Shown here piece after piece: positions 1-64,000 of a stretch of 64,000 nt of DNA. A model generated the notes under the pieces. The model had not been told where the DNA came from, did no database searches, and was given only the letters and a program-made list of their open reading frames with translations. The position numbers and the translations under genes are program-made. The stretch is from Nitrospira sp. (GTDB taxonomy: Bacteria; Nitrospirota; Nitrospiria; Nitrospirales; Nitrospiraceae): NCBI GenBank assembly GCA_024998625.1, contig JACOEL010000014.1, positions 1 to 64,000 of the forward strand, in the 5' to 3' direction. The stretch's first letter is position 1. Each line of letters begins with the position of its first letter.

Positions 1-115
1 TTGGCTCTTCGTCACGTGCGGCTTAACGAATCTGTTTCTGGCGCGCCGGCGCCTCTTGGCGGGAACGTAGGAGCCGGGTGTCCGCAGGGCGGCAGTGGGC
101 CATTGGACGGGGGGG

Positions 116-137
116 GTGAGCCCACAAAAAGGCTCAC
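116..137. other. hairpin, possible terminator or element-end structure
   Basis: A perfect 7-bp inverted repeat, GTGAGCC (116-122) and GGCTCAC (131-137), encloses an A-rich 8-base loop. No coding sequence is recognisable in the first 260 bases. There is no T-tract, so a terminator role is only a guess. Confidence 0.3.
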
Positions 138-267
138 GGACCAGCAGATTCTCACCGGATAGCCCAGAGTGTTCACCCCAGTAACTGGTTTCTCAGTGGA
201 AACGTGAATTAATCAGACCTTCCTTAGGTCAGAAATAATGGGTCAGGTCCCTTTTATGCTCCTCGCC

Positions 268-330
268 GCGTAACGCAGAGCTAGGCGGTGCGCTGCCGCT
301 TTGCGCGCTCGCTTGAACGAGTTGTTAGAC
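268..330 (-). other. integron attC recombination site (attC-A)
   Basis: On the minus strand the site opens with the R'' core GTCTAAC followed by AACTCGTTCAAGC, a very typical attC left arm. It closes with GTTACGC, a variant of the R' core GTTRRRY. The length (63 bp) is normal for attC. It sits directly at the 3' end of the antitoxin gene, as expected for a cassette whose gene reads on the minus strand. The right arm is degenerate, so it may recombine poorly. Confidence 0.7.
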
Positions 331-607
331 GTGATGATTTTTCTGTGAGCCGACCTGTCACGAATTTGTGTAACACACTGGCAATAAGTGTTTGATAAGG
401 CACGCCTTCCTCGGCCGCACGAGTTTGAATATCCATTAGGTCGGGGGAGGACAATCGAACATTGACCCTCCGGTTCTTGATGAATGTAGCCCGGGCCGCT
501 TCTTTGAAGTGTTTCAGTTCAGCCTTTGATGGAGCCATGGACTTAAAGTGGCCTTTCTCATAGTCTTCAGAAATTCGTTCTTCAAATGATTGTCTGCGCG
601 GTTTCAT
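281..607 (-). CDS. BrnA/CopG-like antitoxin of a type II toxin-antitoxin pair
   Basis: This 108-residue protein is predicted to bind and neutralise the toxin encoded just upstream and to repress their shared promoter. Residues about 35-85 (KNRRVNVRLSSPDLMDIQ, then a helix with PYQTLIASVLHKF) fit the ribbon-helix-helix antitoxins found beside BrnT-like toxins. Its ATG directly follows the toxin TAA with no spacer, so the two are probably translationally coupled. The last 16 or so residues are encoded by the attC-A site and its TAG stop lies inside that site. That tail is therefore likely a by-product of cassette structure, not a conserved part of the family. Confidence 0.75.
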   Translation of the reverse strand: MKPRRQSFEERISEDYEKGHFKSMAPSKAELKHFKEAARATFIKNRRVNVRLSSPDLMDIQTRAAEEGVPYQTLIASVLHKFVTGRLTEKSSRLTTRSSERAKRQRTA

Positions 608-886
608 TTACACACCACCTTTCAAGTAATCACGGGTCGCTTTTCTATTCGGAATCACCGTTTTAAGGAAGTAATACTCAGTCTCTTCTACAAATGGAAC
701 CAAGTAGGCATATTGCTCGATCGCTACCACAAACATTCGTTGTTGAGGATATTTGCTTGGGTTGGAGTGCACTATGATGTCGAGCAATCCGTCGGCTTCA
801 ATGGCAAGCACGATTTCCTCGAAGGATATATTCCGCTCAGCTTTCAGCTGTTCATTCTTCTCGTGGTTCCATCGAAATGGTTTCAT
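608..886 (-). CDS. BrnT-like toxin (predicted ribonuclease)
   Basis: This 92-residue protein resembles BrnT-family toxins, small RelE-like-fold ribonucleases that cut RNA when free of antitoxin. Supporting features are an N-terminal FRWNHEKNEQL stretch, the ISFEEIVLAIE helix, a central beta-sheet (RMFVVAIEQYAYLVPFVEE) and the C-terminal segment FLKTVIPNRKATRDY. That last segment matches the usual 'ISARKATRRER'-type end of the family. Toxin-first gene order is typical of BrnTA. The pair lies in an integron cassette context, where toxin-antitoxin modules are common stabilising cargo. The call rests on recognised sequence pattern only. Confidence 0.75.
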   Translation of the reverse strand: MKPFRWNHEKNEQLKAERNISFEEIVLAIEADGLLDIIVHSNPSKYPQQRMFVVAIEQYAYLVPFVEETEYYFLKTVIPNRKATRDYLKGGV

Positions 887-981
887 GCGTGCAGTCTATC
901 CGAATGTGTGCCTTCTGTCATCATCGTGAGACCCTCTGACCATTGACGGTTGACGAGTTTCGGATGCCGTATCTCAACGCT

Positions 982-1178
982 TCACGCTCCCGCTACCCCC
1001 TCCTCCCGAACCCTTCCCCCGTCATCACCTCCGCCACGTTCCGCCCGTTCACGAAGACATCGGCCAAGGTCCGACCGTAGGCATCGCGGCCGTGGGGAAC
1101 GATGTCGATGGTTTCTGCCTGCAACAGTTGCTCCAGACGAAGGGCAGCTTCTCGCCCGCCTGCTTGTTTGAAGCTCAT
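982..1178 (-). pseudogene. truncated duplicate of a thermonuclease-like gene (3' end only)
   Basis: About 60 codons match the C-terminus of the intact thermonuclease-like gene at 7830-8459, including GGREAALRLEQL, PHGRDAYGRTLADVFVNG and EVMTGEGFGRRG. About 180 bp are nearly identical at the DNA level, including sequence just past the stop. The N-terminal half with the signal peptide and the RxxG...PE catalytic segment is absent. The fragment is joined directly to the 3' end of the nitrilase pseudogene: its apparent ATG overlaps the nitrilase TGA. It is a dead copy produced by recombination. Confidence 0.8.
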
Positions 1179-1898
1179 TCGATCTCAGCAACAGCCATTC
1201 CAGTTGTCATCAGCGGCACCGGGGCGATTACCGCTCCGCTCGGATCGCTGATCGCCGTTGGTCCGTAAGAGATCCAGCCGTTCCGCTCTCTCGTGACGTC
1301 CTACGACAGGAGCCACATACCATTCTCTTGCGCGCGTTGGGATCTGATCTCGTTATGCCGAAGTTTCCATTGTTCGGCTGTCTTGCGAGGCGCCATATTA
1401 TGGCATGGGCAAGCTAATAGCTTGACTCCGGCGCGAGCGCCCGCTTTGACCGATTCATTGAATTCAAGTCGTAGCAAATATTGATTCCGAGCGTCGTGCC
1501 ACAACAGAAATCAAATACCGGATGGTCATCACCGGGTTGAAATATCGTCTGTTCGCTATCGAGAAGATGTGTCTTGCGATAGGCCGCGGCGAGGTTTCCA
1601 CTCTGTACGGTGACAGCTGAATGGAAGAACGTATTGCCAGTTCGTTCGATTGAACCAACGACCACCGTTGGTTCAAGATGTTTCAGGCTGCGGAGTACCC
1701 GATCGAATTCAGATGAGGTTAGAGCCACGGCTGCTTCGGCTATATATCCGTCATCCGGACAATACTCTTGAAGGAAGCACTCCGGGAAACAGGCCAAACT
1801 CGCGCCATGTCGTGTAGCGTGCGTCGCATAGGTATCTATGAGAGCGCCCGCGACACATCATTGTGGACATCAGGTAGTTGACAGGCGGCGATTTTCAT
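1175..1898 (-). pseudogene. nitrilase-superfamily carbon-nitrogen hydrolase, broken by frameshifts and a stop
   Basis: Reading all three minus-strand frames reconstructs a nitrilase: MKIAACQLPDVHNDVSRAL, then IDTYATHA...ACFPECFLQEY, YRKTHLL, GINICYDL, ESVKAGARAGVKLLACPCHN, QENGMWLLS and DVTRERNGWISYGPTAISD. The catalytic Glu, Lys and Cys positions of the family are still readable. There is a frameshift near 1845, another near 1465, and an in-frame TAG at 1301-1303. The gene is essentially full length (about 240 codons), so it decayed in place. Three lesions make sequencing error an unlikely sole cause. Confidence 0.8.
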
Positions 1899-2607
1899 AG
1901 CCGTGCGAGTTGCGACGAACGGTTTACATCATCTGCCTGCTGTTCGTTGAAAGCGTTATTAGGCCGATGACTACGTGTTGCTCTCCAGATAGCAGAGGTG
2001 CAGTTGCTCGCTACGCACGATAAGCGCTCTAACGCGGAGAGTTATGCGTGTCGGCTTCCTACGTCGCACAACGACGTGAGCCGCAAGATGAACCCTTGAC
2101 CTGCCCGCGGCGTTGCAGGTGTCCATCGTCCGACGTCGTTCGTTCATTTCCCTCCGGAACTCAAGCCCAATGGCTGCCGTGAATGTAACGCAACCCGCTG
2201 AAGCGCGAGTCTACGTTGAAATCCAACAGGTATCCAGGCCTTCGCCTGGTTACCCTCAGTATATCTTGTGACCCCTGCAGGCTATTCAGGGATCGGCCAA
2301 GCAGCATGGCGGCCACTTTTTCGAGTCTAGCTGGCTTAGGCAATGTGCGTAGGCATGGACCTGTATCAAGACGGATACGGAAGAGTATCGGAAGAGATAC
2401 GCCGTCACGCGGCATGTCTCAAGGACAGCGCAGCGCACCTCATGTTTTTGAGGAGTTTTCAGACTGGACTATCATGGCGGGCCGTTTGCAAGATCATGTT
2501 CACGAGTGATCGTATGTTCGGTAGGCCTTGCGCGGATGGATATCCGTACGTCGTCTTGCCGACCTCGCCCGCGCCGGTGCACGGGTATTTTTAGAAAGGA
2601 AGAAGCC
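1899..2607. other. intergenic stretch with one attC-like site
   Basis: Apart from the attC-D candidate at 2027-2098, no convincing gene is visible. A minus-strand reading frame of 84 codons (2161-2415) has the position expected for the gene of that cassette, but its composition is arginine- and leucine-rich and matches no family I recognise. I leave it uncalled. Confidence 0.4.
2027..2098 (-). other. probable integron attC site (attC-D)
   Basis: On the minus strand the site ends with CATAACTCTCCGCGTTAGAG, resembling the right arm and R' core (GTTAGAG) of attC. The centre is a strong hairpin: ACGTCG (2061-2066) pairs with CGACGT (2072-2077), and CGGCT (2052-2056) pairs with AGCCG (2079-2083). 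Unpaired bases between the stems are as expected for attC. The R'' core is degenerate, so the outer boundary is uncertain. Confidence 0.5.
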
Positions 2608-3558
2608 ATGATCGTTGTACATTCAACCGAGCTTGAGCAGATGAAAACGCTGGGTGAATTGGCCGAGCGGGCCCCAGTCATCCCCCGCTACCTGGAGGAG
2701 GTCGACCTGGCTCCGCTTGCGAGGGACGTTCGCGACTATGCCGGGCGAATGGGATATGCTGCGCAATTTCTCCATGAGTTCGATGTGCCGCACCCGACAC
2801 CGATCGGAGTCCGAGAACAGGACGTTGCCCCTCTGTTGAATGGATCCGATACGGAACTCAAGTACGAACATTTTTCCGTCGTGATGTCGAAGTCACGGCG
2901 GCTCGCCATCTATGTGGCCTGTAACATCGACGGCCGACGTTCGCAAAAAATCAAACGCGGCAAGGACCGCTGGAGCCTCGATCCGCGTATGGATCGGGAC
3001 TATCAGATCGGAGAAGAGCTCTACGCGGGCAACGAATTGGATCGTGGCCATCTGGTGCGGCGTGAAGATCCGGTGTGGGGCCTTAAGCATGAAGCGGCCG
3101 TTGCGAACGGAGACACCTTCCACTTCACCAATTGTTCCCCTCAGCATGAAAAGTTCAATCAACAAACCTGGCTGGGGCTCGAAGACTATATTCTGCGGAA
3201 CAGCCGTGCGCATAAATTGAAGGTCACCGTGTTTACGGGGCCGATTTTTCAGGACGACGATCCGGAATATCGCGGAGCACTCCTCCCGCGCCAGTATTGG
3301 AAGGTAGTCGCGGTGGTGTCCGATGGGAGGAAGTCGGCCACGGGCTATATGATCAGTCAATCGGAGTTGCTCGAACATCTGCGGGCCTTTGGGTTCGGCC
3401 GATACAAGACCTATCAGGTGAGCATCGACCAAATCGAGCGACTGACGGATTTGGACTTCGGCCCGCTGAAACACTATGACGGCTTCACCACCGAGGAAGC
3501 GCGCACCAGGCGGGCGATGCGGGCCGAGATTCGCTCCTGGAAAGACATTCGGGTCTGA
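2608..3558 (+). CDS. DNA/RNA non-specific endonuclease (NUC1/NucA family, DRGH motif)
   Basis: This 316-residue protein is predicted to be a sugar-non-specific, metal-dependent nuclease. The active-site motif DRGH lies in NELDRGHLVRREDP (about residues 147-160), followed by the metal-binding Asn region FTNCSPQHEKFNQQTWLGLE and the GPIF strand, in the family's order. The first 90 or so residues form an extra domain I do not recognise. No signal peptide is present, which is unusual because many family members are secreted. The ATG is preceded by AAGGAAG; an upstream in-frame start at 2506 lacks such a site. It lies 66 bp before a co-directional subtilase and the two may act together. Confidence 0.88.
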   Translation: MIVVHSTELEQMKTLGELAERAPVIPRYLEEVDLAPLARDVRDYAGRMGYAAQFLHEFDVPHPTPIGVREQDVAPLLNGSDTELKYEHFSVVMSKSRRLAIYVACNIDGRRSQKIKRGKDRWSLDPRMDRDYQIGEELYAGNELDRGHLVRREDPVWGLKHEAAVANGDTFHFTNCSPQHEKFNQQTWLGLEDYILRNSRAHKLKVTVFTGPIFQDDDPEYRGALLPRQYWKVVAVVSDGRKSATGYMISQSELLEHLRAFGFGRYKTYQVSIDQIERLTDLDFGPLKHYDGFTTEEARTRRAMRAEIRSWKDIRV

Positions 3559-3624
3559 GGCGTTTCGAGCGTTGTTTCATCGACGCACCATGTGCCAGCA
3601 CTCACATACGGGAGGAGGACGGCC

Positions 3625-5754
3625 ATGCCTGAACTTACAGAGGTGCGACTCGGCAAGAAGACAGAACCCCCGATCTTGCTCCGCAAAAGCGACGATCTGA
3701 TCGCAGTCCGGACCCGGTCGACACGATCCATCAAGGCCGGAGCGGTTCGAACCCCTGAGTCCGGAGAAGTGGCGGACGGACATCTCGTGTTCACGGTTCC
3801 CGAGGCCGGCGTCGAAATCTATCGCGTTCCTCCCGGGGCCGGGCGTCGATCATTGGAAAGTCGGAAAGAGGCACTTCGTGCGGCCGCCGATGTCCGGTTT
3901 GCCGGCGGCGTGATGGTGGATGAAAAATCCAGAGAGCCGGTGTTGTATACAGAAAACCTGTTTATCAAGTTTGTCGATGAGATGGACTTGGAGGACTGTC
4001 GGGCAGTGATCCGGGAGGCCGGCCTCACCATCAAGAAAGAGTTGACCTACGCCACCAACGCGTTTTTCGTCGGTGCGCCGGAGGGTACAGGCACCAGGGT
4101 TTTCGATACGGCGGCGTCGCTCTTGAATCGCACGGACGTCGAATATTGTCACCCGGAACTTGTCCGGCCGAAAGGCCGTCGCGTGATCGCCGTGGAGCAA
4201 TGGCATCTCAAAACCACCACGATCGACGGGACGGCGGTATCAGCCAGCGCCAACGTCGAGGCGGCGCATCAGGTCACCCAAGGGGAGGGAGTGGTGATCG
4301 CCGTCATAGATGACGGGGTTGATATCGACCATCCGGAGTTCAGCGGCGCAGGGAAGATCGTCGCGCCTCGCGACGCCAGTCTGGGCACGGGCGATCCACG
4401 GCCGAAGGATCCCCATCCGGCGTTCACGGAGGACCATGGCACCGCCTGCGCAGGCGTGGCATGCGCGGCCGGCCTCGTGCGTGCCTCCGGCGTGGCGCCG
4501 AAGGCCAAACTGATCCCGATCCGGCTGAGTTCGGCGCTCGGATCACAACAAGAGGCTGAGGCGTTCGAATGGGCCGCCAACAACGGCGCCGATGTGATTT
4601 CGTGCAGTTGGGGACCGGAGGACGGAGACTGGTGGAACCCGAACCATCCGGCACACAATCAGAAAGTGCCCATTCCCGCCAGCACGAAGCTGGCCGTTGA
4701 TTACGCGACGACCAAAGGACGGGGAGGGAAGGGGTGCGTGGTGCTCTTCGCCGCGGGGAACGGAAACGAGAGCGTGGATAACGACGGGTACGCGAGTTAC
4801 GAGCGCATCATCGCGGTGGCGGCTTGTAACGACCGTGGGAAGCGCAGTGTCTATAGCGATTTCGGCAAGGCCATCTGGTGCTCGTTTCCAAGCAGCGATC
4901 GAGGCCATGCACCGTTTCAGCATCCGGCTCCCCTCACGAAAGGAATATTCACGACAGATCGTGTGGGAGCGTCGGGCTATAATCCCGGAACGTCGGGGGC
5001 CGGCGACAATCGCGGGAACTACACGAACAGCTTCGGCGGAACATCCAGCGCCTGCCCTGGTGCGGCAGGCGTGGCCGCACTGGTGCTGTCGGTCAATCCA
5101 GAGTTGAAATGGCAGGAAGTGCGGGAAATTCTCAAGCAATCCTGCGACAAGATCGATCCGCAGGGCGGCAATTACACGGCAGAAGGGTGGAGCCGATTCT
5201 ACGGCTATGGCCGTCTCAATGCCGAGAAGGCTGTCGCCCTGGCCAAGCCGGGGACACAGAACCGCGTCCTTATCAGTCGCACATTCAACGAGCTCATTCC
5301 GGATCTCCAAATGGTGACGGTTTCGCTGGACGTGAATGACGCCACGCCGATCGAAAATTTGATTGTCCATCTTGATCTTGCGCACACGTATATCGGGGAT
5401 CTGGTCATTACCTTGATGCCGCCGACTGGTTTGAATCCGGCCAAGGTTGTTCTGCACGATCGAACAGGCGGTGCGACTCAGAATCTCAAGCGGACTTACG
5501 ACATGCTGGATACCCAGGCGTTGGCTCCGCTGAAGGGCAAGGGCCTGAAGGGAACGTGGACACTCGACATTGAAGACGCGGAGGCTCGGGACGAGGGGAC
5601 GTTGAGACAGTTCGGCCTCGAACTGGTCTTCGGCTCCGGCAGTCGGCGTGCGGAGGCCGCCCGAAGCACCGGTGCGATGAATCGTGGGAGACGAGCCGAA
5701 GCTGGTCGTGTGAGCAGGATGAGCAGCCGACGCGCGCCTTCGCGTCGAGCTTGA
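3625..5754 (+). CDS. subtilisin-like serine protease with C-terminal P domain
   Basis: This 709-residue S8-family peptidase has its catalytic triad visible as Asp in VIDDGVDIDHPEF, His in DHGTACAGVAC and Ser in FGGTSSACPGAAG. Residues about 1-200 form a long N-terminal region, including a likely inhibitor-type prodomain around residues 110-180. A proprotein-convertase P domain follows the catalytic domain (about residues 545-665: HTYIGDLVITLMPP, LKGTWTLDIED). The tail is rich in arginine, alanine and serine. No signal peptide is seen, so the enzyme is cytoplasmic or exported by another route. ATG 3625 has a GGAGGAGG site; a GTG at 3592 is possible but poorer. It is probably co-transcribed with the upstream endonuclease. 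Confidence 0.9.
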   Translation: MPELTEVRLGKKTEPPILLRKSDDLIAVRTRSTRSIKAGAVRTPESGEVADGHLVFTVPEAGVEIYRVPPGAGRRSLESRKEALRAAADVRFAGGVMVDEKSREPVLYTENLFIKFVDEMDLEDCRAVIREAGLTIKKELTYATNAFFVGAPEGTGTRVFDTAASLLNRTDVEYCHPELVRPKGRRVIAVEQWHLKTTTIDGTAVSASANVEAAHQVTQGEGVVIAVIDDGVDIDHPEFSGAGKIVAPRDASLGTGDPRPKDPHPAFTEDHGTACAGVACAAGLVRASGVAPKAKLIPIRLSSALGSQQEAEAFEWAANNGADVISCSWGPEDGDWWNPNHPAHNQKVPIPASTKLAVDYATTKGRGGKGCVVLFAAGNGNESVDNDGYASYERIIAVAACNDRGKRSVYSDFGKAIWCSFPSSDRGHAPFQHPAPLTKGIFTTDRVGASGYNPGTSGAGDNRGNYTNSFGGTSSACPGAAGVAALVLSVNPELKWQEVREILKQSCDKIDPQGGNYTAEGWSRFYGYGRLNAEKAVALAKPGTQNRVLISRTFNELIPDLQMVTVSLDVNDATPIENLIVHLDLAHTYIGDLVITLMPPTGLNPAKVVLHDRTGGATQNLKRTYDMLDTQALAPLKGKGLKGTWTLDIEDAEARDEGTLRQFGLELVFGSGSRRAEAARSTGAMNRGRRAEAGRVSRMSSRRAPSRRA

Positions 5755-5861
5755 TTCTGCGATTCATGAGCGTGGAATGAGGGACGGGTTGCCTGGGTAT
5801 CAGGAGAGGCAAAACCGACCGATCAAGGCTCTGGCAATGTGATCTGTTCTTGAAGTCTCGC

Positions 5862-5889
5862 GGCGGCGCCTCGACTTCAGGGCGCCGCC
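5862..5889 (+). terminator. strong GC hairpin downstream of the protease gene
   Basis: GGCGGCGCC (5862-5870) and GGCGCCGCC (5881-5889) form a perfect 9-bp stem with a 10-base loop, about 110 bp after the subtilase stop. A T-rich tail is weak, so this may be a terminator or only a structured remnant. Confidence 0.45.
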
Positions 5890-6032
5890 AATCCCGTTCT
5901 TCCCAGGTTCATGCGGAGCTGACAAGGAAGAGTGAAGGTCTTTGTGGCGGACCCTGTTCGGATGGGATCGCACGCTGATGGAGAATCAAGGGAGCCACTT
6001 TTATTCCCTCGTGCAAGAATTCGATGACGGGG

Positions 6033-6205
6033 GTGTCCTATCAACGCCTCTGTCGGGCGGGTAAGGCGAAGAAGCTGGCATTGACCGTCTGCATGCAGAA
6101 GCTACTCACGATTCTCAATGTGATGATGAAGAGTGGCACGCCGTGGCAGCGTGACTGCGGGTGAGTGCACTTGACAGTCAAACCAGTTGCTGGCCGTGCA
6201 CTCAC
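6033..6205 (+). mobile_element. IS110-family transposase C-terminal remnant with element end
   Basis: The frame from 6033 to the TGA at 6162-6164 reads YQRLCRAGKAKKLALTVC, then QKLLTILNVMMKSGTPW. This is the conserved C-terminus of IS110/IS1111-type DEDD transposases. Only the last 43 or so codons remain. Just past the stop, GTGAGTGCAC (6161-6170) and GTGCACTCAC (6196-6205) form a perfect 10-bp inverted repeat, possibly the element end. Some IS1111 relatives insert specifically in attC sites, which fits its place beside attC-B. Confidence 0.75.
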
Positions 6206-6222
6206 TTTGCGCCATCAGTCTC

Positions 6223-6419
6223 TTACTCCACAACCTCAAGGTCCTTTCGCATAGCCGCCATGAGATCGTCGTGAGCATTCGTTCGCCCATTCGATCCGGG
6301 CTCGCTCGCTTTCAGGCGCTTGAGGGCGTCGACCGTGACCGACGACGCGACCAATTGCACCTTGATCTCCCATAGGGCGAACTGCTTGGCCTTCTCATCA
6401 GACCAGCCTTCTGTTAACG
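6223..6419 (-). pseudogene. fragment of a cassette gene of unknown function, start codon missing
   Basis: The minus-strand frame reads TEGWSDEKAKQFALWEIKVQ, then VASSVTVDALKRL, AHDDLMAAMRKDLEVVE and a TAA at 6223. Its composition is convincingly protein-like. No ATG, GTG or TTG occurs in frame between the preceding stop and the coding stretch, which begins right at the cut point of attC-B. It looks like a third cassette whose start was lost at the recombination junction or by an indel. I recognise no family. Confidence 0.4.
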
Positions 6420-6475
6420 TTCATCGTGAGGGACGCGCCGTAAGCGGCGCGCCCCTCTCGACTGTGCTGTTAGAT
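6412..6475 (-). other. integron attC recombination site (attC-B)
   Basis: The outer cores are GTTAGAT (6469-6475, R'' on the minus strand) and TGTTAAC (6412-6418, R'). The interior folds into GCGCCG-taag-CGGCGC, extended by GAGGG/CCCTC and TCG/CGA stems with single extra bases on one side. Extrahelical bases in an otherwise near-perfect palindrome are the signature of attC. This is one of the two clearest sites in the window. Confidence 0.85.
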
Positions 6476-6945
6476 GCCCAATCCTCCGCTGCGATGTGCA
6501 CACCGATACCCTCCTCCTTGAGAATATGGCAGAACGATGGCACATGGTTGGCTCCGCAAACGAATAGAACTGGCCACAAGTTGAGACTGCGGAGCTGCTT
6601 AAGCCAATACCGTTCGCGCTTTGCGTGACTTTCGGCGACGCGCGCTCCAACCTCTGATTCGGACAAAGTGGAAGGGAAGGCCGAGATACGGATATCGTTC
6701 TCCTGGCGGATTTCAAATTTGGCTCTTTCTATCCTGTTTGGATCGCAAAACCGGTGCGGTATCTGCAATGCATTAGCGACTCGCATCGGAATGGATGCGG
6801 CGCAGTTGTTCTCGGCAAGAGCCTCCTCGTTCATTTCTTCGGCCACCGCTTGGATCTTGAACTCTTGGCACAAGCTCTTCAGAAAGGTCTGTAGCGCCAA
6901 ATCGGCTGTCTGAATCGTGGGACTTGTTCCAACAACAATAACCAT
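6421..6945 (-). CDS. hypothetical protein in an integron cassette
   Basis: This 174-residue protein is of unknown function. It starts MVIVVGTSPTIQTADLALQ and has a conserved-looking core (IPMRVANALQIPHRFCDP, then KRERYWLKQL and WPVLFVCGANHVPSF, HILKEEGIGVHIAAEDW). The alternation of beta strands with the GANHVPSF loop suggests an alpha/beta enzyme-like fold, but I cannot name it. The last 15 residues (STVERGAPLTARPSR) are encoded by attC-B, so the natural protein probably ends near AEDW. It has no signal peptide or membrane segment. Confidence 0.65.
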   Translation of the reverse strand: MVIVVGTSPTIQTADLALQTFLKSLCQEFKIQAVAEEMNEEALAENNCAASIPMRVANALQIPHRFCDPNRIERAKFEIRQENDIRISAFPSTLSESEVGARVAESHAKRERYWLKQLRSLNLWPVLFVCGANHVPSFCHILKEEGIGVHIAAEDWASNSTVERGAPLTARPSR

Positions 6946-6964
6946 GGGAGGGCGGGAGTTGGGC

Positions 6965-7033
6965 GTCTAACGTTGAAGTTGAGCCGCAGTCTGAGACTTG
7001 CCGAGAGCTGTCAGCTCGAACGACTGGTTAGAA
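6965..7033 (-). other. integron attC recombination site (attC-C)
   Basis: On the minus strand it begins TTCTAACCAGTCGTTCGAGC and ends GCGGCTCAACTTCAAC followed by the core GTTAGAC. Both arms are close to textbook attC arms and are imperfectly complementary to each other. The 69-bp length is normal. It lies 8 bp past the restored stop of the next upstream cassette gene, the standard arrangement. Confidence 0.85.
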
Positions 7034-7040
7034 CTCGCCT

Positions 7041-7549
7041 TCACTTCAGCAGCGCCCCGAGGATTGACCCTACAAGGCCACCGGCGGCCCCGCAAGAGCG
7101 ATCCACCAACGCTTGTCTTTTTGATGCTCAAGCGCACGTGAATGCATATTGACAGCTGTATCAACCAGTGCCTTGATGTTCGTAGACGAAAGCGGGACAC
7201 GGGAAACTCGAAGTTGCTGCTCTGAGGTCAGAGCGCTGTATTCAGCACTCGTTAGAACTCTCTCCGCATCAACGTCATACCGCTTTGGAAATTGACGCCG
7301 CCATACCAAGGACGCCTTCGCTCTCGCAGAGTCGAGTCGGAAAAATTCCGGATGTTCAATGAAAACAGCCTTCCATTTTTCCGCTTGCGCTTCATCGGCG
7401 GACATAAGGTCAGCCCAACCGGGAAAAGGCAACTTGTAGAACTTGTATGTAGCCATGGTTTGGATCGCAGCAATGACATCGCCAAGCCGATTCGTATCTC
7501 GCAAATATGGCGAGAGGGCGGTCTTTTCTGTATTCCATGGAAGGCGCAT
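7041..7549 (-). pseudogene. cassette protein with frameshifted C-terminal membrane tail
   Basis: The open frame runs from ATG 7549 to a stop at 7070 (159 residues) and ends in KRWWIALAG then out-of-frame residues. Adding one G to the run near 7085 restores AAGGLVGSILGALLK and a stop at 7041. That is a glycine-zipper-like hydrophobic tail placed exactly before attC-C. The restored protein (about 169 residues) would be a soluble domain with a C-terminal membrane anchor. No family is recognised. The lesion is a single-base loss in GGGG, so either recent inactivation or an assembly error is possible. Confidence 0.65.
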
Positions 7550-7554
7550 AAGAG

Positions 7555-7613
7555 TTCTAACTATGTATTATCTGGTTCCGTATAAGATGCCAATTGCCTT
7601 GTGACGTTGGATA
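7555..7613 (-). other. possible cassette boundary: attI-like or degenerate attC
   Basis: The minus strand has GTTAGAA (7555-7561), a good R' core, 6 bp before the ATG of the 7549 gene. A possible R'' (ATCCAAC on the minus strand) lies near 7613. No convincing hairpin joins them. That would suit an attI site, which needs no hairpin, or a decayed attC. No integrase gene is found upstream. Confidence 0.35.
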
Positions 7614-7723
7614 AGACCCGTACGCTATCCTGGCAGGATAGCGACCGAAGTCCAAGTGGTTTCTCGACGGTTCTTCTCTGCATCTCATTTACACCGGGTC
7701 TTATCTGGTTCTGTATAAGACCC
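7568..7723. repeat. structured intergenic block with direct and inverted repeats
   Basis: A 20-bp unit, TTATCTGGTTCCGTATAAGA, occurs at 7568-7587 and again with one change at 7701-7720. The second copy is the core of a perfect 9-bp inverted repeat, GGGTCTTAT/ATAAGACCC (7696-7704, 7715-7723). Between them is another perfect palindrome, CGCTATCCTG-G-CAGGATAGCG (7623-7643). No gene lies here. The block separates the cassette array from the thermonuclease gene. Confidence 0.6.
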
Positions 7724-7829
7724 TCGCCGTACATTGACTTCATAGGACATTAGCCTGGCTACGGATTCCGTCCGAGACGCGATTCAGCACATGTGACGAA
7801 TGACGGTGTTCCTGTGGTTCACGCTCCCG

Positions 7830-8459
7830 CTACCCCCTCCTTCCGAACCCTTCTCCCGTCATCACCTCCGCCACGTTCTGCCCGTTCACGAAGACATCGG
7901 CCAGGGTCCGGCCGTAGACATCGCGGCCGTGGGGGACGATGTTGATGATTCCTTCTTGCATCAGTTGCTCCAGCCGAAGGGCAGCTTCTCGTCCGCCTGC
8001 TTCCGACAACTCCGGGGCGTTGTAGCCGCGAATACGGATGCGATCGGTGCCGTAGCGGATCGTGTCGCCATCGACGGTGCGGACTTGCCAGGATTCTACG
8101 GTCCGCTCAAAACTTCCCACCGACAGTGCGTGACGCGGAAGAGACCGAAGGCCGCGGCTATGAAACCGAGATTTTTTCGCAAAGGGATTCTTGTGCGGCC
8201 GCGGGCCTCGTTCATGGTGCCCACGCCGATACCGTGGTGTCTGATGTTGCGGCAGCGGCTGACGTTCCTCCGGTTTCAATCCCCAACATTCGTTGCAGTG
8301 GAATGGCCCGGGGTCATTGGTGGCGGCAGGCGTATAGGTGTGCAGCGTGGAACGGCTTTCTTCCACGGCAGTGACGGCTGGCGGGGCGGGTGAGGCGACC
8401 AAGAACAGCAGTGTGAGTCGGCTGAGCAGGCGGGAAACACGTTCGTTTCTGTGCAGCAT
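7830..8459 (-). CDS. exported thermonuclease-like (SNase domain) protein
   Basis: This 209-residue protein is predicted to be an exported nuclease of the staphylococcal nuclease fold. The SNase domain fills the last 85 or so residues: VDGDTIRYG, RIRIRGYNAPE (catalytic Arg and Glu) and GRDVYGRTLADVFVNGQNV (second Arg). The N-terminus has a signal-like segment (RLTLLFLVASPAPPAVTA) followed by a proline- and basic-rich spacer containing a CNEC pair. ATG 8459 has GGAGG about 9 bases upstream. A near-identical 3' fragment lies at 982-1178, so this gene was partly duplicated across the cassette region. Confidence 0.8.
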   Translation of the reverse strand: MLHRNERVSRLLSRLTLLFLVASPAPPAVTAVEESRSTLHTYTPAATNDPGPFHCNECWGLKPEERQPLPQHQTPRYRRGHHERGPRPHKNPFAKKSRFHSRGLRSLPRHALSVGSFERTVESWQVRTVDGDTIRYGTDRIRIRGYNAPELSEAGGREAALRLEQLMQEGIINIVPHGRDVYGRTLADVFVNGQNVAEVMTGEGFGRRG

Positions 8460-8579
8460 GGAAAGATGTCCTCCGGATATTCGTTGCCAGACGAAGCATG
8501 CTCCATGCCACAACTACGGCGCAAGTATCCCACGGTTGACAAGCCGAAAAACCGCGTGCTCAAATGCCTTCCGTTGAAG

Positions 8580-8647
8580 AGCGTATGGCTAATGGCCAAT
8601 AGCGAATAGTTGGAATTTTCCTGAGCTCGTACCATAAGCCATACGCT
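8580..8647. repeat. inverted repeat upstream of a small gene
   Basis: AGCGTATGGCT (8580-8590) and AGCCATACGCT (8637-8647) are perfect 11-bp inverted repeats about 46 bp apart, just before the gene at 8698. It may be a short mobile palindrome or a regulatory site; nothing shows which. Confidence 0.45.
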
Positions 8648-8697
8648 ATGTGCTCTTAATCGTTCAGACCGTACGAACTACTACAGGAGAGCCGCTC

Positions 8698-8931
8698 ATG
8701 GATATGTTTGGAAAAGTGGGGCTGGTCGAGGTGCCGATCTTGATCGCTCCGGATCAGAAGGCCTGGATGGATCGCATGATCAAGGAAGGCAAGATCGCGA
8801 TTCCGCCCGGCGGGACGCTGGAAAAAGGCTCGCTCTATTCGATGTTTGTCCGCATGCTCCTGCACAACGCGATGGAAGAACAGAAGCGGCAGGAAGCGTT
8901 GGAAATGGACGACGAGGATGACGACGAATAG
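8698..8931 (+). CDS. small acidic protein of unknown function
   Basis: This 77-residue protein starts MDMFGKVGLVEVPILIAPDQ and ends in an Asp/Glu run (EMDDEDDDE). An AGGAG site precedes ATG 8698. The middle (ERG-like KGSLYSMFVRMLLHNAMEEQ) looks helical. There is no signal peptide or known motif. A palindromic interspersed repeat follows immediately. Its function cannot be inferred. Confidence 0.6.
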   Translation: MDMFGKVGLVEVPILIAPDQKAWMDRMIKEGKIAIPPGGTLEKGSLYSMFVRMLLHNAMEEQKRQEALEMDDEDDDE

Positions 8932-8933
8932 AC

Positions 8934-9102
8934 CAGGATGCTGAAAACGGTCCCCAGCATCGTTCTCGCATCGCTCGGACCCTCAACGTACCGCCATGGG
9001 ACAAGAGCCTGTCTTGGCAGGCCCGGGGTGGGTGGGTAAGAATGCCACGCCTCCGGACCTTGTTCGCTGCGGCCTTTCTGGGAAACCGTTTTGAGCATCC
9101 TG
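8934..9102. repeat. palindromic interspersed repeat, copy 1
   Basis: The ends CAGGATGCTGAAAACGGT (8934-8951) and ACCGTTTTGAGCATCCTG (9085-9102) pair with a single mismatch. The body contains a motif like 'cgttctcgcatcgctc...cctcaacgtacc', also found at 33961-34074. It encodes no protein. It behaves like a non-autonomous palindromic element or REP-type repeat, and I associate this kind with Nitrospira genomes. Confidence 0.75.
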
Positions 9103-9238
9103 AAGTCACGTGGTGAATTCGATGGGGATGAGCCGCGATCAGTATCCGAATGGATGCAATTCGTATCGGTTTCGATACGCGACTTCGCGAATGACGCTTT
9201 ATGAGAGACGATCGACGCCCAGCGTGCTCAGCTCCGGG

Positions 9239-10522
9239 TCAGAGGTTCTTGAACGCGGCTTGAGCGGCGCTGATTGTGCGATCAATGTCCCGTGGTGTAT
9301 GGGCCACCGACATGAACGCGGCTTCGTATTGTGACGGGGCCAAGTAAATCCCGGCGTCCAGCATCTGGTGAAAGAACTTCGCGTAGGCTTTCGTGTCGGA
9401 CTTCTTCGCCGATGCCCAGTCCACCACCGGCCCCTGAGTGAAGAACGCACACATCATCGAACTGACGCGGGTTTGGGTGAGCGAAACCCCGGCTTTTCGC
9501 GCGGCGTTTCCCAGTCCCTCGGCCAGCGCGACCGACCGCTGTTCGAGTTGTTCGTAGGTGCCGGGTTTTTTGAGGCGCTTCAGCGTCTCGATACCGGCCG
9601 TGACGGCCAGCGGATTCCCTGACAACGTGCCGGCCTGATAGACCGGTCCGGACGGGGCAATCATCTTCATGATGTCCTTCGCGCCCCCGTAGGCACCCAC
9701 CGGAAGTCCCCCACCGATAATTTTCCCCAGGATCGTGAGATCAGGCTTGATGTTGTAGAGCGTCTGCGCGCCACCGTATTGCACGCGGAATCCCGAGATG
9801 ACTTCGTCGAAAATCAGCAGCATGCCATGGGCATCGGTCAGTTTGCGGAGGCCTTGCAAGAACTCCGGCGAGGGCGGAATCACGCCCATGTTCCCGGCGA
9901 TCGGCTCGACAATGACGCAGGCGAGCTGACGGTAGTGCTTCTTGATCAGTTTTTCCGTGGTGGCCAGGTCGTTATAGGGCGCGGTCAACGTGTGCTTGGT
10001 GAAGTCTTCCGGCACACCGGGGCAGTCGGGAATTCCGAGCGTTGTGAGACCTGACCCTGCCTTGGCCAGCAGGTAGTCGCTGTGGCCGTGATAGCAACCT
10101 TCGAATTTCAGGATGCCGTCGCGTTTCGTGTAGGCGCGGGCGACTCGAATGGCACTCATGACCGCTTCGGTTCCCGAACTCACCAGGCGCACCAACTCCA
10201 TGGACGGCAGGGCCTCGCGAATCATCGTGGCCAGTTGAATTTCCAACTCGGTCGGCGCGCCATAGCTGGTACCGTTTCCGGCGGCCTGTTGAATGGCCTT
10301 GGTGACGGTGGTCGGCGCGTGGCCGAGAATCATCGGTCCCCAGGACAGGACGTAGTCGATGTAGCGATTCCCGTCGACGTCGTAGAGCCGTGAGCCTTTG
10401 GCGCGTGCAATGAACCGAGGTTGCCCGCCCACCGAGCGAAAGGCCCGAACCGGGCTGTTCACCCCGCCGGGAATGATGAGTTGCGCGTCTGCGAAGAGTT
10501 GTTCCGATCGTTGTGTTTTCAT
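9239..10522 (-). CDS. hemL: glutamate-1-semialdehyde 2,1-aminomutase
   Basis: This 427-residue PLP enzyme converts glutamate-1-semialdehyde to 5-aminolevulinate in the C5 pathway of haem and sirohaem synthesis in the cytoplasm. Family signatures run throughout: FADAQLIIPGGVNSPVRAF, GTSYGAPTELE, SSGTEAVMSAIRVAR, GCYHGHSDYLL, VIVEPIAGNMG, LLIFDEVISGFR and GKIIGGGLPVGAYGG, whose Lys binds PLP. Length is normal. The gene stands alone on the minus strand; nothing in the sequence indicates its regulation. Confidence 0.97.
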   Translation of the reverse strand: MKTQRSEQLFADAQLIIPGGVNSPVRAFRSVGGQPRFIARAKGSRLYDVDGNRYIDYVLSWGPMILGHAPTTVTKAIQQAAGNGTSYGAPTELEIQLATMIREALPSMELVRLVSSGTEAVMSAIRVARAYTKRDGILKFEGCYHGHSDYLLAKAGSGLTTLGIPDCPGVPEDFTKHTLTAPYNDLATTEKLIKKHYRQLACVIVEPIAGNMGVIPPSPEFLQGLRKLTDAHGMLLIFDEVISGFRVQYGGAQTLYNIKPDLTILGKIIGGGLPVGAYGGAKDIMKMIAPSGPVYQAGTLSGNPLAVTAGIETLKRLKKPGTYEQLEQRSVALAEGLGNAARKAGVSLTQTRVSSMMCAFFTQGPVVDWASAKKSDTKAYAKFFHQMLDAGIYLAPSQYEAAFMSVAHTPRDIDRTISAAQAAFKNL

Positions 10523-10787
10523 GGGCCTCTTTCATCGAGCCGTGAGTTGGGGCGCCAACCTACCACGGGAAAATAAAAACGGTCAATTGTGGACAGTCTT
10601 CTGTGAGTCGGCACCGGAGCCTCTACTCATCCACGATTCGATACAGCCGATTATCTGAATAGATACACCCACGATGATCCGTAGCGGTATAAGGCAATGT
10701 TAGCACAGAGAAACAAGGAGTTAGAGACCACCGTCCATATGGCGCAGGTCTTGCTGAGTCTTGGGTATCACTGCGCAGGAGAACAAG

Positions 10788-11018
10788 ATGAAAGTGATCT
10801 GTTCCTGGTGTCAGAGTGAAGGCCGATCAGGGTTGGTCCGAGAAAAGGCTCCGTTGGTTGATCCGCGCGAGACCCACGGAATCTGTTCCGACCACCTTCA
10901 GCAAATAGCGGTCGGCCGGGATCCGCTGATCCCCGGATATGATGAAGGCTCGTTGCCGCGCCATGAATCTGTCGTGGTCCGCCGAAGTGCTCTTGCCACC
11001 GTGGTCTGTTATGAATGA
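10788..11018 (+). CDS. small CxWC zinc-finger-like protein, copy 1
   Basis: This 76-residue protein begins MKVICSWCQSEGRSGLVREK and continues PLVDPRETHGICSDH. The CSWC pair and the HGIC..H group could form one zinc site. A similar CxWC...HGIC motif is seen in short proteins and PAS-sensor partners of related bacteria. Its stop overlaps the next ATG as ATGA (11015-11018). It is paralogous to the gene at 11259. Function unknown. Confidence 0.65.
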   Translation: MKVICSWCQSEGRSGLVREKAPLVDPRETHGICSDHLQQIAVGRDPLIPGYDEGSLPRHESVVVRRSALATVVCYE

Positions 11019-11262
11019 TTAGAGGTGTGCTGGATGCGACGGCCCCTCCCTCATCGCTCTTGGATTCCCCGCCGAGGACGACAAAAAACGTCAATCACTG
11101 CCGGAATGCCACCATGTTGACGACCCAACGGAGAGAATCTTTCTGGCTCATGCGAACGATCATGCTGAAAACATTAAATACTTCTTGGCCGATCCCCGCT
11201 GGTGTGACTCTTGCGCCCCCAACGTGGATGGTCGCATCCCAACGAATGGAGTGACGTGGTGA
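11015..11262 (+). pseudogene. small CxxC protein, probably frameshifted
   Basis: An ATG at 11015 overlaps the previous TGA, and a second frame ends in TGA at 11260-11262, overlapping the GTG of the next gene (GTGA). The second frame reads CDGPSLIALGFPAEDDKKRQ, then CHHVDDPTERIFLAHANDHA and ADPRWCDSCAPN, which looks like real protein with CHH and CDSC metal-ligand pairs. The two frames join if one base is restored near 11035. It is either a one-base assembly error or a recent inactivation. Confidence 0.5.
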
Positions 11263-11501
11263 AAGTGCTCTGTGCCTGGTGTGTACGAGACGGGAAGCCG
11301 GCGTTTCTGCGGGAGAAATTCCCGTTGGAGGATCCCAGTGAAACGCATGGGCTCTGTGGCGATCATTTCGCCTCGCTCAGCGCGAGTGTGGGGAAAATCG
11401 TCACACCGAGAGTCTGGATGCTCTCACGCATGCACGACCTCTCCTGGGTGCTGACGCGGTGGGCCCAACGGATGATGGGGCGCTTGTTCTCTCTCTGCTA
11501 G
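11259..11501 (+). CDS. small CxWC zinc-finger-like protein, copy 2
   Basis: This 80-residue paralogue of the 10788 gene reads VKVLCAWCVRDGKPAFLREK, PLEDPSETHGLCGDH, then an amphipathic tail (LSRMHDLSWVLTRWAQRM). GTG 11259 is chosen because it aligns with the ATG of the paralogue and overlaps the upstream TGA. The CAWC and HGLC..H groups are the likely metal ligands. Function unknown. Confidence 0.6.
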   Translation: MKVLCAWCVRDGKPAFLREKFPLEDPSETHGLCGDHFASLSASVGKIVTPRVWMLSRMHDLSWVLTRWAQRMMGRLFSLC

Positions 11502-11553
11502 CCCGGAGCCGAAGATTACCCGGCACCCTGGAGTGAGTGCCGGGAATCGAGTC

Positions 11554-11961
11554 CTACCCGAGTTTTCCTCGCAAGAGATTCAATCCCTGTTCAATCAATG
11601 TGGTATCCGGCATTTTACCGTCCGGGGTCAGCTTATCGATGAGCCCGGGAAGCAGACTGGCCAGTTGGCCCCCGGCTGCTTCCGAGCTCAATCCCGCCTG
11701 CGATGCCAGTTGCTTCAGGAGGTCGCCGCCTAAGCCCTGCTGGATCTGTTCCGCAGAAATCGGCAGGTTCTTTCCCGTGCTGACCCATGAATTCACGATA
11801 TCTCCCAGGCCGTTTTTCTGAAACGCCTGCACGAGTCCACTCAGCCCGCCGACGGAACTGTTCTGTCCGAGGAGTCCGAGCACGGCTTGCATCAGGGGGT
11901 TCTTATCGCCGCCCCCCATCATGCCGGCTGCCGCCTGTCCGAGTTGATCGAGAAGACCCAT
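11554..11961 (-). CDS. YidB-like DUF937 family protein
   Basis: This 135-residue glycine- and leucine-rich protein has the DUF937/YidB pattern: MGLLDQLGQAAAG, LMQAVLGLLGQ, GGLSGLVQAFQKNGLGD, SWVSTGKNLPISAEQIQQGL and a long GLLKQ-type helix. The role of the family is not established. Two ATGs are adjacent (11964 and 11961); the second has the better spacing (5 bases) from AGGAGG. It stands alone, convergent with the small CxWC genes. Confidence 0.8.
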   Translation of the reverse strand: MGLLDQLGQAAAGMMGGGDKNPLMQAVLGLLGQNSSVGGLSGLVQAFQKNGLGDIVNSWVSTGKNLPISAEQIQQGLGGDLLKQLASQAGLSSEAAGGQLASLLPGLIDKLTPDGKMPDTTLIEQGLNLLRGKLG

Positions 11962-12174
11962 CATGCCCTCCTTCTGTAAATCGACTGCGGGAATTGCCCG
12001 GCCCGGACTATTCATGCATACCTGCTGCGGCGTCCGATCCTCTCGCCCGGCGGGGCTGTTCTCGTTCGGCCTCCTCAACGGACTGCCAGTACGCCTGCGT
12101 CGGCCTTACATGCGAGAAACCCCCGCCCCCTTCAGTCTCAGACGCATCGCGACGGCATGTACGAATAATCCAGG

Positions 12175-12711
12175 CTAGCGGGATGCTTTTTTTGCGCCCT
12201 TGGCCGGCCCGGACTTCGGTGGTTTGCGCTCCATGGCCAACGGCGGCGCGAACCAATTGTGGCGGCTCCGTTTATGGCGGTCCGAGACAGCGAGTACGGC
12301 GTGGAACGGCAGCCCGTCTCCCGTCGCCTCGTCGGATTCTTTCAGGCTCCAGGCTTCACCGGCCTCGCTCAAGATCTCAACGAAGGTTTCAAAGTCGTCT
12401 TCTTCGTCGGGTTTCGTCAGGACTTGATCCGCATCGGTCACCACCACGAGATAGCCCTTGGCCGGTAACCAGTCCAGATCGGCCAAACATTCTTCGAGGG
12501 CATCCCAGTTGTGGCCGAAGTAGTCCGGAAACGAGAAGACGCGGCTGAATTCATCCAGCAGGCCCGCTTTCGTTTTACATTTCTTGCCGGAGATGGTTTT
12601 AGTGACGAAGTGCGCGGGGACGGAGAGAATTTTATCGAGCGCTTCCCCTTCGGCATGCACCAGGAGATGCGCCCATGGTTTTTTGATCGATTGGAGGGCA
12701 ATGAGCGACAT
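12175..12711 (-). CDS. barstar-like ribonuclease inhibitor
   Basis: This 178-residue cytoplasmic protein is predicted to block the RNase encoded directly upstream. Residues about 45-125 match the barstar family: KTKAGLLDEFSRVFSFPDYF, GHNWDALEECLADLDW, then YLVVVTDADQVL. The acidic helix 2 region (ALEECLADLD) is the part that contacts barnase in known complexes. A lysine- and proline-rich tail (KPPKSGPAKGAKKA) extends beyond the usual 90 residues. It has a GAGGAG site and lies 6 bp after the RNase stop, so the two form an operon. Confidence 0.9.
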   Translation of the reverse strand: MSLIALQSIKKPWAHLLVHAEGEALDKILSVPAHFVTKTISGKKCKTKAGLLDEFSRVFSFPDYFGHNWDALEECLADLDWLPAKGYLVVVTDADQVLTKPDEEDDFETFVEILSEAGEAWSLKESDEATGDGLPFHAVLAVSDRHKRSRHNWFAPPLAMERKPPKSGPAKGAKKASR

Positions 12712-12717
12712 GTCTCC

Positions 12718-13182
12718 TCAATTCATCGGAACAAATGTCCGGTAGTGGTCGGCGGTGTAATAGGCCTTGCCGGTGTGTTGATCGATGACGATCCGTTCAG
12801 CGCCTCGATTCTTCCCCGGCACCTTGGGGTGCACATCGTACTCGCGATAACGCCCGCGCGGCAGTACGCGCTCACGATTCTGAAAGGTGCGTCCACCGAT
12901 GTATCCCGGCGGCGGCTCGCCGTGCCGCGTCTCAATGGCGCTCAACGTTTCTCGCGCAGAGAGCGGTATGGATGCCTGGTCGCCGCGCGTTGTTGTCTGG
13001 GGTCCGGTGCGCACGGACCCGTTCTGCGTCTGCGGCGTCTGATCAGGAGCCGGTGTGAGGATCGGGGTTGGCGCATCGAGGAGTGTCTGGCCCGGTTCTG
13101 CCGCGAAGGAGACGCCCAGGGATAGTGCGACTGTGGCGCAGAGCCAGAGAAGAAGCCGTGTGATGCGTCGAATGGACATCAT
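12718..13182 (-). CDS. secreted barnase/N1-type ribonuclease
   Basis: This 154-residue guanyl-type microbial RNase is predicted to be exported. An N-terminal signal peptide (RRITRLLLWLCATVALSLGV, cleavage near SFAAEP) is followed by a proline- and threonine-rich linker. The catalytic domain has FQNRERVLPRGRYREYDVHP (general base Glu), GAERIVIDQHTGKAYYTADHY (Arg and final His) and RTF. Of the starts at 13182 and 13179 neither has a clear ribosome site. Pairing with a cytoplasmic barstar-like protein is the classical self-protection layout of barnase producers. Confidence 0.9.
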   Translation of the reverse strand: MMSIRRITRLLLWLCATVALSLGVSFAAEPGQTLLDAPTPILTPAPDQTPQTQNGSVRTGPQTTTRGDQASIPLSARETLSAIETRHGEPPPGYIGGRTFQNRERVLPRGRYREYDVHPKVPGKNRGAERIVIDQHTGKAYYTADHYRTFVPMN

Positions 13183-13278
13183 GATTCGCAACCGGTGGCA
13201 TCAACAGGAACGACCCTAACATGTCACATGGGAGGGGTCAACGTGGCCCGGCCCAGCGTAGGAGAACTCCAGGGGCGT

Positions 13279-15618
13279 CTAAACCCTGTCGGGTGCCAAT
13301 TCCGTCCCGTGCATACGGGTAAATAACTCCCAGTCGAATGGTTTGGGCGCGACGGCGTGGAGCGGAATGGTTTCGAGCCGGTTGGAATCGTGGTATGCCA
13401 CCATGCAGCCGACGATCGTGTCCGGTTGTTCGACCAGCCTGCGGACGGTTTCGTAGGCGAGATGCTGCGCGATCATTTTATCTTCCGGTGTCGGGGGAGC
13501 GCCCCTGAGCGTATGCCCCAGGATCGTCGCCTTCGTGGCCGTGGCTAATGCATAGTGGCCGGACTTCTCTCGACGTTGCGGCCAGGTCGCGATGGTGTTG
13601 GCCACATAGTCGACCAGCCCATGGACTCCGCCTTCTCGGTGGTGCCGGTGGGGAGTTCGTTCCGCCACGACAAAGATGTGGCTCTTGTTGGGCACACCCA
13701 GGGTACGCTTCAACGTGCCCAGGACGACTTCTTCGATGTAAGCATCGGGGTCAGGATGTTCATTCACGAGGATCCCTTCCGCCCGGGCCTGATAGGCGCA
13801 GGCCAGTGCCAGATGGCCGGACCCCGCGCCCATGACCTCCACGAAAAAGATGCTGCCCATGGCCGCGCTGGTTGCCTTGAGGGATTCAATGGATTGATTC
13901 GCCAGCGCGATGGCCGAATGAAACCCCAGGGAAGTGGTGCCGGCGATGTTGTTGTCGATGGTGCCGGGAATGCCGACGACCTGTACCCCGTAGGTCTCGT
14001 GAATCGCCCGGGCGCCCCGCAGGCTGCCGTCGCCTCCCAACACCACGAGCGCCGAGTCTGCGAGATAGGGCGCAAGAGACCGCATGGCGGCGCGTTGGAC
14101 CTCTTCGTCTTTGAAATCTTCGAAACGGCTGCTGCCGATGGGGCTGCTGGCATGGCTGCCCATGCCGCGTGTGTCTTCTTCCGTGACGGGATCGATCCAG
14201 TTGTTCGCCAATCCGAGGAACCCGTGCCGGACGAAAAAGACCTCCAGGCCGAAGCGGTTTCCAGTCACGCGTAATTCTTTCAACGCCGCGCCGCCGCCGC
14301 CGAAATCCCCGCCCGACACGAGTGCCAGGAGGCGCTTGATACGTTGAGGTTTGAGTGTGACGCGCTGGCTCCGTTCCCGCTCGACTGTCACCCAGGCTTC
14401 GCGGGCGACCCGTTCGCTTTCAATCAGGCCGACGGCCGTGGAGTAGCCGGAGAGTTTCCCGTTCTCCAGCGTGAGGAGGACGACATTGTCCTGTCCCTCC
14501 TTGTATTCGCCGAATTCGGAAAACGCTTCGCGGAACGGACGCGGGTCCAGATAGATACGCAGCGCGCGCAGGGTCGAACTGTGGGTATAGAGGCAGAGCA
14601 CTTCTCCGGGATGGGCACGGCCCAACCGGTGCAGGCCGTCGATCACGTCGATATAGAGGTCGAAGAACGAATGCCCGCCTGGATAACTATAAAACGGGTG
14701 TTTGATGAGCCGCTTGGCGGTCTTGGCATCGACGCCGAAAGCCTGCGCGGCCGCGTCGAGCTCCGCCTGTTTTTCCATGCCGGTGACCCAGCCGAAATCT
14801 TGCGACTCCAACGTGGCCTCGACATGGGGATGGACGGCATCTGCACGGTCGGGGGACAGCGCCTTCGTGATGCGCCGGCAGAGTTGTTCCGTGTTCGGAC
14901 TATGGCTGATGAGGTGAAGGAACGTGCGCGGGTCGAGATAATTGCGCAACTGCAGGTACCCCAGTTGCTGGCCGACCACGCCCACCATGCGAGCCAGCGC
15001 CGCGCCGACGGCTTCCGCCCTGGGTATCCCGCGTTCAGCATCCAGGACATTGGCTAGTCGCCGGCCCACTCGATGGGTCTTGCTCTCCACTTCCGAGACG
15101 CCATGGCGCATCGTGAGAAACAGCGTGCGGTCGCCGAGGTCGCGGGGAAGCAGCCAGAACCGGTCATCGCCCAGATCCAGCACAATGCGGCCTTCGGCCA
15201 ACTGTGGGGTCAGCTGAGTGCGCGGCACGATGGCGACCGGCCGGCGATGCGCAGGCTTCTGCGTGGCGCCGATCGGCGCGCGATACAACGGGGCGAGTTC
15301 CCCTCGTGCGAGAAGCAGGTTCCATGCGGCGAAGAAGACCAGCGGGTCGCCTCCGCAGGCGTCGGTTATGACTGCCTGGCGTGCCGTGCGATAGGCCTCG
15401 GCGCTGGCCAGGCCGGCCTGCGCCTGCTGGGTGAAGGTTCTGATCCGGCCGGTCGCCTCCTCGGCGCGGGATAGCCGGTCGGCAGCCGGCGGCGGGGGAG
15501 GCGGCAGTACGAACCTGCCGCTCGATGTACGCCGTGCGAGGGCCTCACCGTAAGCGAGTAAGCCTTGCATCGTGACAAAGTCCAACTGATCGGTTGACTG
15601 ACGATCCGAAGCGCTCAT
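13279..15618 (-). CDS. histidine-phosphatase / 6-phosphofructokinase fusion
   Basis: This 779-residue two-domain protein has a histidine phosphatase-like region at residues about 170-400 with TMRHGVSEVESKTHRVGRRL and LYTHSSTLRALR. Residues about 425-770 are a phosphofructokinase domain: LALVSGGDFGGGG, VVLGGDGSLRGA and GIPGTIDNNIAGT. GGDGS is typical of ATP-using members. The usual MGRxxG substrate motif is changed to VMGAGSGHLAL, lacking the Arg that binds fructose 6-phosphate, so the substrate may differ. ATG 15618 has a GAGG site; an upstream TTG is less likely. It is divergent from pyruvate kinase across a 208-bp shared promoter region. Confidence 0.85.
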   Translation of the reverse strand: MSASDRQSTDQLDFVTMQGLLAYGEALARRTSSGRFVLPPPPPPAADRLSRAEEATGRIRTFTQQAQAGLASAEAYRTARQAVITDACGGDPLVFFAAWNLLLARGELAPLYRAPIGATQKPAHRRPVAIVPRTQLTPQLAEGRIVLDLGDDRFWLLPRDLGDRTLFLTMRHGVSEVESKTHRVGRRLANVLDAERGIPRAEAVGAALARMVGVVGQQLGYLQLRNYLDPRTFLHLISHSPNTEQLCRRITKALSPDRADAVHPHVEATLESQDFGWVTGMEKQAELDAAAQAFGVDAKTAKRLIKHPFYSYPGGHSFFDLYIDVIDGLHRLGRAHPGEVLCLYTHSSTLRALRIYLDPRPFREAFSEFGEYKEGQDNVVLLTLENGKLSGYSTAVGLIESERVAREAWVTVERERSQRVTLKPQRIKRLLALVSGGDFGGGGAALKELRVTGNRFGLEVFFVRHGFLGLANNWIDPVTEEDTRGMGSHASSPIGSSRFEDFKDEEVQRAAMRSLAPYLADSALVVLGGDGSLRGARAIHETYGVQVVGIPGTIDNNIAGTTSLGFHSAIALANQSIESLKATSAAMGSIFFVEVMGAGSGHLALACAYQARAEGILVNEHPDPDAYIEEVVLGTLKRTLGVPNKSHIFVVAERTPHRHHREGGVHGLVDYVANTIATWPQRREKSGHYALATATKATILGHTLRGAPPTPEDKMIAQHLAYETVRRLVEQPDTIVGCMVAYHDSNRLETIPLHAVAPKPFDWELFTRMHGTELAPDRV

Positions 15619-15826
15619 GCGTGGCCTCGCGTGTCGGTTCGTAAGCAAATGTTAATGAGGTTGAGCATGGTTGATCTCTGAAAAGTAAGTGGATGTTCTT
15701 TTGCGGCATGGTGACGGGTTTGTTAGAATGACCCGTTGCCGACCGAATCACGGATGCATCGAGCCTCACCGTTCACGTACAAGATGGTGTTCCGGGCCGA
15801 TCTTGTCAAGACAGAAGCACAGCGCC

Positions 15827-17278
15827 ATGCGAAAAGCGAAAATCGTCTGTACCATCGGTCCGGCGAGCGATGGCGCCGTTGTGCTTGAGCAGCTCATTCG
15901 AAGCGGCATGGATGCGGCCCGTTTGAATTTTTCTCATGGCACGCACGACTCGCATGGGCGAGCGATTAAGACGATTCGCGACACGGCCGATCGGCACGGG
16001 GCGGCGATTGCGATCATCCAGGACCTGCAAGGGCCGCGCATTCGCGTCGGCGAAATCGACGGCACGCTGGAGCTCAGCGCCGGTCAGCGAGTTCGGCTGA
16101 GGACGATGTCCCTGCGATCCGGCGGGCAGATCGGTGCCCGGACGGTGCTCGCCGCGGGTACAGTGCAGGATATCCCTGTCACCTATCAGGCGCTGACCAG
16201 GGACATTCGCCCCGGGGCCAAAATACTGATCGACGATGGTCTGGTGGAATTGACGGCGGATCGAATCGTCGATGGTACAGTAGAGTGTACCGTGGTGGCA
16301 GGCGGGCGCGTGACCTCTCATAAGGGGATGAATCTGCCCGGCACGGTCGTGAGCGCTCCGACCCTGACGGAAAAAGACCGGGAAGATGTGCGTTTCGGCG
16401 TGGCGCAGGGCGTGGACTATATCGCGTTATCCTTTGTCCGTGGAGCGCAAGACATCCTGGCCGCCAAGGAATTGATTGCCGCATGCGGCGGCGACGTGCC
16501 GGTGATCGCGAAGATCGAGCGGCAGGAGGCCGTCACGGACCTGGAGGCCATTCTTGTTCACGCCGACGGAGTGATGGTGGCGCGGGGCGACTTGGGCGTC
16601 GAGTTGGGGCCGGAAGCCGTGCCGGTGCTGCAGAAGCGCATCATTGCGACGGCCAATCGCCAACGACGGCTGGTGATCACTGCGACGCAGATGCTCGAGT
16701 CCATGACACAACATCTGCGGCCGACCAGGGCGGAAGCGTCGGATGTGGCCAATGCCGTGTTCGATGGCACCGATGCCGTGATGCTCTCCGCGGAAACGGC
16801 CGTCGGCCATTACCCGGTGGAAGTCGTGCAAGTGATGGATCGGATCATCCGGGCGGCCGAAGTCGAAACGGGGCCCTGTTTTGTCCGTCGCTCGCAGGGC
16901 GAGCAGGGGCAAGACTCCATTCCGGAAGCCATCTCGCTCTCGGCCTACTCGGCTGCTGCGACGATCGGCGCGAGCGCGATCGTCGCCTTCAGTGAACGGG
17001 GGACGACAGCCCGGCTGGTCTCGAAGCAACGTCCGGTTGCGCCGATCATCGGGTTGACGCCGTTCGAGACGGTCCGCCGGCAGATGGCGTTGTATTGGGG
17101 GGTCCTTCCCCACACCGTGCCACAGATTCCGACGACCGATGAGCGGGTCAACGAGGCTGAGCGGCGCTTGAAGGCCGAGGGACTGGCACGGAGCGGACAA
17201 CGTATCGTCATTTTGTCCGGCACCAGAATCGGGCAACCGGGCGGGACGAATCTGATGAAATTGCATGAGGTGGTCTAA
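15827..17278 (+). CDS. pyk: pyruvate kinase
   Basis: This 483-residue enzyme catalyses phosphoenolpyruvate plus ADP to pyruvate plus ATP. Signatures include RKAKIVCTIGPASDG, GMDAARLNFSHGTH, QDLQGPRIRVG, the active-site segment VIAKIERQEAV, GVMVARGDLGVELG, ATQMLESM, RPTRAEASDVANAVFDGTDA and SAETAVGHYPVE. The C-terminal allosteric domain is complete. ATG 15827 is chosen because the protein starts right at the first conserved strand; the longer frame upstream shows no family similarity. It heads a close run with the exported protein and HAD gene downstream. Confidence 0.96.
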   Translation: MRKAKIVCTIGPASDGAVVLEQLIRSGMDAARLNFSHGTHDSHGRAIKTIRDTADRHGAAIAIIQDLQGPRIRVGEIDGTLELSAGQRVRLRTMSLRSGGQIGARTVLAAGTVQDIPVTYQALTRDIRPGAKILIDDGLVELTADRIVDGTVECTVVAGGRVTSHKGMNLPGTVVSAPTLTEKDREDVRFGVAQGVDYIALSFVRGAQDILAAKELIAACGGDVPVIAKIERQEAVTDLEAILVHADGVMVARGDLGVELGPEAVPVLQKRIIATANRQRRLVITATQMLESMTQHLRPTRAEASDVANAVFDGTDAVMLSAETAVGHYPVEVVQVMDRIIRAAEVETGPCFVRRSQGEQGQDSIPEAISLSAYSAAATIGASAIVAFSERGTTARLVSKQRPVAPIIGLTPFETVRRQMALYWGVLPHTVPQIPTTDERVNEAERRLKAEGLARSGQRIVILSGTRIGQPGGTNLMKLHEVV

Positions 17279-17282
17279 TCGC

Positions 17283-17846
17283 ATGAACAGTTCACGGCGC
17301 AGCCTGTTCATCACGATCATAGCGGCGGTTCTTTTGTTGTCGGCCGCTGTGACTTCGGGCTTGGCTCAAACCAATGCGGTGTCGCATTCTCCGGCGAAGG
17401 TGGTGGAGAAATACTTTGCCCTCGACAATAAGGGGGTGCGGCTGGATGCCGGCTCCTTCGAGGCGGTGGCGGGCCTCGTGGATTGGAAGGAGGAGCCGGC
17501 GTGGGGCAAAGTCATCGTCATCAACGGCTTCACGGTGCCGGATGATTTTCGCCAGTGGGAGATCGTGAGCAGGTTGGAGGTGTTGGTGCCGGTGGAATTT
17601 CATGTGCTGGGCGTCATGTACCTGGATACAGCCGGGTTTGTGCCGGAACCGAGTATGGAACAAGTGCGTGTCCGCGTGAAGGTGCAGGGGGCGCGCTGGA
17701 AGATCATGGAGCCGATTCTCCCGCCCCATGTCGGCCAGAAGCGGATGTTGAGTTTTGTCCGACAGGCCTTGCTGGACGAGAAGGACGGAGTGCGCCACGA
17801 GTCGTTGGCGGCCTTGCAGGCCGAGTTGCGAAAGGCACGAGAATGA
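17283..17846 (+). CDS. exported protein of unknown function
   Basis: This 187-residue protein has a clear signal peptide (SLFITIIAAVLLLSAAVTSG, cleavage near LAQTNA). The mature part (HSPAKVVEKYFALDNKGVRL, WEIVSRLEVLVPVEFHVLGV, VRVRVKVQGARWKIMEPILP) has the look of an NTF2-like fold: KYFALDxxG followed by curved strands ending in a WKI strand. It starts 4 bp after pyk and its TGA overlaps the next ATG, so it is in the pyk-gph-M16 operon. Role unknown. Confidence 0.75.
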   Translation: MNSSRRSLFITIIAAVLLLSAAVTSGLAQTNAVSHSPAKVVEKYFALDNKGVRLDAGSFEAVAGLVDWKEEPAWGKVIVINGFTVPDDFRQWEIVSRLEVLVPVEFHVLGVMYLDTAGFVPEPSMEQVRVRVKVQGARWKIMEPILPPHVGQKRMLSFVRQALLDEKDGVRHESLAALQAELRKARE

Positions 17847-18493
17847 CGAAGAAGGCAGAGATCGATTTGCTGATTTTCGACCTCGACGGCACGTTGATCG
17901 AGTCGAAATGGGATATTGCCGACAGCGTCAATTTGACGTTGCGCGATCTGGGTGTGCCGGAGCGTCCGCAGGAGGAAATTTTCGGATTTGTCGGCGACGG
18001 TGTGAAGAAGCTCTTGCGGCTGGCGGTCGGTGAAGGCAACAAGGACTTGTACGATGAAGCGCTCCGGGTCTTTCGCGGACATTATCTGGAACATTGCCTG
18101 GATCGCACCTCGTTTTATCCGGGGATCGACCAGGTCCTCGCCCATTTCTCCGCCAAGCCCAAGGCCGTGGCAACCAATAAGGCAATCGAATATACCAACG
18201 TGATTTTGAAGGGCCTCGGCCCGCAACACTTTGTCTATGTGGTCGGCGGCGACAACGGGTTCGGTCTCAAGCCCGAGCCCGGCATGCTGGTGCACGTGAT
18301 GGAACAACTCGGAGTCGAGAAGGACCGCACGGTGCTGGTCGGCGACAGCACCAACGACATCAACGGCGGTCACAATGCAGGCATCCGGGTCTGTGCGGTG
18401 GGGTATGGCATGGGCAACCGTCAGAAGATGGCCGCCTGTCAGCCCGATTGGTTTATTGAACGACCGGAGGAACTGATGGAGCTTTTCATATGA
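17843..18493 (+). CDS. gph: HAD-family phosphatase, phosphoglycolate phosphatase-like
   Basis: This 216-residue cytoplasmic phosphatase has HAD motif I in LLIFDLDGTLIESKWDIADS, motif II at AVATNKAIEY (Thr), Lys near GLKPEPGM and motif III/IV in VLVGDSTNDINGGHNAGI. The helical cap (residues about 20-85) is of the Gph/PGP type. 2-Phosphoglycolate is the usual substrate in this family, but other sugar phosphates are possible. Its ATG overlaps the upstream stop (ATGA) and its stop overlaps the downstream ATG, so it is translationally coupled on both sides. Confidence 0.85.
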   Translation: MTKKAEIDLLIFDLDGTLIESKWDIADSVNLTLRDLGVPERPQEEIFGFVGDGVKKLLRLAVGEGNKDLYDEALRVFRGHYLEHCLDRTSFYPGIDQVLAHFSAKPKAVATNKAIEYTNVILKGLGPQHFVYVVGGDNGFGLKPEPGMLVHVMEQLGVEKDRTVLVGDSTNDINGGHNAGIRVCAVGYGMGNRQKMAACQPDWFIERPEELMELFI

Positions 18494-20061
18494 TCAGCAT
18501 CACAGGGGCGAGAACAATGGGTGCGCTTATCCTGGCCGGAGTGCTTGCGGCAGCCGTGTCGGGTCAGGCCGGGTCCCCGAGCCTGGCTGACCGAGTCATC
18601 GAGCATAAGCTCGCCAACGGGATGACCGTCTTGATGGTGGAACGGCACCAGACCCCGATCGTCAGCATCAACATGACGTTCGGGGTCGGCGGTGTGAATG
18701 AGCAGGTCGGCCAGACCGGCCTGGCGCATCTATACGAACATATGGCGTTCAAGGGCACGCGGACGGTCGGCACGCGAGATTACGAGCGGGAGCAAGCCGT
18801 CCTGGACGAGTTGGCTAGGGTCGGCACCGAGCTCGATCGGCGAGAACGTGAAGAAGCGGCCCGCGCGCAAATGGAGGGCAAGACCCCGGTTCCCTCAGAG
18901 ACGGTCCAGCAGCTACAGCGACGCTTCAAAGAACTGCAGGAGAAGGCGGGCGAGTATGTGGTGGGCAATGAGATGGCGCTGCTCTATCAGCGTCACGGCG
19001 GCGTCGGTCTCAATGCGTCGACCGGCAAAGACATCACCCGCTACGTCATCAGTTTGCCGGCCAACCGGCTGCCGCTCTGGGCGGCGCTGGAGTCGGACCG
19101 CATGGCGCATCCCGTCTTGCGCGAATTTTATAAGGAGCGGGGCGTGGTGATGGAGGAGCGGCGGCTCCGGACCGACGACAGTCCAAACGGCCTGCTCTAT
19201 GAAACGTTCACCTCCACGGCGTTCCAGGCGCATCAATACGGTGTGCCGACCATCGGCTGGGGATCGGACATCCTGTCCCTCACGCCGGCGGCGACGGAGG
19301 CGTTTTTCAAGACGTATTACGGGCCGAACAATGCGACGGTGGCGATTGTCGGGGACATCAATCCGAAAGAAGTCATTGCGTTGATCGAGCAGACCTTCGG
19401 AAAAATTCCGGCCGCGCCTCCCATTCCGTCCCTGGTGACGGAGGAGCCGCCGCAACGCGGTGAACGGCGCGTCGAAATTGAATTCGACGCGGAGCCAGCG
19501 TTGGCCATCGGCTACCACAAGCCCACCATCGGCCATCCCGACGATTTCGTCTTCGACGTGATCGACGAAGTGCTGACCGAGGGCGTGACGTCCCGGCTCT
19601 ACAGCGCACTCGTGCGCGATAAGCGACTGGCGGCTTCGGTATTGTCCGATACGAATTACCCCGGCGTCCGCGCCCCGAACCTCTTCGTGATTGCGGCGAC
19701 CCCGCTCGCGCCCCATAGCGTGACGGAAGTGGAAACCGCGATTTACGAGGAACTCGATCGGCTGAAGACCGAGCCAATTTCGGCCAAGGAGTTCGAGCGG
19801 GTGCTCAATGGACTCGATGCGGATTTGGTGCGATCCCTGCGTTCGAACAGCGGCCTCGCCTCGCAGTTGGCCTTTTACCAGACCGTGGCCGGTACCTGGC
19901 GGTATGTGCTGAACGCGCGTGACCGGATCGCGGCGGTGACCCCGGCTGATGTGCAGCGGGTGGCGGCCCAGTATTTGACGAAGCCGAACCGGACGGTCGG
20001 TGTCCTGGTCAAGAAGGCGCAAGATAAGAAAATGGCGGCGGCGGGCGAGGTGACCCGATGA
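18490..20061 (+). CDS. M16 family zinc metallopeptidase, catalytic subunit
   Basis: This 523-residue exported peptidase has a signal peptide (GALILAGVLAAAVSGQAG) and the inverted zinc motif HxxEH in GLAHLYEHMAFKGT, with the distal Glu in the ERGVVMEERRLRTDD region. Two M16 domains follow (VAIVGDINPKEVIALIEQTF; ALAIGYHKPTIGHPDDFVFD). A long charged insertion lies between the zinc motif and MALLYQRHGGVGLNAS. It overlaps the preceding gene by ATGA and is followed by an inactive M16 partner, suggesting a periplasmic heterodimer. Confidence 0.92.
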   Translation: MISITGARTMGALILAGVLAAAVSGQAGSPSLADRVIEHKLANGMTVLMVERHQTPIVSINMTFGVGGVNEQVGQTGLAHLYEHMAFKGTRTVGTRDYEREQAVLDELARVGTELDRREREEAARAQMEGKTPVPSETVQQLQRRFKELQEKAGEYVVGNEMALLYQRHGGVGLNASTGKDITRYVISLPANRLPLWAALESDRMAHPVLREFYKERGVVMEERRLRTDDSPNGLLYETFTSTAFQAHQYGVPTIGWGSDILSLTPAATEAFFKTYYGPNNATVAIVGDINPKEVIALIEQTFGKIPAAPPIPSLVTEEPPQRGERRVEIEFDAEPALAIGYHKPTIGHPDDFVFDVIDEVLTEGVTSRLYSALVRDKRLAASVLSDTNYPGVRAPNLFVIAATPLAPHSVTEVETAIYEELDRLKTEPISAKEFERVLNGLDADLVRSLRSNSGLASQLAFYQTVAGTWRYVLNARDRIAAVTPADVQRVAAQYLTKPNRTVGVLVKKAQDKKMAAAGEVTR

Positions 20062-20117
20062 CAAGCGTAAGCCGTACAGCGTCGCTCGTGAAGCGTGAAG
20101 ATGGCGGAGGACGTCGA

Positions 20118-21566
20118 ATGAGAACAGATAGAGGATGGGTGTCGGTCCTGGCGATGGTCTTCCTGATCGTCCTGCAGGCGACGGTCGGATCGGCGGCGGA
20201 CCTGACGTCGAATGACCCTCGCACGATGCGATTCCCGACGGTGGAATTTAATCCGCCGGATGCGGAGCGTGTGGTGCTGGAAAACGGCATGGTGGTCTAT
20301 CTGCTCGAAGATCACGAACTCCCCCTGGTGACCATCAATGCCACGCTCAGAACCGGCAGCTGGCTGGACCCGGCGGACAAGGTTGGACTGGCGGGGATGA
20401 CTGGGGCGGTGATGCGCACTGGTGGTTCGGCCGCAATGTCGCCCGATGAGGTCGATGAAGAGCTCGAACAATTGGCCGCGTCGATGTCCATCGGATTTGC
20501 GAAAGAATCCGGGTCGGCGTCTCTCGATGTGCTGAAGAAAGATCTGAAGCGCGGGCTGCAGATCTTCGCCGATCTGTTGCGACGGCCGGCGTTCGAGCAG
20601 AGCCGGGTGGAGTTGGCGAAATTGCAGGCGCTGGAAGGCATCAGGCGGCGGCAGGACAGTCCCGGCTCGATCGTCGGGCGGGAGTTTGCCAAGCTGCTCT
20701 ACGGCCCGACCCATCCGAGTGCCCGTGAAACCTCCGTTCGTTCGATTGATGCGATTACCCGTGAAGATCTGGTGGCGTTTCATCACCGGACCGTTCATCC
20801 CAACGGCATCATCCTCGGCGTGACCGGCGACTTTGAGAAGGCCGACATGTTGGCCCTGTTGCGCGACGTCTTCGGCGATTGGGCCAAGGGCAACGTGCCC
20901 GCCGTCACGATTCCCGCGGTGTCCGAGACCGATGTCAAGACCGGTCTCGTACGGTTCGTGAACAAGGACACGTCGCAAACGCACCTGCGGGTCGGACATC
21001 TGACCATCAAGGAGACCGATCCCGATTACGTGGCAGTTGCGATCGCCAACGACATCCTGGGCGGCAGCTCGTTCCGCAGCCGGCTCTTCAACGACGTGCG
21101 CACGAAACGCGGCCTGGCCTATTCCGTCGGCAGCGGTCTTCGGGCCAGTGTGTATGACGAAGGCGTCTGGCTCATGCGCGCTGAAACCAAGCTGTCTTCG
21201 ACTCAGGAAGTGGTGAATCGTTTTGTGGCCAACATGGAGCGGATGCGTAATGAACCGGTGACCGACACCGAACTGGAAGAAGCGAAGGAAGCCTATGTGA
21301 ACTCGTTCGTCTTTTCCTTCACCAGCGCGTCGAGCATCGTGGGGCGCTTGATGGATCTGGAATATGACGGGCTGCCGAAAGATTGGCTGCAGCAGATCCG
21401 CGACAAGGTGGTGAAGCTGACGAAAGAGGATATCCAGCGGGCGGCAAAGGCTCATTTTAATCCCGAGCGGCTGCGGATTCTGGCCGTCGGCTCCGGTGAA
21501 GCCCTCTCGAAAGTATTGGCCAGTTTCGGTGAGGTGAAGGAAATTACGCTGGCGCCGGAGAGTTGA
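20118..21566 (+). CDS. M16 family peptidase-like protein, catalytically inactive subunit
   Basis: This 482-residue M16 homologue lacks the HxxEH motif. The corresponding place reads GLAGMTGAVMRTGGSAAMSP, so it probably cannot bind zinc. Other M16 features remain: RVVLENGMVVYLLEDHELPL, GVTGDFEKADMLALLRDVFG, NDVRTKRGLAYSVGSGL. ATG 20118 is preferred over 20058 because it begins a good signal peptide (WVSVLAMVFLIVLQATVG) and follows GGAGG. Active/inactive M16 pairs usually form one complex, so it likely supports the upstream subunit in the periplasm. Confidence 0.9.
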   Translation: MRTDRGWVSVLAMVFLIVLQATVGSAADLTSNDPRTMRFPTVEFNPPDAERVVLENGMVVYLLEDHELPLVTINATLRTGSWLDPADKVGLAGMTGAVMRTGGSAAMSPDEVDEELEQLAASMSIGFAKESGSASLDVLKKDLKRGLQIFADLLRRPAFEQSRVELAKLQALEGIRRRQDSPGSIVGREFAKLLYGPTHPSARETSVRSIDAITREDLVAFHHRTVHPNGIILGVTGDFEKADMLALLRDVFGDWAKGNVPAVTIPAVSETDVKTGLVRFVNKDTSQTHLRVGHLTIKETDPDYVAVAIANDILGGSSFRSRLFNDVRTKRGLAYSVGSGLRASVYDEGVWLMRAETKLSSTQEVVNRFVANMERMRNEPVTDTELEEAKEAYVNSFVFSFTSASSIVGRLMDLEYDGLPKDWLQQIRDKVVKLTKEDIQRAAKAHFNPERLRILAVGSGEALSKVLASFGEVKEITLAPES

Positions 21567-21758
21567 GGGGCGGGCAGATCGAGTGATTCTTTGCTCGCGC
21601 AACACGCGGCATAAGAATGCCCTCGTTGGACGCGCGCAGTCAGAGCCACCACGACCTGCCTGCTGAAGTGGCGAGGTGTAAGACGGTGTTCGTTCGATGC
21701 CTGCCTCGAAGTCTCAGGGGTGGTGGTCGGAAGGGTTGAATCTGGGCCGGAGATTCCT

Positions 21759-22595
21759 ATGCCTCTTGAAGACGAACTCAGCGATATTCTGAAGAAGGCT
21801 CGCAACGGGCAGCAGCGATCGGTTGCCGATGTGGCGCGTGTGAGTGGCTTGTCTGAAGTCGAAGTGAGTGAGCTGGAGCGGGGGCAATCGCCACGGAGTC
21901 GCGAACAGGTCCAGGCTGTTGCCAAGGCGCTCGGGCTGGGGGCGGAATCGCTGGCGCAGGTGGTGGATGGGTGGACCCCTGAGGCGTTCCCTCCGTCTGT
22001 GCCACATGTGGAGACCCTGTTCGGGTCAATCGGCGGGTATGCGGTCAAGGGCTATGTCGTCCATGATCGCGGCGAAGCCGTGCTGGTCGATACGGCGTAC
22101 AACGCAAGCGGAATGTTGGCGCTGTTGGCCCAGCGGAAGCTTCGGTTGCGTGCGGTTTGTCTGACGCACGGTCACTCCGATCATGCCGAGGGAATTGAGG
22201 CTATCCTCAAGACGAGCCCCGTGCCGGTCTACCTCGGCCCTGACGATCTCGATCTTTTGAGCTGGCGGCCATCGCCGCAGCTGTTGCATGTGCCGAAGGG
22301 AGGCGAGACGCTGCAGGTCGGCGGGCTGACGGTGCGGTTCATGCCGACTCCGGGTCATACTCCGGGCGGAGTCTGTTACCGTGTTGAACAGGCCGGTCCC
22401 CCGATCTGTTTTGTGGGGGACACGCTGTTCGCCGGTTCCATCGGTCGCTCCAATCCAGCCGGGCTCTATCAGACCCATCTAGAATCGGTCCGCAAGCAGG
22501 TGTTGACGCTGGCTCCTGACACAAGGCTTTTCCCGGGACATGGACCGGCCACCACGGTTCGTGAAGAGCTACTCCACAATCCGTTCGCCATATAA
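21759..22595 (+). CDS. HTH-fused metallo-beta-lactamase fold hydrolase
   Basis: This 278-residue protein has an XRE-like helix-turn-helix at residues about 8-65 (RSVADVARVSGLSEVEVSEL, ERGQSPRSREQVQAVAKALG). Residues about 85-275 are a glyoxalase II-like domain with zinc motif THGHSDHAEG, PTPGHTPGG, CFVGDTLFAGSIGRS and FPGHGPATT, a full metal-ligand set. The hydrolase domain resembles thioester or persulfide hydrolases. The DNA-binding N-terminus is unusual and could make it a sensor-regulator, or the HTH may be structural. It stands alone, with an S2P gene 15 bp downstream. Confidence 0.88.
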   Translation: MPLEDELSDILKKARNGQQRSVADVARVSGLSEVEVSELERGQSPRSREQVQAVAKALGLGAESLAQVVDGWTPEAFPPSVPHVETLFGSIGGYAVKGYVVHDRGEAVLVDTAYNASGMLALLAQRKLRLRAVCLTHGHSDHAEGIEAILKTSPVPVYLGPDDLDLLSWRPSPQLLHVPKGGETLQVGGLTVRFMPTPGHTPGGVCYRVEQAGPPICFVGDTLFAGSIGRSNPAGLYQTHLESVRKQVLTLAPDTRLFPGHGPATTVREELLHNPFAI

Positions 22596-22610
22596 AGCTG
22601 GAGGCCTGGC

Positions 22611-23570
22611 ATGAACCGTGACGAGTCGGGTGAATACCGGTCTCAGGACGAGCTGCTGCCTCGTTCGCCTGACGAGAGTGCAGAGGACGAATGGGTTGAA
22701 GAAGAGCGTCCGCTCCTCTCCGGGGCCATGTTCCCAGGTCTACTGTTTCTGTTCACCGTGTTTACCGTCCTCTGGGCCGGGGCCTACCAAACCAACACCA
22801 ATCCGCTCGTCGGCCCGTGGAACTTTCTCGTTGATGATCCCGGCTCGTTATGGCTGGGTGTCCCGTTTGCCGCCACCCTGCTGGGTATTCTGGTGACGCA
22901 TGAACTCGGTCACTATGTGTTGTCGCGTATCCACGGCGTGCCGACGTCGCTGCCGCTGTTCGTGCCCGGGTTGCCGCATTTCGTCGGCACGTTCGGTGCT
23001 ATTATCCGTATGCGGGCGCCTTTGACAGATCGCCGGGCCTTGTTCGATATCGGCGTGGCCGGTCCGATTGCCGGGTTTGTGGTGGCGGTCATCGCGTTGG
23101 TGATCGGCCTCCGGCTCTCGACGGTGGTGCCGATTCAAACCAGTTATGGCATGCATCTGGGTGAGCCGCTCCTCCTTCAGTTTGCCTCGTGGGTGGTGAT
23201 CGGCCCGCTCTCTCCCACCGCGGACGTGGTGCTCCATCCGGTCGGGTTTGCCGCCTGGTTCGGGCTCTTCATTACCTCGCTCAACCTGCTTCCGATCGGG
23301 CAGCTCGACGGGGGGCACGTCGCCTATGCGTTATTGGGGGAGCGGCAACGCACTGTGGCGGTCGCTCTCGTGCCGATCCTCATGGTCTTCGGCTGGTTGG
23401 GCTGGAAGGGGTGGTTCGTGTGGGTGGGGCTCGCCGGCATGATGGGCCTGGCCCATCCACCGGTACGGAATCCTCATCGTGAGCTGGGGGGAGCCCGTGT
23501 GTTGGTCGGTTGGTTCGCCCTCGTGATTTTCGTCCTGACCTTCTCCTGGGAGCCGTTCATCTTACGGTAA
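22611..23570 (+). CDS. site-2 protease family (M50) membrane metalloprotease
   Basis: This 319-residue polytopic protein has the zinc motif HELGH in GILVTHELGHYVLSR and the third ligand Asp in NLLPIGQLDGGHVAYAL. There are about seven hydrophobic segments and an acidic cytoplasmic N-terminus of about 45 residues. FVPGLPHFVGTFGAIIRM and FDIGVAGPIAGFVVA are typical of the branch found in plants and bacteria without PDZ domains. Its substrate is unknown; family members cut membrane-bound regulators. It lies 3 bp before another HExxH membrane protein. Confidence 0.9.
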   Translation: MNRDESGEYRSQDELLPRSPDESAEDEWVEEERPLLSGAMFPGLLFLFTVFTVLWAGAYQTNTNPLVGPWNFLVDDPGSLWLGVPFAATLLGILVTHELGHYVLSRIHGVPTSLPLFVPGLPHFVGTFGAIIRMRAPLTDRRALFDIGVAGPIAGFVVAVIALVIGLRLSTVVPIQTSYGMHLGEPLLLQFASWVVIGPLSPTADVVLHPVGFAAWFGLFITSLNLLPIGQLDGGHVAYALLGERQRTVAVALVPILMVFGWLGWKGWFVWVGLAGMMGLAHPPVRNPHRELGGARVLVGWFALVIFVLTFSWEPFILR

Positions 23571-23573
23571 CCG

Positions 23574-24302
23574 ATGCATTGTAAAAAATGCGGATGGGCA
23601 CAGGCCGACGACCAGGTCGAGTGTGTTCGTTGCGGAATTATTTTCGCGAAACTCGCCAACGCGCCACGGCTGCATTCAGCCGTTCAGCCGCATCGACCTG
23701 TTCAACGATCAGCGGGACTGAGGTTGGCCGGGGAGTGGCTGCTGACGACGGAGGAGTCGGTCAATCCGTTCCACTTCGCCGGGCGGGTGCTGGTGTTTCT
23801 ATTACTGGCCCTGTGGGGCTGGCGATTCATGACCACGCCGCTCGAGATCAACTACACGGGCGAATCGTTTTTGCATCTGGTCAATCTGCCGTTTCATGAA
23901 GCAGGTCATCTGCTCTTCATGCCCTTCGGGCGCTTCCTGACCATCCTCGGCGGCAGTCTCGGACAGATCCTGATGCCGCTGGTGTGCCTGGCCACGTTTC
24001 TCGTCAAAACACGCGATCCATTTGGCGGATCGGTCGCGCTCTGGTGGACGGCCGAGAACTTTATGGATGTGGCACCCTATATCAACGATGCCCGCGCGAT
24101 GGATCTGCTGTTACTCGGCGGGTTCACCGGCAAGGAAGTCGATGCGCACGACTGGAACAATCTCCTCACCATGCTCGGCTGGTTGCAGTATGACCATGGT
24201 CTGGCGAAGCTGTCGCACGGCATCGGGACGGTGTTGATGCTACTTGCGCTGGCCTGGGGCGCGATACTCCTGCGTCGACAATACCGCCGGCTGGACTGGT
24301 AA
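23574..24302 (+). CDS. membrane protein with zinc ribbon and HEAGH motif
   Basis: This 242-residue protein begins with a four-Cys zinc ribbon (MHCKKCGWAQADDQVECVRC). After a linker, transmembrane segments surround LVNLPFHEAGHLLFMPFG, a metallopeptidase-like HExxH motif, then GGSLGQILMPLVCL. A later cytoplasmic part has TAENFMDVAPYINDARAMDL. The arrangement suggests an intramembrane zinc peptidase unlike M50 in sequence. It starts 3 bp after the site-2 protease gene, so the two are probably co-expressed. Confidence 0.75.
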   Translation: MHCKKCGWAQADDQVECVRCGIIFAKLANAPRLHSAVQPHRPVQRSAGLRLAGEWLLTTEESVNPFHFAGRVLVFLLLALWGWRFMTTPLEINYTGESFLHLVNLPFHEAGHLLFMPFGRFLTILGGSLGQILMPLVCLATFLVKTRDPFGGSVALWWTAENFMDVAPYINDARAMDLLLLGGFTGKEVDAHDWNNLLTMLGWLQYDHGLAKLSHGIGTVLMLLALAWGAILLRRQYRRLDW

Positions 24303-24363
24303 CCCTCCCGACTCATCGCGCTCTCCTTGAAAAGATCCGACACATCGGGCAGACTGCCGGACT

Positions 24364-24846
24364 ATGCGTACCTTGGCGTCGCTCTGCCGCATCGCTGCTG
24401 TTCCGATCTTACTCGGGATCGGTTTCATCGCGGGTCAGGTCCATGCCGAGGAGGGCGCGGCACGGTTCGTCTTGATGCTGGACGGCGAGGCGGTGAAAGA
24501 TTTGGCGAGTGGGCTGGTGTGGGAGCGCGAACCGGATTACCTGTTTGACGTATGGGATCGCTCAGTTGCCCGATGCGCCACGAAAACCGTCGGCGGGCGG
24601 CAGGGCTGGCGCGCCCCGAGCATCGACGAAATCAAGACGCTGGTCGATCCCGACCAGCAAGATCCTTCGTTGCCCGCGGGTCATCCATTTCGCAATATCC
24701 GCTCCGGCATCTACTGGACGGCCACACCCCATCCCAAGGATGACATCGTGGCCTGGCAGCAAAGTTTCTTCTCCGGCCAGGCCGTGACTGATCAGAAATC
24801 CGGCATGCGCCGTCTCTGGTGTGTGCTGGGAGACGCGCGCAAGTAA
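24364..24846 (+). CDS. exported DUF1566-type protein
   Basis: This 160-residue protein has a signal peptide (AAVPILLGIGFIAGQVHAEE) and the DUF1566/Lcl C-terminal fold: VKDLASGLVWERE, GGRQGWRAPSIDEIKTLVDP, FRNIRSGIYWTATPHP and MRRLWCVLGD. DUF1566 domains are found in surface and secreted proteins and are related to C-type-lectin-like folds. No binding partner is known. It stands alone between the membrane proteases and the Hyf-like operon. Confidence 0.8.
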   Translation: MRTLASLCRIAAVPILLGIGFIAGQVHAEEGAARFVLMLDGEAVKDLASGLVWEREPDYLFDVWDRSVARCATKTVGGRQGWRAPSIDEIKTLVDPDQQDPSLPAGHPFRNIRSGIYWTATPHPKDDIVAWQQSFFSGQAVTDQKSGMRRLWCVLGDARK

Positions 24847-25101
24847 CGCCTTGCCGACTCTTCTCACGCCCTTCCACAAGCTGTGACAGTTCTCCGCACA
24901 TATTCCTACAGACGGGATGTCTGCGAGCGATGGCGCAGCGTTCGACTGTCGTGCGCAAGTTGCGTCGAACGACGGAAGGTGATACATGAGTAAATAAGAC
25001 GACGGGTTTCTTCCGTACTTTGACAAATGCAAGAGCTGACGTATCTCTTGAGTAAGTGGTGAGCATCGCGATGCTGCGCGTGGGTAGAGGGTAGTGTCGT
25101 G

Positions 25102-27126
25102 ATGACCGCCCTCCTGACCGGTCTTCTCGCCTGTTACCTCCTGGGGGGGCTGCTGCCCCTCTGCACAACACGTCCCCATCTTCAGAATCTTTTTGCCCAT
25201 GGCTGTGCGGCTGCCGCGGGCGTCGTCGGTATTGTGCTGGGTGTTGCGGGGCTCCTCTCAACGACGCCTCTGGCACTCTCGCTTGCGTCCAACATTCCCC
25301 ATCTGACCTTCGCAATCCGTCTGGACCCGCTGGCGGCGTTCTTCGTCTTGACCATCTCGCTGGTGGGACTGGCCGCGTCGATCTATGCGTCCGGCTACGT
25401 CGACGAGTTCTCAGGCCGGGTCTCGGTGGGATTGTTGGGCTCCCTTCTCAACGGGTTTTTGCTCTCCATGACCCTGGTGGTCCTGGCCGACAACGGGTTC
25501 TTCTTCCTGATCCTCTGGGAAGTCATGTCCCTCCTGTCTTATGCGCTGGTTGTGACGGAGCACGAGAAGCCCGGCGTGCGCGAGGCCGGACTGTTCTATC
25601 TCATCATGACGCACGTCGGCACCGCGTTTATCATCCTCACGTTTTTGATTTTTTTTCAGGATACCGGCTCATTCTCCTTCGAGGCGTTTCGTCACCCCGA
25701 CCAGCAGCTTCCTGAGGGATTGCGATCGATCGCGTTTTTCACGGCCTTGATCGGCTTCGGCGCGAAGACCGGCATCGTCCCGCTGCATGTGTGGCTGCCC
25801 TACGCACACCCCGCCGCCCCCTCCCACATCTCGGCCCTGATGTCGGGGGTCATGATCAAGACCGCCATCTACGGGTTGATCCGGGTGTACTTTGATTTCA
25901 TGGGTGGCGAATTCCCCTGGTGGTGGGGCTTCACATTGTTGGTTGCCGGCACGGTGTCGGCGCTCCTGGGTGTCATGTATGCCCTGATGGAACATGACCT
26001 GAAGAGCCTGCTCGCCTGTCACAGTGTGGAAAACATCGGCATCATTCTGTTGGGGATGGGCGCAGGGATGATCTTCCACACCTATGGCTTGCATGAACTG
26101 GCTGCGCTTGGATTACTGGCGGGTCTGTACCATACGATCAACCACGCGGCGTTCAAGGCGCTGTTGTTTCTGGGCGCCGGGGCGTTGCAGTTCGCCACCC
26201 ACACGAGACACATCGAGGAGTACGGCGGTTTGCTCCGCCGCATGCCCTGGACGGGTGCATTTTTTCTGATTGGCGCCGTCTCCATCGCCGCGCTTCCGCC
26301 CACCAACGGTTTCGTCAGCGAGTGGCTGGTGTTTCAGAGTTTGTTTCTCAGCTTCCAACTGCCTAGTCTGTTTCTCAAGTTGATGTTGCCGATTGCCGCC
26401 GCGATGTTGGCTTTGACGGGCGCGCTGGCGCTGGCTTGTGTTGCGAAGGCGTTCGGGATGTCGTTTCTGGCGCAGCCGCGCAGTGCCCATGCCCGCCACG
26501 CGACGGAAGTCCCCCGGTCGATGTTGGTTGGGATGGGATTTTTGGCAGGGCTCTGCACGGTGCTGGGGCTGGCGCCCATGCTGGTCGTTCCTTTGCTGGA
26601 TCGGGTCACGGCTCCATTGACCGGTGTGGCCATCAGTTCACAAGTGCTGGCGCTCGACGGCTGGGTGGTGGCGCCGGTGACGGTGGAGTTTTCGAGCATC
26701 TCGACGCCCGTGTTGGCCATGGTCCTGGTCGGGGCGGGGGCGTTGGGGCTGCTGATGGCCCGACTCTGCGGGAAGGGGCTGCGCGCGCGTTATTACAAGA
26801 CCTGGGGCTGCGGGCTGAACCTGACGCCTCGTATGGAATACACCGCAACCGGCTTCGCGCAACCGATCAAGCAGGTCTTTGAAGCTATCTACCAGCCCAC
26901 GGTGAAGTTGGAGCAGGAGTTTCTGGAGCAATCGAAGTACTTCATCAAGCATCAGCGTTTCGAGTCGCACATCGAGCCGGTCTTCGAGAAGTATCTCTAC
27001 CGGCCGGTGGTGACCTTGCTGCTGGCGACAGCCGACCGGCTGCGCATCATTCAGGCCGGCAGCCTCCATCTCTATCTCACCTACATTTTTGTGACGCTGG
27101 TGCTGTTGCTGTTATGGGCGGGGTAG
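25102..27126 (+). CDS. hyfB: hydrogenase-4-type antiporter-like subunit B
   Basis: This 674-residue membrane protein is related to NuoL and Mrp antiporters and is predicted to carry protons in the complex encoded here. Key ion-path residues are visible: Glu in ILWEVMSLLSYALVV, Lys in FGAKTGIVPLHVWLPYAHPA, Lys in SGVMIKTAIYGL and HAAFKALLFLGAGAL. There are about 16 hydrophobic segments and a soluble-looking C-terminal stretch before a last helix. ATG 25102 follows a GTG at 25099, which is also possible. It is the first gene of a six-gene operon; the 255 bp upstream presumably hold its promoter. Confidence 0.93.
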   Translation: MTALLTGLLACYLLGGLLPLCTTRPHLQNLFAHGCAAAAGVVGIVLGVAGLLSTTPLALSLASNIPHLTFAIRLDPLAAFFVLTISLVGLAASIYASGYVDEFSGRVSVGLLGSLLNGFLLSMTLVVLADNGFFFLILWEVMSLLSYALVVTEHEKPGVREAGLFYLIMTHVGTAFIILTFLIFFQDTGSFSFEAFRHPDQQLPEGLRSIAFFTALIGFGAKTGIVPLHVWLPYAHPAAPSHISALMSGVMIKTAIYGLIRVYFDFMGGEFPWWWGFTLLVAGTVSALLGVMYALMEHDLKSLLACHSVENIGIILLGMGAGMIFHTYGLHELAALGLLAGLYHTINHAAFKALLFLGAGALQFATHTRHIEEYGGLLRRMPWTGAFFLIGAVSIAALPPTNGFVSEWLVFQSLFLSFQLPSLFLKLMLPIAAAMLALTGALALACVAKAFGMSFLAQPRSAHARHATEVPRSMLVGMGFLAGLCTVLGLAPMLVVPLLDRVTAPLTGVAISSQVLALDGWVVAPVTVEFSSISTPVLAMVLVGAGALGLLMARLCGKGLRARYYKTWGCGLNLTPRMEYTATGFAQPIKQVFEAIYQPTVKLEQEFLEQSKYFIKHQRFESHIEPVFEKYLYRPVVTLLLATADRLRIIQAGSLHLYLTYIFVTLVLLLLWAG

Positions 27127-27190
27127 GGCAAGGCAACGGGCTGTGCGCGTGGGTTGTGCCTGGTTGTTGGATCACTGAGTGACGGAAGGT

Positions 27191-28147
27191 ATGCAGGTGA
27201 TCATCCACATGGTGTTGGTGGTCGTTCAGCTCGCGCTGTTGTTGACCCTCTCTCCGTTTGTCGTCGGCTTGGTCCGAAAGGTCAAGGCACGTCTCCAGTG
27301 CCGCCGCGGGGCGAGTCTCTTTCAGCCTTACGCCGATCTGGCCAAGCTGTTCCGGAAGCAGCCCGTCATCTCTTCGACAACCTCCTGGATTTTCACCGGG
27401 GCGCCGTACATTGTCTTTGCCTCGACCGTAGCGGCTGGGCTGCTGATGCCGGTGTTTGTCTCGCACACACCGCTCAATTTCGCGGGGAACATCATTGCGC
27501 TCGTCTATTTGCTGGCGTTGGGCACGTTCTTCCTGATTCTGGCAGGGCTCGACGCAGGATCGGCGTTCGGGGGAATGGGCAGCAGCCGCGAGGCGATCGT
27601 CGCGACGCTGGCCGAGCCGGCCATGATGCTGTCCATCCTTTCCATCGCGCTGACGGCCGGCTCCACGAATTTGAGCACCATCGTGCATCAGTCCGCGTTG
27701 ATGGAAGGGGTCATCGTGGCTCCGCCCGCCCATTTGATGGCGCTGGCCGCCTTGTTCATCGTGACGCTGGCGGAGACCGGCCGTGTCCCGGTGGACAATC
27801 CCGCGACGCACCTGGAATTGACGATGATCCACGAGGCCATGCTGCTCGAGTACTCCGGCCGCTATCTGGCGTTGATGGAGTGGGCGGCCGGCATCAAGTT
27901 GCTGGTGTTCCTGACCTTGATCGTGAATGTCTTTGCGCCCTGGGGTATCGCCACGAGTCTGGCGCCGCCAGCCATCGCCGTGGGTCTTCTGGTGTATTTC
28001 CTGAAAGTGGCTGCGCTGGCCATCGTGATCGGTGTGATCGAATCGATGTTCGCGAAGCTGCGATTGTTCCGGGTGCCGGAAATGCTGGGCGCGGCGTTCA
28101 TCCTGTCGCTGCTCGCGCTGGTCTTCTTCTACACGTTGAAAGGGTAA
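27191..28147 (+). CDS. hyfC: hydrogenase-4-type membrane anchor subunit C (NuoH-like)
   Basis: This 318-residue polytopic subunit is homologous to NuoH/HycD and links the peripheral arm to the membrane arm. Signatures are RRGASLFQPYADLAKLFRKQ, GSREA-type SSREAIVATLAEPAMML and ETGRVPVDNPATHLELTMIH followed by EAMLLEYSGRYLAL. The acidic residues of the last stretch line the quinone/proton channel in NuoH. The ATG at 27191 has AGG very close; a GTG at 27179 is an alternative start. Confidence 0.92.
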   Translation: MQVIIHMVLVVVQLALLLTLSPFVVGLVRKVKARLQCRRGASLFQPYADLAKLFRKQPVISSTTSWIFTGAPYIVFASTVAAGLLMPVFVSHTPLNFAGNIIALVYLLALGTFFLILAGLDAGSAFGGMGSSREAIVATLAEPAMMLSILSIALTAGSTNLSTIVHQSALMEGVIVAPPAHLMALAALFIVTLAETGRVPVDNPATHLELTMIHEAMLLEYSGRYLALMEWAAGIKLLVFLTLIVNVFAPWGIATSLAPPAIAVGLLVYFLKVAALAIVIGVIESMFAKLRLFRVPEMLGAAFILSLLALVFFYTLKG

Positions 28148-28151
28148 GGCG

Positions 28152-28817
28152 GTGCCGGCTTCCACCCACTTGGGCTCACAACTCGTCGATCTCTGCTCGG
28201 TCCTGCTGCTGCTCTGTTGTTTTGCCATCGTGGCGCAGCGTCGATTGTCGGCCTGCGTGGACCTGTTCGCGCTGCAGTCCGCATTTCTGGCTGCGACCGC
28301 CGCGCTTGTCGCGTTTCTGACCGGACATAAGCATATCTATTTCGCGGCAGCCCTGACGATCGTCATCAAAGTGATCGTGCTGCCTCGCATTCTCCGGAAG
28401 GTCATCGAGCGGCTGAATGTCTCCCGCGAGCTGGGGATGAATATCAACATTCCGGCGGGCCTGCTGATTTGCGGCGCGTTGGTAATCATCGCCTTCTTTA
28501 TCACGCAGCCCATCATTCCGCTCGGTTACCTGCTGACACGCGATTCTCTGGCCATCGCGCTGGCCATTATCTTAATCGGATTTTTCACCATGATCGCCCG
28601 GCAGAAGGCGATCACGCAGATGGTCGGCTTCCTGGTCATGGAGAACGGAGTGTTCCTGGGAGCCACGGCGGCCGCCTACGGCATGCCGCTCATCGTTGAA
28701 TTGGGCGTGTTCTTCGATGTGTTGGTGGCCGGGTTGATTGTCGGCATTTACACGCATCGGCTGCAGGATACGTTCGATAGCGTGGACACCAGCACACTGA
28801 CGGTGCTGAAGGAATGA
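28152..28817 (+). CDS. hyfE: hydrogenase-4-type subunit E (NuoK-like membrane subunit)
   Basis: This 221-residue membrane protein of the HyfE family has a NuoK-like core: VDLCSVLLLLCCFAIVAQRR, ACVDLFALQSAFLAATAALV, MVGFLVMENGVFLGATAAAY with a membrane Glu, then LGVFFDVLVAGLIVGIY. It is expected to sit between the C and antiporter subunits. The start is a GTG 4 bp after hyfC. Length and layout are normal for HyfE. Confidence 0.92.
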   Translation: MPASTHLGSQLVDLCSVLLLLCCFAIVAQRRLSACVDLFALQSAFLAATAALVAFLTGHKHIYFAAALTIVIKVIVLPRILRKVIERLNVSRELGMNINIPAGLLICGALVIIAFFITQPIIPLGYLLTRDSLAIALAIILIGFFTMIARQKAITQMVGFLVMENGVFLGATAAAYGMPLIVELGVFFDVLVAGLIVGIYTHRLQDTFDSVDTSTLTVLKE

Positions 28818-28854
28818 GTCGGTCGATGACGCATGTCCCACGGGTAGGTGCTGT

Positions 28855-30387
28855 ATGTGGTCGGTGATCGTTCTGCTGGCAGGGCCGGTACTTGCCGGTC
28901 TGCTCAGCTTGGTGATCCACCGCGCGCGGGTCCTGCACGTCGTGAACTTTTCGACGATGCTGGCGTTGGCCGTGGCCGAGACGGCGCTGACGAGGCAGGT
29001 GCTGGCCGAGGGGTCGGTTATGACATTGGGCGGCTTGGTCTATGTGGACGCGCTCTCGGACTTTATTCTGGTGATCATCACGGCTATCGGCCTGTCCTGT
29101 TCCCTCTACATGTGGTCCTACATGGACGATCGGGTTGCCCGGGGCGTCATCGCGCCCAAGCGTCTCGGTCACTTCTTTTTCCTCTTCCATATGTTTCTGT
29201 TTGCGATGGTCGCCGCGACGATGGCGAACAGTCTGGGCGTCCAGTGGGTGGCGCTGGAAGGGACCACCCTGGCGACGACGTTCTTGATCGCCTTCTTTAG
29301 GAAACGGGAGTCGCTCGAAGCAGGCTGGAAATACTTGATCCTCTGCTCGGTAGGTATTGCCCTCGCCCTCTTCGGGGTCGTGCTCACCTATTACTCATCC
29401 GTGCGGGTCCTTGGCGATAAGAGCTTGGCGCTCAATATGATCGCGCTGATCGGCGTGGCCAACCAATTGGACCCCAATGTGCTCAAGCTGGCGTTTATTT
29501 TCATGCTCGTCGGTTATGGCACGAAAGTAGGCCTGGTTCCCATGCATAGCTGGTTGCCTGATGCCTACAGCGAAGCGCCGGCGCCGATTGCGGCGATGTT
29601 GGCCGGGGTGTTGGAGACGGTGGCGGTCTATACGGTGTTGCGCAGCAAGGCGTTGGTGGACCAGGCGCTTCCCTCGGAGTTCACCGGCAATCTGCTGCTC
29701 ACCTTCGGGCTGCTCTCGTTCATCGTGGCGTCCCTGTTCATCCTGATTCAGCACAACTACAAGCGGCTGTTTGCCTATTCGAGTATCGAACATATGGGGC
29801 TGGCCATGATCGGCTTTGGAGTCGGCGGGATGATCGGCACCTTCGGCGGCCTCTTTCATTTGCTCAATCATGCGGTGGCCAAGGCGCTGGCCTTTTTCGT
29901 CGCGGGCAATATCCATCGGCGATTCGATACCCTGGAAATCGACGGGGTGCGAGGGCTGGCGCGTGTGCAGCCGATTACTGCCGTGGCGATTCTCGTGGCG
30001 GGGTGCGCGTTGGTCGGGCTACCGCCGTTCTCGCCGTTTGTCAGTGAGTTGCTGGTCGTGTCGGCGGTGGCCGCGCAAGACTTTTCCTCCGATACGATGC
30101 ATGTCGGGCGGTTTGTGACGATGACGATCTCGGATGAGATGCGTAGCCTCGGCATCGTCGTGCTGTTTCTGTTTTTCGCCGTGGTGTTGTTCGGCGGGTT
30201 TATGTTTCGCGTCGGGGCCATGGTGTGGGGCGCTCCCCCGGCCGGTATCGCCCAGGGAGAGTCGTGGACCGCCGGCCATGTGCCGCTGATGATCATGATC
30301 GTCGCGTTGTTGGGGCTTGGATTCGTGCTACCCGAGCCGATTCAGACGTTGCTGACCAGGGCCGTCAACGTGATTGTGGTGAGGTAA
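28855..30387 (+). CDS. hyfF: hydrogenase-4-type antiporter-like subunit F
   Basis: This 510-residue subunit is the second antiporter-like protein of the complex (NuoN/NuoM-like). Conserved residues include Glu in VQWVALEGTTLATTFLIAFF, Lys in GYGTKVGLVPMHSWLPDAYS and Lys in NHAVAKALAFFVAGN. The Lys common in the next helix is not present (LAGVLETVAVYT), as in other HyfF proteins as far as I recall. About 14 membrane helices are expected. It is 37 bp after hyfE and 4 bp before hyfG. Confidence 0.93.
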   Translation: MWSVIVLLAGPVLAGLLSLVIHRARVLHVVNFSTMLALAVAETALTRQVLAEGSVMTLGGLVYVDALSDFILVIITAIGLSCSLYMWSYMDDRVARGVIAPKRLGHFFFLFHMFLFAMVAATMANSLGVQWVALEGTTLATTFLIAFFRKRESLEAGWKYLILCSVGIALALFGVVLTYYSSVRVLGDKSLALNMIALIGVANQLDPNVLKLAFIFMLVGYGTKVGLVPMHSWLPDAYSEAPAPIAAMLAGVLETVAVYTVLRSKALVDQALPSEFTGNLLLTFGLLSFIVASLFILIQHNYKRLFAYSSIEHMGLAMIGFGVGGMIGTFGGLFHLLNHAVAKALAFFVAGNIHRRFDTLEIDGVRGLARVQPITAVAILVAGCALVGLPPFSPFVSELLVVSAVAAQDFSSDTMHVGRFVTMTISDEMRSLGIVVLFLFFAVVLFGGFMFRVGAMVWGAPPAGIAQGESWTAGHVPLMIMIVALLGLGFVLPEPIQTLLTRAVNVIVVR

Positions 30388-30391
30388 CCGT

Positions 30392-31984
30392 ATGAGCGAC
30401 GCGCGTCCGGCGGTCGAGCAGGTGCAGGCGGCGTTTACGCAGGCCATCACGGAGGTGTGCGCCGCTCACGGCATCCCGATGCTCAGGGTGAAGAAGCAGG
30501 ATCTGCCGACGGTCGCCCATTTTCTGCATACGAATCCAGGTTTTCGAGGATCGCTGTCGCTGCTCTGGGCGGTCGATCATCGTCCTCGCGAAGCGCGCTA
30601 TGAACTCTGCTATCTCTTCACGTTGGCGGAACATAAAGACTGGCTGCTGCTCGTGACGGATCTCCATGGAGATGAGCGGGAATTTCCATCGATCACTCCT
30701 CACCTTCATGCGGCGAAATGGTACGAACGGGAGATCCGGGATCTGTTCGGATTGATTCCGGTCGGCCATCCCGATCTGCGCCGGCTCGTTCGTCATGAAC
30801 ATTGGCCGAAAGGGTCCTACCCGCTGAAAAAAGATTTTCCATGGGATCGGGTGTTAGGACGGGTGCAAGGGGAGTATGCGTTCCGGAAAATTCATGGTGA
30901 GGGGATCTTCGAGGTTCCCGTCGGGCCGATTCATGCGGGTATCATCGAGCCGGGCCATTTCCGGTTTTCGGTAGCCGGCGAGCCCATCATGCAGCTCGAA
31001 GTGCGCCATTTCTGGAAACATCGCGGCGTTGAGAAATTGTTCGAGCAACAGCAGTTGAACGAGGCGGTACCCTTGTCCGAACGGGTCTCAGGCGATACAA
31101 GCGTCGGCCATAGCCTGGCTTATTGCCAGGCCGTCGAGACGTTGCAGGGCGTGGAGGTCTCGCCCCGTGCCCGATATCTGCGCACACTGTTTCTGGAGCT
31201 GGAGCGGTTGCACAACCACATCGGCGATGTGGGAGCCATCTGTAATGACACGGCCTATGCCCTGGCCCATGCCCACTGCGGTCGGATGAAAGAGCAACTC
31301 ATGCAGCTCAACGATCGTCTGACGGGATCGCGCTTCCTGCGTGGTGTCAATTGCGTCGGCGGAGTGGCGCTCGATCTGTCCGGTCTACAGCTCGCGCAGG
31401 TAGAGGTGGAATTAAACGCGCTTGAGCAGGATTTTTCCGCGATCGAAAAGATTGTGTTTGCGAACGCGTCGCTCACGGAACGGCTGGAGAACACGGGCAT
31501 CCTCACGGAGAGTATTGCCTGGGACCATGCCGTGATCGGGGTGGTCGGCCGGGCCTCCGGTATCGATCGGGATCTTCGTCGCGACCGGCCCTTTGCGGCG
31601 TACGACATGCTGCAGCCGAAGGTCGCCTTCTACCGCTATGGCGATGTGCGAGCCAGGATGCGGGTGCGTCTGGATGAGATCCATGAATCGATCCGTCTCA
31701 TTCGCGAAGTTCGCCGTAGCCTCCCGCTGGGCCGGCTCGTGTCCCAGCCGATGCATCAACCACAGCCGGGGGCATGGGCGCTGTCGGCAGTCGAAGGATG
31801 GCGTGGCGAGATTCTGTATGTCGTCATGGCCGGGGACGCAGGACTGATTCATCGCTGTAAAGTGCGCGATCCGTCCTTCGTGAATTGGCCGGCGATTCAA
31901 TGGGCGGCGCTCGGCAATATCGTGCCGGACTTTCCGTTAATCAACAAGAGTTTCAATTTGTCGTACGCGGGGAACGATCTGTAA
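30392..31984 (+). CDS. hyfG: HyfG/HycE-like large subunit lacking Ni-Fe ligands (Ehr type)
   Basis: This 530-residue protein fuses a NuoC-like domain (residues about 1-170, WYEREIRDLFGLIPVGHPDL) to a NuoD/hydrogenase-large-subunit domain. In hydrogenases the Ni-Fe centre is held by two CxxC motifs. Here the N-terminal site reads SERVSGDTSVGHSLAYCQAV and the C-terminal site FPLINKSFNLSYAGNDL, so all four ligands are gone. A hydrogenase reaction is therefore excluded. The quinone-reactive or pump-coupling role of NuoD remains possible. The known class of such proteins is the energy-converting hydrogenase-related (Ehr) complex. Confidence 0.93.
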   Translation: MSDARPAVEQVQAAFTQAITEVCAAHGIPMLRVKKQDLPTVAHFLHTNPGFRGSLSLLWAVDHRPREARYELCYLFTLAEHKDWLLLVTDLHGDEREFPSITPHLHAAKWYEREIRDLFGLIPVGHPDLRRLVRHEHWPKGSYPLKKDFPWDRVLGRVQGEYAFRKIHGEGIFEVPVGPIHAGIIEPGHFRFSVAGEPIMQLEVRHFWKHRGVEKLFEQQQLNEAVPLSERVSGDTSVGHSLAYCQAVETLQGVEVSPRARYLRTLFLELERLHNHIGDVGAICNDTAYALAHAHCGRMKEQLMQLNDRLTGSRFLRGVNCVGGVALDLSGLQLAQVEVELNALEQDFSAIEKIVFANASLTERLENTGILTESIAWDHAVIGVVGRASGIDRDLRRDRPFAAYDMLQPKVAFYRYGDVRARMRVRLDEIHESIRLIREVRRSLPLGRLVSQPMHQPQPGAWALSAVEGWRGEILYVVMAGDAGLIHRCKVRDPSFVNWPAIQWAALGNIVPDFPLINKSFNLSYAGNDL

Positions 31985-32069
31985 GAAACAAGCTTTCGGT
32001 AATCAGCCCTCAAGCAGCCAGCTCTGAGCTGAGAACTGATCGCTGAATGCCGGCGTTTAAGGAGGAGGC

Positions 32070-32591
32070 ATGTTTCGAATCCTCAAAAAAAGTCTTCAGA
32101 CCGGCGTGGTGACGGGGCAGCATCCGGCCGGAGCGGCGCCGTCCGAACCGCTTAGTCAGGACGCCATCGAAAAGGCCAAGCCGTTCCGGCGCTCGCTGAC
32201 GATCCGTGAAGTCGATACGGGTTCCTGCAACGCCTGCGAGATGGAAATGAATGCGCTGGCCAATCCCGTGTACGACGTGGAGCGGTTCGGGGTTCATATT
32301 GCGGCGTCGCCGCGTCATGCCGATGCGCTGGTCGTCACGGGGCCGGTGACCGTCAACATGGAGCGGGCGTTGAAAGCTGTCTACAAGGCGACAGCCGACC
32401 CAAAGATCGTCATCGCATTGGGAGACTGCGCCATTCACTGCGGGATGTTCAAGGGGAGTTATGCGGTGACGGGACCGGTGGATCGGCATATCCCGGTCGA
32501 TGTCCGTATTTCCGGCTGTCCCCCGCGTCCGGCGGAGATCCTCGCGGTGCTGGAGGGTCTTCGGCAGGAGCCCGCCACCTCGAAAACGTGA
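32070..32591 (+). CDS. hyfI: HyfI/NuoB-like Fe-S small subunit
   Basis: This 173-residue subunit binds the proximal 4Fe-4S cluster, equivalent to N2 of complex I. All four Cys are present: VDTGSCNACEME gives two, GDCAIHCGMFKGS one and SGCPPRPAEIL one. The N-terminal 45 or so residues resemble the membrane-contact helix of NuoB. It is the last gene of the operon, with an 85-bp gap after hyfG and a GGAGGAGG site before the ATG. No ferredoxin-type HyfA or HyfH subunit follows, so the electron donor or acceptor of the complex is not encoded here. Confidence 0.92.
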   Translation: MFRILKKSLQTGVVTGQHPAGAAPSEPLSQDAIEKAKPFRRSLTIREVDTGSCNACEMEMNALANPVYDVERFGVHIAASPRHADALVVTGPVTVNMERALKAVYKATADPKIVIALGDCAIHCGMFKGSYAVTGPVDRHIPVDVRISGCPPRPAEILAVLEGLRQEPATSKT

Positions 32592-32725
32592 GGGTGGAAG
32601 GGCGCCTAGCCTTACTTTCCCAGTTTCTTTCCACCCGCAATTCGGCTTTAATCTCCTCGTGATTCTCGACGATTCGGCAGCAGGCGCGACCAGAGCCAGG
32701 AGTGGCGCGTGACGAGGGGTGGGAG

Positions 32726-33955
32726 ATGACGCCGGTCCGATCGTGGTCCGATGATGCAGGCATGGCTCCGCCTGCGTCTCCATGCCGGTGGGCGATGGGT
32801 CTCGGATGGATGGCCCTTCTCTGGGTGTGTCTCGTACCGGGCTCTTCGGCTGAAACCGTTGGAGTGCCGGATGCCGCTACGATCGGCGGTGAGACCAGCC
32901 TCTGGCATTACGGTGCCTATCTTGACGTCGGCTACGTCGTCAATTTCAACTTTCCAGAGAATCATCTTTGGCGGAATCGTGCGACCGCGGCTCGGCACAA
33001 AGAGTTTGCCCCTAATATGGCCTTGGCCTATGTTCGGAAAGATGCGAAGGAATCATCGCGTTGGGGGATGGAACTCGGTGTGCAAGGCGGCTACGACTCC
33101 GAACGCTTTGCGTTTTTGCAGGGCGAGCGTGACGTCGGCGGGGCAGATATGCTTCGACATGTCCATCGGGCAAATGTCTCCTATCTGGCTCCGGTCGGGA
33201 AGGGGCTCACGATCACCGCCGGCCTGTTTAATAGCCTTATCGGCTATGAATCGCTCTATGCCAAGGACAATGTGAACTATACCCGGTCATGGATTGCCGA
33301 CAATACGCCCTATATGATGTTCGGGATCAATGCGAAATATCCGGTCACCGACAGCCTGACGGTCACGGCCTTCGTGATCAACGGCTATTATCACCTGTCG
33401 CATCCGAACGACCAACCGAGTTATGGCGGGCAGTGGGCTTACAAGGCGACTCCGCGACTCACGTTGACCCAGACCGTCTACGGGGGGCCGGACCAGACCG
33501 ACACTGCCCTGCAGTTCTGGCGCTTTTACGCGAATCACATCATCGAATGGAAAGGGGACAACCTGACATTCGCGGCCTCCTATGATATCGGGACCGAAAA
33601 CATCGCCGATCGTCCGGGACATCCCAGGGCATTTGTGATGGGAGGCAATGTGGTCGCGCGATGGCATGTGACCGGACCTTGGGCTCTGGCGGTCCGGCCG
33701 GAGTTCTATTGGGACCGAAACGGCCGTTGGACCGGTTCGGAGCAACTCGTCAAGGCCGTGACCTCAACGATCGAATATCGAATTCCCCACAAGTGGACGA
33801 ACACGACGCTACGGCTTGAACATCGATGGGACGAATCGACCGGGGAGGGCGGAGGATTTTTCAGGCGCGGCGAGGTCCAGCCTGGTGTGCTGAGCCTGAC
33901 GCCGAATCAGCATCTGGTATTGCTGGGCATTCTCTGGACCTTCGACAGTCCATGA
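32726..33955 (+). CDS. outer-membrane beta-barrel porin-like protein (BBP2 type)
   Basis: This 409-residue exported protein has an N-terminal signal region (RWAMGLGWMALLWVCLVPG, cleavage near SSAETV). It then has alternating strands typical of the putative beta-barrel porin 2 family: HYGAYLDVGYVVNFNFPEN, NVSYLAPVGKGLTITAGLF, NYTRSWIADNTPYMMFGINA, VTAFVINGYYHLSHPND and FYWDRNGRWTGSEQ. It ends in HLVLLGILWTFDSP, close to the aromatic C-terminus of outer-membrane proteins. Solute and role are unknown. A palindromic repeat follows it. Confidence 0.85.
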   Translation: MTPVRSWSDDAGMAPPASPCRWAMGLGWMALLWVCLVPGSSAETVGVPDAATIGGETSLWHYGAYLDVGYVVNFNFPENHLWRNRATAARHKEFAPNMALAYVRKDAKESSRWGMELGVQGGYDSERFAFLQGERDVGGADMLRHVHRANVSYLAPVGKGLTITAGLFNSLIGYESLYAKDNVNYTRSWIADNTPYMMFGINAKYPVTDSLTVTAFVINGYYHLSHPNDQPSYGGQWAYKATPRLTLTQTVYGGPDQTDTALQFWRFYANHIIEWKGDNLTFAASYDIGTENIADRPGHPRAFVMGGNVVARWHVTGPWALAVRPEFYWDRNGRWTGSEQLVKAVTSTIEYRIPHKWTNTTLRLEHRWDESTGEGGGFFRRGEVQPGVLSLTPNQHLVLLGILWTFDSP

Positions 33956-33960
33956 TCGGG

Positions 33961-34074
33961 CGCTGAACATGGCTTCGGGCGTCGTTCTCGTCTCGCTCAG
34001 GGCCTCGACGTACCACCGAGAGTACGCCTCAGTCCCTCGCTCACTGCGGCTTTCCCCGACAGCCATGTTGAGCG
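33961..34074. repeat. palindromic interspersed repeat, copy 2
   Basis: CGCTGAACATGGCT (33961-33974) pairs with AGCCATGTTGAGCG (34061-34074), one mismatch. The G/C mismatch sits at the same place of the arm (CTGAA against CTCAA) as in copy 1 at 8934-9102. The body shares 'cgtcgttctcg', 'tcgctcag', 'cctcgacgtacc' and 'ctgcggc' with copy 1. The arms differ between copies but remain self-complementary. Confidence 0.75.
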
Positions 34075-34177
34075 TCTGAGAGACCAAGTTCCGCGGCAGG
34101 CTTCGGCTTCAACTGCCTCGCGACGGTGCGCAGGCAGCATCTCAGTCACAACTGGAAGGAGAATCTGAGGAAGGTGC

Positions 34178-34909
34178 TCACTGTAGTGCCTTCTGTCTCT
34201 CCCTCAGTTCCCGTAACATATCGGCGAGTTCTTTGCCGAACCGTTCGAGTGCCACGTCCTTGGCTTCGGCCACTGCGGTCCTGTCCTCAAGCGATGGTGC
34301 CGGGCCGATGAGCGTTGTCTCTCCTTCCGCTGTTTGCGTGCCGTACAGATAGCCGGTGCGGACATCCCACAAGGTCCCTTCCATCATGAACAATGCATGG
34401 CTTTCGGTACCGTGGGCGAAGTAGGCGCCGATGCCGGTGGCGTACCAGGCGGCATGCCCGTTGTTGTACCGCTCCACGGCGGAGGCCCCGTCGATAATCA
34501 GAAGCGCGTCGGCGTTGTACCGGGCGGCAGCTAGGCGAATGTCACGGAAGGTGGTCCCTTGGACCGTGGAGTTGGCGAGCAGAAAACTCTGCTGAAGAAT
34601 ACCCTCCTCCTGTACCGGCGCGAGCGCACGCTGCACACGGTCGGCGTCCGCGCCGACCCAGTCCACCCGTTGCAGCGCCGGGCGGCTTGGAAAATCTTCG
34701 TGTTTAAAAAAAACAGCCAGGCGATAGGGCGTCGGCAGGTTCGCCTGCAAGGACATGGTGGATGCGATATCACGATCGGTGACCACCTCGGGATGATCGT
34801 GAAACGATTCCTGGAGGAGCTGCCGGTTCAGACCGCGGGCTCCGGTGCAGGCGGAGAGCGTGACCGAGAACAGAAGAAGGAGAAGGATGCGCAGCGGAAC
34901 GGTTCTCAT
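34178..34909 (-). CDS. lipoprotein of unknown function
   Basis: This 243-residue protein has a lipobox (ILLLLLFSVTLSACTGARG), so it is anchored to a membrane after lipidation. The body resembles periplasmic lipoproteins with a flavodoxin-like or GNA1162-like core: PYRLAVFFKHEDF, FRDIRLAAARYNADALLIID and FMMEGTLWDVRTGYLYGTQTAEGE. A helical charged tail (FGKELADMLRELRERQKALQ) ends it. It lies just downstream of a dehydrogenase on the same strand. Function unknown. Confidence 0.75.
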   Translation of the reverse strand: MRTVPLRILLLLLFSVTLSACTGARGLNRQLLQESFHDHPEVVTDRDIASTMSLQANLPTPYRLAVFFKHEDFPSRPALQRVDWVGADADRVQRALAPVQEEGILQQSFLLANSTVQGTTFRDIRLAAARYNADALLIIDGASAVERYNNGHAAWYATGIGAYFAHGTESHALFMMEGTLWDVRTGYLYGTQTAEGETTLIGPAPSLEDRTAVAEAKDVALERFGKELADMLRELRERQKALQ

Positions 34910-34922
34910 AGAACTCCCGTAG

Positions 34923-35873
34923 TTATGTTGACGCCGGAGGCTTCGCCGGATCGATATGCGACAGATCTTCCAGCGCCAACATTAAGGCATGGGTGCCGGA
35001 TCGGCCATGGCCGAGCGCCTGCACCCGTTCATACAGCTGATGCGCGAGTGTGAGTCCGGGCAAAGTGAGCTGTCGCCGTCGCGCCTCTTCCAACGCAATG
35101 CCCATGTCTTTGATGAAATGTTCGACGAAAAACCCTGGATCAAAATTGCGGGCCAGAATGCGTGGCGCCAGATTGTCGAGTGTCCAACAGGCGGCGGCGC
35201 CCCCGCGAATAGAATCCAACATGCGATGTAACTGTAGCCCCGCCTTGTAGCCATACAGGAGACTCTCACACACGCCGATCATGGTGCCGGCGATGACGAT
35301 TTGGTTACAGAGCTTTGTATGCTGTCCCATGCCTGCCTCGCCCTGGTGCACGATTTTCTTGCCGAGGCATTCCAGCAGCGGCATGATGGATCGGACGGCA
35401 TGTGTCACGCCGCCGGCCATGATGGAGAGGGCGGCGTTGCGCGCGCCGACATCGCCTCCGGAGACCGGCGCGTCCACGGCGAAGGCCCCGCGTGATTGAG
35501 CCGCCAGGGCGATCTCTTGCGCGAGCGACGGCTCGGTGGTGGTCATGTCGATCAACACCATGCCCGGACGTGTTCCCGCCAGGATACCCTGCTCGCCGAA
35601 GTATACGTCGCGTACGTCACGGGGGAATCCCACCATGGTCATCACGACCGCTGTTTGCTCAGCCACTGCGCGAGGGGAATCGGCCCAAGTCGCGCCCTTA
35701 GCGAGAATCAGCGACGCCTTGCTGCGATTTCTGGTGTACAGGGTGAGCCGATACTGTTTGGCCTGTAGATGCTGGCACATGAGCGCGCCCATCACGCCGG
35801 TACCGATCCAGCCGACGTGCGTCTCAGCGGGAGTCACGAGGTGGGGAGATTGTTCGGGGAGAGGAAGCGCCAT
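34923..35873 (-). CDS. beta-hydroxyacid dehydrogenase (3-hydroxyisobutyrate dehydrogenase family)
   Basis: This 316-residue NAD(P)-dependent oxidoreductase has the nucleotide-binding motif GWIGTGVMGALMCQHLQ, substrate-binding DAPVSGGDVGARNAALSIMA, and catalytic Lys in GMGQHTKLCNQIVIAGTM. The C-terminal helical domain (FFVEHFIKDMGIALEEARRR) is complete. Substrate could be 3-hydroxyisobutyrate, tartronate semialdehyde or succinic semialdehyde; the sequence does not decide. Its start overlaps no gene; a secreted OB-like protein is encoded 3 bp upstream on the same strand. Confidence 0.9.
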   Translation of the reverse strand: MALPLPEQSPHLVTPAETHVGWIGTGVMGALMCQHLQAKQYRLTLYTRNRSKASLILAKGATWADSPRAVAEQTAVVMTMVGFPRDVRDVYFGEQGILAGTRPGMVLIDMTTTEPSLAQEIALAAQSRGAFAVDAPVSGGDVGARNAALSIMAGGVTHAVRSIMPLLECLGKKIVHQGEAGMGQHTKLCNQIVIAGTMIGVCESLLYGYKAGLQLHRMLDSIRGGAAACWTLDNLAPRILARNFDPGFFVEHFIKDMGIALEEARRRQLTLPGLTLAHQLYERVQALGHGRSGTHALMLALEDLSHIDPAKPPAST

Positions 35874-35876
35874 GAG

Positions 35877-36365
35877 TTATTCCACCAGCGGCGTAATCCG
35901 GTTCGCGATGGCCTGTACGACGCCCTCTTGATCCATGGCGATCTTTCCGCCCTTGAAGCTCAAGGCATACCCTCCATGGCTCGGAGCCTGGACCGTGGCG
36001 TCCACCACCACGCGCGCCCCGTCTTCCACGTCAGGGTCCTTCACCAGCGGGACGCCGCAGAGTCCCGGCACCGCGACCGGGATCGTGGCCGTGTCATCTT
36101 CCAGGCTGAAGAGGTAGCCGCCGTAACAGGTCGAGCCGGCCGGAATCTCATAGGGATCGAGCGGCTGGACGTTGCGTACTGTCCCTCGCAGCGTGATCTG
36201 CCGCAAGTGGAACAGCGCGGGATCGGCCAGGATTTCCTGCACAGTGAAGGCTTCTTGCGCGGCGATCATGCCGCTATTGAGGGCCAGGCACGTCGTCAGG
36301 CCGAAGAGCAGTTTCGCGATGGGGTGATTCAGGATCTGGGCGCTATCGTGGATCATCGAACGCAT
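35877..36365 (-). CDS. exported OB-fold-like protein of unknown function
   Basis: This protein of about 162 residues has a signal peptide (IAKLLFGLTTCLALNSGMIA, cleavage near AQEAFT). The mature part, VQEILADPALFHLRQITLRG, VRNVQPLDPYEIPAGST, YLFSLEDDTATIPVAVPGLC, GARVVVDATVQAPSHG, looks like a bacterial OB-fold. The start is uncertain among several in-frame ATGs (36398, 36389, 36365, 36356); the signal peptide fits any of them. It lies 3 bp before the dehydrogenase and is divergent from the M20 peptidase. Confidence 0.65.
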   Translation of the reverse strand: MRSMIHDSAQILNHPIAKLLFGLTTCLALNSGMIAAQEAFTVQEILADPALFHLRQITLRGTVRNVQPLDPYEIPAGSTCYGGYLFSLEDDTATIPVAVPGLCGVPLVKDPDVEDGARVVVDATVQAPSHGGYALSFKGGKIAMDQEGVVQAIANRITPLVE

Positions 36366-36453
36366 TCTACCATTCTTTGTTTCGATCATCGCCCTCATAG
36401 GCTTTCCGTCTGCGAGTCGATATAATCGCCGGCGATCATTGGGAGGCACAGCG

Positions 36454-37818
36454 ATGAGCGACTTGCAGCGCCGGTTAGATACTTACATCAAAGACATTCG
36501 CCCGCGCTATGAAGATATGCTCGGGCAGGCAGTGGAAATTCCCTCTATCAGCATGGATCCCCGGCATGCGCCGGATGTGGGCCGGATGGCGGAATTGGCC
36601 GCGCAATATCTGCGGGCCGCCGGGGCGGAGACGCACATCGTCGAGACTCCGGGCTACCCGGTCGTGTCAGGCGGCTGGACGGTCGATCCGAGTTACCCGA
36701 CCGTGACCGTCTACAACCACATGGATGTGCAGCCGGCGCAGGAACCGGAATGGAAACAGTCTCCGTTTGCATTCCAGAACGACAACGGCATCTACCGCGG
36801 GCGCGGAGCGACGGATGACAAGGGCCCGGCCCTTGCGGCCCTGTTCGGCGCGCGATATGCGATTGAGCAGGGAGTGCCTATCAACGTGCGATTCTTGTGG
36901 GAACTGGAAGAGGAAAACGGCAGTCCAAGTTTCGCGGCAGCGATCAAGAATCGTGCGGCGATCCCGCGCCCGGACTCGGTGGTGATTTCGGATACGATCT
37001 GGTTATCCAAGAATCAGCCGGCGATGCCCTATGGCTTGCGCGGTTTGCTCGGCGCGCGGCTCGTCCTGCGTACCGGCTCCAAGGATGCCCATTCGGGGGT
37101 GGCGGGCGGCGTGGCGCGCAATCCGTTGGCCGAGTTGATGGACATCGTCCATGCCTGTGTGGATGCCAAGACCGGTAAGGTGAAAATTCCGGGCTTCTAC
37201 GATGATATGATCGAGCCGACAAAGGCAGAGATCAAGAGTTTCCTGCAGTCTGGATTTCAAGTGAGCAAGTTCAAGCAGGCCTACGGGTTCAAGACGTTGC
37301 GCACGCACGATCCGGCAGAGGTCATGCGGCGGATCTGGGCTGCGCCGACATTTGAGGTGCACGGACTCGTCGGCGGCTACCATGGGCCGGGGGTGAAAAC
37401 GGTGGTACCGGGCCATGGGGAGCTGAAGGTCAGCATGCGGCTCGTACCGAATCAGACTCCGGAGAAGGCCTTTGCGCTGCTCAGGAAACATGTCGCCAAG
37501 TTGAATCCGGAGGTGAAGGTCGAGCGCGAGGGGATGTTGCATCCGTTCAGAGGCGTGTTTGACGGGCCGTATGTCGATGCGGTGAAACGAGCCGTGAAGG
37601 CAGGGTTCGGCAAGGAGCCGGCCTTTATCCGCGAAGGCGGCTCGATCGGTGCGGTCGTGACGATGCAGAAAGCCTGGAAAGTTCCGATTCTGTTCATGGG
37701 TCTGAGCCTGCCCGAGCACGGCTATCATGCGCCGAACGAGTATTTCGATTGGGGCCAGGCCTCGGGCGGCATGAAGGCGTTTGTGCACTATTTTACGGAA
37801 CTGGCTGCGAAGCGCTAG
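36454..37818 (+). CDS. M20 family metallopeptidase (dipeptidase-like)
   Basis: This 454-residue cytoplasmic zinc peptidase has its metal ligands in VTVYNHMDVQPAQEPEW (His, Asp), YRGRGATDDKGPALAALFG, LWELEEENGSPSFAA (catalytic Glu pair) and LPEHGYHAPNEYFD (final His). The inserted dimerisation domain (residues about 195-345, GSKDAHSGVAGG) is present. It resembles the DapE/dipeptidase branch that acts on peptides or N-acyl amino acids. ATG 36454 has GGAGG. Confidence 0.9.
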   Translation: MSDLQRRLDTYIKDIRPRYEDMLGQAVEIPSISMDPRHAPDVGRMAELAAQYLRAAGAETHIVETPGYPVVSGGWTVDPSYPTVTVYNHMDVQPAQEPEWKQSPFAFQNDNGIYRGRGATDDKGPALAALFGARYAIEQGVPINVRFLWELEEENGSPSFAAAIKNRAAIPRPDSVVISDTIWLSKNQPAMPYGLRGLLGARLVLRTGSKDAHSGVAGGVARNPLAELMDIVHACVDAKTGKVKIPGFYDDMIEPTKAEIKSFLQSGFQVSKFKQAYGFKTLRTHDPAEVMRRIWAAPTFEVHGLVGGYHGPGVKTVVPGHGELKVSMRLVPNQTPEKAFALLRKHVAKLNPEVKVEREGMLHPFRGVFDGPYVDAVKRAVKAGFGKEPAFIREGGSIGAVVTMQKAWKVPILFMGLSLPEHGYHAPNEYFDWGQASGGMKAFVHYFTELAAKR

Positions 37819-37872
37819 CCGGTAGCCGGAGTTATAGGAGAATACCTACGTGTCCGGAGGTAATTTAAAAAC

Positions 37873-37886
37873 ATGACAAATATCAT
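37873..37886 (+). promoter_or_regulatory. Crp/Fnr-type palindrome upstream of nirK
   Basis: ATGACAAATATCAT has the TGA-N6-TCA core spacing shared by Crp, Fnr and NnrR-type sites. It lies 88 bp before the nirK start, in an AT-rich stretch unlike the surrounding DNA. It may mediate oxygen- or nitric-oxide-dependent control. No regulator is encoded nearby. Confidence 0.5.
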
Positions 37887-37973
37887 ATTGTGGTGATTTG
37901 AAGATCGGTATCCTACCTGTGGTTCTGAATGAACCGCTACCCATTCACTTTCAACAGGAGGAGCCGCAGCATT

Positions 37974-38939
37974 ATGACAGTACGTAACACCCGCTTTCGT
38001 CAATCTGTGATTCGCACGGTCTTGGGGTTGGCCTCGGTGTATGGCGTGGCCATGCAACCGGTCGACTCCGCCTTTGCGAAAGTCGTCGAAGTGTCCATGA
38101 CGGCCGTGGAGACCAAGCTTGTCGTGGACGGCGAGGGCCATACATATGACGCCTGGACCTTCAACGGTCAGTTTCCCGGTCCGGTGATTCGTGTGCAGGA
38201 AGGTGACGAGGTTGTCTTTTCACTGACGAATCCCGAGACCAACGGTCGCCCCCATTCCATGGATTTTCACGCGGCGGAAACCAACTTCCTGGAGCACTAC
38301 AAGGAAGTGCGTCCCGGCGAGTCCCTGCAATATCGTTTCAAGGCCAAATGGCCGGGCATCTTCGCCTATCACTGCGGTGCCTCTCCCATGATTCAGCATA
38401 TTGCGCGCGGCATGATGGGCGCCATTATCGTCGATCCCAAGGATCCGAAGGCGTTGCCGAAAGCCGATCGCGAGTATGTGCTGGTGCAGAGCGAACTGTT
38501 CAAGGATCCTGACGATGTCGATGGCATGTTCGACCGCAAGTATCAGCATGTGGTATTTAACGGTTCCGTCTTCCGGTACGATCCCGTGCACAGCAAGGCG
38601 GGAGGCGACTTCCTGGACGCCAAGCCGGGCGAGCGGGTCCGCTTCTATTTTGTGAACGCTGGCCCGAACAACGTGTCGGCGGTTCATCCGATCGCTGAGA
38701 TCTGGGACGATGTGTGGGAAAGCGGCAATCCCGCCAACCATACGCGCGGCGTGCAGACGCAGCTGATTCCGCCGGCTGGCGCGGCGATTCTTGATATGGT
38801 GATGGACAACAATAACGGAGTGTACCCGATCGTCACCCACTCCTTGACCGACGCCCTTCGCGGTGCCATTGCGCTGTTGAAGGTAGACAAGGATGCGAGG
38901 CAGTTGCCGCTCATGCCGTTTGTGACTCCTGCCAAGTAA
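37974..38939 (+). CDS. nirK: copper-containing nitrite reductase (NO-forming)
   Basis: This 321-residue periplasmic enzyme reduces nitrite to nitric oxide. A signal peptide (VIRTVLGLASVYGVAMQPVD, near SAFA) is followed by two cupredoxin domains. Type 1 and type 2 copper ligands and the catalytic Asp and His are all present: HSMDFHAAETN, FAYHCGASPMIQHIARGMMG, AVHPIAEIWD and PIVTHSLTD. It has the usual two-domain size. ATG 37974 follows GGAGGAG at about 11 bases; the upstream ATG 37929 lacks one. Such nirK genes are common in nitrifiers. A Crp/Fnr-type palindrome lies upstream. Confidence 0.95.
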   Translation: MTVRNTRFRQSVIRTVLGLASVYGVAMQPVDSAFAKVVEVSMTAVETKLVVDGEGHTYDAWTFNGQFPGPVIRVQEGDEVVFSLTNPETNGRPHSMDFHAAETNFLEHYKEVRPGESLQYRFKAKWPGIFAYHCGASPMIQHIARGMMGAIIVDPKDPKALPKADREYVLVQSELFKDPDDVDGMFDRKYQHVVFNGSVFRYDPVHSKAGGDFLDAKPGERVRFYFVNAGPNNVSAVHPIAEIWDDVWESGNPANHTRGVQTQLIPPAGAAILDMVMDNNNGVYPIVTHSLTDALRGAIALLKVDKDARQLPLMPFVTPAK

Positions 38940-39139
38940 TGGTTGCTTCGCCGGGTGGCCTTGCGGCCGCCCGGCCTGCCGGTTCGTTCGACTCTCCCAC
39001 TTTCGTGAGCTGCTCTCAGTGGCTCCATTCGCTGAAAACAGGTTCGGCCGTCCCCGAGCTGATTGGGTGCGTATAGGGGACAAGCCTGTGCTTGTTCGAG
39101 CATGCGGGCCGACTGGTTGGGACTCTTCTCCGGGGTAGC

Positions 39140-40201
39140 CGGATCCTAGGCGTTGCTTCAGAGAGCTCATATCGATCACGAAGCGATAGCGCACCTCGCC
39201 GGGGACAAGACGGTCATAGGCGGCATTCACCTGTTGGATAGGAATGACTTCCACATCTGCGGCGAACTTGTGTTTGCCGCAGATGTGGAGCATCTCTTGT
39301 GTCTCCATAATCCCGCCGATCAACGATCCGACCAGTCGCCGTCGGCGCATGATCAGGGGAAAGGCGCCGAGCTGCGCGGGCTTATCCGGAACCCCGACCA
39401 GAATCATGGTGCCGTCGGTCTTCAGCAATTCCAGATAGACATTCAGATCATGGGGCGCTGAGACGGTGTCCAGGATGAAGTCGAACTGTTTGGTGAGTGG
39501 GGGCAGGGTGCCCGGTTTCGCGGTGGAGCAATAAGCCTGTGCGCCCAGCCGCTTCGCATCGGCTTGTTTCTTGTCGGAATGGGCTCAGGACGGTGACGTG
39601 TGCACCGAGCGCCTTGCCGATCTTGACGGCCATGTGCCCGAGGCCGCCTAACCCGACCACAGCGAGTCGATGTTTCTTGCCCGCCCTCCAATGCCGCAAC
39701 GGGGAGTAGGTGGTGATGCTGGCGCACAAGAGCGGCGCCGCTTCTTCAGGGCGCAACCGCTTGGGAATCCGCACGATATAGCGTTGATCGACGACGATCT
39801 TGGTGGAGTATCCGCCGTAGGTGGGTGTGACGCCGTCCCGCTCTTTGCCGTTATAGGTGAAGGCGAGGTGGCCTTCGCAATATTGCTCCAGGCCTTTCTT
39901 GCAGGCCTGGCATGTCCGGCAGGAACCGACGAAGCAGCCGACCCCCACGGTTTGACCGGCGGTGAATTGTTTGACGGAGGCCTCGACTTTATCCACCGTG
40001 CCGACGATTTCATGTCCAGGCACTATCGGAAAGAGCGATCCGCCCCGTTCATCCCGCGCCTGGTGCACATCCGAATGGCAAATCCCACAGTATTGGCTCT
40101 TTGATCAACACATCTTGCCGGCCCACTTCGCGGCGTGAAAATCTGAACGGCGTGAGCGAGGATTGAGCGTTGAGTGCGGCATAGCCGTGGACGTCGATCA
40201 T
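39140..40201 (-). pseudogene. zinc-dependent alcohol dehydrogenase (AdhC/YahK type), frameshifted
   Basis: The whole family is readable on the minus strand: IDVHGYAALNAQSSLTPF, QYCGICHSDVHQARDE, FPIVPGHEIVGTVD, CFVGSCRTCQACKKGLEQYC, VGLGGLGHMAVKIGKALGAH, DKKQADAKR and TDGTMILVGVPDKPAQLG, VRYRFVIDMSSLKQ. Two one-base insertions break it: one between VLIK and QYCGIC near 40095, one after VTVLS near 39583 (CCC for CC). The usual stop after SSLKQ is absent, so the frame runs on into sequence antisense to nirK. It either decayed recently or reflects assembly indels. Confidence 0.8.
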
Positions 40202-40252
40202 GACGGTGTGCTCCTCAAAGATTGTGCGTGCGGTGCTGTGGCGGTCGCTTCG

Positions 40253-40678
40253 TTATGGTGTCGGGGCCGGTTCATGTGTGTCAGGTTCGAGCGTGATGCC
40301 GATGGTGGACGGGTCCTGTTCCCACGCGCCCGGCGCAATCAATCCGAGCAACGGAAGGAGGAAAAATGCGCCTCCGATGACATCGACGATCCCGGTGCTG
40401 CTGAGTTTCCGGCCTGTCACTCGGGATTGCGTCTGGTATCCCGTTTTTTGCACTTCGACGGTGAGGTCTCCTCTTCGGGGGACCTGATACTGTAGCGGCG
40501 TCGCTCCGGCGGCAGTGCCATTGATGCGGACCTCTGCGCCGGGAGGCTCTGAATTGACCGTCAGTGGTTGCGTGCTTCCAGTGAAAATCGAGCAGCCGGT
40601 CAGGCTGAAATGAGACGCAATAAGGGTCGCGACGATGGCACACTGACTCACACTGGCGCTTCTGGCCGTGACGGGCAT
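40253..40678 (-). CDS. PEGA-domain lipoprotein
   Basis: This 141-residue protein has a lipobox (LIASHFSLTGCSIFTGS) and a PEGA domain (QPLTVNSEPPGAEVRINGTA, GATPLQYQVPRRGDLTVEVQ, KTGYQTQSR), a small surface-associated fold. A hydrophobic stretch (IVDVIGGAFFLLPLLGLIAP) follows and could be a membrane segment. ATG 40678 has GGAGG four bases upstream. Role unknown. Confidence 0.8.
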   Translation of the reverse strand: MPVTARSASVSQCAIVATLIASHFSLTGCSIFTGSTQPLTVNSEPPGAEVRINGTAAGATPLQYQVPRRGDLTVEVQKTGYQTQSRVTGRKLSSTGIVDVIGGAFFLLPLLGLIAPGAWEQDPSTIGITLEPDTHEPAPTP

Positions 40679-40804
40679 GGACCCTCCGTGGACATGGTGT
40701 TCTAACATGGTTAGCACAGCGTATGCAGGTTGACAAGGCGGCGGAGACTGGGGTGTGCGGGGCGGTGGAGTCAGAAGTACTCCGCCGCCCCGCTTCGTGT
40801 GTTG

Positions 40805-42526
40805 TCAGGCGTGGGGGGCGGCGGCGGTTGCCAGGATGGGTTGGAACATCGGATCCGCGTCCAGCACGGCTTTGAGCAATTCCGAGTGCAGGAAGTACCG
40901 CCATACCTCATCCGACTTGCCGGGTACCTCGTCGAACCACCGCTTGGCTTCGGTCAGGTGCTGGAGCATTTTGGCCTTGTCCCCGTAGTTCGGCAGAAAG
41001 ATCATCGTGTAGGCCATCGCATATTCGGCCAGAAACTTATCGAGAGGAAGTTCCGCCTGTGCCAGGGCGGCCTCGGCATCGGCATAGGCCCGAGGCGTCT
41101 CCGTATCGTGAAGGATCCGGTTCCAGGAGACCTTGTTGATCCGGGACCAGGCCAATTGAAGCAGGGCCTCGGACTTGGGCGTTCTCCGGTGCTCGGGAAT
41201 GTCCTTCACCAGGGCTTCGAAGGTCTCGACCATGGGGAGCTGGTCGTTATTCCATCGGTATGCGATGCCAAGTCGAAACCGGTTGTCGAGTTGTTCCGGT
41301 CTGACCGACACGAGCGTCTGAAGTGCCGGAATCAGACGGTAAAGAAAGTCTGCCGGGGTCGGCTGTGAGAGTCCGCCCATTTCCATCCCGTTCGAGAGAT
41401 CCAAGCGGGCGCCCTGCGCATAAATGTTCCAATAAAATTCGTCCACCACAATGCCCAGGGCTGGATCCTTTATGGGCACCTGATGGCTATTTCTGGCTTC
41501 ACGCAGCAACACGCTATACAGGTGGCGGGTTAAGACCGTCAGGGCGTCCGGCTGCTTCGGGTCGATGAGCAAGACGCGGTTGAGTAAGGCCACCCGGTCG
41601 CGCAGTTCGGGAAAGATGGCGGCGCGCGCCGCTGCGGCCGTCAACGTGCCGGGTTGATCGTCTGGTCCCCACCAGGCCAGGGACTCAGGCAGGGCGCGGC
41701 TCGTTTCGGTGGCAAACGGAATCTTGTCTGCTAACATACCCGGGGCCTCCGGCTGTGAGGCGACCGGCAGATTGAACACGGCGGTATCGCCGGGAAATCC
41801 ATGCTGCTTCAGTCCGGTGAAGACGACCCACTGGGTAGTCACGGATTTCAAGGCAAGTCTCGGGCGTTTGATTGTGTTCGTCCACTTGACGTTGCCGGGG
41901 GCATAGGTGACCGGCGATGTCAGGGGATCCTGATACTGCACAGACAGTTGGACCAGCGTCGTTGGAACGCCAAGCACCTTTCCGGTGCGTCCCAGGCGGA
42001 ACGAACCGGACGGAATGGTGCGGCTGCCGACAACGGTCACATGGAGGCCGCTCCCGGGGGGGGAGGTGCCCAGCACGTCGGCCACGAAGGTCGAGGCCGG
42101 CGCCCTCGGGAGATCGTCGCCGAAAAACATCAGCGGGCCGGTGCTCGGCCAAATGATATCCATGGCAATGTCCGACCGCTTGAGCATGGGCGCATAGGCA
42201 TCGGTCAGGGTTTGCCAGCAGGAATCGTAAGACGTGTCGTTGGCCGGCGCGAATTGTTTCACCTTCGTCGGAGAGGCAACGACGTATCGGTATTGGCAGG
42301 CAAAATCTAATTGCCCGGCGGTGACGCGATCGCCGTGCGCAAGGGCTTCGGCATATCGGACGGCGGTCTGGACCGCCGGTGGTTGCTTAGCAGAGGCGGG
42401 TGGGCGATGTCCCTTCCCGCCGGTCGCCGGTGCCGACTCGGCCGTCCCGGCCCAGAGACCCAGAGAGACCGCGAGGGTCACGATGGCAATGGTCTGTCGT
42501 CGATGGAACTGGTTCCCGCGAATCAT
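40805..42526 (-). CDS. large exported protein of unknown function, helical repeats
   Basis: This 573-residue protein has a signal peptide (TIAIVTLAVSLGLWAGTAES, cleavage near APATGG). The middle part (VTYAPGNVKW, VTTQWVVFTGLKQHGFPGDT) looks like beta-sheet. The C-terminal half reads as helical hairpins similar to TPR: KSEALLQLAWSRINKVSWN, YADAEAALAQAELPLDKFLA, MLQHLTEAKRWFDEVPG. I recognise no family. ATG 42526 has GGAGG at 8 bases. It stands alone. Confidence 0.65.
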   Translation of the reverse strand: MIRGNQFHRRQTIAIVTLAVSLGLWAGTAESAPATGGKGHRPPASAKQPPAVQTAVRYAEALAHGDRVTAGQLDFACQYRYVVASPTKVKQFAPANDTSYDSCWQTLTDAYAPMLKRSDIAMDIIWPSTGPLMFFGDDLPRAPASTFVADVLGTSPPGSGLHVTVVGSRTIPSGSFRLGRTGKVLGVPTTLVQLSVQYQDPLTSPVTYAPGNVKWTNTIKRPRLALKSVTTQWVVFTGLKQHGFPGDTAVFNLPVASQPEAPGMLADKIPFATETSRALPESLAWWGPDDQPGTLTAAAARAAIFPELRDRVALLNRVLLIDPKQPDALTVLTRHLYSVLLREARNSHQVPIKDPALGIVVDEFYWNIYAQGARLDLSNGMEMGGLSQPTPADFLYRLIPALQTLVSVRPEQLDNRFRLGIAYRWNNDQLPMVETFEALVKDIPEHRRTPKSEALLQLAWSRINKVSWNRILHDTETPRAYADAEAALAQAELPLDKFLAEYAMAYTMIFLPNYGDKAKMLQHLTEAKRWFDEVPGKSDEVWRYFLHSELLKAVLDADPMFQPILATAAAPHA

Positions 42527-42613
42527 GCGAACGACCTCCGGTGGCAATAAAAGAATGTCACTGTACCACGGGGCTCTTTTCATGTGAAAGGGGCGTGCGG
42601 AGGCGATGCAAGA

Positions 42614-43087
42614 TCACGGACTCGGGGGAGGGGGAGTGAGTGGCCGGGTAAATTGGACCAAGGAGCGGATGTATTGGAGAACGGCCTGCTGGTCCTCGGC
42701 GGGCAGCACGTTCTGCCATGCCGGCATGGCCGTGCGGGGTTTCCCTTGGGCGATCGCGCGGAGCAACTCTGTATCCGTTTTGGCAGAGGTCGCCGCCGAG
42801 ATGAGATTGCCCGGTCGAGGGGAAAGAAACGGGGCCTTGGCGCCGTCGCCCTTACCGGTTGTGCCATGGCACTCCATGCAATGCTGACGATAGATGGCTT
42901 GCCCGTGGTCAAGATTTTCTGAGGGCTGGGCAAGCAGGACGCCGGTTCCACCGCAAGTCAATAGAAGGGCGAGCAGGAGGGAGTCTGAAATCGAAGAAAA
43001 AGATCGTTGCGACGGGCACAGCCGTTGATCACTCAACGCCTCGTCTCTCGCCCCCTCTGCCGGTTGTGTTCCGGTCGGCGTGATCAT
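42614..43087 (-). CDS. periplasmic c-type cytochrome (class I)
   Basis: This protein of about 157 residues has a membrane-signal segment (ISDSLLLALLLTCGGTGVLL) and one haem site, CMECH, in GQAIYRQHCMECHGTTGKGD, with the distal ligand Met in TAMPAWQNVLPAEDQQAVLQ. It is a small electron carrier. The start is uncertain: neither GTG 43099 nor ATG 43087 has a ribosome site, and the segment before SISDS may not be translated. It follows the anti-sigma gene by a few bases, so it is probably the target or last gene of the sigma factor operon. Confidence 0.85.
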   Translation of the reverse strand: MITPTGTQPAEGARDEALSDQRLCPSQRSFSSISDSLLLALLLTCGGTGVLLAQPSENLDHGQAIYRQHCMECHGTTGKGDGAKAPFLSPRPGNLISAATSAKTDTELLRAIAQGKPRTAMPAWQNVLPAEDQQAVLQYIRSLVQFTRPLTPPPPSP

Positions 43088-43105
43088 TGGGCCAATCACG
43101 ACTGG

Positions 43106-43405
43106 TTATGCCGTTGCCGCTGCCTTCAGAATCTGTCGGCGGAGGTTCGCACGATCGTTTTTGGAGAGTGCCGGAGAAGGACGGTTGCGGCAGAGCTGCA
43201 CGGTTTGGCGCAGGGAGTCGAGAAACACTTCGCAATTCGGACAATCACCGAGGTGGGCGCGAATTTCCTGACAGACGTCACCGGAAAGCTCGTCGTCCAG
43301 ATAGGCAGACAGCCGTTCGAGCACTTTGACGCACTTTCGTTTTCCGTGACCCTGGTGGAGGGTGGGCTTGCGGGTGCCTGGATATGTGCGTACGCGATCA
43401 GCCAT
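43106..43405 (-). CDS. anti-sigma factor, zinc-finger type
   Basis: This 99-residue protein has the zinc-binding anti-sigma motif HxxxCxxC: LSAYLDDELSGDVCQEIRAH, LGDCPNCEVFLDSLRQT. There is no transmembrane segment, so this is a soluble anti-sigma factor, probably redox- or metal-sensitive. It is encoded 19 bp after the ECF sigma gene and just before a cytochrome c. It is expected to bind and hold the sigma factor. Confidence 0.88.
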   Translation of the reverse strand: MADRVRTYPGTRKPTLHQGHGKRKCVKVLERLSAYLDDELSGDVCQEIRAHLGDCPNCEVFLDSLRQTVQLCRNRPSPALSKNDRANLRRQILKAAATA

Positions 43406-43423
43406 GGCGGTGCTTCTTCTTGA

Positions 43424-44065
43424 CTATACCAAACTATCGGTGCCCGATGGTAATGTCGGGTGAAATTCTGCCGTCAATCCTTTGCCACTGAGTTCCTTGC
43501 GGACAAAGAGGCGGGCTCGATGCAGCCTCGATTTGACCGCCCGTTCGTTGAGCCCGAGAATGCTGCCCACTTCTTTGGCGCTCAATCCTTCCATGTCGCG
43601 GAGCACCAGGACCATCCGGTATTTGCGCGGCAACTTCGCGATGGCACGATCGAGTATCTGCCGCAGTTCTTTATTTTCAAGCGCTTCTTGAGGGCTGAGG
43701 CCCTCCATCGGGATCTGCAGGGAAAACTCGCCTTCCGAGGTCGGAACGAATTCGGTCAGGGATAACTCGCGCTCGGGCTCGCCTTTGCGTTTCCGTCGCA
43801 TACGCTGGCAGGCATGGGAGGCGATGGCGTACAGCCAGGTCGAGACCTGCGCGTCGCCACGAAATCGGTCATAGGCGCGATAAGCATTCAGAAACGTTTC
43901 CTGGACCAGATCTTTGGCCGCCTCGGCTTCACCGCACAAACGATAGGCAAAGCGGTACATCACGTCGACGTGATCACGATACAGCTGATCGAATGGAGCG
44001 GAGGCGGAGGGGGAGACGCCGCGCCCGTCGGGGATTTCCGGCCGACTGTTCTTCCGTGATGCCAT
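43424..44065 (-). CDS. ECF-family RNA polymerase sigma factor
   Basis: This 213-residue sigma factor has region 2 (FDQLYRDHVDVMYRFAYRLC, AKDLVQETFLNAYRAYDRF, WLYAIASHACQRMRRK) and region 4 (LPRKYRMVLVLRDMEGLSAK, EVGSILGLNERAVKSRLHRA). It has no further domains. The next gene encodes its likely anti-sigma factor. The start may be ATG 44065 or GTG 44074. Confidence 0.93.
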   Translation of the reverse strand: MASRKNSRPEIPDGRGVSPSASAPFDQLYRDHVDVMYRFAYRLCGEAEAAKDLVQETFLNAYRAYDRFRGDAQVSTWLYAIASHACQRMRRKRKGEPERELSLTEFVPTSEGEFSLQIPMEGLSPQEALENKELRQILDRAIAKLPRKYRMVLVLRDMEGLSAKEVGSILGLNERAVKSRLHRARLFVRKELSGKGLTAEFHPTLPSGTDSLV

Positions 44066-44142
44066 ACGCGTCACGGAGTCTACGGGGGGCGTCGGGCACT
44101 GTCAAGAAGCGCCCCGTATGTCGAGGTGCCGACAGAGGGGTG

Positions 44143-45150
44143 TCAATTGACCCGTCGAATATCGACGAGTTCACCCTGCTGGTCGAGTTCGACGGTGATC
44201 GGTAGTCCTTCCTTTAGGGTTGCGAGAGCAGCCGGTCGTTGCGTGAGCGGAATGGACTGGACCCCCTCGGGGCCCTGCATGGTGAGGGTGTCATGCGCGT
44301 TGGAACCGTAGGCCAGCGGCCCGGTGAGGAACCGGCGCGATGGACTTGTAAGACCGTCCTGATACAGATCGATGGCCACATGTCGATCTTGAATCCACAC
44401 CGACATCTCCTGCCCGACCTTGGCGTTCCGCACACCGGTCTTTCCGCTGACTGTCACGATGCCCAAGGGGGTTTTCAGGAACACATAGTTCGACTTCAGT
44501 TTCGAGACCGTGCCGTTCAACAAGAGATGCAGCGACGAGGGTGTGCGGGGAACCTGATTGACCTGGAGATCGAACTGCACATCGTGCAGACCTTTGATGG
44601 TTCCTGTCCCCTCGACCTCGATGGTCAATGGTTGGTGATCCTGGCGCCCGGCGATTTTGGCTTCAAATGCGCCGAGGGTGAAGGATTGTTCGCCATCCGG
44701 AGTCCAAAGTGTGACGGCGGTTTTCTCAGGGGAGGTAAAGGTAGGCATGCCGGTGACATACCGATGGACCAGTTTGTCCATGCCCCTCTCGCGGATGTCG
44801 ATGACACTGGTCGTGCCATGGACCCACAGAGTGATCTTTTGTGAGGTCTTGATGTCGCGAAGAGTGGATTTCGAACTCAGGGAGAGCGGCCCGATCGGAG
44901 TTTGCAGAAACACGATGCCGGGTTTCGACCGCCAGATCGCGCCGGAAATCTGAACCGAAGGGGACACGGGCGCGGGGGCCACCGCCGCAGGGTTGTCTTC
45001 CGTGACCGGTTCGCCGGACTCGGCGAGCGGCGGCGGTTCAATGAGAGGTGTGGCAGTGTCCGCCCACACGGGTTGTGCCAGGATAAGACAAGCGCCCAAT
45101 GGGATCGAGAGAAAGAGGAGTCGCTGAGGGGACTTCGTAGAATAAGCCAT
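44143..45150 (-). CDS. exported protein with two repeated beta domains
   Basis: This 335-residue protein has a signal peptide (RLLFLSIPLGACLILAQPVW, near ADTATP). It contains an internal duplication: ISGAIWRSKPGIVFLQTPIG and LNGTVSKLKSNYVFLKTPLG, each followed by a SxKTxLRxxK/VGQ segment, a W[VI] strand, a VIDI/AIDL strand and a VTG/LTG turn. The two copies are about 130-150 residues apart. I recognise no family. ATG 45150 begins the signal peptide; the longer upstream frame has no such feature. Confidence 0.7.
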   Translation of the reverse strand: MAYSTKSPQRLLFLSIPLGACLILAQPVWADTATPLIEPPPLAESGEPVTEDNPAAVAPAPVSPSVQISGAIWRSKPGIVFLQTPIGPLSLSSKSTLRDIKTSQKITLWVHGTTSVIDIRERGMDKLVHRYVTGMPTFTSPEKTAVTLWTPDGEQSFTLGAFEAKIAGRQDHQPLTIEVEGTGTIKGLHDVQFDLQVNQVPRTPSSLHLLLNGTVSKLKSNYVFLKTPLGIVTVSGKTGVRNAKVGQEMSVWIQDRHVAIDLYQDGLTSPSRRFLTGPLAYGSNAHDTLTMQGPEGVQSIPLTQRPAALATLKEGLPITVELDQQGELVDIRRVN

Positions 45151-45359
45151 AGTGGTTATGAAATCGTCTTGACCGGAATGGTATGACGCCGAAAGAGTGG
45201 AGGAGAAACCTCCCTTGGCTGGAGCGGGCCGGTTCCGGCCTAGTCGCGCGTGGCGTACAACTTCCCCTGTGCGAATAACATGCTGGTCCGCATGAGTCAA
45301 GTTGAAAGCCGTTCGAGACCTGCGAATCGCCTGAGGCCGTGCGTTGCGCAGCCTGGATG

Positions 45360-45755
45360 TTACCAGAGGGAGGGGCCTGAGTGGTGATGGACTGTCAGGA
45401 CGATACGTGACTGCTGGCGTCTGGCTTGGTCTGGAATGCCGAACCCGCGGAGGCGCACCGTGCCGCCGCCCCATCGGGCGAGGCGGATGATTTCAAATTG
45501 GCTCCAGTCTTCCACCGCAATGTGTTTCTCCAAATTGGCCAGGACGTCATGAAACAGGTCCATCAACGGATGGCGGAGTGGTGTGGCAGTGGAGGCCTGC
45601 AGCCGGCGCGGCTCGTTCGTGAAATGGCACGCGAACTCGCGCGCCCGGTCGTTGGTGTGGAGAATTCGGCCGGCCATGGAAAGGACGATAAGGCCGGCCT
45701 CTGTCGACGAGGTCGATGCAGCGGGTGCGGCGAGGTCTGGTTGTCCGATGAACAT
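45360..45755 (-). CDS. small PAS-like protein, possibly truncated regulator
   Basis: This 131-residue protein reads MFIGQPDLAAPAAS, then STEAGLIVLSMAGRILHTND, which resembles a PAS strand pair, followed by helices (HPLMDLFHDVLANLEKHIAV) and strands (FEIIRLARWGGGTVRLRGFG, SRIVLTVHHHSG). PAS domains with this text often precede a LuxR-type helix-turn-helix, which is missing here. It could be a remnant or a stand-alone sensor. ATG 45755 has GAGGAG upstream. Confidence 0.55.
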   Translation of the reverse strand: MFIGQPDLAAPAASTSSTEAGLIVLSMAGRILHTNDRAREFACHFTNEPRRLQASTATPLRHPLMDLFHDVLANLEKHIAVEDWSQFEIIRLARWGGGTVRLRGFGIPDQARRQQSRIVLTVHHHSGPSLW

Positions 45756-45981
45756 GGAGATGGGCTCCTCTCTGTTATGGCTGTCCCTCTCAGGGGCAGC
45801 GCGCTGGGTTGTCGCTGCCATTCGAATGCTGAAGAGGAAAGCAAGATGCGGGCCATTACGTCGAATTGCGAGAAGGGAGGAAATCTACGAAATGTTCAAG
45901 GAATCGTGGGCGGTGAAATAAAGGGAGCGAAGGAAAATGTCGCCGATTGTGTCGAATGCGTCGTGCCCCGGCAAGGCTGCC

Positions 45982-47358
45982 TCATTTTTTTCTGGTCATC
46001 AGTCGAATGGGCGTGCCGGAGAAATGGTATTCCTTCCTGATCTGGTTTTCGAGGAAGCGGAGGTAGGCCGGGGTCATATTGTCCGGATGCCCCACAAAGA
46101 GTGCGAACGCGGGGGGGCGTGTCGCAACTTGCGTCATGAATGCGGATTTGCTCGCTTTGGCCGGTTTCCCTTTTCTGACCGGCAACGGATGTTCTTCCAG
46201 CAGGCCCTGAAAGAATTGATTCAGCGGACCGGTGGGGACGCGTTTGCAGAATGAGAAATACACCTGGTCGATCAAGGCGAACAAGCCGCGCAAAAAATCC
46301 GGTTCCAGCGCCGAAATGAACAGCACCGGTGCCCAGGCGAGGAATGGGAAACGACGCTCAAGGTCTTGCTTGTAGGCCTCGCGCGCGTGCACGTCATCGG
46401 CCTTGAGATCCCACTTGTTGACGATGAGAATGCAGGCGCGTCCTTGCTTGAGGACGAGACCGGCGATCTTGGTGTCCTGCTCGGTGACGCCTTCTTCCGC
46501 ATCCAGCAGCAGGACGGCGATGTCAGATCGGCCGATGGCGCGGAGGGATCGGGCAACGCTGTAACCCTCGATGCCCCGTTCCACGCGACCACGGCGGCGG
46601 ATGCCGGCCGTATCGGTCAGCACATACTGCCGGTCTTTGAATGTCGCGACCGAGTCGACGGGATCACGCGTCGTGCCCGGCACATTGCTGACGACGACGC
46701 GCGCTTCGCCGAGGACTGAGTTAACCAAGGTGGATTTGCCGACATTCGGACGTCCGACGATGGCGATGCGGGGCGTGTCGCTCGCGGCTTCTTCGTCGAG
46801 GGGCTCGGCCATGTGCGAGAAGAGATCGTCCAGCAACTCGGCAACACCGATGCCATGTTCGGCCGACAAGGGATACAGCTGCTCCTGCCCGAGGCGATAA
46901 AAATCGGCGACCAGCGGATCGGCCTTCGGGGTATCGATTTTGTTGATCACGTAGTAGACGGGTTTGTCGGTGCCCCGCAGGGTTTGCACGACTTCTTCGT
47001 CGGCCGGCGTCAGGCCTGAGCGGGCATCCAGAACCAGGACCAGGATATCCGCCTCGGCAATGGCGAGTTGGGATTGTTGCCGGATCAGGGACAACATGCC
47101 TTCGCTGGCTGTGGGGTCCAGTCCCCCTGTATCCACGAGGCGGAAGCGACGATTGCGATAGGTCGAATCGGCGTAGTTGCGATCCCTTGTCACGCCCGGC
47201 ACATCATCCACGATGGCCGCCCGCGTGCCAAGAATGCGGTTGAACAGCGTCGATTTCCCGACGTTCGGCCGTCCGATGAGGGCGATGATGGGCAGCCGGC
47301 CGCCCTCGAGGGTGAACAGCGGGGCCACAGGACCGCGCGTGTGTTTGGTGCGTGACAT
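45982..47358 (-). CDS. der: GTPase Der (EngA), ribosome assembly
   Basis: This 458-residue protein has two tandem GTPase domains: first P-loop ALIGRPNVGKSTLFNRILG with DTGGLDP, second IAIVGRPNVGKSTLVNSVLG with TDTAGIRRRGRVERGIEGYS, and NKWDLK. The C-terminal KH-like domain ends in RLMTRKK. Der is needed for 50S subunit maturation. The start is uncertain: ATG 47376 or 47358. The 25 residues before the first G motif are longer than usual. Confidence 0.95.
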   Translation of the reverse strand: MSRTKHTRGPVAPLFTLEGGRLPIIALIGRPNVGKSTLFNRILGTRAAIVDDVPGVTRDRNYADSTYRNRRFRLVDTGGLDPTASEGMLSLIRQQSQLAIAEADILVLVLDARSGLTPADEEVVQTLRGTDKPVYYVINKIDTPKADPLVADFYRLGQEQLYPLSAEHGIGVAELLDDLFSHMAEPLDEEAASDTPRIAIVGRPNVGKSTLVNSVLGEARVVVSNVPGTTRDPVDSVATFKDRQYVLTDTAGIRRRGRVERGIEGYSVARSLRAIGRSDIAVLLLDAEEGVTEQDTKIAGLVLKQGRACILIVNKWDLKADDVHAREAYKQDLERRFPFLAWAPVLFISALEPDFLRGLFALIDQVYFSFCKRVPTGPLNQFFQGLLEEHPLPVRKGKPAKASKSAFMTQVATRPPAFALFVGHPDNMTPAYLRFLENQIRKEYHFSGTPIRLMTRKK

Positions 47359-47436
47359 GGTGCGCGACGGTAGCATAGAGATTTCACCGAACACAATGAC
47401 TCGTCTTGCCGCGCCGGTCTCCGGTATACTGTCAGG

Positions 47437-48123
47437 ATGCTGTCACATCGCTCAAAGGCTGCCCATCAGTCCGTCGATTGGAGTCGGATCGACGATGTGT
47501 TGCTCGACATGGACGGCACGTTACTCGACCGTCATTTCGACAACTTTTTTTTCGAGGAAGAACTGCCGAGGCGGTATGCGGCGAAGCATGCGCTGACCTT
47601 CGAGGCCGCCCGGGATCGCTTGATGGCCATGTATCGTTCCGTCGAAGGGGAATTGGCCTGGACGGATTTACACTATTGGTCGGAGCGGGTAGACATCGAT
47701 GTGGTGGCGATGCATCGCGAACTCGACCACATGATCGGGTTTCTTCCCGATGCCGAGGAATTTCTCTTCTCCTTGCGTCGATTGGGGAAGCGCGTAACGA
47801 TCCTGACGAACGCGCATCGGGCAGGAGTGGATGTGAAAACCGCCAAGACGGGGCTGGATCGGCATGTCGATCGTATCGTGGATGCCTTTGAGGTGGGATG
47901 GCTCAAGATGCGATCGGAGTATTGGCCGACCTGCCGGCAACTGGTAGGATTTGATCCTGCACGGGCGCTCTACATCGACGACGATGAGCAATGTCTGGCC
48001 GCGGCGGAAGATTTTGGGATCGTCCGGATTTTTCACCGCTCCAGGTCGAGCTCTCAGGCTTCCGCGGTTCCTTCTGCGCGGTTTACCTCCATCGAACATT
48101 TCCACGCGATCCTGCCCGGGTAA
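47437..48123 (+). CDS. HAD-family phosphatase, YrfG-like nucleotidase
   Basis: This 228-residue HAD protein has motif I in VLLDMDGTLLDRHFDNFFFE, motif II VTILTNAHRAG, Lys in KTGLDRHVDRI and motif III YIDDDEQCLAAAEDFGI. The DNFFFEEELPRRYA stretch matches the YrfG group (GMP/IMP nucleotidases). It is divergent from der. Substrate is inferred from similarity only. Confidence 0.8.
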   Translation: MLSHRSKAAHQSVDWSRIDDVLLDMDGTLLDRHFDNFFFEEELPRRYAAKHALTFEAARDRLMAMYRSVEGELAWTDLHYWSERVDIDVVAMHRELDHMIGFLPDAEEFLFSLRRLGKRVTILTNAHRAGVDVKTAKTGLDRHVDRIVDAFEVGWLKMRSEYWPTCRQLVGFDPARALYIDDDEQCLAAAEDFGIVRIFHRSRSSSQASAVPSARFTSIEHFHAILPG

Positions 48124-48169
48124 CCCGTTTGTCGCGCATCCGGTTTTTCTGCACAATCCATCAAGTGTC

Positions 48170-51100
48170 CTATTTCGCAGGATCGAGCAATTCCCTGAGC
48201 TTCTGCGCCAATTCAGTGGGGAGGAAGGGCTTCTGGATGAAGCCGGTGCCCGGTTCCGCGAGAAACGTCGGTAACACGCTCCCCTCGGCATATCCCGACA
48301 TAAAGAGCACCCGTAGCTCGGGCCATTGCCGACGCAGGTGCTCGGCCAAGGCCGGTCCCGTCATCTGCGGCATCACGACATCCGTGAGCAGAATATGAAT
48401 AGGGGTACGGGCGGCGGCGACCAAGCGGAGCGCTTCCTGTCCGCTGGAGGCTTCCAGCAGGGTGTAACCGTAATCGGACAGGGCCTGGGTGAGCAGCAAC
48501 CGGACGGCATGCTGATCTTCGACAAGCAGGATGGTCTCCCGCCCGCAGTGTGGGCGGGATGGAAGTGTCGGCGTGGCCGCGAGCGGCGGCGCCTCCACCA
48601 GTGGAAAGTAGAGGTCGAAGGTTGACCCCTCGCCGGGTGTGCTGTCGGCAAAAATGAACCCCTGGCTCTGTTTGACGATGCCGTACACCGTGGCCAATCC
48701 GAGTCCGGTTCCTTTGCCTTCTTCTTTGGTGGTGAAGAAGGGTTCGAAAATATGGGATAGGGTCGTGCGGTCCATGCCCTGGCCGGAGTCGCGGATCGAC
48801 AGGTGCGCATAGGCTCCAGGGAGTAATGCGGGATGGGGCACGGGGCTGTCCGGTGTAATCAGCAGGGCCTGCGTCGCCATCGTGAGGGTTCCGCCTGTAG
48901 GCATGGCATCCTTGGCGTTCACGGCCAGATTCAGTACCACTTGATCGATCTGTCCTCTGTCTGCGCGAATGGTACAGGGCCGCGAGTCAAGATTTCTGAT
49001 CAGGTTGATGTCTTCGCCGATCAACCGTTCGATCATGGAGCTGATCGACGAGAGCGCCTCGTTGAGGTCGAAGACCTGGAACGTCAACACTTGGCGCCGG
49101 CTGAAGGCCAGGAGCTGCTTGGTCAAGGCCGCCGCACGCTGGCCGGCGGTCAGGATCTCGGTCAACGAGCGACGAAGCGGATCCTCGGCCCGCACCTGGT
49201 CCAACAAGAGCGTGGCGCACCCGTTGATGACGGTGAGCAGGTTGTTGAAATCGTGAGCCACGCCGCCGGCCAAGCGGCCGATCCCTTCCATCTTGTGGGC
49301 CTGCCGGAGCTGCTCTTCGAGTTGTTTGTGCTTCGTGATATCGACGAAGAATCCGATGGAGCCGACCGCCTGGCCGGTCGGACTCTGGAGCAGGCTGCCC
49401 CACATGTTCACATCCACCAGGGTTCCGTCCTTTTTCTGGCGGCGCAGTTCCAGATTGCGCGGCGCGGCGCCGCTCATCACCGCCGTCCACAATTCTTCCG
49501 ACACCTCTTCCTGTCCGAGAGGCACATAGGGGAGCTCCTTGCCCAGCACCTCGTCTTTGGTCCAGCCGAAGAGGGCGGTGGCAGCGGCATTCCACGTAGT
49601 GACGAGGCCCGCTTGGTCCAATTCGATCATCGCCAGGGGGGACTCTTCGATGATGGTCTGAAGATGAGCGGTCGTCCGGCGCAACTCGCCGGTGCGTTCA
49701 CGGACATGTTGCTCCAGCGCCTCTTGAGCCTGACGGCGGTCGGACGCCTCCAGGGTCAGGGTCGCCATGGCGGCCAGGGAGGCGGCGAACGTTTGCTCCT
49801 CTGTGGTCCAGACTCGGGCCGCACCGATGTGTTCGAGGCAGAGCACGCCGACCACGCGACCATGCCGGCGGATCGGGGCGTCCAGCATGGCCACGATGCC
49901 AAGCGGGGTGAGGTACGACGGAGTCAATTGCTTCGTGCGGGGATCGGTCTGTGCATCATGGGCCGCGAGCGAGTAGGGTTCGGTTTCGAGCGCATGCAGG
50001 TAGGCCGGGTATTCGACGGTCGAGAGAGTCGTTCCCTGTAGATGATGTTTGGGGGTGGCTTCGAACAGATCCTGCAGGATCAATGCGGACTGATTCTCGC
50101 CAAAAAGCCAGATGCCGGCTCGTTCGACGGCAAACGTGCTCACCGCATGTTCGGTAATGACCGGGAAGGCTTGCTGCGGGTGTCCGCTGTGGATGGCCGG
50201 ATCTTCGGCCAATTCATGAAGCACGGCTTGTTGTGTCTCTAATTTTCCCAAGCGCAGCCGTTCGGCCTCTTCGCGTTGTTTCCGGTCCGTGATGTCTTCC
50301 GAAATGCCGAGCAGATAGTGCGGCATGCCGGCCTGATCGTAGAGGGGAAGCTTCTTGGTGTGGAGCCACCGGAGGCCATGATCTTTGGTCTGAATCGGTT
50401 CGGCCGGAATGTCCATCATCGTGCCGCCGGTCAGGACCTCGCGGTCTCTGGCGGTAAAGAATTCCGCCTGCTCAAGAGGGAAGAAATCGAAGTCGTTTTT
50501 CCCCAGGAGCGCCTCTCGCGGCAGGCCGATCAGTTCTTCGCCCGCTTTATTGAACTGGACGAAGCGCAATTCTTGAGCGTCTTTTAAAAAGACCATGTGG
50601 GGAATGTGCTCGACGATGGACTCCAGGAGTTGGCGCGTCTGGGTCAGGGCATCTTCGATGCCTTTCTGTTCGGTCACGTTCTCGCACACGATGATGATAT
50701 CGAACTGTCCGTCCGGGTTACGCACGGCCCGGGCGGCTTCTCTCACCCAGAGCAGGCTCCCGTCCTTGCGCATCTTCCGGAAATTCCAGCGGAGGACTTC
50801 TCCCGGTCGGCGGAGACAGTCGGCAAAATGTTGCTGCATGCTGCCGCGATCATCCGGGTGAACGATTCTCGCCACTGGTTGACCGATCAGCTTGTCGGCC
50901 TCATAGCCCAGTTCGGCGGCGGTGGTGGTATTGACCGTCAGCAATGTACCCCCGGCGTCGACGGTCAGCAGCATTTCGGGGCTGCTCTCGAACAGCGCAC
51001 GGTATCGCTCCTGGCTGACGCGTAACGCTTCTTCGGTCTGTTTCCGAATGGAAATATCGCGTACCACGGCCTGGAATCCGATGACCTCCTGGTCGCGTTG

Positions 51101-52114
51101 CAGCAGCTGCACATTCTGTCCGACCCACAGGGTCTGTTGGGTGTGGGTGAGCAGGGGAAATTCACAATAGGTGCTGGCCGTCTTCCGGAGAAATTGCCGG
51201 AGGTAGAAGCGTTCCGTCGGGCGGCGGTAATCGGGATGAACGAAATCCAGCGCACGATGGCCGAGCATCTCCGTCTCGTGATAACCCAGGAGCCGGATGA
51301 CCGCGGGATTGATGAACGTGAAACGGCCGCTTCGGTCTGTCCGATAGATGATGTCCTGGGCATACTTCATGATGAAGCGATGGTGTTCGGTCTTGACGGT
51401 GAGGAGCAGTTCCATCTGCTCCCCTTCCTGCACTTGCCCGGTGAGTTGATCCACCAGTTGGGCGTTGTGATATTTCAGCCGGATGGTTTCCAGGACGGTG
51501 TTGGAGGTCCGGTACGCGGTATAGATCATGAGCAGCGAGAAGAGCATGGCGCAGATCGCCATCGGCAGGGCTTGCTCATGGTCGAGGGCGAAGAGTCGCA
51601 GGATGAGTGGCGTCAACATCGGAAGAGAGAACGACAGAAAGGCGTCGAAGCCAGCGGCTAGGGTGGAAGAGGCGCCGGCTATAATGCCTGCGAGCACGAA
51701 GGCCAGAAAAACCTGGTGAGCCGGTGAGGATTCCGGAAGCAGCAACAGGGCTGAGGCGCCCCAGCCGAGACCCGCGAGAGTCGTGCCGACCAGAAACGCC
51801 CGGTCCCAGCGTGCGATGTCGGCGGGGCCCGGCTTGTTGGCCGTGAACGATCGGGCGAGCCCGTATCGGCCTGCCGCGAGGATCAGATGGTACACGAGCC
51901 AGACGACCAGCCGGTCGTGCGGGACGACATGCCAATTGACCGCGATCAGGGCGAGTGCGCAGCCGAGTCCGGCCACCAGCGCGGCAGGCATCGCCTCATA
52001 AAGGAGCGTCACCCGTTGTAAGGAGATGCTGCTGTCCCGGGCTGAATCTATGGGTTTGAATAATGGAGAGGTCGACGGAGGCTCTCTGTCGGGGAACGAC
52101 TGCGAGGAGGACAT
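48170..52114 (-). CDS. hybrid sensor histidine kinase with four PAS, GAF and receiver domains
   Basis: This 1314-residue protein has, in order: 5-6 transmembrane helices (residues about 40-215); three PAS domains (about 245-350, 370-480, 495-615); a GAF domain (about 635-800); a fourth PAS (about 815-930); HisKA with phospho-acceptor His in GGVAHDFNNLLTVING; HATPase with NLAVNAKDAM; and a receiver with Asp in ILLTDVVMPQMTG. A cognate response regulator is not encoded nearby. Start ATG 52114 is chosen for AGGAG at 8 bases. The signal sensed is unknown. Confidence 0.92.
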   Translation of the reverse strand: MSSSQSFPDREPPSTSPLFKPIDSARDSSISLQRVTLLYEAMPAALVAGLGCALALIAVNWHVVPHDRLVVWLVYHLILAAGRYGLARSFTANKPGPADIARWDRAFLVGTTLAGLGWGASALLLLPESSPAHQVFLAFVLAGIIAGASSTLAAGFDAFLSFSLPMLTPLILRLFALDHEQALPMAICAMLFSLLMIYTAYRTSNTVLETIRLKYHNAQLVDQLTGQVQEGEQMELLLTVKTEHHRFIMKYAQDIIYRTDRSGRFTFINPAVIRLLGYHETEMLGHRALDFVHPDYRRPTERFYLRQFLRKTASTYCEFPLLTHTQQTLWVGQNVQLLQRDQEVIGFQAVVRDISIRKQTEEALRVSQERYRALFESSPEMLLTVDAGGTLLTVNTTTAAELGYEADKLIGQPVARIVHPDDRGSMQQHFADCLRRPGEVLRWNFRKMRKDGSLLWVREAARAVRNPDGQFDIIIVCENVTEQKGIEDALTQTRQLLESIVEHIPHMVFLKDAQELRFVQFNKAGEELIGLPREALLGKNDFDFFPLEQAEFFTARDREVLTGGTMMDIPAEPIQTKDHGLRWLHTKKLPLYDQAGMPHYLLGISEDITDRKQREEAERLRLGKLETQQAVLHELAEDPAIHSGHPQQAFPVITEHAVSTFAVERAGIWLFGENQSALILQDLFEATPKHHLQGTTLSTVEYPAYLHALETEPYSLAAHDAQTDPRTKQLTPSYLTPLGIVAMLDAPIRRHGRVVGVLCLEHIGAARVWTTEEQTFAASLAAMATLTLEASDRRQAQEALEQHVRERTGELRRTTAHLQTIIEESPLAMIELDQAGLVTTWNAAATALFGWTKDEVLGKELPYVPLGQEEVSEELWTAVMSGAAPRNLELRRQKKDGTLVDVNMWGSLLQSPTGQAVGSIGFFVDITKHKQLEEQLRQAHKMEGIGRLAGGVAHDFNNLLTVINGCATLLLDQVRAEDPLRRSLTEILTAGQRAAALTKQLLAFSRRQVLTFQVFDLNEALSSISSMIERLIGEDINLIRNLDSRPCTIRADRGQIDQVVLNLAVNAKDAMPTGGTLTMATQALLITPDSPVPHPALLPGAYAHLSIRDSGQGMDRTTLSHIFEPFFTTKEEGKGTGLGLATVYGIVKQSQGFIFADSTPGEGSTFDLYFPLVEAPPLAATPTLPSRPHCGRETILLVEDQHAVRLLLTQALSDYGYTLLEASSGQEALRLVAAARTPIHILLTDVVMPQMTGPALAEHLRRQWPELRVLFMSGYAEGSVLPTFLAEPGTGFIQKPFLPTELAQKLRELLDPAK

Positions 52115-52273
52115 CCGGGTCACTCCTGTCTGCTGCATGGACGAATGCGACGATAGTGCATTATACGGTGCAGTCTACAAAATTGCCGATAGGGATACAA
52201 TTTTCCTGTTTCATGTCGCGCACGGTTCGGCTGGCTCCGAAAGCCGTGTGGGGCGAAGGTCGTGACGACTGGG

Positions 52274-52918
52274 TCAGGTTTCGAGGCTGGAATGTAGGGA
52301 CGGTTGTCCGTTGACTCGGGCGGTGCCTCGATACATTTCCCCGCCGATTCTCGGGACGCCGGGGAGACAATAGCGATCAAGTTGTTCCAGCCGGAGACCT
52401 GCTTCGAGTACCAGTCGATCGATGCGGCGATTGAGATTGCAGCCGCAAGCCAGGAGGTGTTGCAGCGGGTTGAGTCGATCCTGCCACCAGGCGATGAGGG
52501 GATCGTCGCCGCGGCCATGCTCCAGGAACAGGAAGCGGCCATCCGGCTTCAGCACCCGGCGAATGTCGCGTAGCGCCCTCGCCGGATCCGGAATGGTGCA
52601 GAGGGTGAAGGTGCTGACCGCGTAGTCGAAGCTGGCATCGTCATAGGGCAATCGTTCGGCACTGACATGCTGAATGTGAACGGGGAACGAAGCCTGTGCC
52701 ACCCGCGCGGCGACTCGATCCGGCAAGAGTGGTGCGGGGTCGACGGTGTGCAGAGCGGTCACGGTTGTGGGGTAGTGCGGCAGGTTCAATCCGGTTCCGA
52801 ACCCGATTTCCAGGACGACTCCATGTACCGGCGTCAGCAGGAGCCGGCGTTCGGTCTGAAACCGTTCGCCCCTGAGCACCCAGTCCATGAGTCGCGGAAA
52901 GATGTAGGTGGCGTACAT
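52274..52918 (-). CDS. class I SAM-dependent methyltransferase
   Basis: This 214-residue protein has the SAM-binding motif I ([20 protein letters not shown]), acidic motif VDPAPLL and post-motif segments ([35 protein letters not shown]) of the UbiE/methyltransferase-11 family. Substrate unknown. It is divergent from leuS across about 225 bp. Confidence 0.85.
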
Positions 52919-53143
52919 CGGCGTTGGCCAAAATCTGTGAGGTCGTGCGCGGTCGATCTTCGGCGACCGGTTGTTCCGGTATTAGATCGGGGCTCGATTC
53001 CAGGATCAAGGGAAGAGCCCCCTTCGCGGTCGAATCGGTCCCTGTTTGTGCCGCCTCGTCCTTGTCGCTCCGTGCGGCGTGTGCTAGAGTCGTCCGTTCT
53101 TTCATTCAACAGGACTTGTTGCCCCGCATATGACGATACCACA

Positions 53144-55579
53144 ATGAGCAAGACGTACGATCATCAAGCCCTCGAATCGAAGTGGCAGACCTATTGGGAG
53201 ACGCATCGCCCGTTTCGGGCGTTGGACGATCATTCCAAGCCCAAGTTCTATTGCCTCGATATGTTCCCATACCCGTCCGGGTCGGGTCTGCACGTCGGGC
53301 ACTTGGAAGGGTATACCGCCACGGATATCGTATCCCGCTATAAACGGATGCGCGGCTTCAATGTATTGCACCCCATGGGGTGGGATGCGTTCGGGTTGCC
53401 CGCGGAACAGTATGCGGTGAAGACCGGCGTACACCCTGCCATCACCACTGCGCAGAACATTGCGACCTTTAAACGGCAAATGAAGCGAGTCGGGCTCTCC
53501 TACGATTGGGACCGCGAGCTCAGCACGACCGACCAGGACTATTATCGTTGGACCCAGTGGATCTTTCTGAAGCTGTTCGAGCGGGGCCTTGCCTACGTGG
53601 CGGAAGTGCCGGTGAACTGGTGTCCTGCCTTGGGGACCGTGCTGGCCAACGAAGAAATCGTGGACGGCAAAAGCGAGGTCGGCGGGTTCGACGTCATTCG
53701 CAAGCCGATGCGGCAGTGGGTCTTGAAGATCACCGCCTATGCGGAGCGATTGCTGGAGGACCTGACCCTGGTCGAATGGCCGACCAGCACGCTCGAGATG
53801 CAGAAGAATTGGATCGGCCGGTCGATCGGCGCGGAAGTCGATTTTCCCTTGGCCGACAAGACGGGTAATCTGCGCGTGTTTACGACCCGCCCCGACACGC
53901 TATTCGGTGCGACCTATATGGTGCTGGCGCCGGAACATCCGCTTGTCGACCTGGTGACGGCGCCGGAGCAGCGTGAGGAGGTGACGGCCTACCGCGATGC
54001 GGCGTCTCGCAAGAGCGATCTGCAGCGTCAGGAACTGGATAAGGTCAAGACCGGTGTCTTCACCGGCGGGTATGCCGTCAATCCCGTGAATCAGGAACGC
54101 TTGCCGATCTGGATTGCCGATTATGTGCTGATGAGTTACGGCACCGGCGCGATTATGGCGGTGCCGGCGCATGACGAACGCGACTGGGCCTTTGCTACGC
54201 AATACCATCTGCCGATTCGGGAAGTCATTCAAGGTGGGCAGGTCGACAAGGCGGCCTTCACCGACACGGACCGGGGACGTGTCATCAACTCGACCACGCC
54301 GGATGGATCCTGCTCTCTCGATGGATTATTGCCCAGCGAGGCGATTCCAACAATGACTGCCTGGCTTGAAACCAAGGGCAGGGGCAAAAAGACGATCAAT
54401 TACAAACTCCGTGACTGGCTCTTTGCCCGGCAGCGTTATTGGGGCGAGCCCTTTCCGATTGTGTGGGTCGACGGCGAGCCCCGTCCCTTGCCCGAGGAGC
54501 AATTGCCCCTCCCATTGCCTGAGACCAAGAATTTCAAACCCTCCGGCAGCGGCGAAAGCCCGTTGGCGAATCTCCACGACTGGCTGGAGACGACTGATCC
54601 TGTCACCGGCAAACCGGCGCGACGGGAGACGAACACCATGCCGCAGTGGGCCGGGTCCTGCTGGTATTACTTGCGGTTCATCGATCCGAAGAACGCCATG
54701 CAGATGGTCGATCCGGCGAAGGAGCGTTACTGGATGCCGGTGGACCTCTACATCGGCGGCAGCGAACATGCGGTGCTGCATCTATTGTATAGCCGGTTCT
54801 GGCACAAGGTCTTGTTCGATGCCGGGGTGGTCAGCACGCCGGAACCGTTCAAGAGGCTGGTGCATCAGGGCATTGTGTTGGGCGAAGACAATCAGAAGAT
54901 GTCCAAGTCGCGCGGCAATGTGGTGAACCCGGACGAGATGATCGACCAGTTCGGGGCCGACGCGGTGCGGCTCTATGAAATGTTCATGGGCCCGCTCGAA
55001 TCGATGAAGCCCTGGAGTACCCGCGGTGTGGAGGGGATCACACGCTTTCTCGATCGGGTCTGGCGGCTGATGGTCGGCGACGAGGGCGCATTGAGTCCGG
55101 CGGTTACGGATACCGAGCCGACGCCTGAACATCTGCGGCTGCTCCATTACACCATTAAGAAAGTCACCGACGATATCGACGCCTTGCGCTTCAATACGGC
55201 GATCTCGCAGATGATGGTATTCACGAACGAGATGACGAAACTGGAGCAGCGGCCGCGCCGCCTGCTGGAACCGTTTGTGTTGTTGCTCTTGCCGTTTGCG
55301 CCGCATCTGAGCGAGGAGTTGTGGGAACGTCTCGGTCAGCAACCGAGCGCCGGTCAGCAGCCATGGCCGCAGTTCGATCCCGCGTTGGTGGTCAGCGACC
55401 GGCTGACGATTCCGATTCAGGTGAACGGAAAGCTCCGGGGAAAACTCGAGGTCGATGCCGGGGCTTCACGCGAGCAGTTGGAACCTCTGGCGAAAAAAGA
55501 AGTGGCTGAATGGCTGCAGGGGAAAGAGCCGAAGAAGGTCATTTGCGTCGAGAAGAAACTGATCAACTTCGTGGTGTGA
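53144..55579 (+). CDS. leuS: leucine-tRNA ligase
   Basis: This 811-residue class I synthetase charges tRNA-Leu. HIGH motif in [19 protein letters not shown]1 editing domain signatures ([35 protein letters not shown]), and KMSKS in [22 protein letters not shown] 53144 begins the conserved [16 protein letters not shown]; a longer frame upstream has no family similarity. It starts the block leuS-lptE-holA. Confidence 0.97.
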
Positions 55580-55583
55580 TGCC

Positions 55584-56273
55584 GTGGGCCAGGGTGAACG
55601 TCACAGGAACAACGCAGCACGTGTCGGCCCGGAGGTTCCTGGTCGCGTGGTGTGGCTGATTATGTTCTTTACGCTGAGTGTCTCGCTCCCCGGCTGTGGC
55701 TATCAGTTTCGTGTGCAGGGCGCCGGTCCCACGGTCGGCGGTGCGCCGGAGACGGCGACGAAGCGGCCGCATGCGCCGCGTCTGGCCATCCTTCCTATTG
55801 CCAACAGTACCTACGAGCCGAACTTCGAGGTCAAGCTCGCCAATTACCTGCGTCGGGAATTCTCGGCGGGGGCCGGGGCGGAAATCGTGGGCCCTTCGGC
55901 CGGGGCCGATCTCTATCTGTCCGGACAGATCATGCAGATCACGCTGCCGACCTTGAGTTTCGACCAGACCACGACATTTGAGAGCCGGGTGGAAATGCTC
56001 GTGAGCGTGAGGATCGAGGAGGCCAAAACGAAAAAGGTCGTCTGGTACCAGGTTGCGAAGGGAACCTCTGAGTTCTTTCTGACCCAGGATCTGCAATTCA
56101 ACCGGGTGCTGCAAAACCGGGCGTTGGAGCAAGCCGGCCGGTTCGTCGCGGAAGATCTGGCCTCACGATTCCTGCTCTTTCTGGATACGGGCGAGTTGGA
56201 CAAGGCGTTGAAGCGACCGGTGAAAGTCGAGGCCGTTCCGTACGGTGGGGTACAGCCCGGTGTGCCTCGATAA
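55584..56273 (+). CDS. lptE: LPS-assembly lipoprotein LptE
   Basis: This 229-residue outer-membrane lipoprotein plugs the LptD barrel in LPS export. It has a lipobox (MFFTLSVSLPGCGYQFRVQG) and the family core: LAILPIANSTYEPNFEVKLA, NYLRREFSAGAG, ADLYLSGQIMQITLPTLSFD and LASRFLLFLDTGEL. The start is GTG 55584 or ATG 55662; the longer option gives a better signal peptide. Its place between leuS and holA is the standard order. Confidence 0.88.
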   Translation: MGQGERHRNNAARVGPEVPGRVVWLIMFFTLSVSLPGCGYQFRVQGAGPTVGGAPETATKRPHAPRLAILPIANSTYEPNFEVKLANYLRREFSAGAGAEIVGPSAGADLYLSGQIMQITLPTLSFDQTTTFESRVEMLVSVRIEEAKTKKVVWYQVAKGTSEFFLTQDLQFNRVLQNRALEQAGRFVAEDLASRFLLFLDTGELDKALKRPVKVEAVPYGGVQPGVPR

Positions 56274-56293
56274 CCAATGGAAAGTTTCTGCGG

Positions 56294-57403
56294 ATGAGCG
56301 CTTCAGTGTTGAGTCTGGAACTGCCTCAATCCCTCGCGCGTAGCGGGGTGATGCCGCTGTACGCCGTGGTCGGCGAAGAAGACTATCTCCGGGACCAGTC
56401 CGTGGCCGCATTGCGGGCCGCAGCCTTGGGCCCGGCGGCGGATACCGGATTCAATTACGATATTTTTCACGGCGACGACTGCTCGGTTGAGGATGTGTTG
56501 GCCTGTGCGGCCGAAATTCCGGTGTTCGCCGAACGCCGCGTGGTGGTCTATAAGTCGGTGGAAAAACTCCCGGCCCGGGAAGGGGAAAAACTCCTCTCCT
56601 ATTTTGCCGCTCCGAATGACACAACGACGTTGATCGTGGTGGGTGTCAAGCTGGATGGACGGATGAAATGGACCCAAGCCTTGACGAAAGGGGCGGTGAC
56701 GGTCAATTGCGCCCCGCTGCGCGATGCGCAGCTGTCGGCGTGGATTCGCCAGGAAGCGGCGGCGCTGGGTGTGCGTATTCACGAGGAGGCGACGCAGCTG
56801 CTCAAGGAGGTGGGGAGCGAGTCACTCTATGCGGTGAAGCGGGAGTTAGAGAAGCTCGCCGCCTATGTGCCGCCAGACCGAACCGTGCAATCGGCGGATG
56901 TCGAGGCGTTGAGAGGGACGGAGTCCGGTGCATCCGTCTTCGATCTCATGAACGCCATCGGTGCGCACGATCATGGACGGGCGTTACGGATCCTTGCGCG
57001 AAATCTTGAGAATGGAGAGGCTCCGCTCCGGATTCTCGGCGCCTTGGTCTGGCAATACCGACGGCTGTGGAAAATGAAAGAGCAGCTCAAAGCCGGCGGT
57101 CGGGAAGGGGAAGCGGCCAGGACGTTACGAATGGACCCATCCCGGGTGCGCGGGTTTCTGGCGCAATTCTCAGACGTGCAACTGACGCACACGTTTCGCT
57201 GGTTTTTGGAAACCGACTCGAAGCTCAAAGGCGGGAGTGGAAGCGCCCCTGTTCGGGTGATGGAAGGCCTCTTGTTCCGACTCTGTGGCCAGCCGTCCAA
57301 ATCGGCCTCACCCGCAGAGCGAGTGCAAGCAGCACCACCGGTCCCGCGCCCGTCAGGTTCGAGACCGGTGTCGAATGTCAGAACGGTTACGCGGAAGCGG
57401 TGA
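56294..57403 (+). CDS. holA: DNA polymerase III delta subunit
   Basis: This 369-residue clamp-loader subunit opens the beta clamp. Features are PLYAVVGEEDYLRDQSVAAL, CAAEIPVFAERRVVVYKSVE, DTTTLIVVGVKLDGRMKW, WIRQEAAALGVRIHEEATQL, SESLYAVKRELEKLAAYV, SVFDLMNAIGAHDHGRALRI and ILGALVWQYRRLWKMKEQ. The basic, serine-rich tail overlaps the 3' end of rpsT (opposite strand) by 17 bp. Confidence 0.93.
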   Translation: MSASVLSLELPQSLARSGVMPLYAVVGEEDYLRDQSVAALRAAALGPAADTGFNYDIFHGDDCSVEDVLACAAEIPVFAERRVVVYKSVEKLPAREGEKLLSYFAAPNDTTTLIVVGVKLDGRMKWTQALTKGAVTVNCAPLRDAQLSAWIRQEAAALGVRIHEEATQLLKEVGSESLYAVKRELEKLAAYVPPDRTVQSADVEALRGTESGASVFDLMNAIGAHDHGRALRILARNLENGEAPLRILGALVWQYRRLWKMKEQLKAGGREGEAARTLRMDPSRVRGFLAQFSDVQLTHTFRWFLETDSKLKGGSGSAPVRVMEGLLFRLCGQPSKSASPAERVQAAPPVPRPSGSRPVSNVRTVTRKR

Positions 57404-57662
57404 TCGCATTCACGCGCACGGTGAGCCGAGAGACGCGGCGCGAGGCCGTGTTGGGCTTTAGGACACCCTTGGTCACCGCTTTGCTCAACGCTGAAGTGGC
57501 TTCCCGAAGGGTGGCCTTGGCTTCATCCGGCTTCTTGGCCGTGATCGCATCCTGAACCTTGCGGAGGATGCTCCGGACCGAGCTGATGGTGGCGCGGTTA
57601 CGCAAACGGCGCTTCTCAGATTGACGGGCACGGCGAATCGTGGATTTGTGGACAACAGGCAT
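57387..57662 (-). CDS. rpsT: 30S ribosomal protein S20
   Basis: This 91-residue basic helical protein binds 16S rRNA. PVVHKSTIRRARQSEKRRLR, NRATISSVRSILRKVQDAI and ATLREATSALSKAVTKGVLK follow the S20 pattern. It is convergent with holA and their ends overlap by 17 bp. Confidence 0.95.
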   Translation of the reverse strand: MPVVHKSTIRRARQSEKRRLRNRATISSVRSILRKVQDAITAKKPDEAKATLREATSALSKAVTKGVLKPNTASRRVSRLTVRVNAITASA

Positions 57663-57777
57663 ACGGATTCTCCTACGTTCAAAGCTTGAGCTTGTAACAT
57701 AGGATGAGAAGAGAGGTCAAGGATACTGAAAGGAGTCAGCCGGGCCACGAGGCAACCTCGCGGGCAACGGCGTACAC

Positions 57778-58497
57778 ATGATGGCACGGATTGATGCACG
57801 AGATCGGTTGATTGTCGCGCTGGATGTTCCCTCCGCGGCGGAAGCAGATGCGCTGGTGGCTCGCATGGGAGATCAGGTGCGGTTTGTGAAAGTCGGCCTG
57901 GAGTTGTACACGGTGGCAGGACCCGACATCGTTCGGAAACTGGTGGAGCGTGGGAAGCGGGTGTTCCTTGATCTCAAGTTCCTCGATATTGAAGAAACCG
58001 TCCGGCGTGCGACGGCCAGGGTCGCCGCGATGGGTGCCACCTTTCTGACCGTCCATGCGAACCGAAAAGCATTGATGGCGGCGGTGCAGGGACGGGGATC
58101 GTCCGATCTCAAACTGCTGGCGGTGACGGTGCTGACCAATTTCGACGGGGAAGATTTGCGGGAGATGGGCATTCAGCGAAGCGTCCAGGATTTGGTGACG
58201 GCGCGGGCCATGCTCGCGGCCGAAGTGGGCTGCGACGGCGTGGTGGCGTCGGGAGAGGAGCCCCAAGCGATTCGTGCCAAGGTGGGACCAAATCTGGTCA
58301 TCGTGACCCCCGGGGTCAGGCCGGCGGGAAAAGGGACGGATGATCATGCGCGGGTGACGACGCCGACCCAGACCATTGCCGCCGGCGCCGACTATCTGGT
58401 GATCGGTCGCCCGATTCGCGATGCTCAGGATCCTCCCGCCGCCACGGCGGCCATCCTGGAGGAAATGCAAGCAGCCTTCGATCGCCGGGGACATTGA
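57778..58497 (+). CDS. pyrF: orotidine 5'-phosphate decarboxylase
   Basis: This 239-residue cytoplasmic enzyme makes UMP in the last step of de novo pyrimidine synthesis. Signatures are RLIVALDVPSAAEADALVAR, VFLDLKFLDIEETVRRATAR (catalytic DxKxxD), VGCDGVVASGEEPQAIRAKV, IVTPGVRPAGKGTDDHARVT and GADYLVIGRPIRDAQDP. Length is normal. Confidence 0.96.
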   Translation: MMARIDARDRLIVALDVPSAAEADALVARMGDQVRFVKVGLELYTVAGPDIVRKLVERGKRVFLDLKFLDIEETVRRATARVAAMGATFLTVHANRKALMAAVQGRGSSDLKLLAVTVLTNFDGEDLREMGIQRSVQDLVTARAMLAAEVGCDGVVASGEEPQAIRAKVGPNLVIVTPGVRPAGKGTDDHARVTTPTQTIAAGADYLVIGRPIRDAQDPPAATAAILEEMQAAFDRRGH

Positions 58498-58656
58498 CGG
58501 TCAGGTCCCAAGTCGATTCCGTCCATGCGATCGGAGATACACGCGACTTCGCCCGGCCATTCTATGCAGCAAAAGCTGAGTCAGGGTGAGGTCTCATGGC
58601 GGTTGCGACTGTTCTTCGGGGTTTGTTAAGATGCGCATTCTTCGTTGACCCTGTAT

Positions 58657-58734
58657 GGTGGGTGTAGCTCAGCTGGTTAGAGCGCCGGATTGTGGATCCG
58701 GAGGTCGCGGGTTCGAAACCCGTCACTCACCCCA
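58657..58734 (+). tRNA. tRNA-His (anticodon GTG)
   Basis: The acceptor stem GTGGGTG pairs with CACTCAC, with an extra 5' G (position -1) facing the discriminator C, the special mark of tRNA-His. The anticodon loop is TTGTGGA with anticodon GTG. The T arm is GCGGGTTCGAAACCCGT and CCA is encoded. The 3' half is also read on the opposite strand as the end of an integrase gene. Confidence 0.96.
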
Positions 58735-59090
58735 ACCCTTCTCTCCGTAAATACTGGATACTCCACACGATCTGACGACGCGGGCATGATCACCGGTTGC
58801 GGTGGTTGCGCCGGGGTTGCGGATTGGGCCCCGGCAAACCATGCCGCGGCTGGAGTATCGAGCCGATCTACTGCCTGTTTGTTGCCTCCCGGGATCAGGT
58901 GTCCGTACAGATCCACCGTCACTTGAATCGAGGAATGTCCCATCTGCTCTTTCACGTACACCGGGCTTTCGCCTTGCTGCAGTAGGAGTGAGGCGAACGT
59001 ATGCCGGAGGTCGTGAAACCTCACTTTCCTGAGGGTGGCCTTCGTCGAGAGGAGTCGTAAGACTTTTGCCCGTGTGATCGGAGTGATGTG
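58677..59090 (-). pseudogene. tyrosine recombinase (phage-type integrase), N-terminal truncated
   Basis: Only the catalytic C-terminal part remains: RFHDLRHTFASLLLQQGESP, VYVKEQMGHSSIQVTVDLYG and HLIPGGNKQAVDRL, containing the R/H-x-x-R, H and Tyr of the family. The upstream part ends at a stop near 59090, so about two thirds of the protein is lost. The last 20 or so codons are antisense to the tRNA-His 3' half, the classic arrangement when an element integrates in a tRNA gene. It marks an attachment site. Confidence 0.85.
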
Positions 59091-59393
59091 ATGTCAGCGT
59101 GGAACCTTCGGCAAGAACTTTTCTGGCTTCAACGCAACATTGGGTTCTGTATCCGTTTCGATACCTAGGTTATTGATTGAGATACTTTCCCCTGCCTGTT
59201 CTTCTTCCACTAGACCTTCTTTGATCTCGAACCTTGGGCGAAATCGATGCAAACCCGAGTTTCCCTTCACGGCACACGCCTTGCTCATATACGTGTTCGA
59301 GTCAAGGTGCTGCATATCGACTCTTTAATGCGCCGCGCATAGCGCAAGCAGTGGACAGACGGTAGCCGGCGTGGGCATTGCACGGAGGATCTC
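59091..59393. other. intergenic stretch in an old integrated element
   Basis: No supported gene. A minus-strand frame (59094-59315, 73 codons ending EPNVALKPEKFLPKVPR) is weakly protein-like but has no good start signal and no recognised family. The base composition is more AT-rich than the core genome. Confidence 0.35.
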
Positions 59394-61844
59394 ATGAACG
59401 CATTACCACGTATCATACCGATACCTCGGCATACAGATTATCTCTTGCTAGCCCTCACTGTTTTTCTAGTTCCTCTCATGACTGGAGTTACCTTTAAGGT
59501 CGATAGCGTCATCGACGTCCCGGATTCGACTCCCGGCGATCATGTGTGCGATGGCGGTGGAACCGGAGGGACTGGTATCTGCACCTTGCGCGCAGCCGTC
59601 ATGGAATCGAATGCCTCAAGTGGAATAGATACCATTGAAGTTCCAAGCGGCCTCTACAGGTTGGATCCTAAACTAGGTCCCCTTGAGATCACGGATGAGA
59701 CGAAGATTCAAGGCGCCGGCCCGACCTCCACAATTCTCGACGGCTCTAGTGGCGGGTTAAAGACCCTCGTCATTTACGTGACTCAAGGTGGGTACCTTGT
59801 GGCGAATCATCTTACTGTCCAGAACGGGGATACCCCCGGCGGTGGAGGGATTGTGGTCGAAGAGGGCTCAGCCGAGTTCAATAACATTGTCATCCGAGAC
59901 AATACGGCCTTCTCAAGCGGCGGTGCCGGCCTTGGAGTTCGTGCGAACGGACGTGTAAAAATGTGGCGCAGTGCCGTTCTCAATAATACAGGGGGAGCCG
60001 CTGCGGGGGGGATATCGAACTCCGGTGAATTGTGGGTGTTCGAGTCGACCATTGCCGATAATAAGTCCAGCCATGTCGCCGGAATTAGGAATCACGGAGA
60101 AATGCATCTGCACAATACCACGGTCAGCGGGAATGAGTCGTTTGCTGGCACAGCCGGCACGGGAGGAATTTTTCAGGCAGGGTCGGCCGTGCTCAATAAT
60201 GTCACCATCACGAAGAACAAAGGTAGGGGAAATTTCCCAAGCAGTTTTAGCGGCGGCGGAATCCAGAATGTGGGAACGACTACTCTCAAAAACAGTATCA
60301 TTGCAGACAATGAAGGCGACGGTGGTCCGAATGACTGTGTGGGATCATTGAATGCCAACAGTAAATACAATCTGATCGGGGACCGAATTGGATGCAACAT
60401 TCCTGCGAGCACGGAACCAACCTTCCTGTTCAATCCCAAACCAGAATTAGGACCATTAGCCAACAATGGCGGCCCAACGCAAACACATCTCCCGGCGCCG
60501 ACAAGCCCTGCCCTAAACGCTGGTTACCGTTCTCCAATTGGCTGGTCATCGAGAGACGATTGCGAAGCGCGTGACCAGCGAGGAGTGCCCCGCCGAGATA
60601 GGTCGCCGCGAGTTAAAGGTTACTGCGATGTGGGCGCCGTTGAGGTGACAAGTGCCAACTTTGCTGTAGTAAGATTTGTGCTTGTAGACGCCGTATCCGA
60701 TACGGACATCCGACCCTTACTTCAGGGCGACACGATAGTGCTTTCTGACCTTCCTTCTGAATTGTCCATTCGAGCCGAGATAATGGGATCCCCCGGAGGA
60801 GTTGTCTTTGGGTACGATGGCGCCATTTCTTATCGCACCGACATGACGTCCCCATACTCGTTGGGTCAAGAAACCGGCGGAAGATACGATCCGTTCGTGT
60901 TCACCAGTGGTCGCCATACGCTCTCCGCTACGCCGTTCACAGTTGCGAAGGGAGGCAACCTAGAGGGCGGCAGTCAGACGATTGAGTTTATTGTTCAGGA
61001 TGTACCCGGCGCCTTCGGCCATGGAGTGATCGACAATATCCACATCAGGAAGCCGGCCGACAATCTCACCCTCGCTGGTGCCGTGCTTCTGAAGGTCGAT
61101 ATCGAAAAGGCGAACTATTCGAATGTTTTGGTCCGTACAGATAAAGGAACTTCCGCGGAAAAAAACGTGACTGGACAGATGGTCTTGAGGGGGGTGGATG
61201 CTCTGACGGCCGATCTCATGCTGCCATTCGGCACGCATACGATTACCGCGAGTGGCGAGGTGCCGTGCTGGTATTGCACGGGCGGCAAGAGGCAATCGAG
61301 CGTGTCTCACACGTTCACGTTACTGCCTTCACCGGCTCCGTGTACCCGTACGGATGGAAACTTTGTCAGGACTATTCCCGCCGCCGGTATCGCAGCAGGC
61401 CAGATGCCCGGGCGGCAGGTAATTGCGACACCGCTATTAAATGGCACTGATATGGTGATGATCATCATTGACGACGCCCCCGACCTTCAACAAAATCAGA
61501 TGAGGTTAGAGCTGGACATCAATCCAGATCAAGGTGTGACGTGGAACAAGGCAATTGAAGCGTGGGGAGCCTGTCATTCTGGTTCGCGCACTGATTTGGC
61601 TGAAGCATCCATGGCAGGAGGATTTGGCGTCGGAGTAATCTGTTCACCACCTGCAACGGCCAATGACTTCCGTTCAGGGTGCACGATACCGCAGACTGTC
61701 CTCCTGAATCAGAGCACGACCGGAGAGTTATTGCTGCGCAAGCCAGGATTTTGGGGTGTCTGGCATGATGTGGAAGTCTTTGACTCATCGATATGGCCCG
61801 CCCTGGGCGGTCGTTCCGTCCGCTTTATTTGGTCGAAGGATTAA
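59394..61844 (+). CDS. secreted parallel beta-helix protein (CSLREA / choice-of-anchor Q type)
   Basis: This 816-residue protein has a signal-anchor (YLLLALTVFLVPLMTGVTF) and a CSLREA-like motif (GTGICTLRAAVMESNASSG). A right-handed beta-helix follows with short repeats such as TIADNKSSHVAGIRNHGEM and TITKNKGRG, ending at the conserved GPLANNGGPTQTHLPAPTSP and GAVEV. Residues about 430-560 are a second beta domain (VVRFVLVDAVSDTDIRPLLQ, GRHTLSATPFTVAKGG). Two further beta regions follow. It is probably a surface or secreted adhesin or polysaccharide-interacting protein. Codon use is more AT-rich than its neighbours, fitting horizontal transfer. Confidence 0.85.
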   Translation: MNALPRIIPIPRHTDYLLLALTVFLVPLMTGVTFKVDSVIDVPDSTPGDHVCDGGGTGGTGICTLRAAVMESNASSGIDTIEVPSGLYRLDPKLGPLEITDETKIQGAGPTSTILDGSSGGLKTLVIYVTQGGYLVANHLTVQNGDTPGGGGIVVEEGSAEFNNIVIRDNTAFSSGGAGLGVRANGRVKMWRSAVLNNTGGAAAGGISNSGELWVFESTIADNKSSHVAGIRNHGEMHLHNTTVSGNESFAGTAGTGGIFQAGSAVLNNVTITKNKGRGNFPSSFSGGGIQNVGTTTLKNSIIADNEGDGGPNDCVGSLNANSKYNLIGDRIGCNIPASTEPTFLFNPKPELGPLANNGGPTQTHLPAPTSPALNAGYRSPIGWSSRDDCEARDQRGVPRRDRSPRVKGYCDVGAVEVTSANFAVVRFVLVDAVSDTDIRPLLQGDTIVLSDLPSELSIRAEIMGSPGGVVFGYDGAISYRTDMTSPYSLGQETGGRYDPFVFTSGRHTLSATPFTVAKGGNLEGGSQTIEFIVQDVPGAFGHGVIDNIHIRKPADNLTLAGAVLLKVDIEKANYSNVLVRTDKGTSAEKNVTGQMVLRGVDALTADLMLPFGTHTITASGEVPCWYCTGGKRQSSVSHTFTLLPSPAPCTRTDGNFVRTIPAAGIAAGQMPGRQVIATPLLNGTDMVMIIIDDAPDLQQNQMRLELDINPDQGVTWNKAIEAWGACHSGSRTDLAEASMAGGFGVGVICSPPATANDFRSGCTIPQTVLLNQSTTGELLLRKPGFWGVWHDVEVFDSSIWPALGGRSVRFIWSKD

Positions 61845-61959
61845 TTCGATCGTTTCTTGAGAAGATAGGAGGTGAGCAATTCGGCTAGCCGCGGTAAAAA
61901 AGGACGCCCATCGAGATAGAGGTACCTGAGCAGGCATCGAATCCTCCTCACCTCTCCGC

Positions 61960-62150
61960 TCAGAGCAGGGATGTATTAACGACCGTCTCAACCGCTTTCA
62001 AGAGATCTTCCATGGTCACTGGCCTGGTTAAGACCAAGTCGGTCCCCCATGAGCTTGGCCGCACTGTGTATCTGCTTGCTGGATTGCCATGAGAGCAGAA
62101 TGATTATCGGCGCGGAGACTTCACGCCGCAGGGTGTTCATGACTTCAAAC
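61960..62150 (-). pseudogene. response-regulator receiver remnant, frameshifted
   Basis: The minus strand reads FEVMNTLRREVSAPIIILLS, WQSSKQIHSAAKLMG, then after a one-base shift TDLVLTRPVTMEDLLKAVET, VVNTSLL and TGA at 61960. This is the last two thirds of a CheY-like receiver domain, with TRP where TKP is normal. The phospho-acceptor region is not clearly readable. It is a decayed or truncated regulator. Confidence 0.6.
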
Positions 62151-62208
62151 CTGTTGCTTGGCGCTCTTCGTGGCGATTCGGCTGTTCCCCTGCCATCACC
62201 TTCCTCAT

Positions 62209-62403
62209 TCACGGAATCGGATCGAAGTAATCCGGCGCGAAGGTGCGGCCGCATTGGTCGCAATGCCATTCCGGGCCGCTGTTTTTCGGGCGTCGGCCTC
62301 GGCGCTCCGGTACGATCAATTGTGGCTCGGGTCGCATCGGAATCCGGCAGTGTGGGCAGAGGCGGGTGAGGGGGCGGGGGTTATCTGCGGGCGGTGTGTC
62401 CAT
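62209..62403 (-). CDS. small zinc-ribbon protein
   Basis: This 64-residue protein has two CxxC pairs (LCPHCRIPM and WHCDQCGRTFAPD), the knuckles of a rubredoxin-like zinc ribbon, separated by a basic stretch (PERRGRRPKNSG). ATG 62403 follows an AGAAAG stretch. Its role could be nucleic-acid or protein binding; nothing in the context decides. Confidence 0.65.
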   Translation of the reverse strand: MDTPPADNPRPLTRLCPHCRIPMRPEPQLIVPERRGRRPKNSGPEWHCDQCGRTFAPDYFDPIP

Positions 62404-62826
62404 ATGGCTTTCTGTAAAGTGCGCCCGATTCTTTGATTGCCCGGGCCGCACCAGCTCGTTGGAAATCCTGTCGAGACAGGCGGGATCAACATACCGAACT
62501 CGGCAGGGTGGCCTCAAGAGAATTGGTGCCTTCATGGATCGACCACATGGAAATGCCGCCCTGACTTGTCGATCCGAGAGCGACGTGTGGCTCCCACGAG
62601 CAGGCGAACCGACGGCGCCGGATGGTTTGTCATGACCCCTTCTCGCTCGCCGAGCCGGCAGCCTCTGTCCGGAATCCTGGTTGCGGATGGATTGTGGGTT
62701 CGCGTAGAATTTCCTCTCCATTGCTCTCATGTGCAGATATAGGTCGTTGATTCGACGAATGGGAAGTGGGAATCGAACTCCGTCGCATACTCACTGGCCG
62801 CGGATACGATCACTCGGGGGGGTGAA
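62404..62826. other. intergenic stretch without a supported gene
   Basis: No reading frame here has a ribosome site or a recognised motif. Long open frames on both strands are explained by high GC. The 3' part presumably carries the promoter of the PilZ gene at 62827. Confidence 0.4.
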
Positions 62827-63201
62827 ATGACCGGTGGCAACAGACAGGTCGCTCCATTGGCCCCGCGCTCCTCGCCGGGTTCGGTCGCCGCTAAATTTCA
62901 GTTGCGGTCGTTTCGTCGTTTTCCCGTGCAGTGTTCCGTGTATTATTCCAGCGACGCGTTGCAGGGAACCGGCGTGGCCTGGAATCTCTCCCTCAATGGG
63001 TGGCGGGTCGATGGGACCCATCCGGTCGAGCCCGGAACGGTCGTGACCCTCTGCGTATTTCTTCCCGACCAGCATCCCACCGTGTTCATAGACCGCGCAG
63101 TCGTGCGGTGGTCGCGTGGGCAGGAATTTGGGATTGAGGTGAATGAGATCAAGGCCGATGAGCATGCTCGCCTCGAACAGTTCGTTACGGCCTTAGTCTG
63201 A
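62827..63201 (+). CDS. PilZ-domain protein, copy 1
   Basis: This 124-residue single-domain protein is a predicted c-di-GMP receptor. The RxxxR motif is in FQLRSFRRFPVQCSV and the NxSxxG motif in AWNLSLNGWRVDG, both in the correct order and spacing. The strand FLPDQHPTVFIDRAVVRWSR completes the barrel. Two similar short genes follow, so this is part of a small tandem cluster. Confidence 0.88.
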   Translation: MTGGNRQVAPLAPRSSPGSVAAKFQLRSFRRFPVQCSVYYSSDALQGTGVAWNLSLNGWRVDGTHPVEPGTVVTLCVFLPDQHPTVFIDRAVVRWSRGQEFGIEVNEIKADEHARLEQFVTALV

Positions 63202-63362
63202 CCGCTGCCCTTCTCCATTTCTTCTTCCCGATCTGTGAGTCGCGAAATGGGACTGCCTGCCCTGATGAGAAACTGAATATTCTTGGCCATCCCCAGCGAG
63301 CTGGGTAGACTGAGTCGTAGCGAGGCTGAGACGGCATCGAGCCCGCTCCCTCGCCGGAAATC

Positions 63363-63707
63363 ATGGCTAAGTCACAGACATCTCGTTCCCATTCCCGTGT
63401 GCCCGTCAGCTGCTTCCTCTATTACCTTGGGGAGGGCCTAGTTGGAACCGGCAAGGTCTGCGATCTGTCGGTCAAGGGCTGGCGAATCGACGGGGATAAG
63501 CCGGTGACGGTCGGCATGAAACTCACGCTGCGTGTCTTTCTGCCCGATCAGCCGAAGGCGATCGATGTGGATGGGGTGACGGTTCAATGGGTGCAAGACC
63601 GTATCTTTGGTCTTGAAACCGTCAGGATGAGCGCCGCTGCCCAAGCACGCATTCACAAGTTTGTGGAGTCGGTGCTCAAGGAATCGGGATCTTCACGAGT
63701 TGCATGA
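63363..63707 (+). CDS. PilZ-domain protein, copy 2
   Basis: This 114-residue paralogue of the 62827 gene has RxxxR in SRSHSRVPVSCFLYYLGEG and DxSxxG in VCDLSVKGWRIDG. The FLPDQPKAIDVDGVTVQWVQ strand aligns with FLPDQHPTVFIDRAVVRWSR of copy 1. Both motifs are intact, so c-di-GMP binding is likely. Confidence 0.88.
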   Translation: MAKSQTSRSHSRVPVSCFLYYLGEGLVGTGKVCDLSVKGWRIDGDKPVTVGMKLTLRVFLPDQPKAIDVDGVTVQWVQDRIFGLETVRMSAAAQARIHKFVESVLKESGSSRVA

Positions 63708-63931
63708 TCCCGTGATCGTTCATCGGTTATTCGGCTCTCCGACCTCGTCTGGGTCCGGTTTGCAGCAAGCAGCTCTCGTTTCCGTACTCTCTTCCTTTCA
63801 TTTCGCCGGCGATACCACGAACCTCCCTGAACAGGATAAGAAGCCCCGTCCGGAGAGCCCCCACCTTTCGGGGACTATCAGGCTATTCGTTGTTTTTCAT
63901 ATTCTGCCGAGGCATTTGCTTGGAGGAATGG

Positions 63932-64000
63932 ATGGAACAACAGAATCGCCCGCGTTTTATCGTCGAGTGTATCGGGTCACGTTCCGAAGATGGGTTGTTG
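63932..64000 (+). CDS. start of a further small protein, cut by window end (possibly PilZ)
   Basis: ATG 63932 follows GGAGG with a 5-base spacer and begins MEQQNRPRFIVECIGSRSED before the window stops. The opening (RPRFIVEC...) resembles the first strand of PilZ proteins and its place after two PilZ genes agrees. Another ATG four bases upstream is in a different frame and is less likely. Confidence 0.45.
   Translation, partial: MEQQNRPRFIVECIGSRSEDGLL

Follow-up and report, generated by a model that had tools for sequence, protein, structure and literature searches.

In Xanthomonas, an ancestral integron occupies the ilvD locus across the genus, and its integrase gene (intI) has often been lost by frameshift, stop codon or large deletion with the cassettes kept (PMC12444791). 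Integron losses within a genus have also been described in Treponema, in which the integrase reads toward attI (PMC3607928). In Nitrospira, IntegronFinder 2.0 detected two CALINs in Candidatus Nitrospira inopinata (PMC9024848). One of the origins proposed for CALINs is the loss of intI (PMC8618304). The locus described here lies in the window, that is, the whole 64-kb stretch analyzed, which comprises the first 64 kb of contig C8 in an assembly of 4.42 Mb and 37 contigs. It resembles the N. inopinata CALINs (PMC9024848) in carrying at least two attC sites without a neighboring integrase gene in Nitrospira, but differs from them in keeping an attI and an integrase stub, and this retention identifies in-place loss of intI among the proposed CALIN origins (PMC8618304). 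We read the locus as a sedentary chromosomal integron beheaded in place, to which we assign a probability of about 0.93.

attC sites in the window

The search for attC sites relied on a covariance model, R1, derived from 27 attC sites near integrase genes of other Nitrospirota genomes. These training sites were gathered by a box-and-stem scorer and then aligned, and the window sequence was excluded to avoid circularity. The R1 stem covaries strongly, with 13 of 20 pairs changed on both sides and a share of paired cells of 90%, compared with 75% after shuffling. Searching both strands of the 64 kb with filters off, R1 ranked first the attC of cassette B (6965-7033; 48.6 bits, E 1.8e-8), second the attC of a toxin-antitoxin cassette (268-330; 28.3 bits, E 4.8e-4) and third a weaker attC belonging to cassette A (6412-6475; 19.4 bits, E 0.041 in 64 kb); the fourth-best match was at chance level (12.7 bits, E 1.2). 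The box-and-stem scorer, which is separate from R1, likewise gave 6965-7033 its highest score in the window and 268-330 the next.

The site at 6965-7033 is a textbook attC, with R boxes, extrahelical C and A six bases apart, and canonical spacers. The stem of 268-330 is partly decayed, with mismatches in its inner part, and orthologues of this site are found in the related genomes G127 (22.4 bits) and G227 (31.8 bits). The weak point among the three is 6412-6475, given its E-value and an R' box that is off consensus; it is placed where cassette A needs its attC, and its stem sequence resembles that of an attC beside the G157 integrase (L022, 2632-2696). This site and 6965-7033 are 0.5 kb apart, and 268-330 is 6 kb off. 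Under the IntegronFinder definition, these R1 sites, at least two of them close together and with no integrase gene nearby, would count as a CALIN.

A preliminary description of this DNA had listed four attC sites in one orientation and held that a covariance model should find at least two of them. R1 recovered three, all on the minus strand, and the fourth, 2027-2098, fell away: it gave no R1 match at E<=10 across the whole window and at best 6.8 bits in a 451-bp local search, with the R boxes paired around a tiny loop, and its single good R box (GTTAGAG) is accompanied by no other attC feature. The stretch 7557-7793 was also considered as a further attC and rejected (2.9 bits at best with R1). 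Genome-wide, there was one other R1 match at E<=1 among the best candidates searched, a lone attC elsewhere in the same genome (G000:C3:16216-16329; L161, 8217-8330; 29.9 bits) that lies directly behind a 285-aa gene. An Rfam scan of the window detected tRNA only.

Integrase stub, attI and the SNase junction

The chromosomal anchor of the array is an SNase-domain gene (7830-8513, minus strand; PF00565 above cut-off) with its 3' end toward the integron. Beside it, the minus strand encodes a 3' stub of an integron integrase, consisting of 17 codons, HVLNRVSDGIRSQANVL, and the stop (7740-7793). The stub was aligned codon by codon with the intI ends of G221, G222 and G227, in which the stop has the same position, and is in register with the terminal HVLNRGPHGVRSPADVL of G221 and G222, which argues that the integrase was deleted in place. 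As the stub is short, its own score counts for less in identifying it than does its continuity with attI.

The attI (7557-7739, minus strand) lies directly behind the intI stop codon and extends to the first cassette. An HMM trained on six attI copies from other genomes, with the window left out, matched 7745-7557 with 174.8 bits (E 1.8e-51), and also matched directly behind the intact intI of G123, a genome of another family (L020/L045; 39.6 bits). The crossover box GTTAGAA, which begins the first cassette, was located at 7556-7562 (minus strand) from 11 aligned attI copies; these share a common sequence up to GTTA and diverge beyond it, the break in homology that is expected at an attI crossover. 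When window positions 1-8600 were compared at the DNA level with 29 genomes of the genus, the SNase gene (7830-8600) was found in almost all of them, and 7557-7793 was recurrent, with matches beginning at 7556-7558. The counterpart of this latter stretch in G221 starts within the last codons of the integrase gene that adjoins the SNase gene.

Within attI there are two direct copies of TCTTATAC(A/G)GAACCAGATAA (7567-7588 and 7699-7722), and the copy adjoining the intI stop is a palindrome with a 9-bp stem. By their likeness to the direct repeats of attI1, they may be integrase binding sites. No sigma-70 consensus match for an attI promoter (Pc) was present in 7400-8000, nor any terminator consensus match in the attI region; a TTGGAC-18-AGGATA-like conserved pair was recognized there by eye only.

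A search of all contigs of the same genome yielded no IntI at E<=1e-30, and the best partial integrase match scored 79.7 bits against a cut-off of 265 bits. Compared with a complete integron, the locus has an attI next to the intI end and one-orientation cassettes of one or two genes plus attC (B, A and the toxin-antitoxin cassette), and of an intact intI only the terminal codons described above. The earlier statement that the window contains no integrase gene holds for an intact gene; the 3' end of one is nevertheless present, just outside the stretch then considered. A decayed tyrosine-recombinase gene with one internal TGA, adjoining a tRNA gene, occurs at 58658-59099 and is likely the remnant of an integrated element.

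Cassettes and other contents of the array

The gene of the first cassette, B, is an intact ORF of 159 aa (7070-7549, minus strand) whose ATG lies 7 bp past the crossover box; it matched no Pfam or NCBIfam family and had one weak match in PADLOC (E 4.6e-4). The cassette A gene (6421-6945, minus strand), an intact ORF of 174 aa, has its stop codon within its attC and was also without a family in Pfam and NCBIfam. The toxin-antitoxin cassette comprises a BrnT-like toxin gene (608-886, minus strand; PF04365, E 2.7e-6, below cut-off) and a BrnA/CopG-like antitoxin gene (281-607, minus strand; PF12441, E 1.2e-5, below cut-off), the end of which overlaps the attC. The dN/dS of the toxin gene is 0.17 against G127 and that of the antitoxin gene is 0.06 against G127 and 0.13 against G227; both genes are under purifying selection (0.06-0.17), and the cassette genes, this pair included, look intact. 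Minus-strand genes ending at or inside the sites had been noted before, and this is the case for 6421-6945, 7070-7549 and the pair at 281-886.

The array is interrupted by a protease/nuclease block and decayed genes, as the preliminary description had recognized, and by IS pieces as well. The inserted block, which lies between the cassettes (2264-5793, plus strand, opposite to the array), is about 3.5 kb long and contains an Endonuclease_NS gene (2506-3558) and a subtilase gene (3592-5754); at the DNA level it is 91% identical to G139:C1:3048251-3051775, a segment some 4 kb away from the G139 SNase gene. The Endonuclease_NS and subtilase/P-domain genes (2506-5754) are conserved as neighbors with G139, with dN/dS of 0.17 and 0.07, respectively. 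A repeat at 6030-6200 (plus strand), found by DNA search in many places in Nitrospira genomes, is possibly a transposase relic judging by eye only; 6033-6161 was tried as a transposase and is without Pfam support. A carbon-nitrogen hydrolase pseudogene (1178-1905, minus strand) retains PF00795 on 1414-1797 (E 2.5e-15), and the breaks in its frame were read from the sequence. Next to it is a second copy of the SNase 3' end, 185 bp long (981-1165, minus strand), which is 92% identical to 7818-8002 and whose flank matches the junction between SNase and toxin-antitoxin genes in G127.

The window begins with the 3' end of an IS5-like DDE transposase element (1-231, minus strand), a full copy of which, beside an attC in an array of G139, encodes a DDE_Tnp_1/DUF772 transposase. 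Because the contig breaks inside this element, the array cannot be followed to its far end, a weak point of the reconstruction. The same IS end also occurs near the starts of contigs C5, C7, C10, C14, C19, C25, C27 and C32, which makes copies of a single IS the probable break points of the assembly.

The SNase locus in related genomes

The same locus carries integron remains in several relatives. In G221, a frameshifted but nearly full-length intI is accompanied by attI and attC, and a second intI tip and a further attI are also present; G222 has an intI stub of about 63 codons, attI and attC; G223 a stub of about 45 codons, attI and attC; and G139 a stub of about 60 codons. G227 shares the toxin-antitoxin cassette of the window and has two pieces of intI and three copies each of attI and attC. 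G127 has this cassette and a second attC (two attC), and neither attI nor intI was detected at its SNase locus. G216, G143 and G055 each yielded a single weak attC (E 0.006-0.02), correctly placed and oriented. An attI, an intI or a strong attC occurs beside the SNase gene in G000 (the genome of the window), G221, G222, G227, G223, G139 and G127, the fixed location of a sedentary chromosomal integron. No intact intI was found at the SNase locus of the relatives examined, and intact copies are present elsewhere in the genus (G139, G221 and G227). From the sequences, the differing intI breakpoints suggest several independent losses, and some of the relics could share one older inactivating event. 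A solitary attI copy (L160, 10109-10300; G139:C1, about 1125108) stands alone, with neither an integrase match nor any attC in the 9 kb to each side of it.

Integron integrases of the Nitrospirales

Many Nitrospirales integron integrases bear an extra N-terminal HARP-like domain of about 70 aa (L018, L019, L020, L058-L063, L065-L068, L070, L071, L073 and L074; and L151, 3052-3260, plus strand). PF07443 matched five of seven members of this domain, the best with E 3.7e-4, below the gathering score. The domain was not found in eight intI loci from other classes of the phylum, and its sequence had no meaningful match among solved structures. HARP domains of other proteins bind branched DNA, which is suggestive in the case of an enzyme whose substrates are folded hairpins. 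Nine Nitrospirales loci had an attC in reach (L018, L019, L021, L058, L060, L064, L065, L066 and L073), and in every one of them the array follows the 3' end of intI, with both on one strand. The arrangement of array and intI in class 1 integrons is the opposite.

An integron integrase above the curated cut-off was detected in 37 of 198 genomes of the phylum and 18 of 175 genomes of the family, and integrons are thus commoner in Nitrospira, which are nitrifiers, than the two CALINs from complete genomes had suggested. The Nitrospirales might share a distinct integron lineage, with an integrase that has a HARP-like domain and reads toward the array, which at the SNase locus of the genus would have been inactivated several times independently by 5' deletions sparing the intI tip, attI and cassettes, the cassettes thus becoming fixed as host genes; we regard the odds of this broader proposal as even.

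Discussion

The proposed ancestral layout, all on the minus strand, would have comprised the SNase gene, an intI transcribed toward attI, the attI and the cassettes. A deletion of about 1.1 kb would have taken out the intergenic gap together with intI, sparing only the 17 terminal codons of the gene and joining the SNase 3' flank to this stub. The attI would have stayed, followed in unchanged order by cassettes B and A, the first two of the array, with one gene and one attC each. Farther out, the array appears to have been broken, leaving the nuclease/protease block, the decayed hydrolase gene, the second SNase 3' end, the toxin-antitoxin cassette with its attC and the IS at the contig end.

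The substrates that IntI recombines are attI and the bottom strand of attC in its folded form. Since only 17 IntI codons are left and the genome has no other IntI, capture and excision of cassettes by the cell itself should have stopped, which would turn the array into a frozen gene cluster. Its cassettes would then act like any other genes, perhaps with transcription still coming from the attI side, and their mobilization in trans is possible if a foreign IntI enters the cell.

The attC-like hairpins could in principle be chance palindromes in GC-rich DNA, as the marginal score of 6412-6475 taken alone and the failure of 2027-2098 with R1 might suggest. This reading is extremely improbable: the three best matches in 64 kb fall in one cluster on one strand, each at a gene 3' end, the cluster adjoins attI, and the E-values together with attI refute it. 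A cluster of attC without intI would also be expected of a true detached CALIN, formed by off-target cassette insertion by an IntI elsewhere or by rearrangement away from an integron, and the lone attC on contig C3 indicates that this genome does have single cassettes in other places. The preliminary description had favored such detachment; it was right that a Nitrospira-type genome carries an array with no working integrase, but this array begins at an attI (7557-7739) still joined to the 3' tip (7740-7793) of the integrase belonging to it, and relatives carry integrase relics at the same locus. The attI and stub contradict detachment for cassettes A and B, which makes this origin very unlikely overall, and the attachment of the array to its own attI and integrase tip points to loss of the integrase by in-place deletion.

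A further possibility refines the beheading explanation and does not contradict it. Two former SNase-integron junctions seem to follow each other in tandem in the window, because the flank of 981-1165 matches the G127 junction: one unit would be attI, B and A beside the full SNase gene, and the other the toxin-antitoxin cassette beside the second SNase 3' end, the two having been brought together either through recombination or because an allele was taken up from a relative. The 92% identity of 981-1165 to 7818-8002, the extra SNase 3' pieces nearby in G224 and G018, and the extra attI copies in G227 and G221 speak for this arrangement, but a local duplication followed by divergence would look alike, and we consider the two-unit arrangement somewhat probable. 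Three genomes have a partial second SNase 3' end at a distance of 2-7 kb downstream from the full gene (981-1165 in the window; L140, 3475-3557; L155, 4237-4353), as if the SNase 3' end were a repeated point of integration or recombination.

Most CALINs are untraceable to their origin, and in the beheaded integron the surviving attI and integrase tip let the route be read directly, with relatives supplying intermediate stages of decay at the same SNase locus. Additionally, the phylum-specific attC model and the attI model are usable for finding more integrons.

Among known systems, the Treponema chromosomal integrons (PMC3607928) are similar in that the integrase is transcribed toward the array, although the hosts are unrelated; a possible further difference is the extra HARP-like N-terminal domain of the Nitrospirales integrases. 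The Nitrospira locus is the counterpart of the decayed ilvD integron of Xanthomonas (PMC12444791), with which it shares intI decay and cassettes retained at a fixed locus, and from which it differs in phylum, in its anchor gene (SNase), and in an intI that was transcribed toward the array and of which only the 3' tip is left. The kind of locus is therefore already known, and what is new is the SNase locus, its attI, the integrase tip as proof of in-place loss, and the series of decay stages within the genus.
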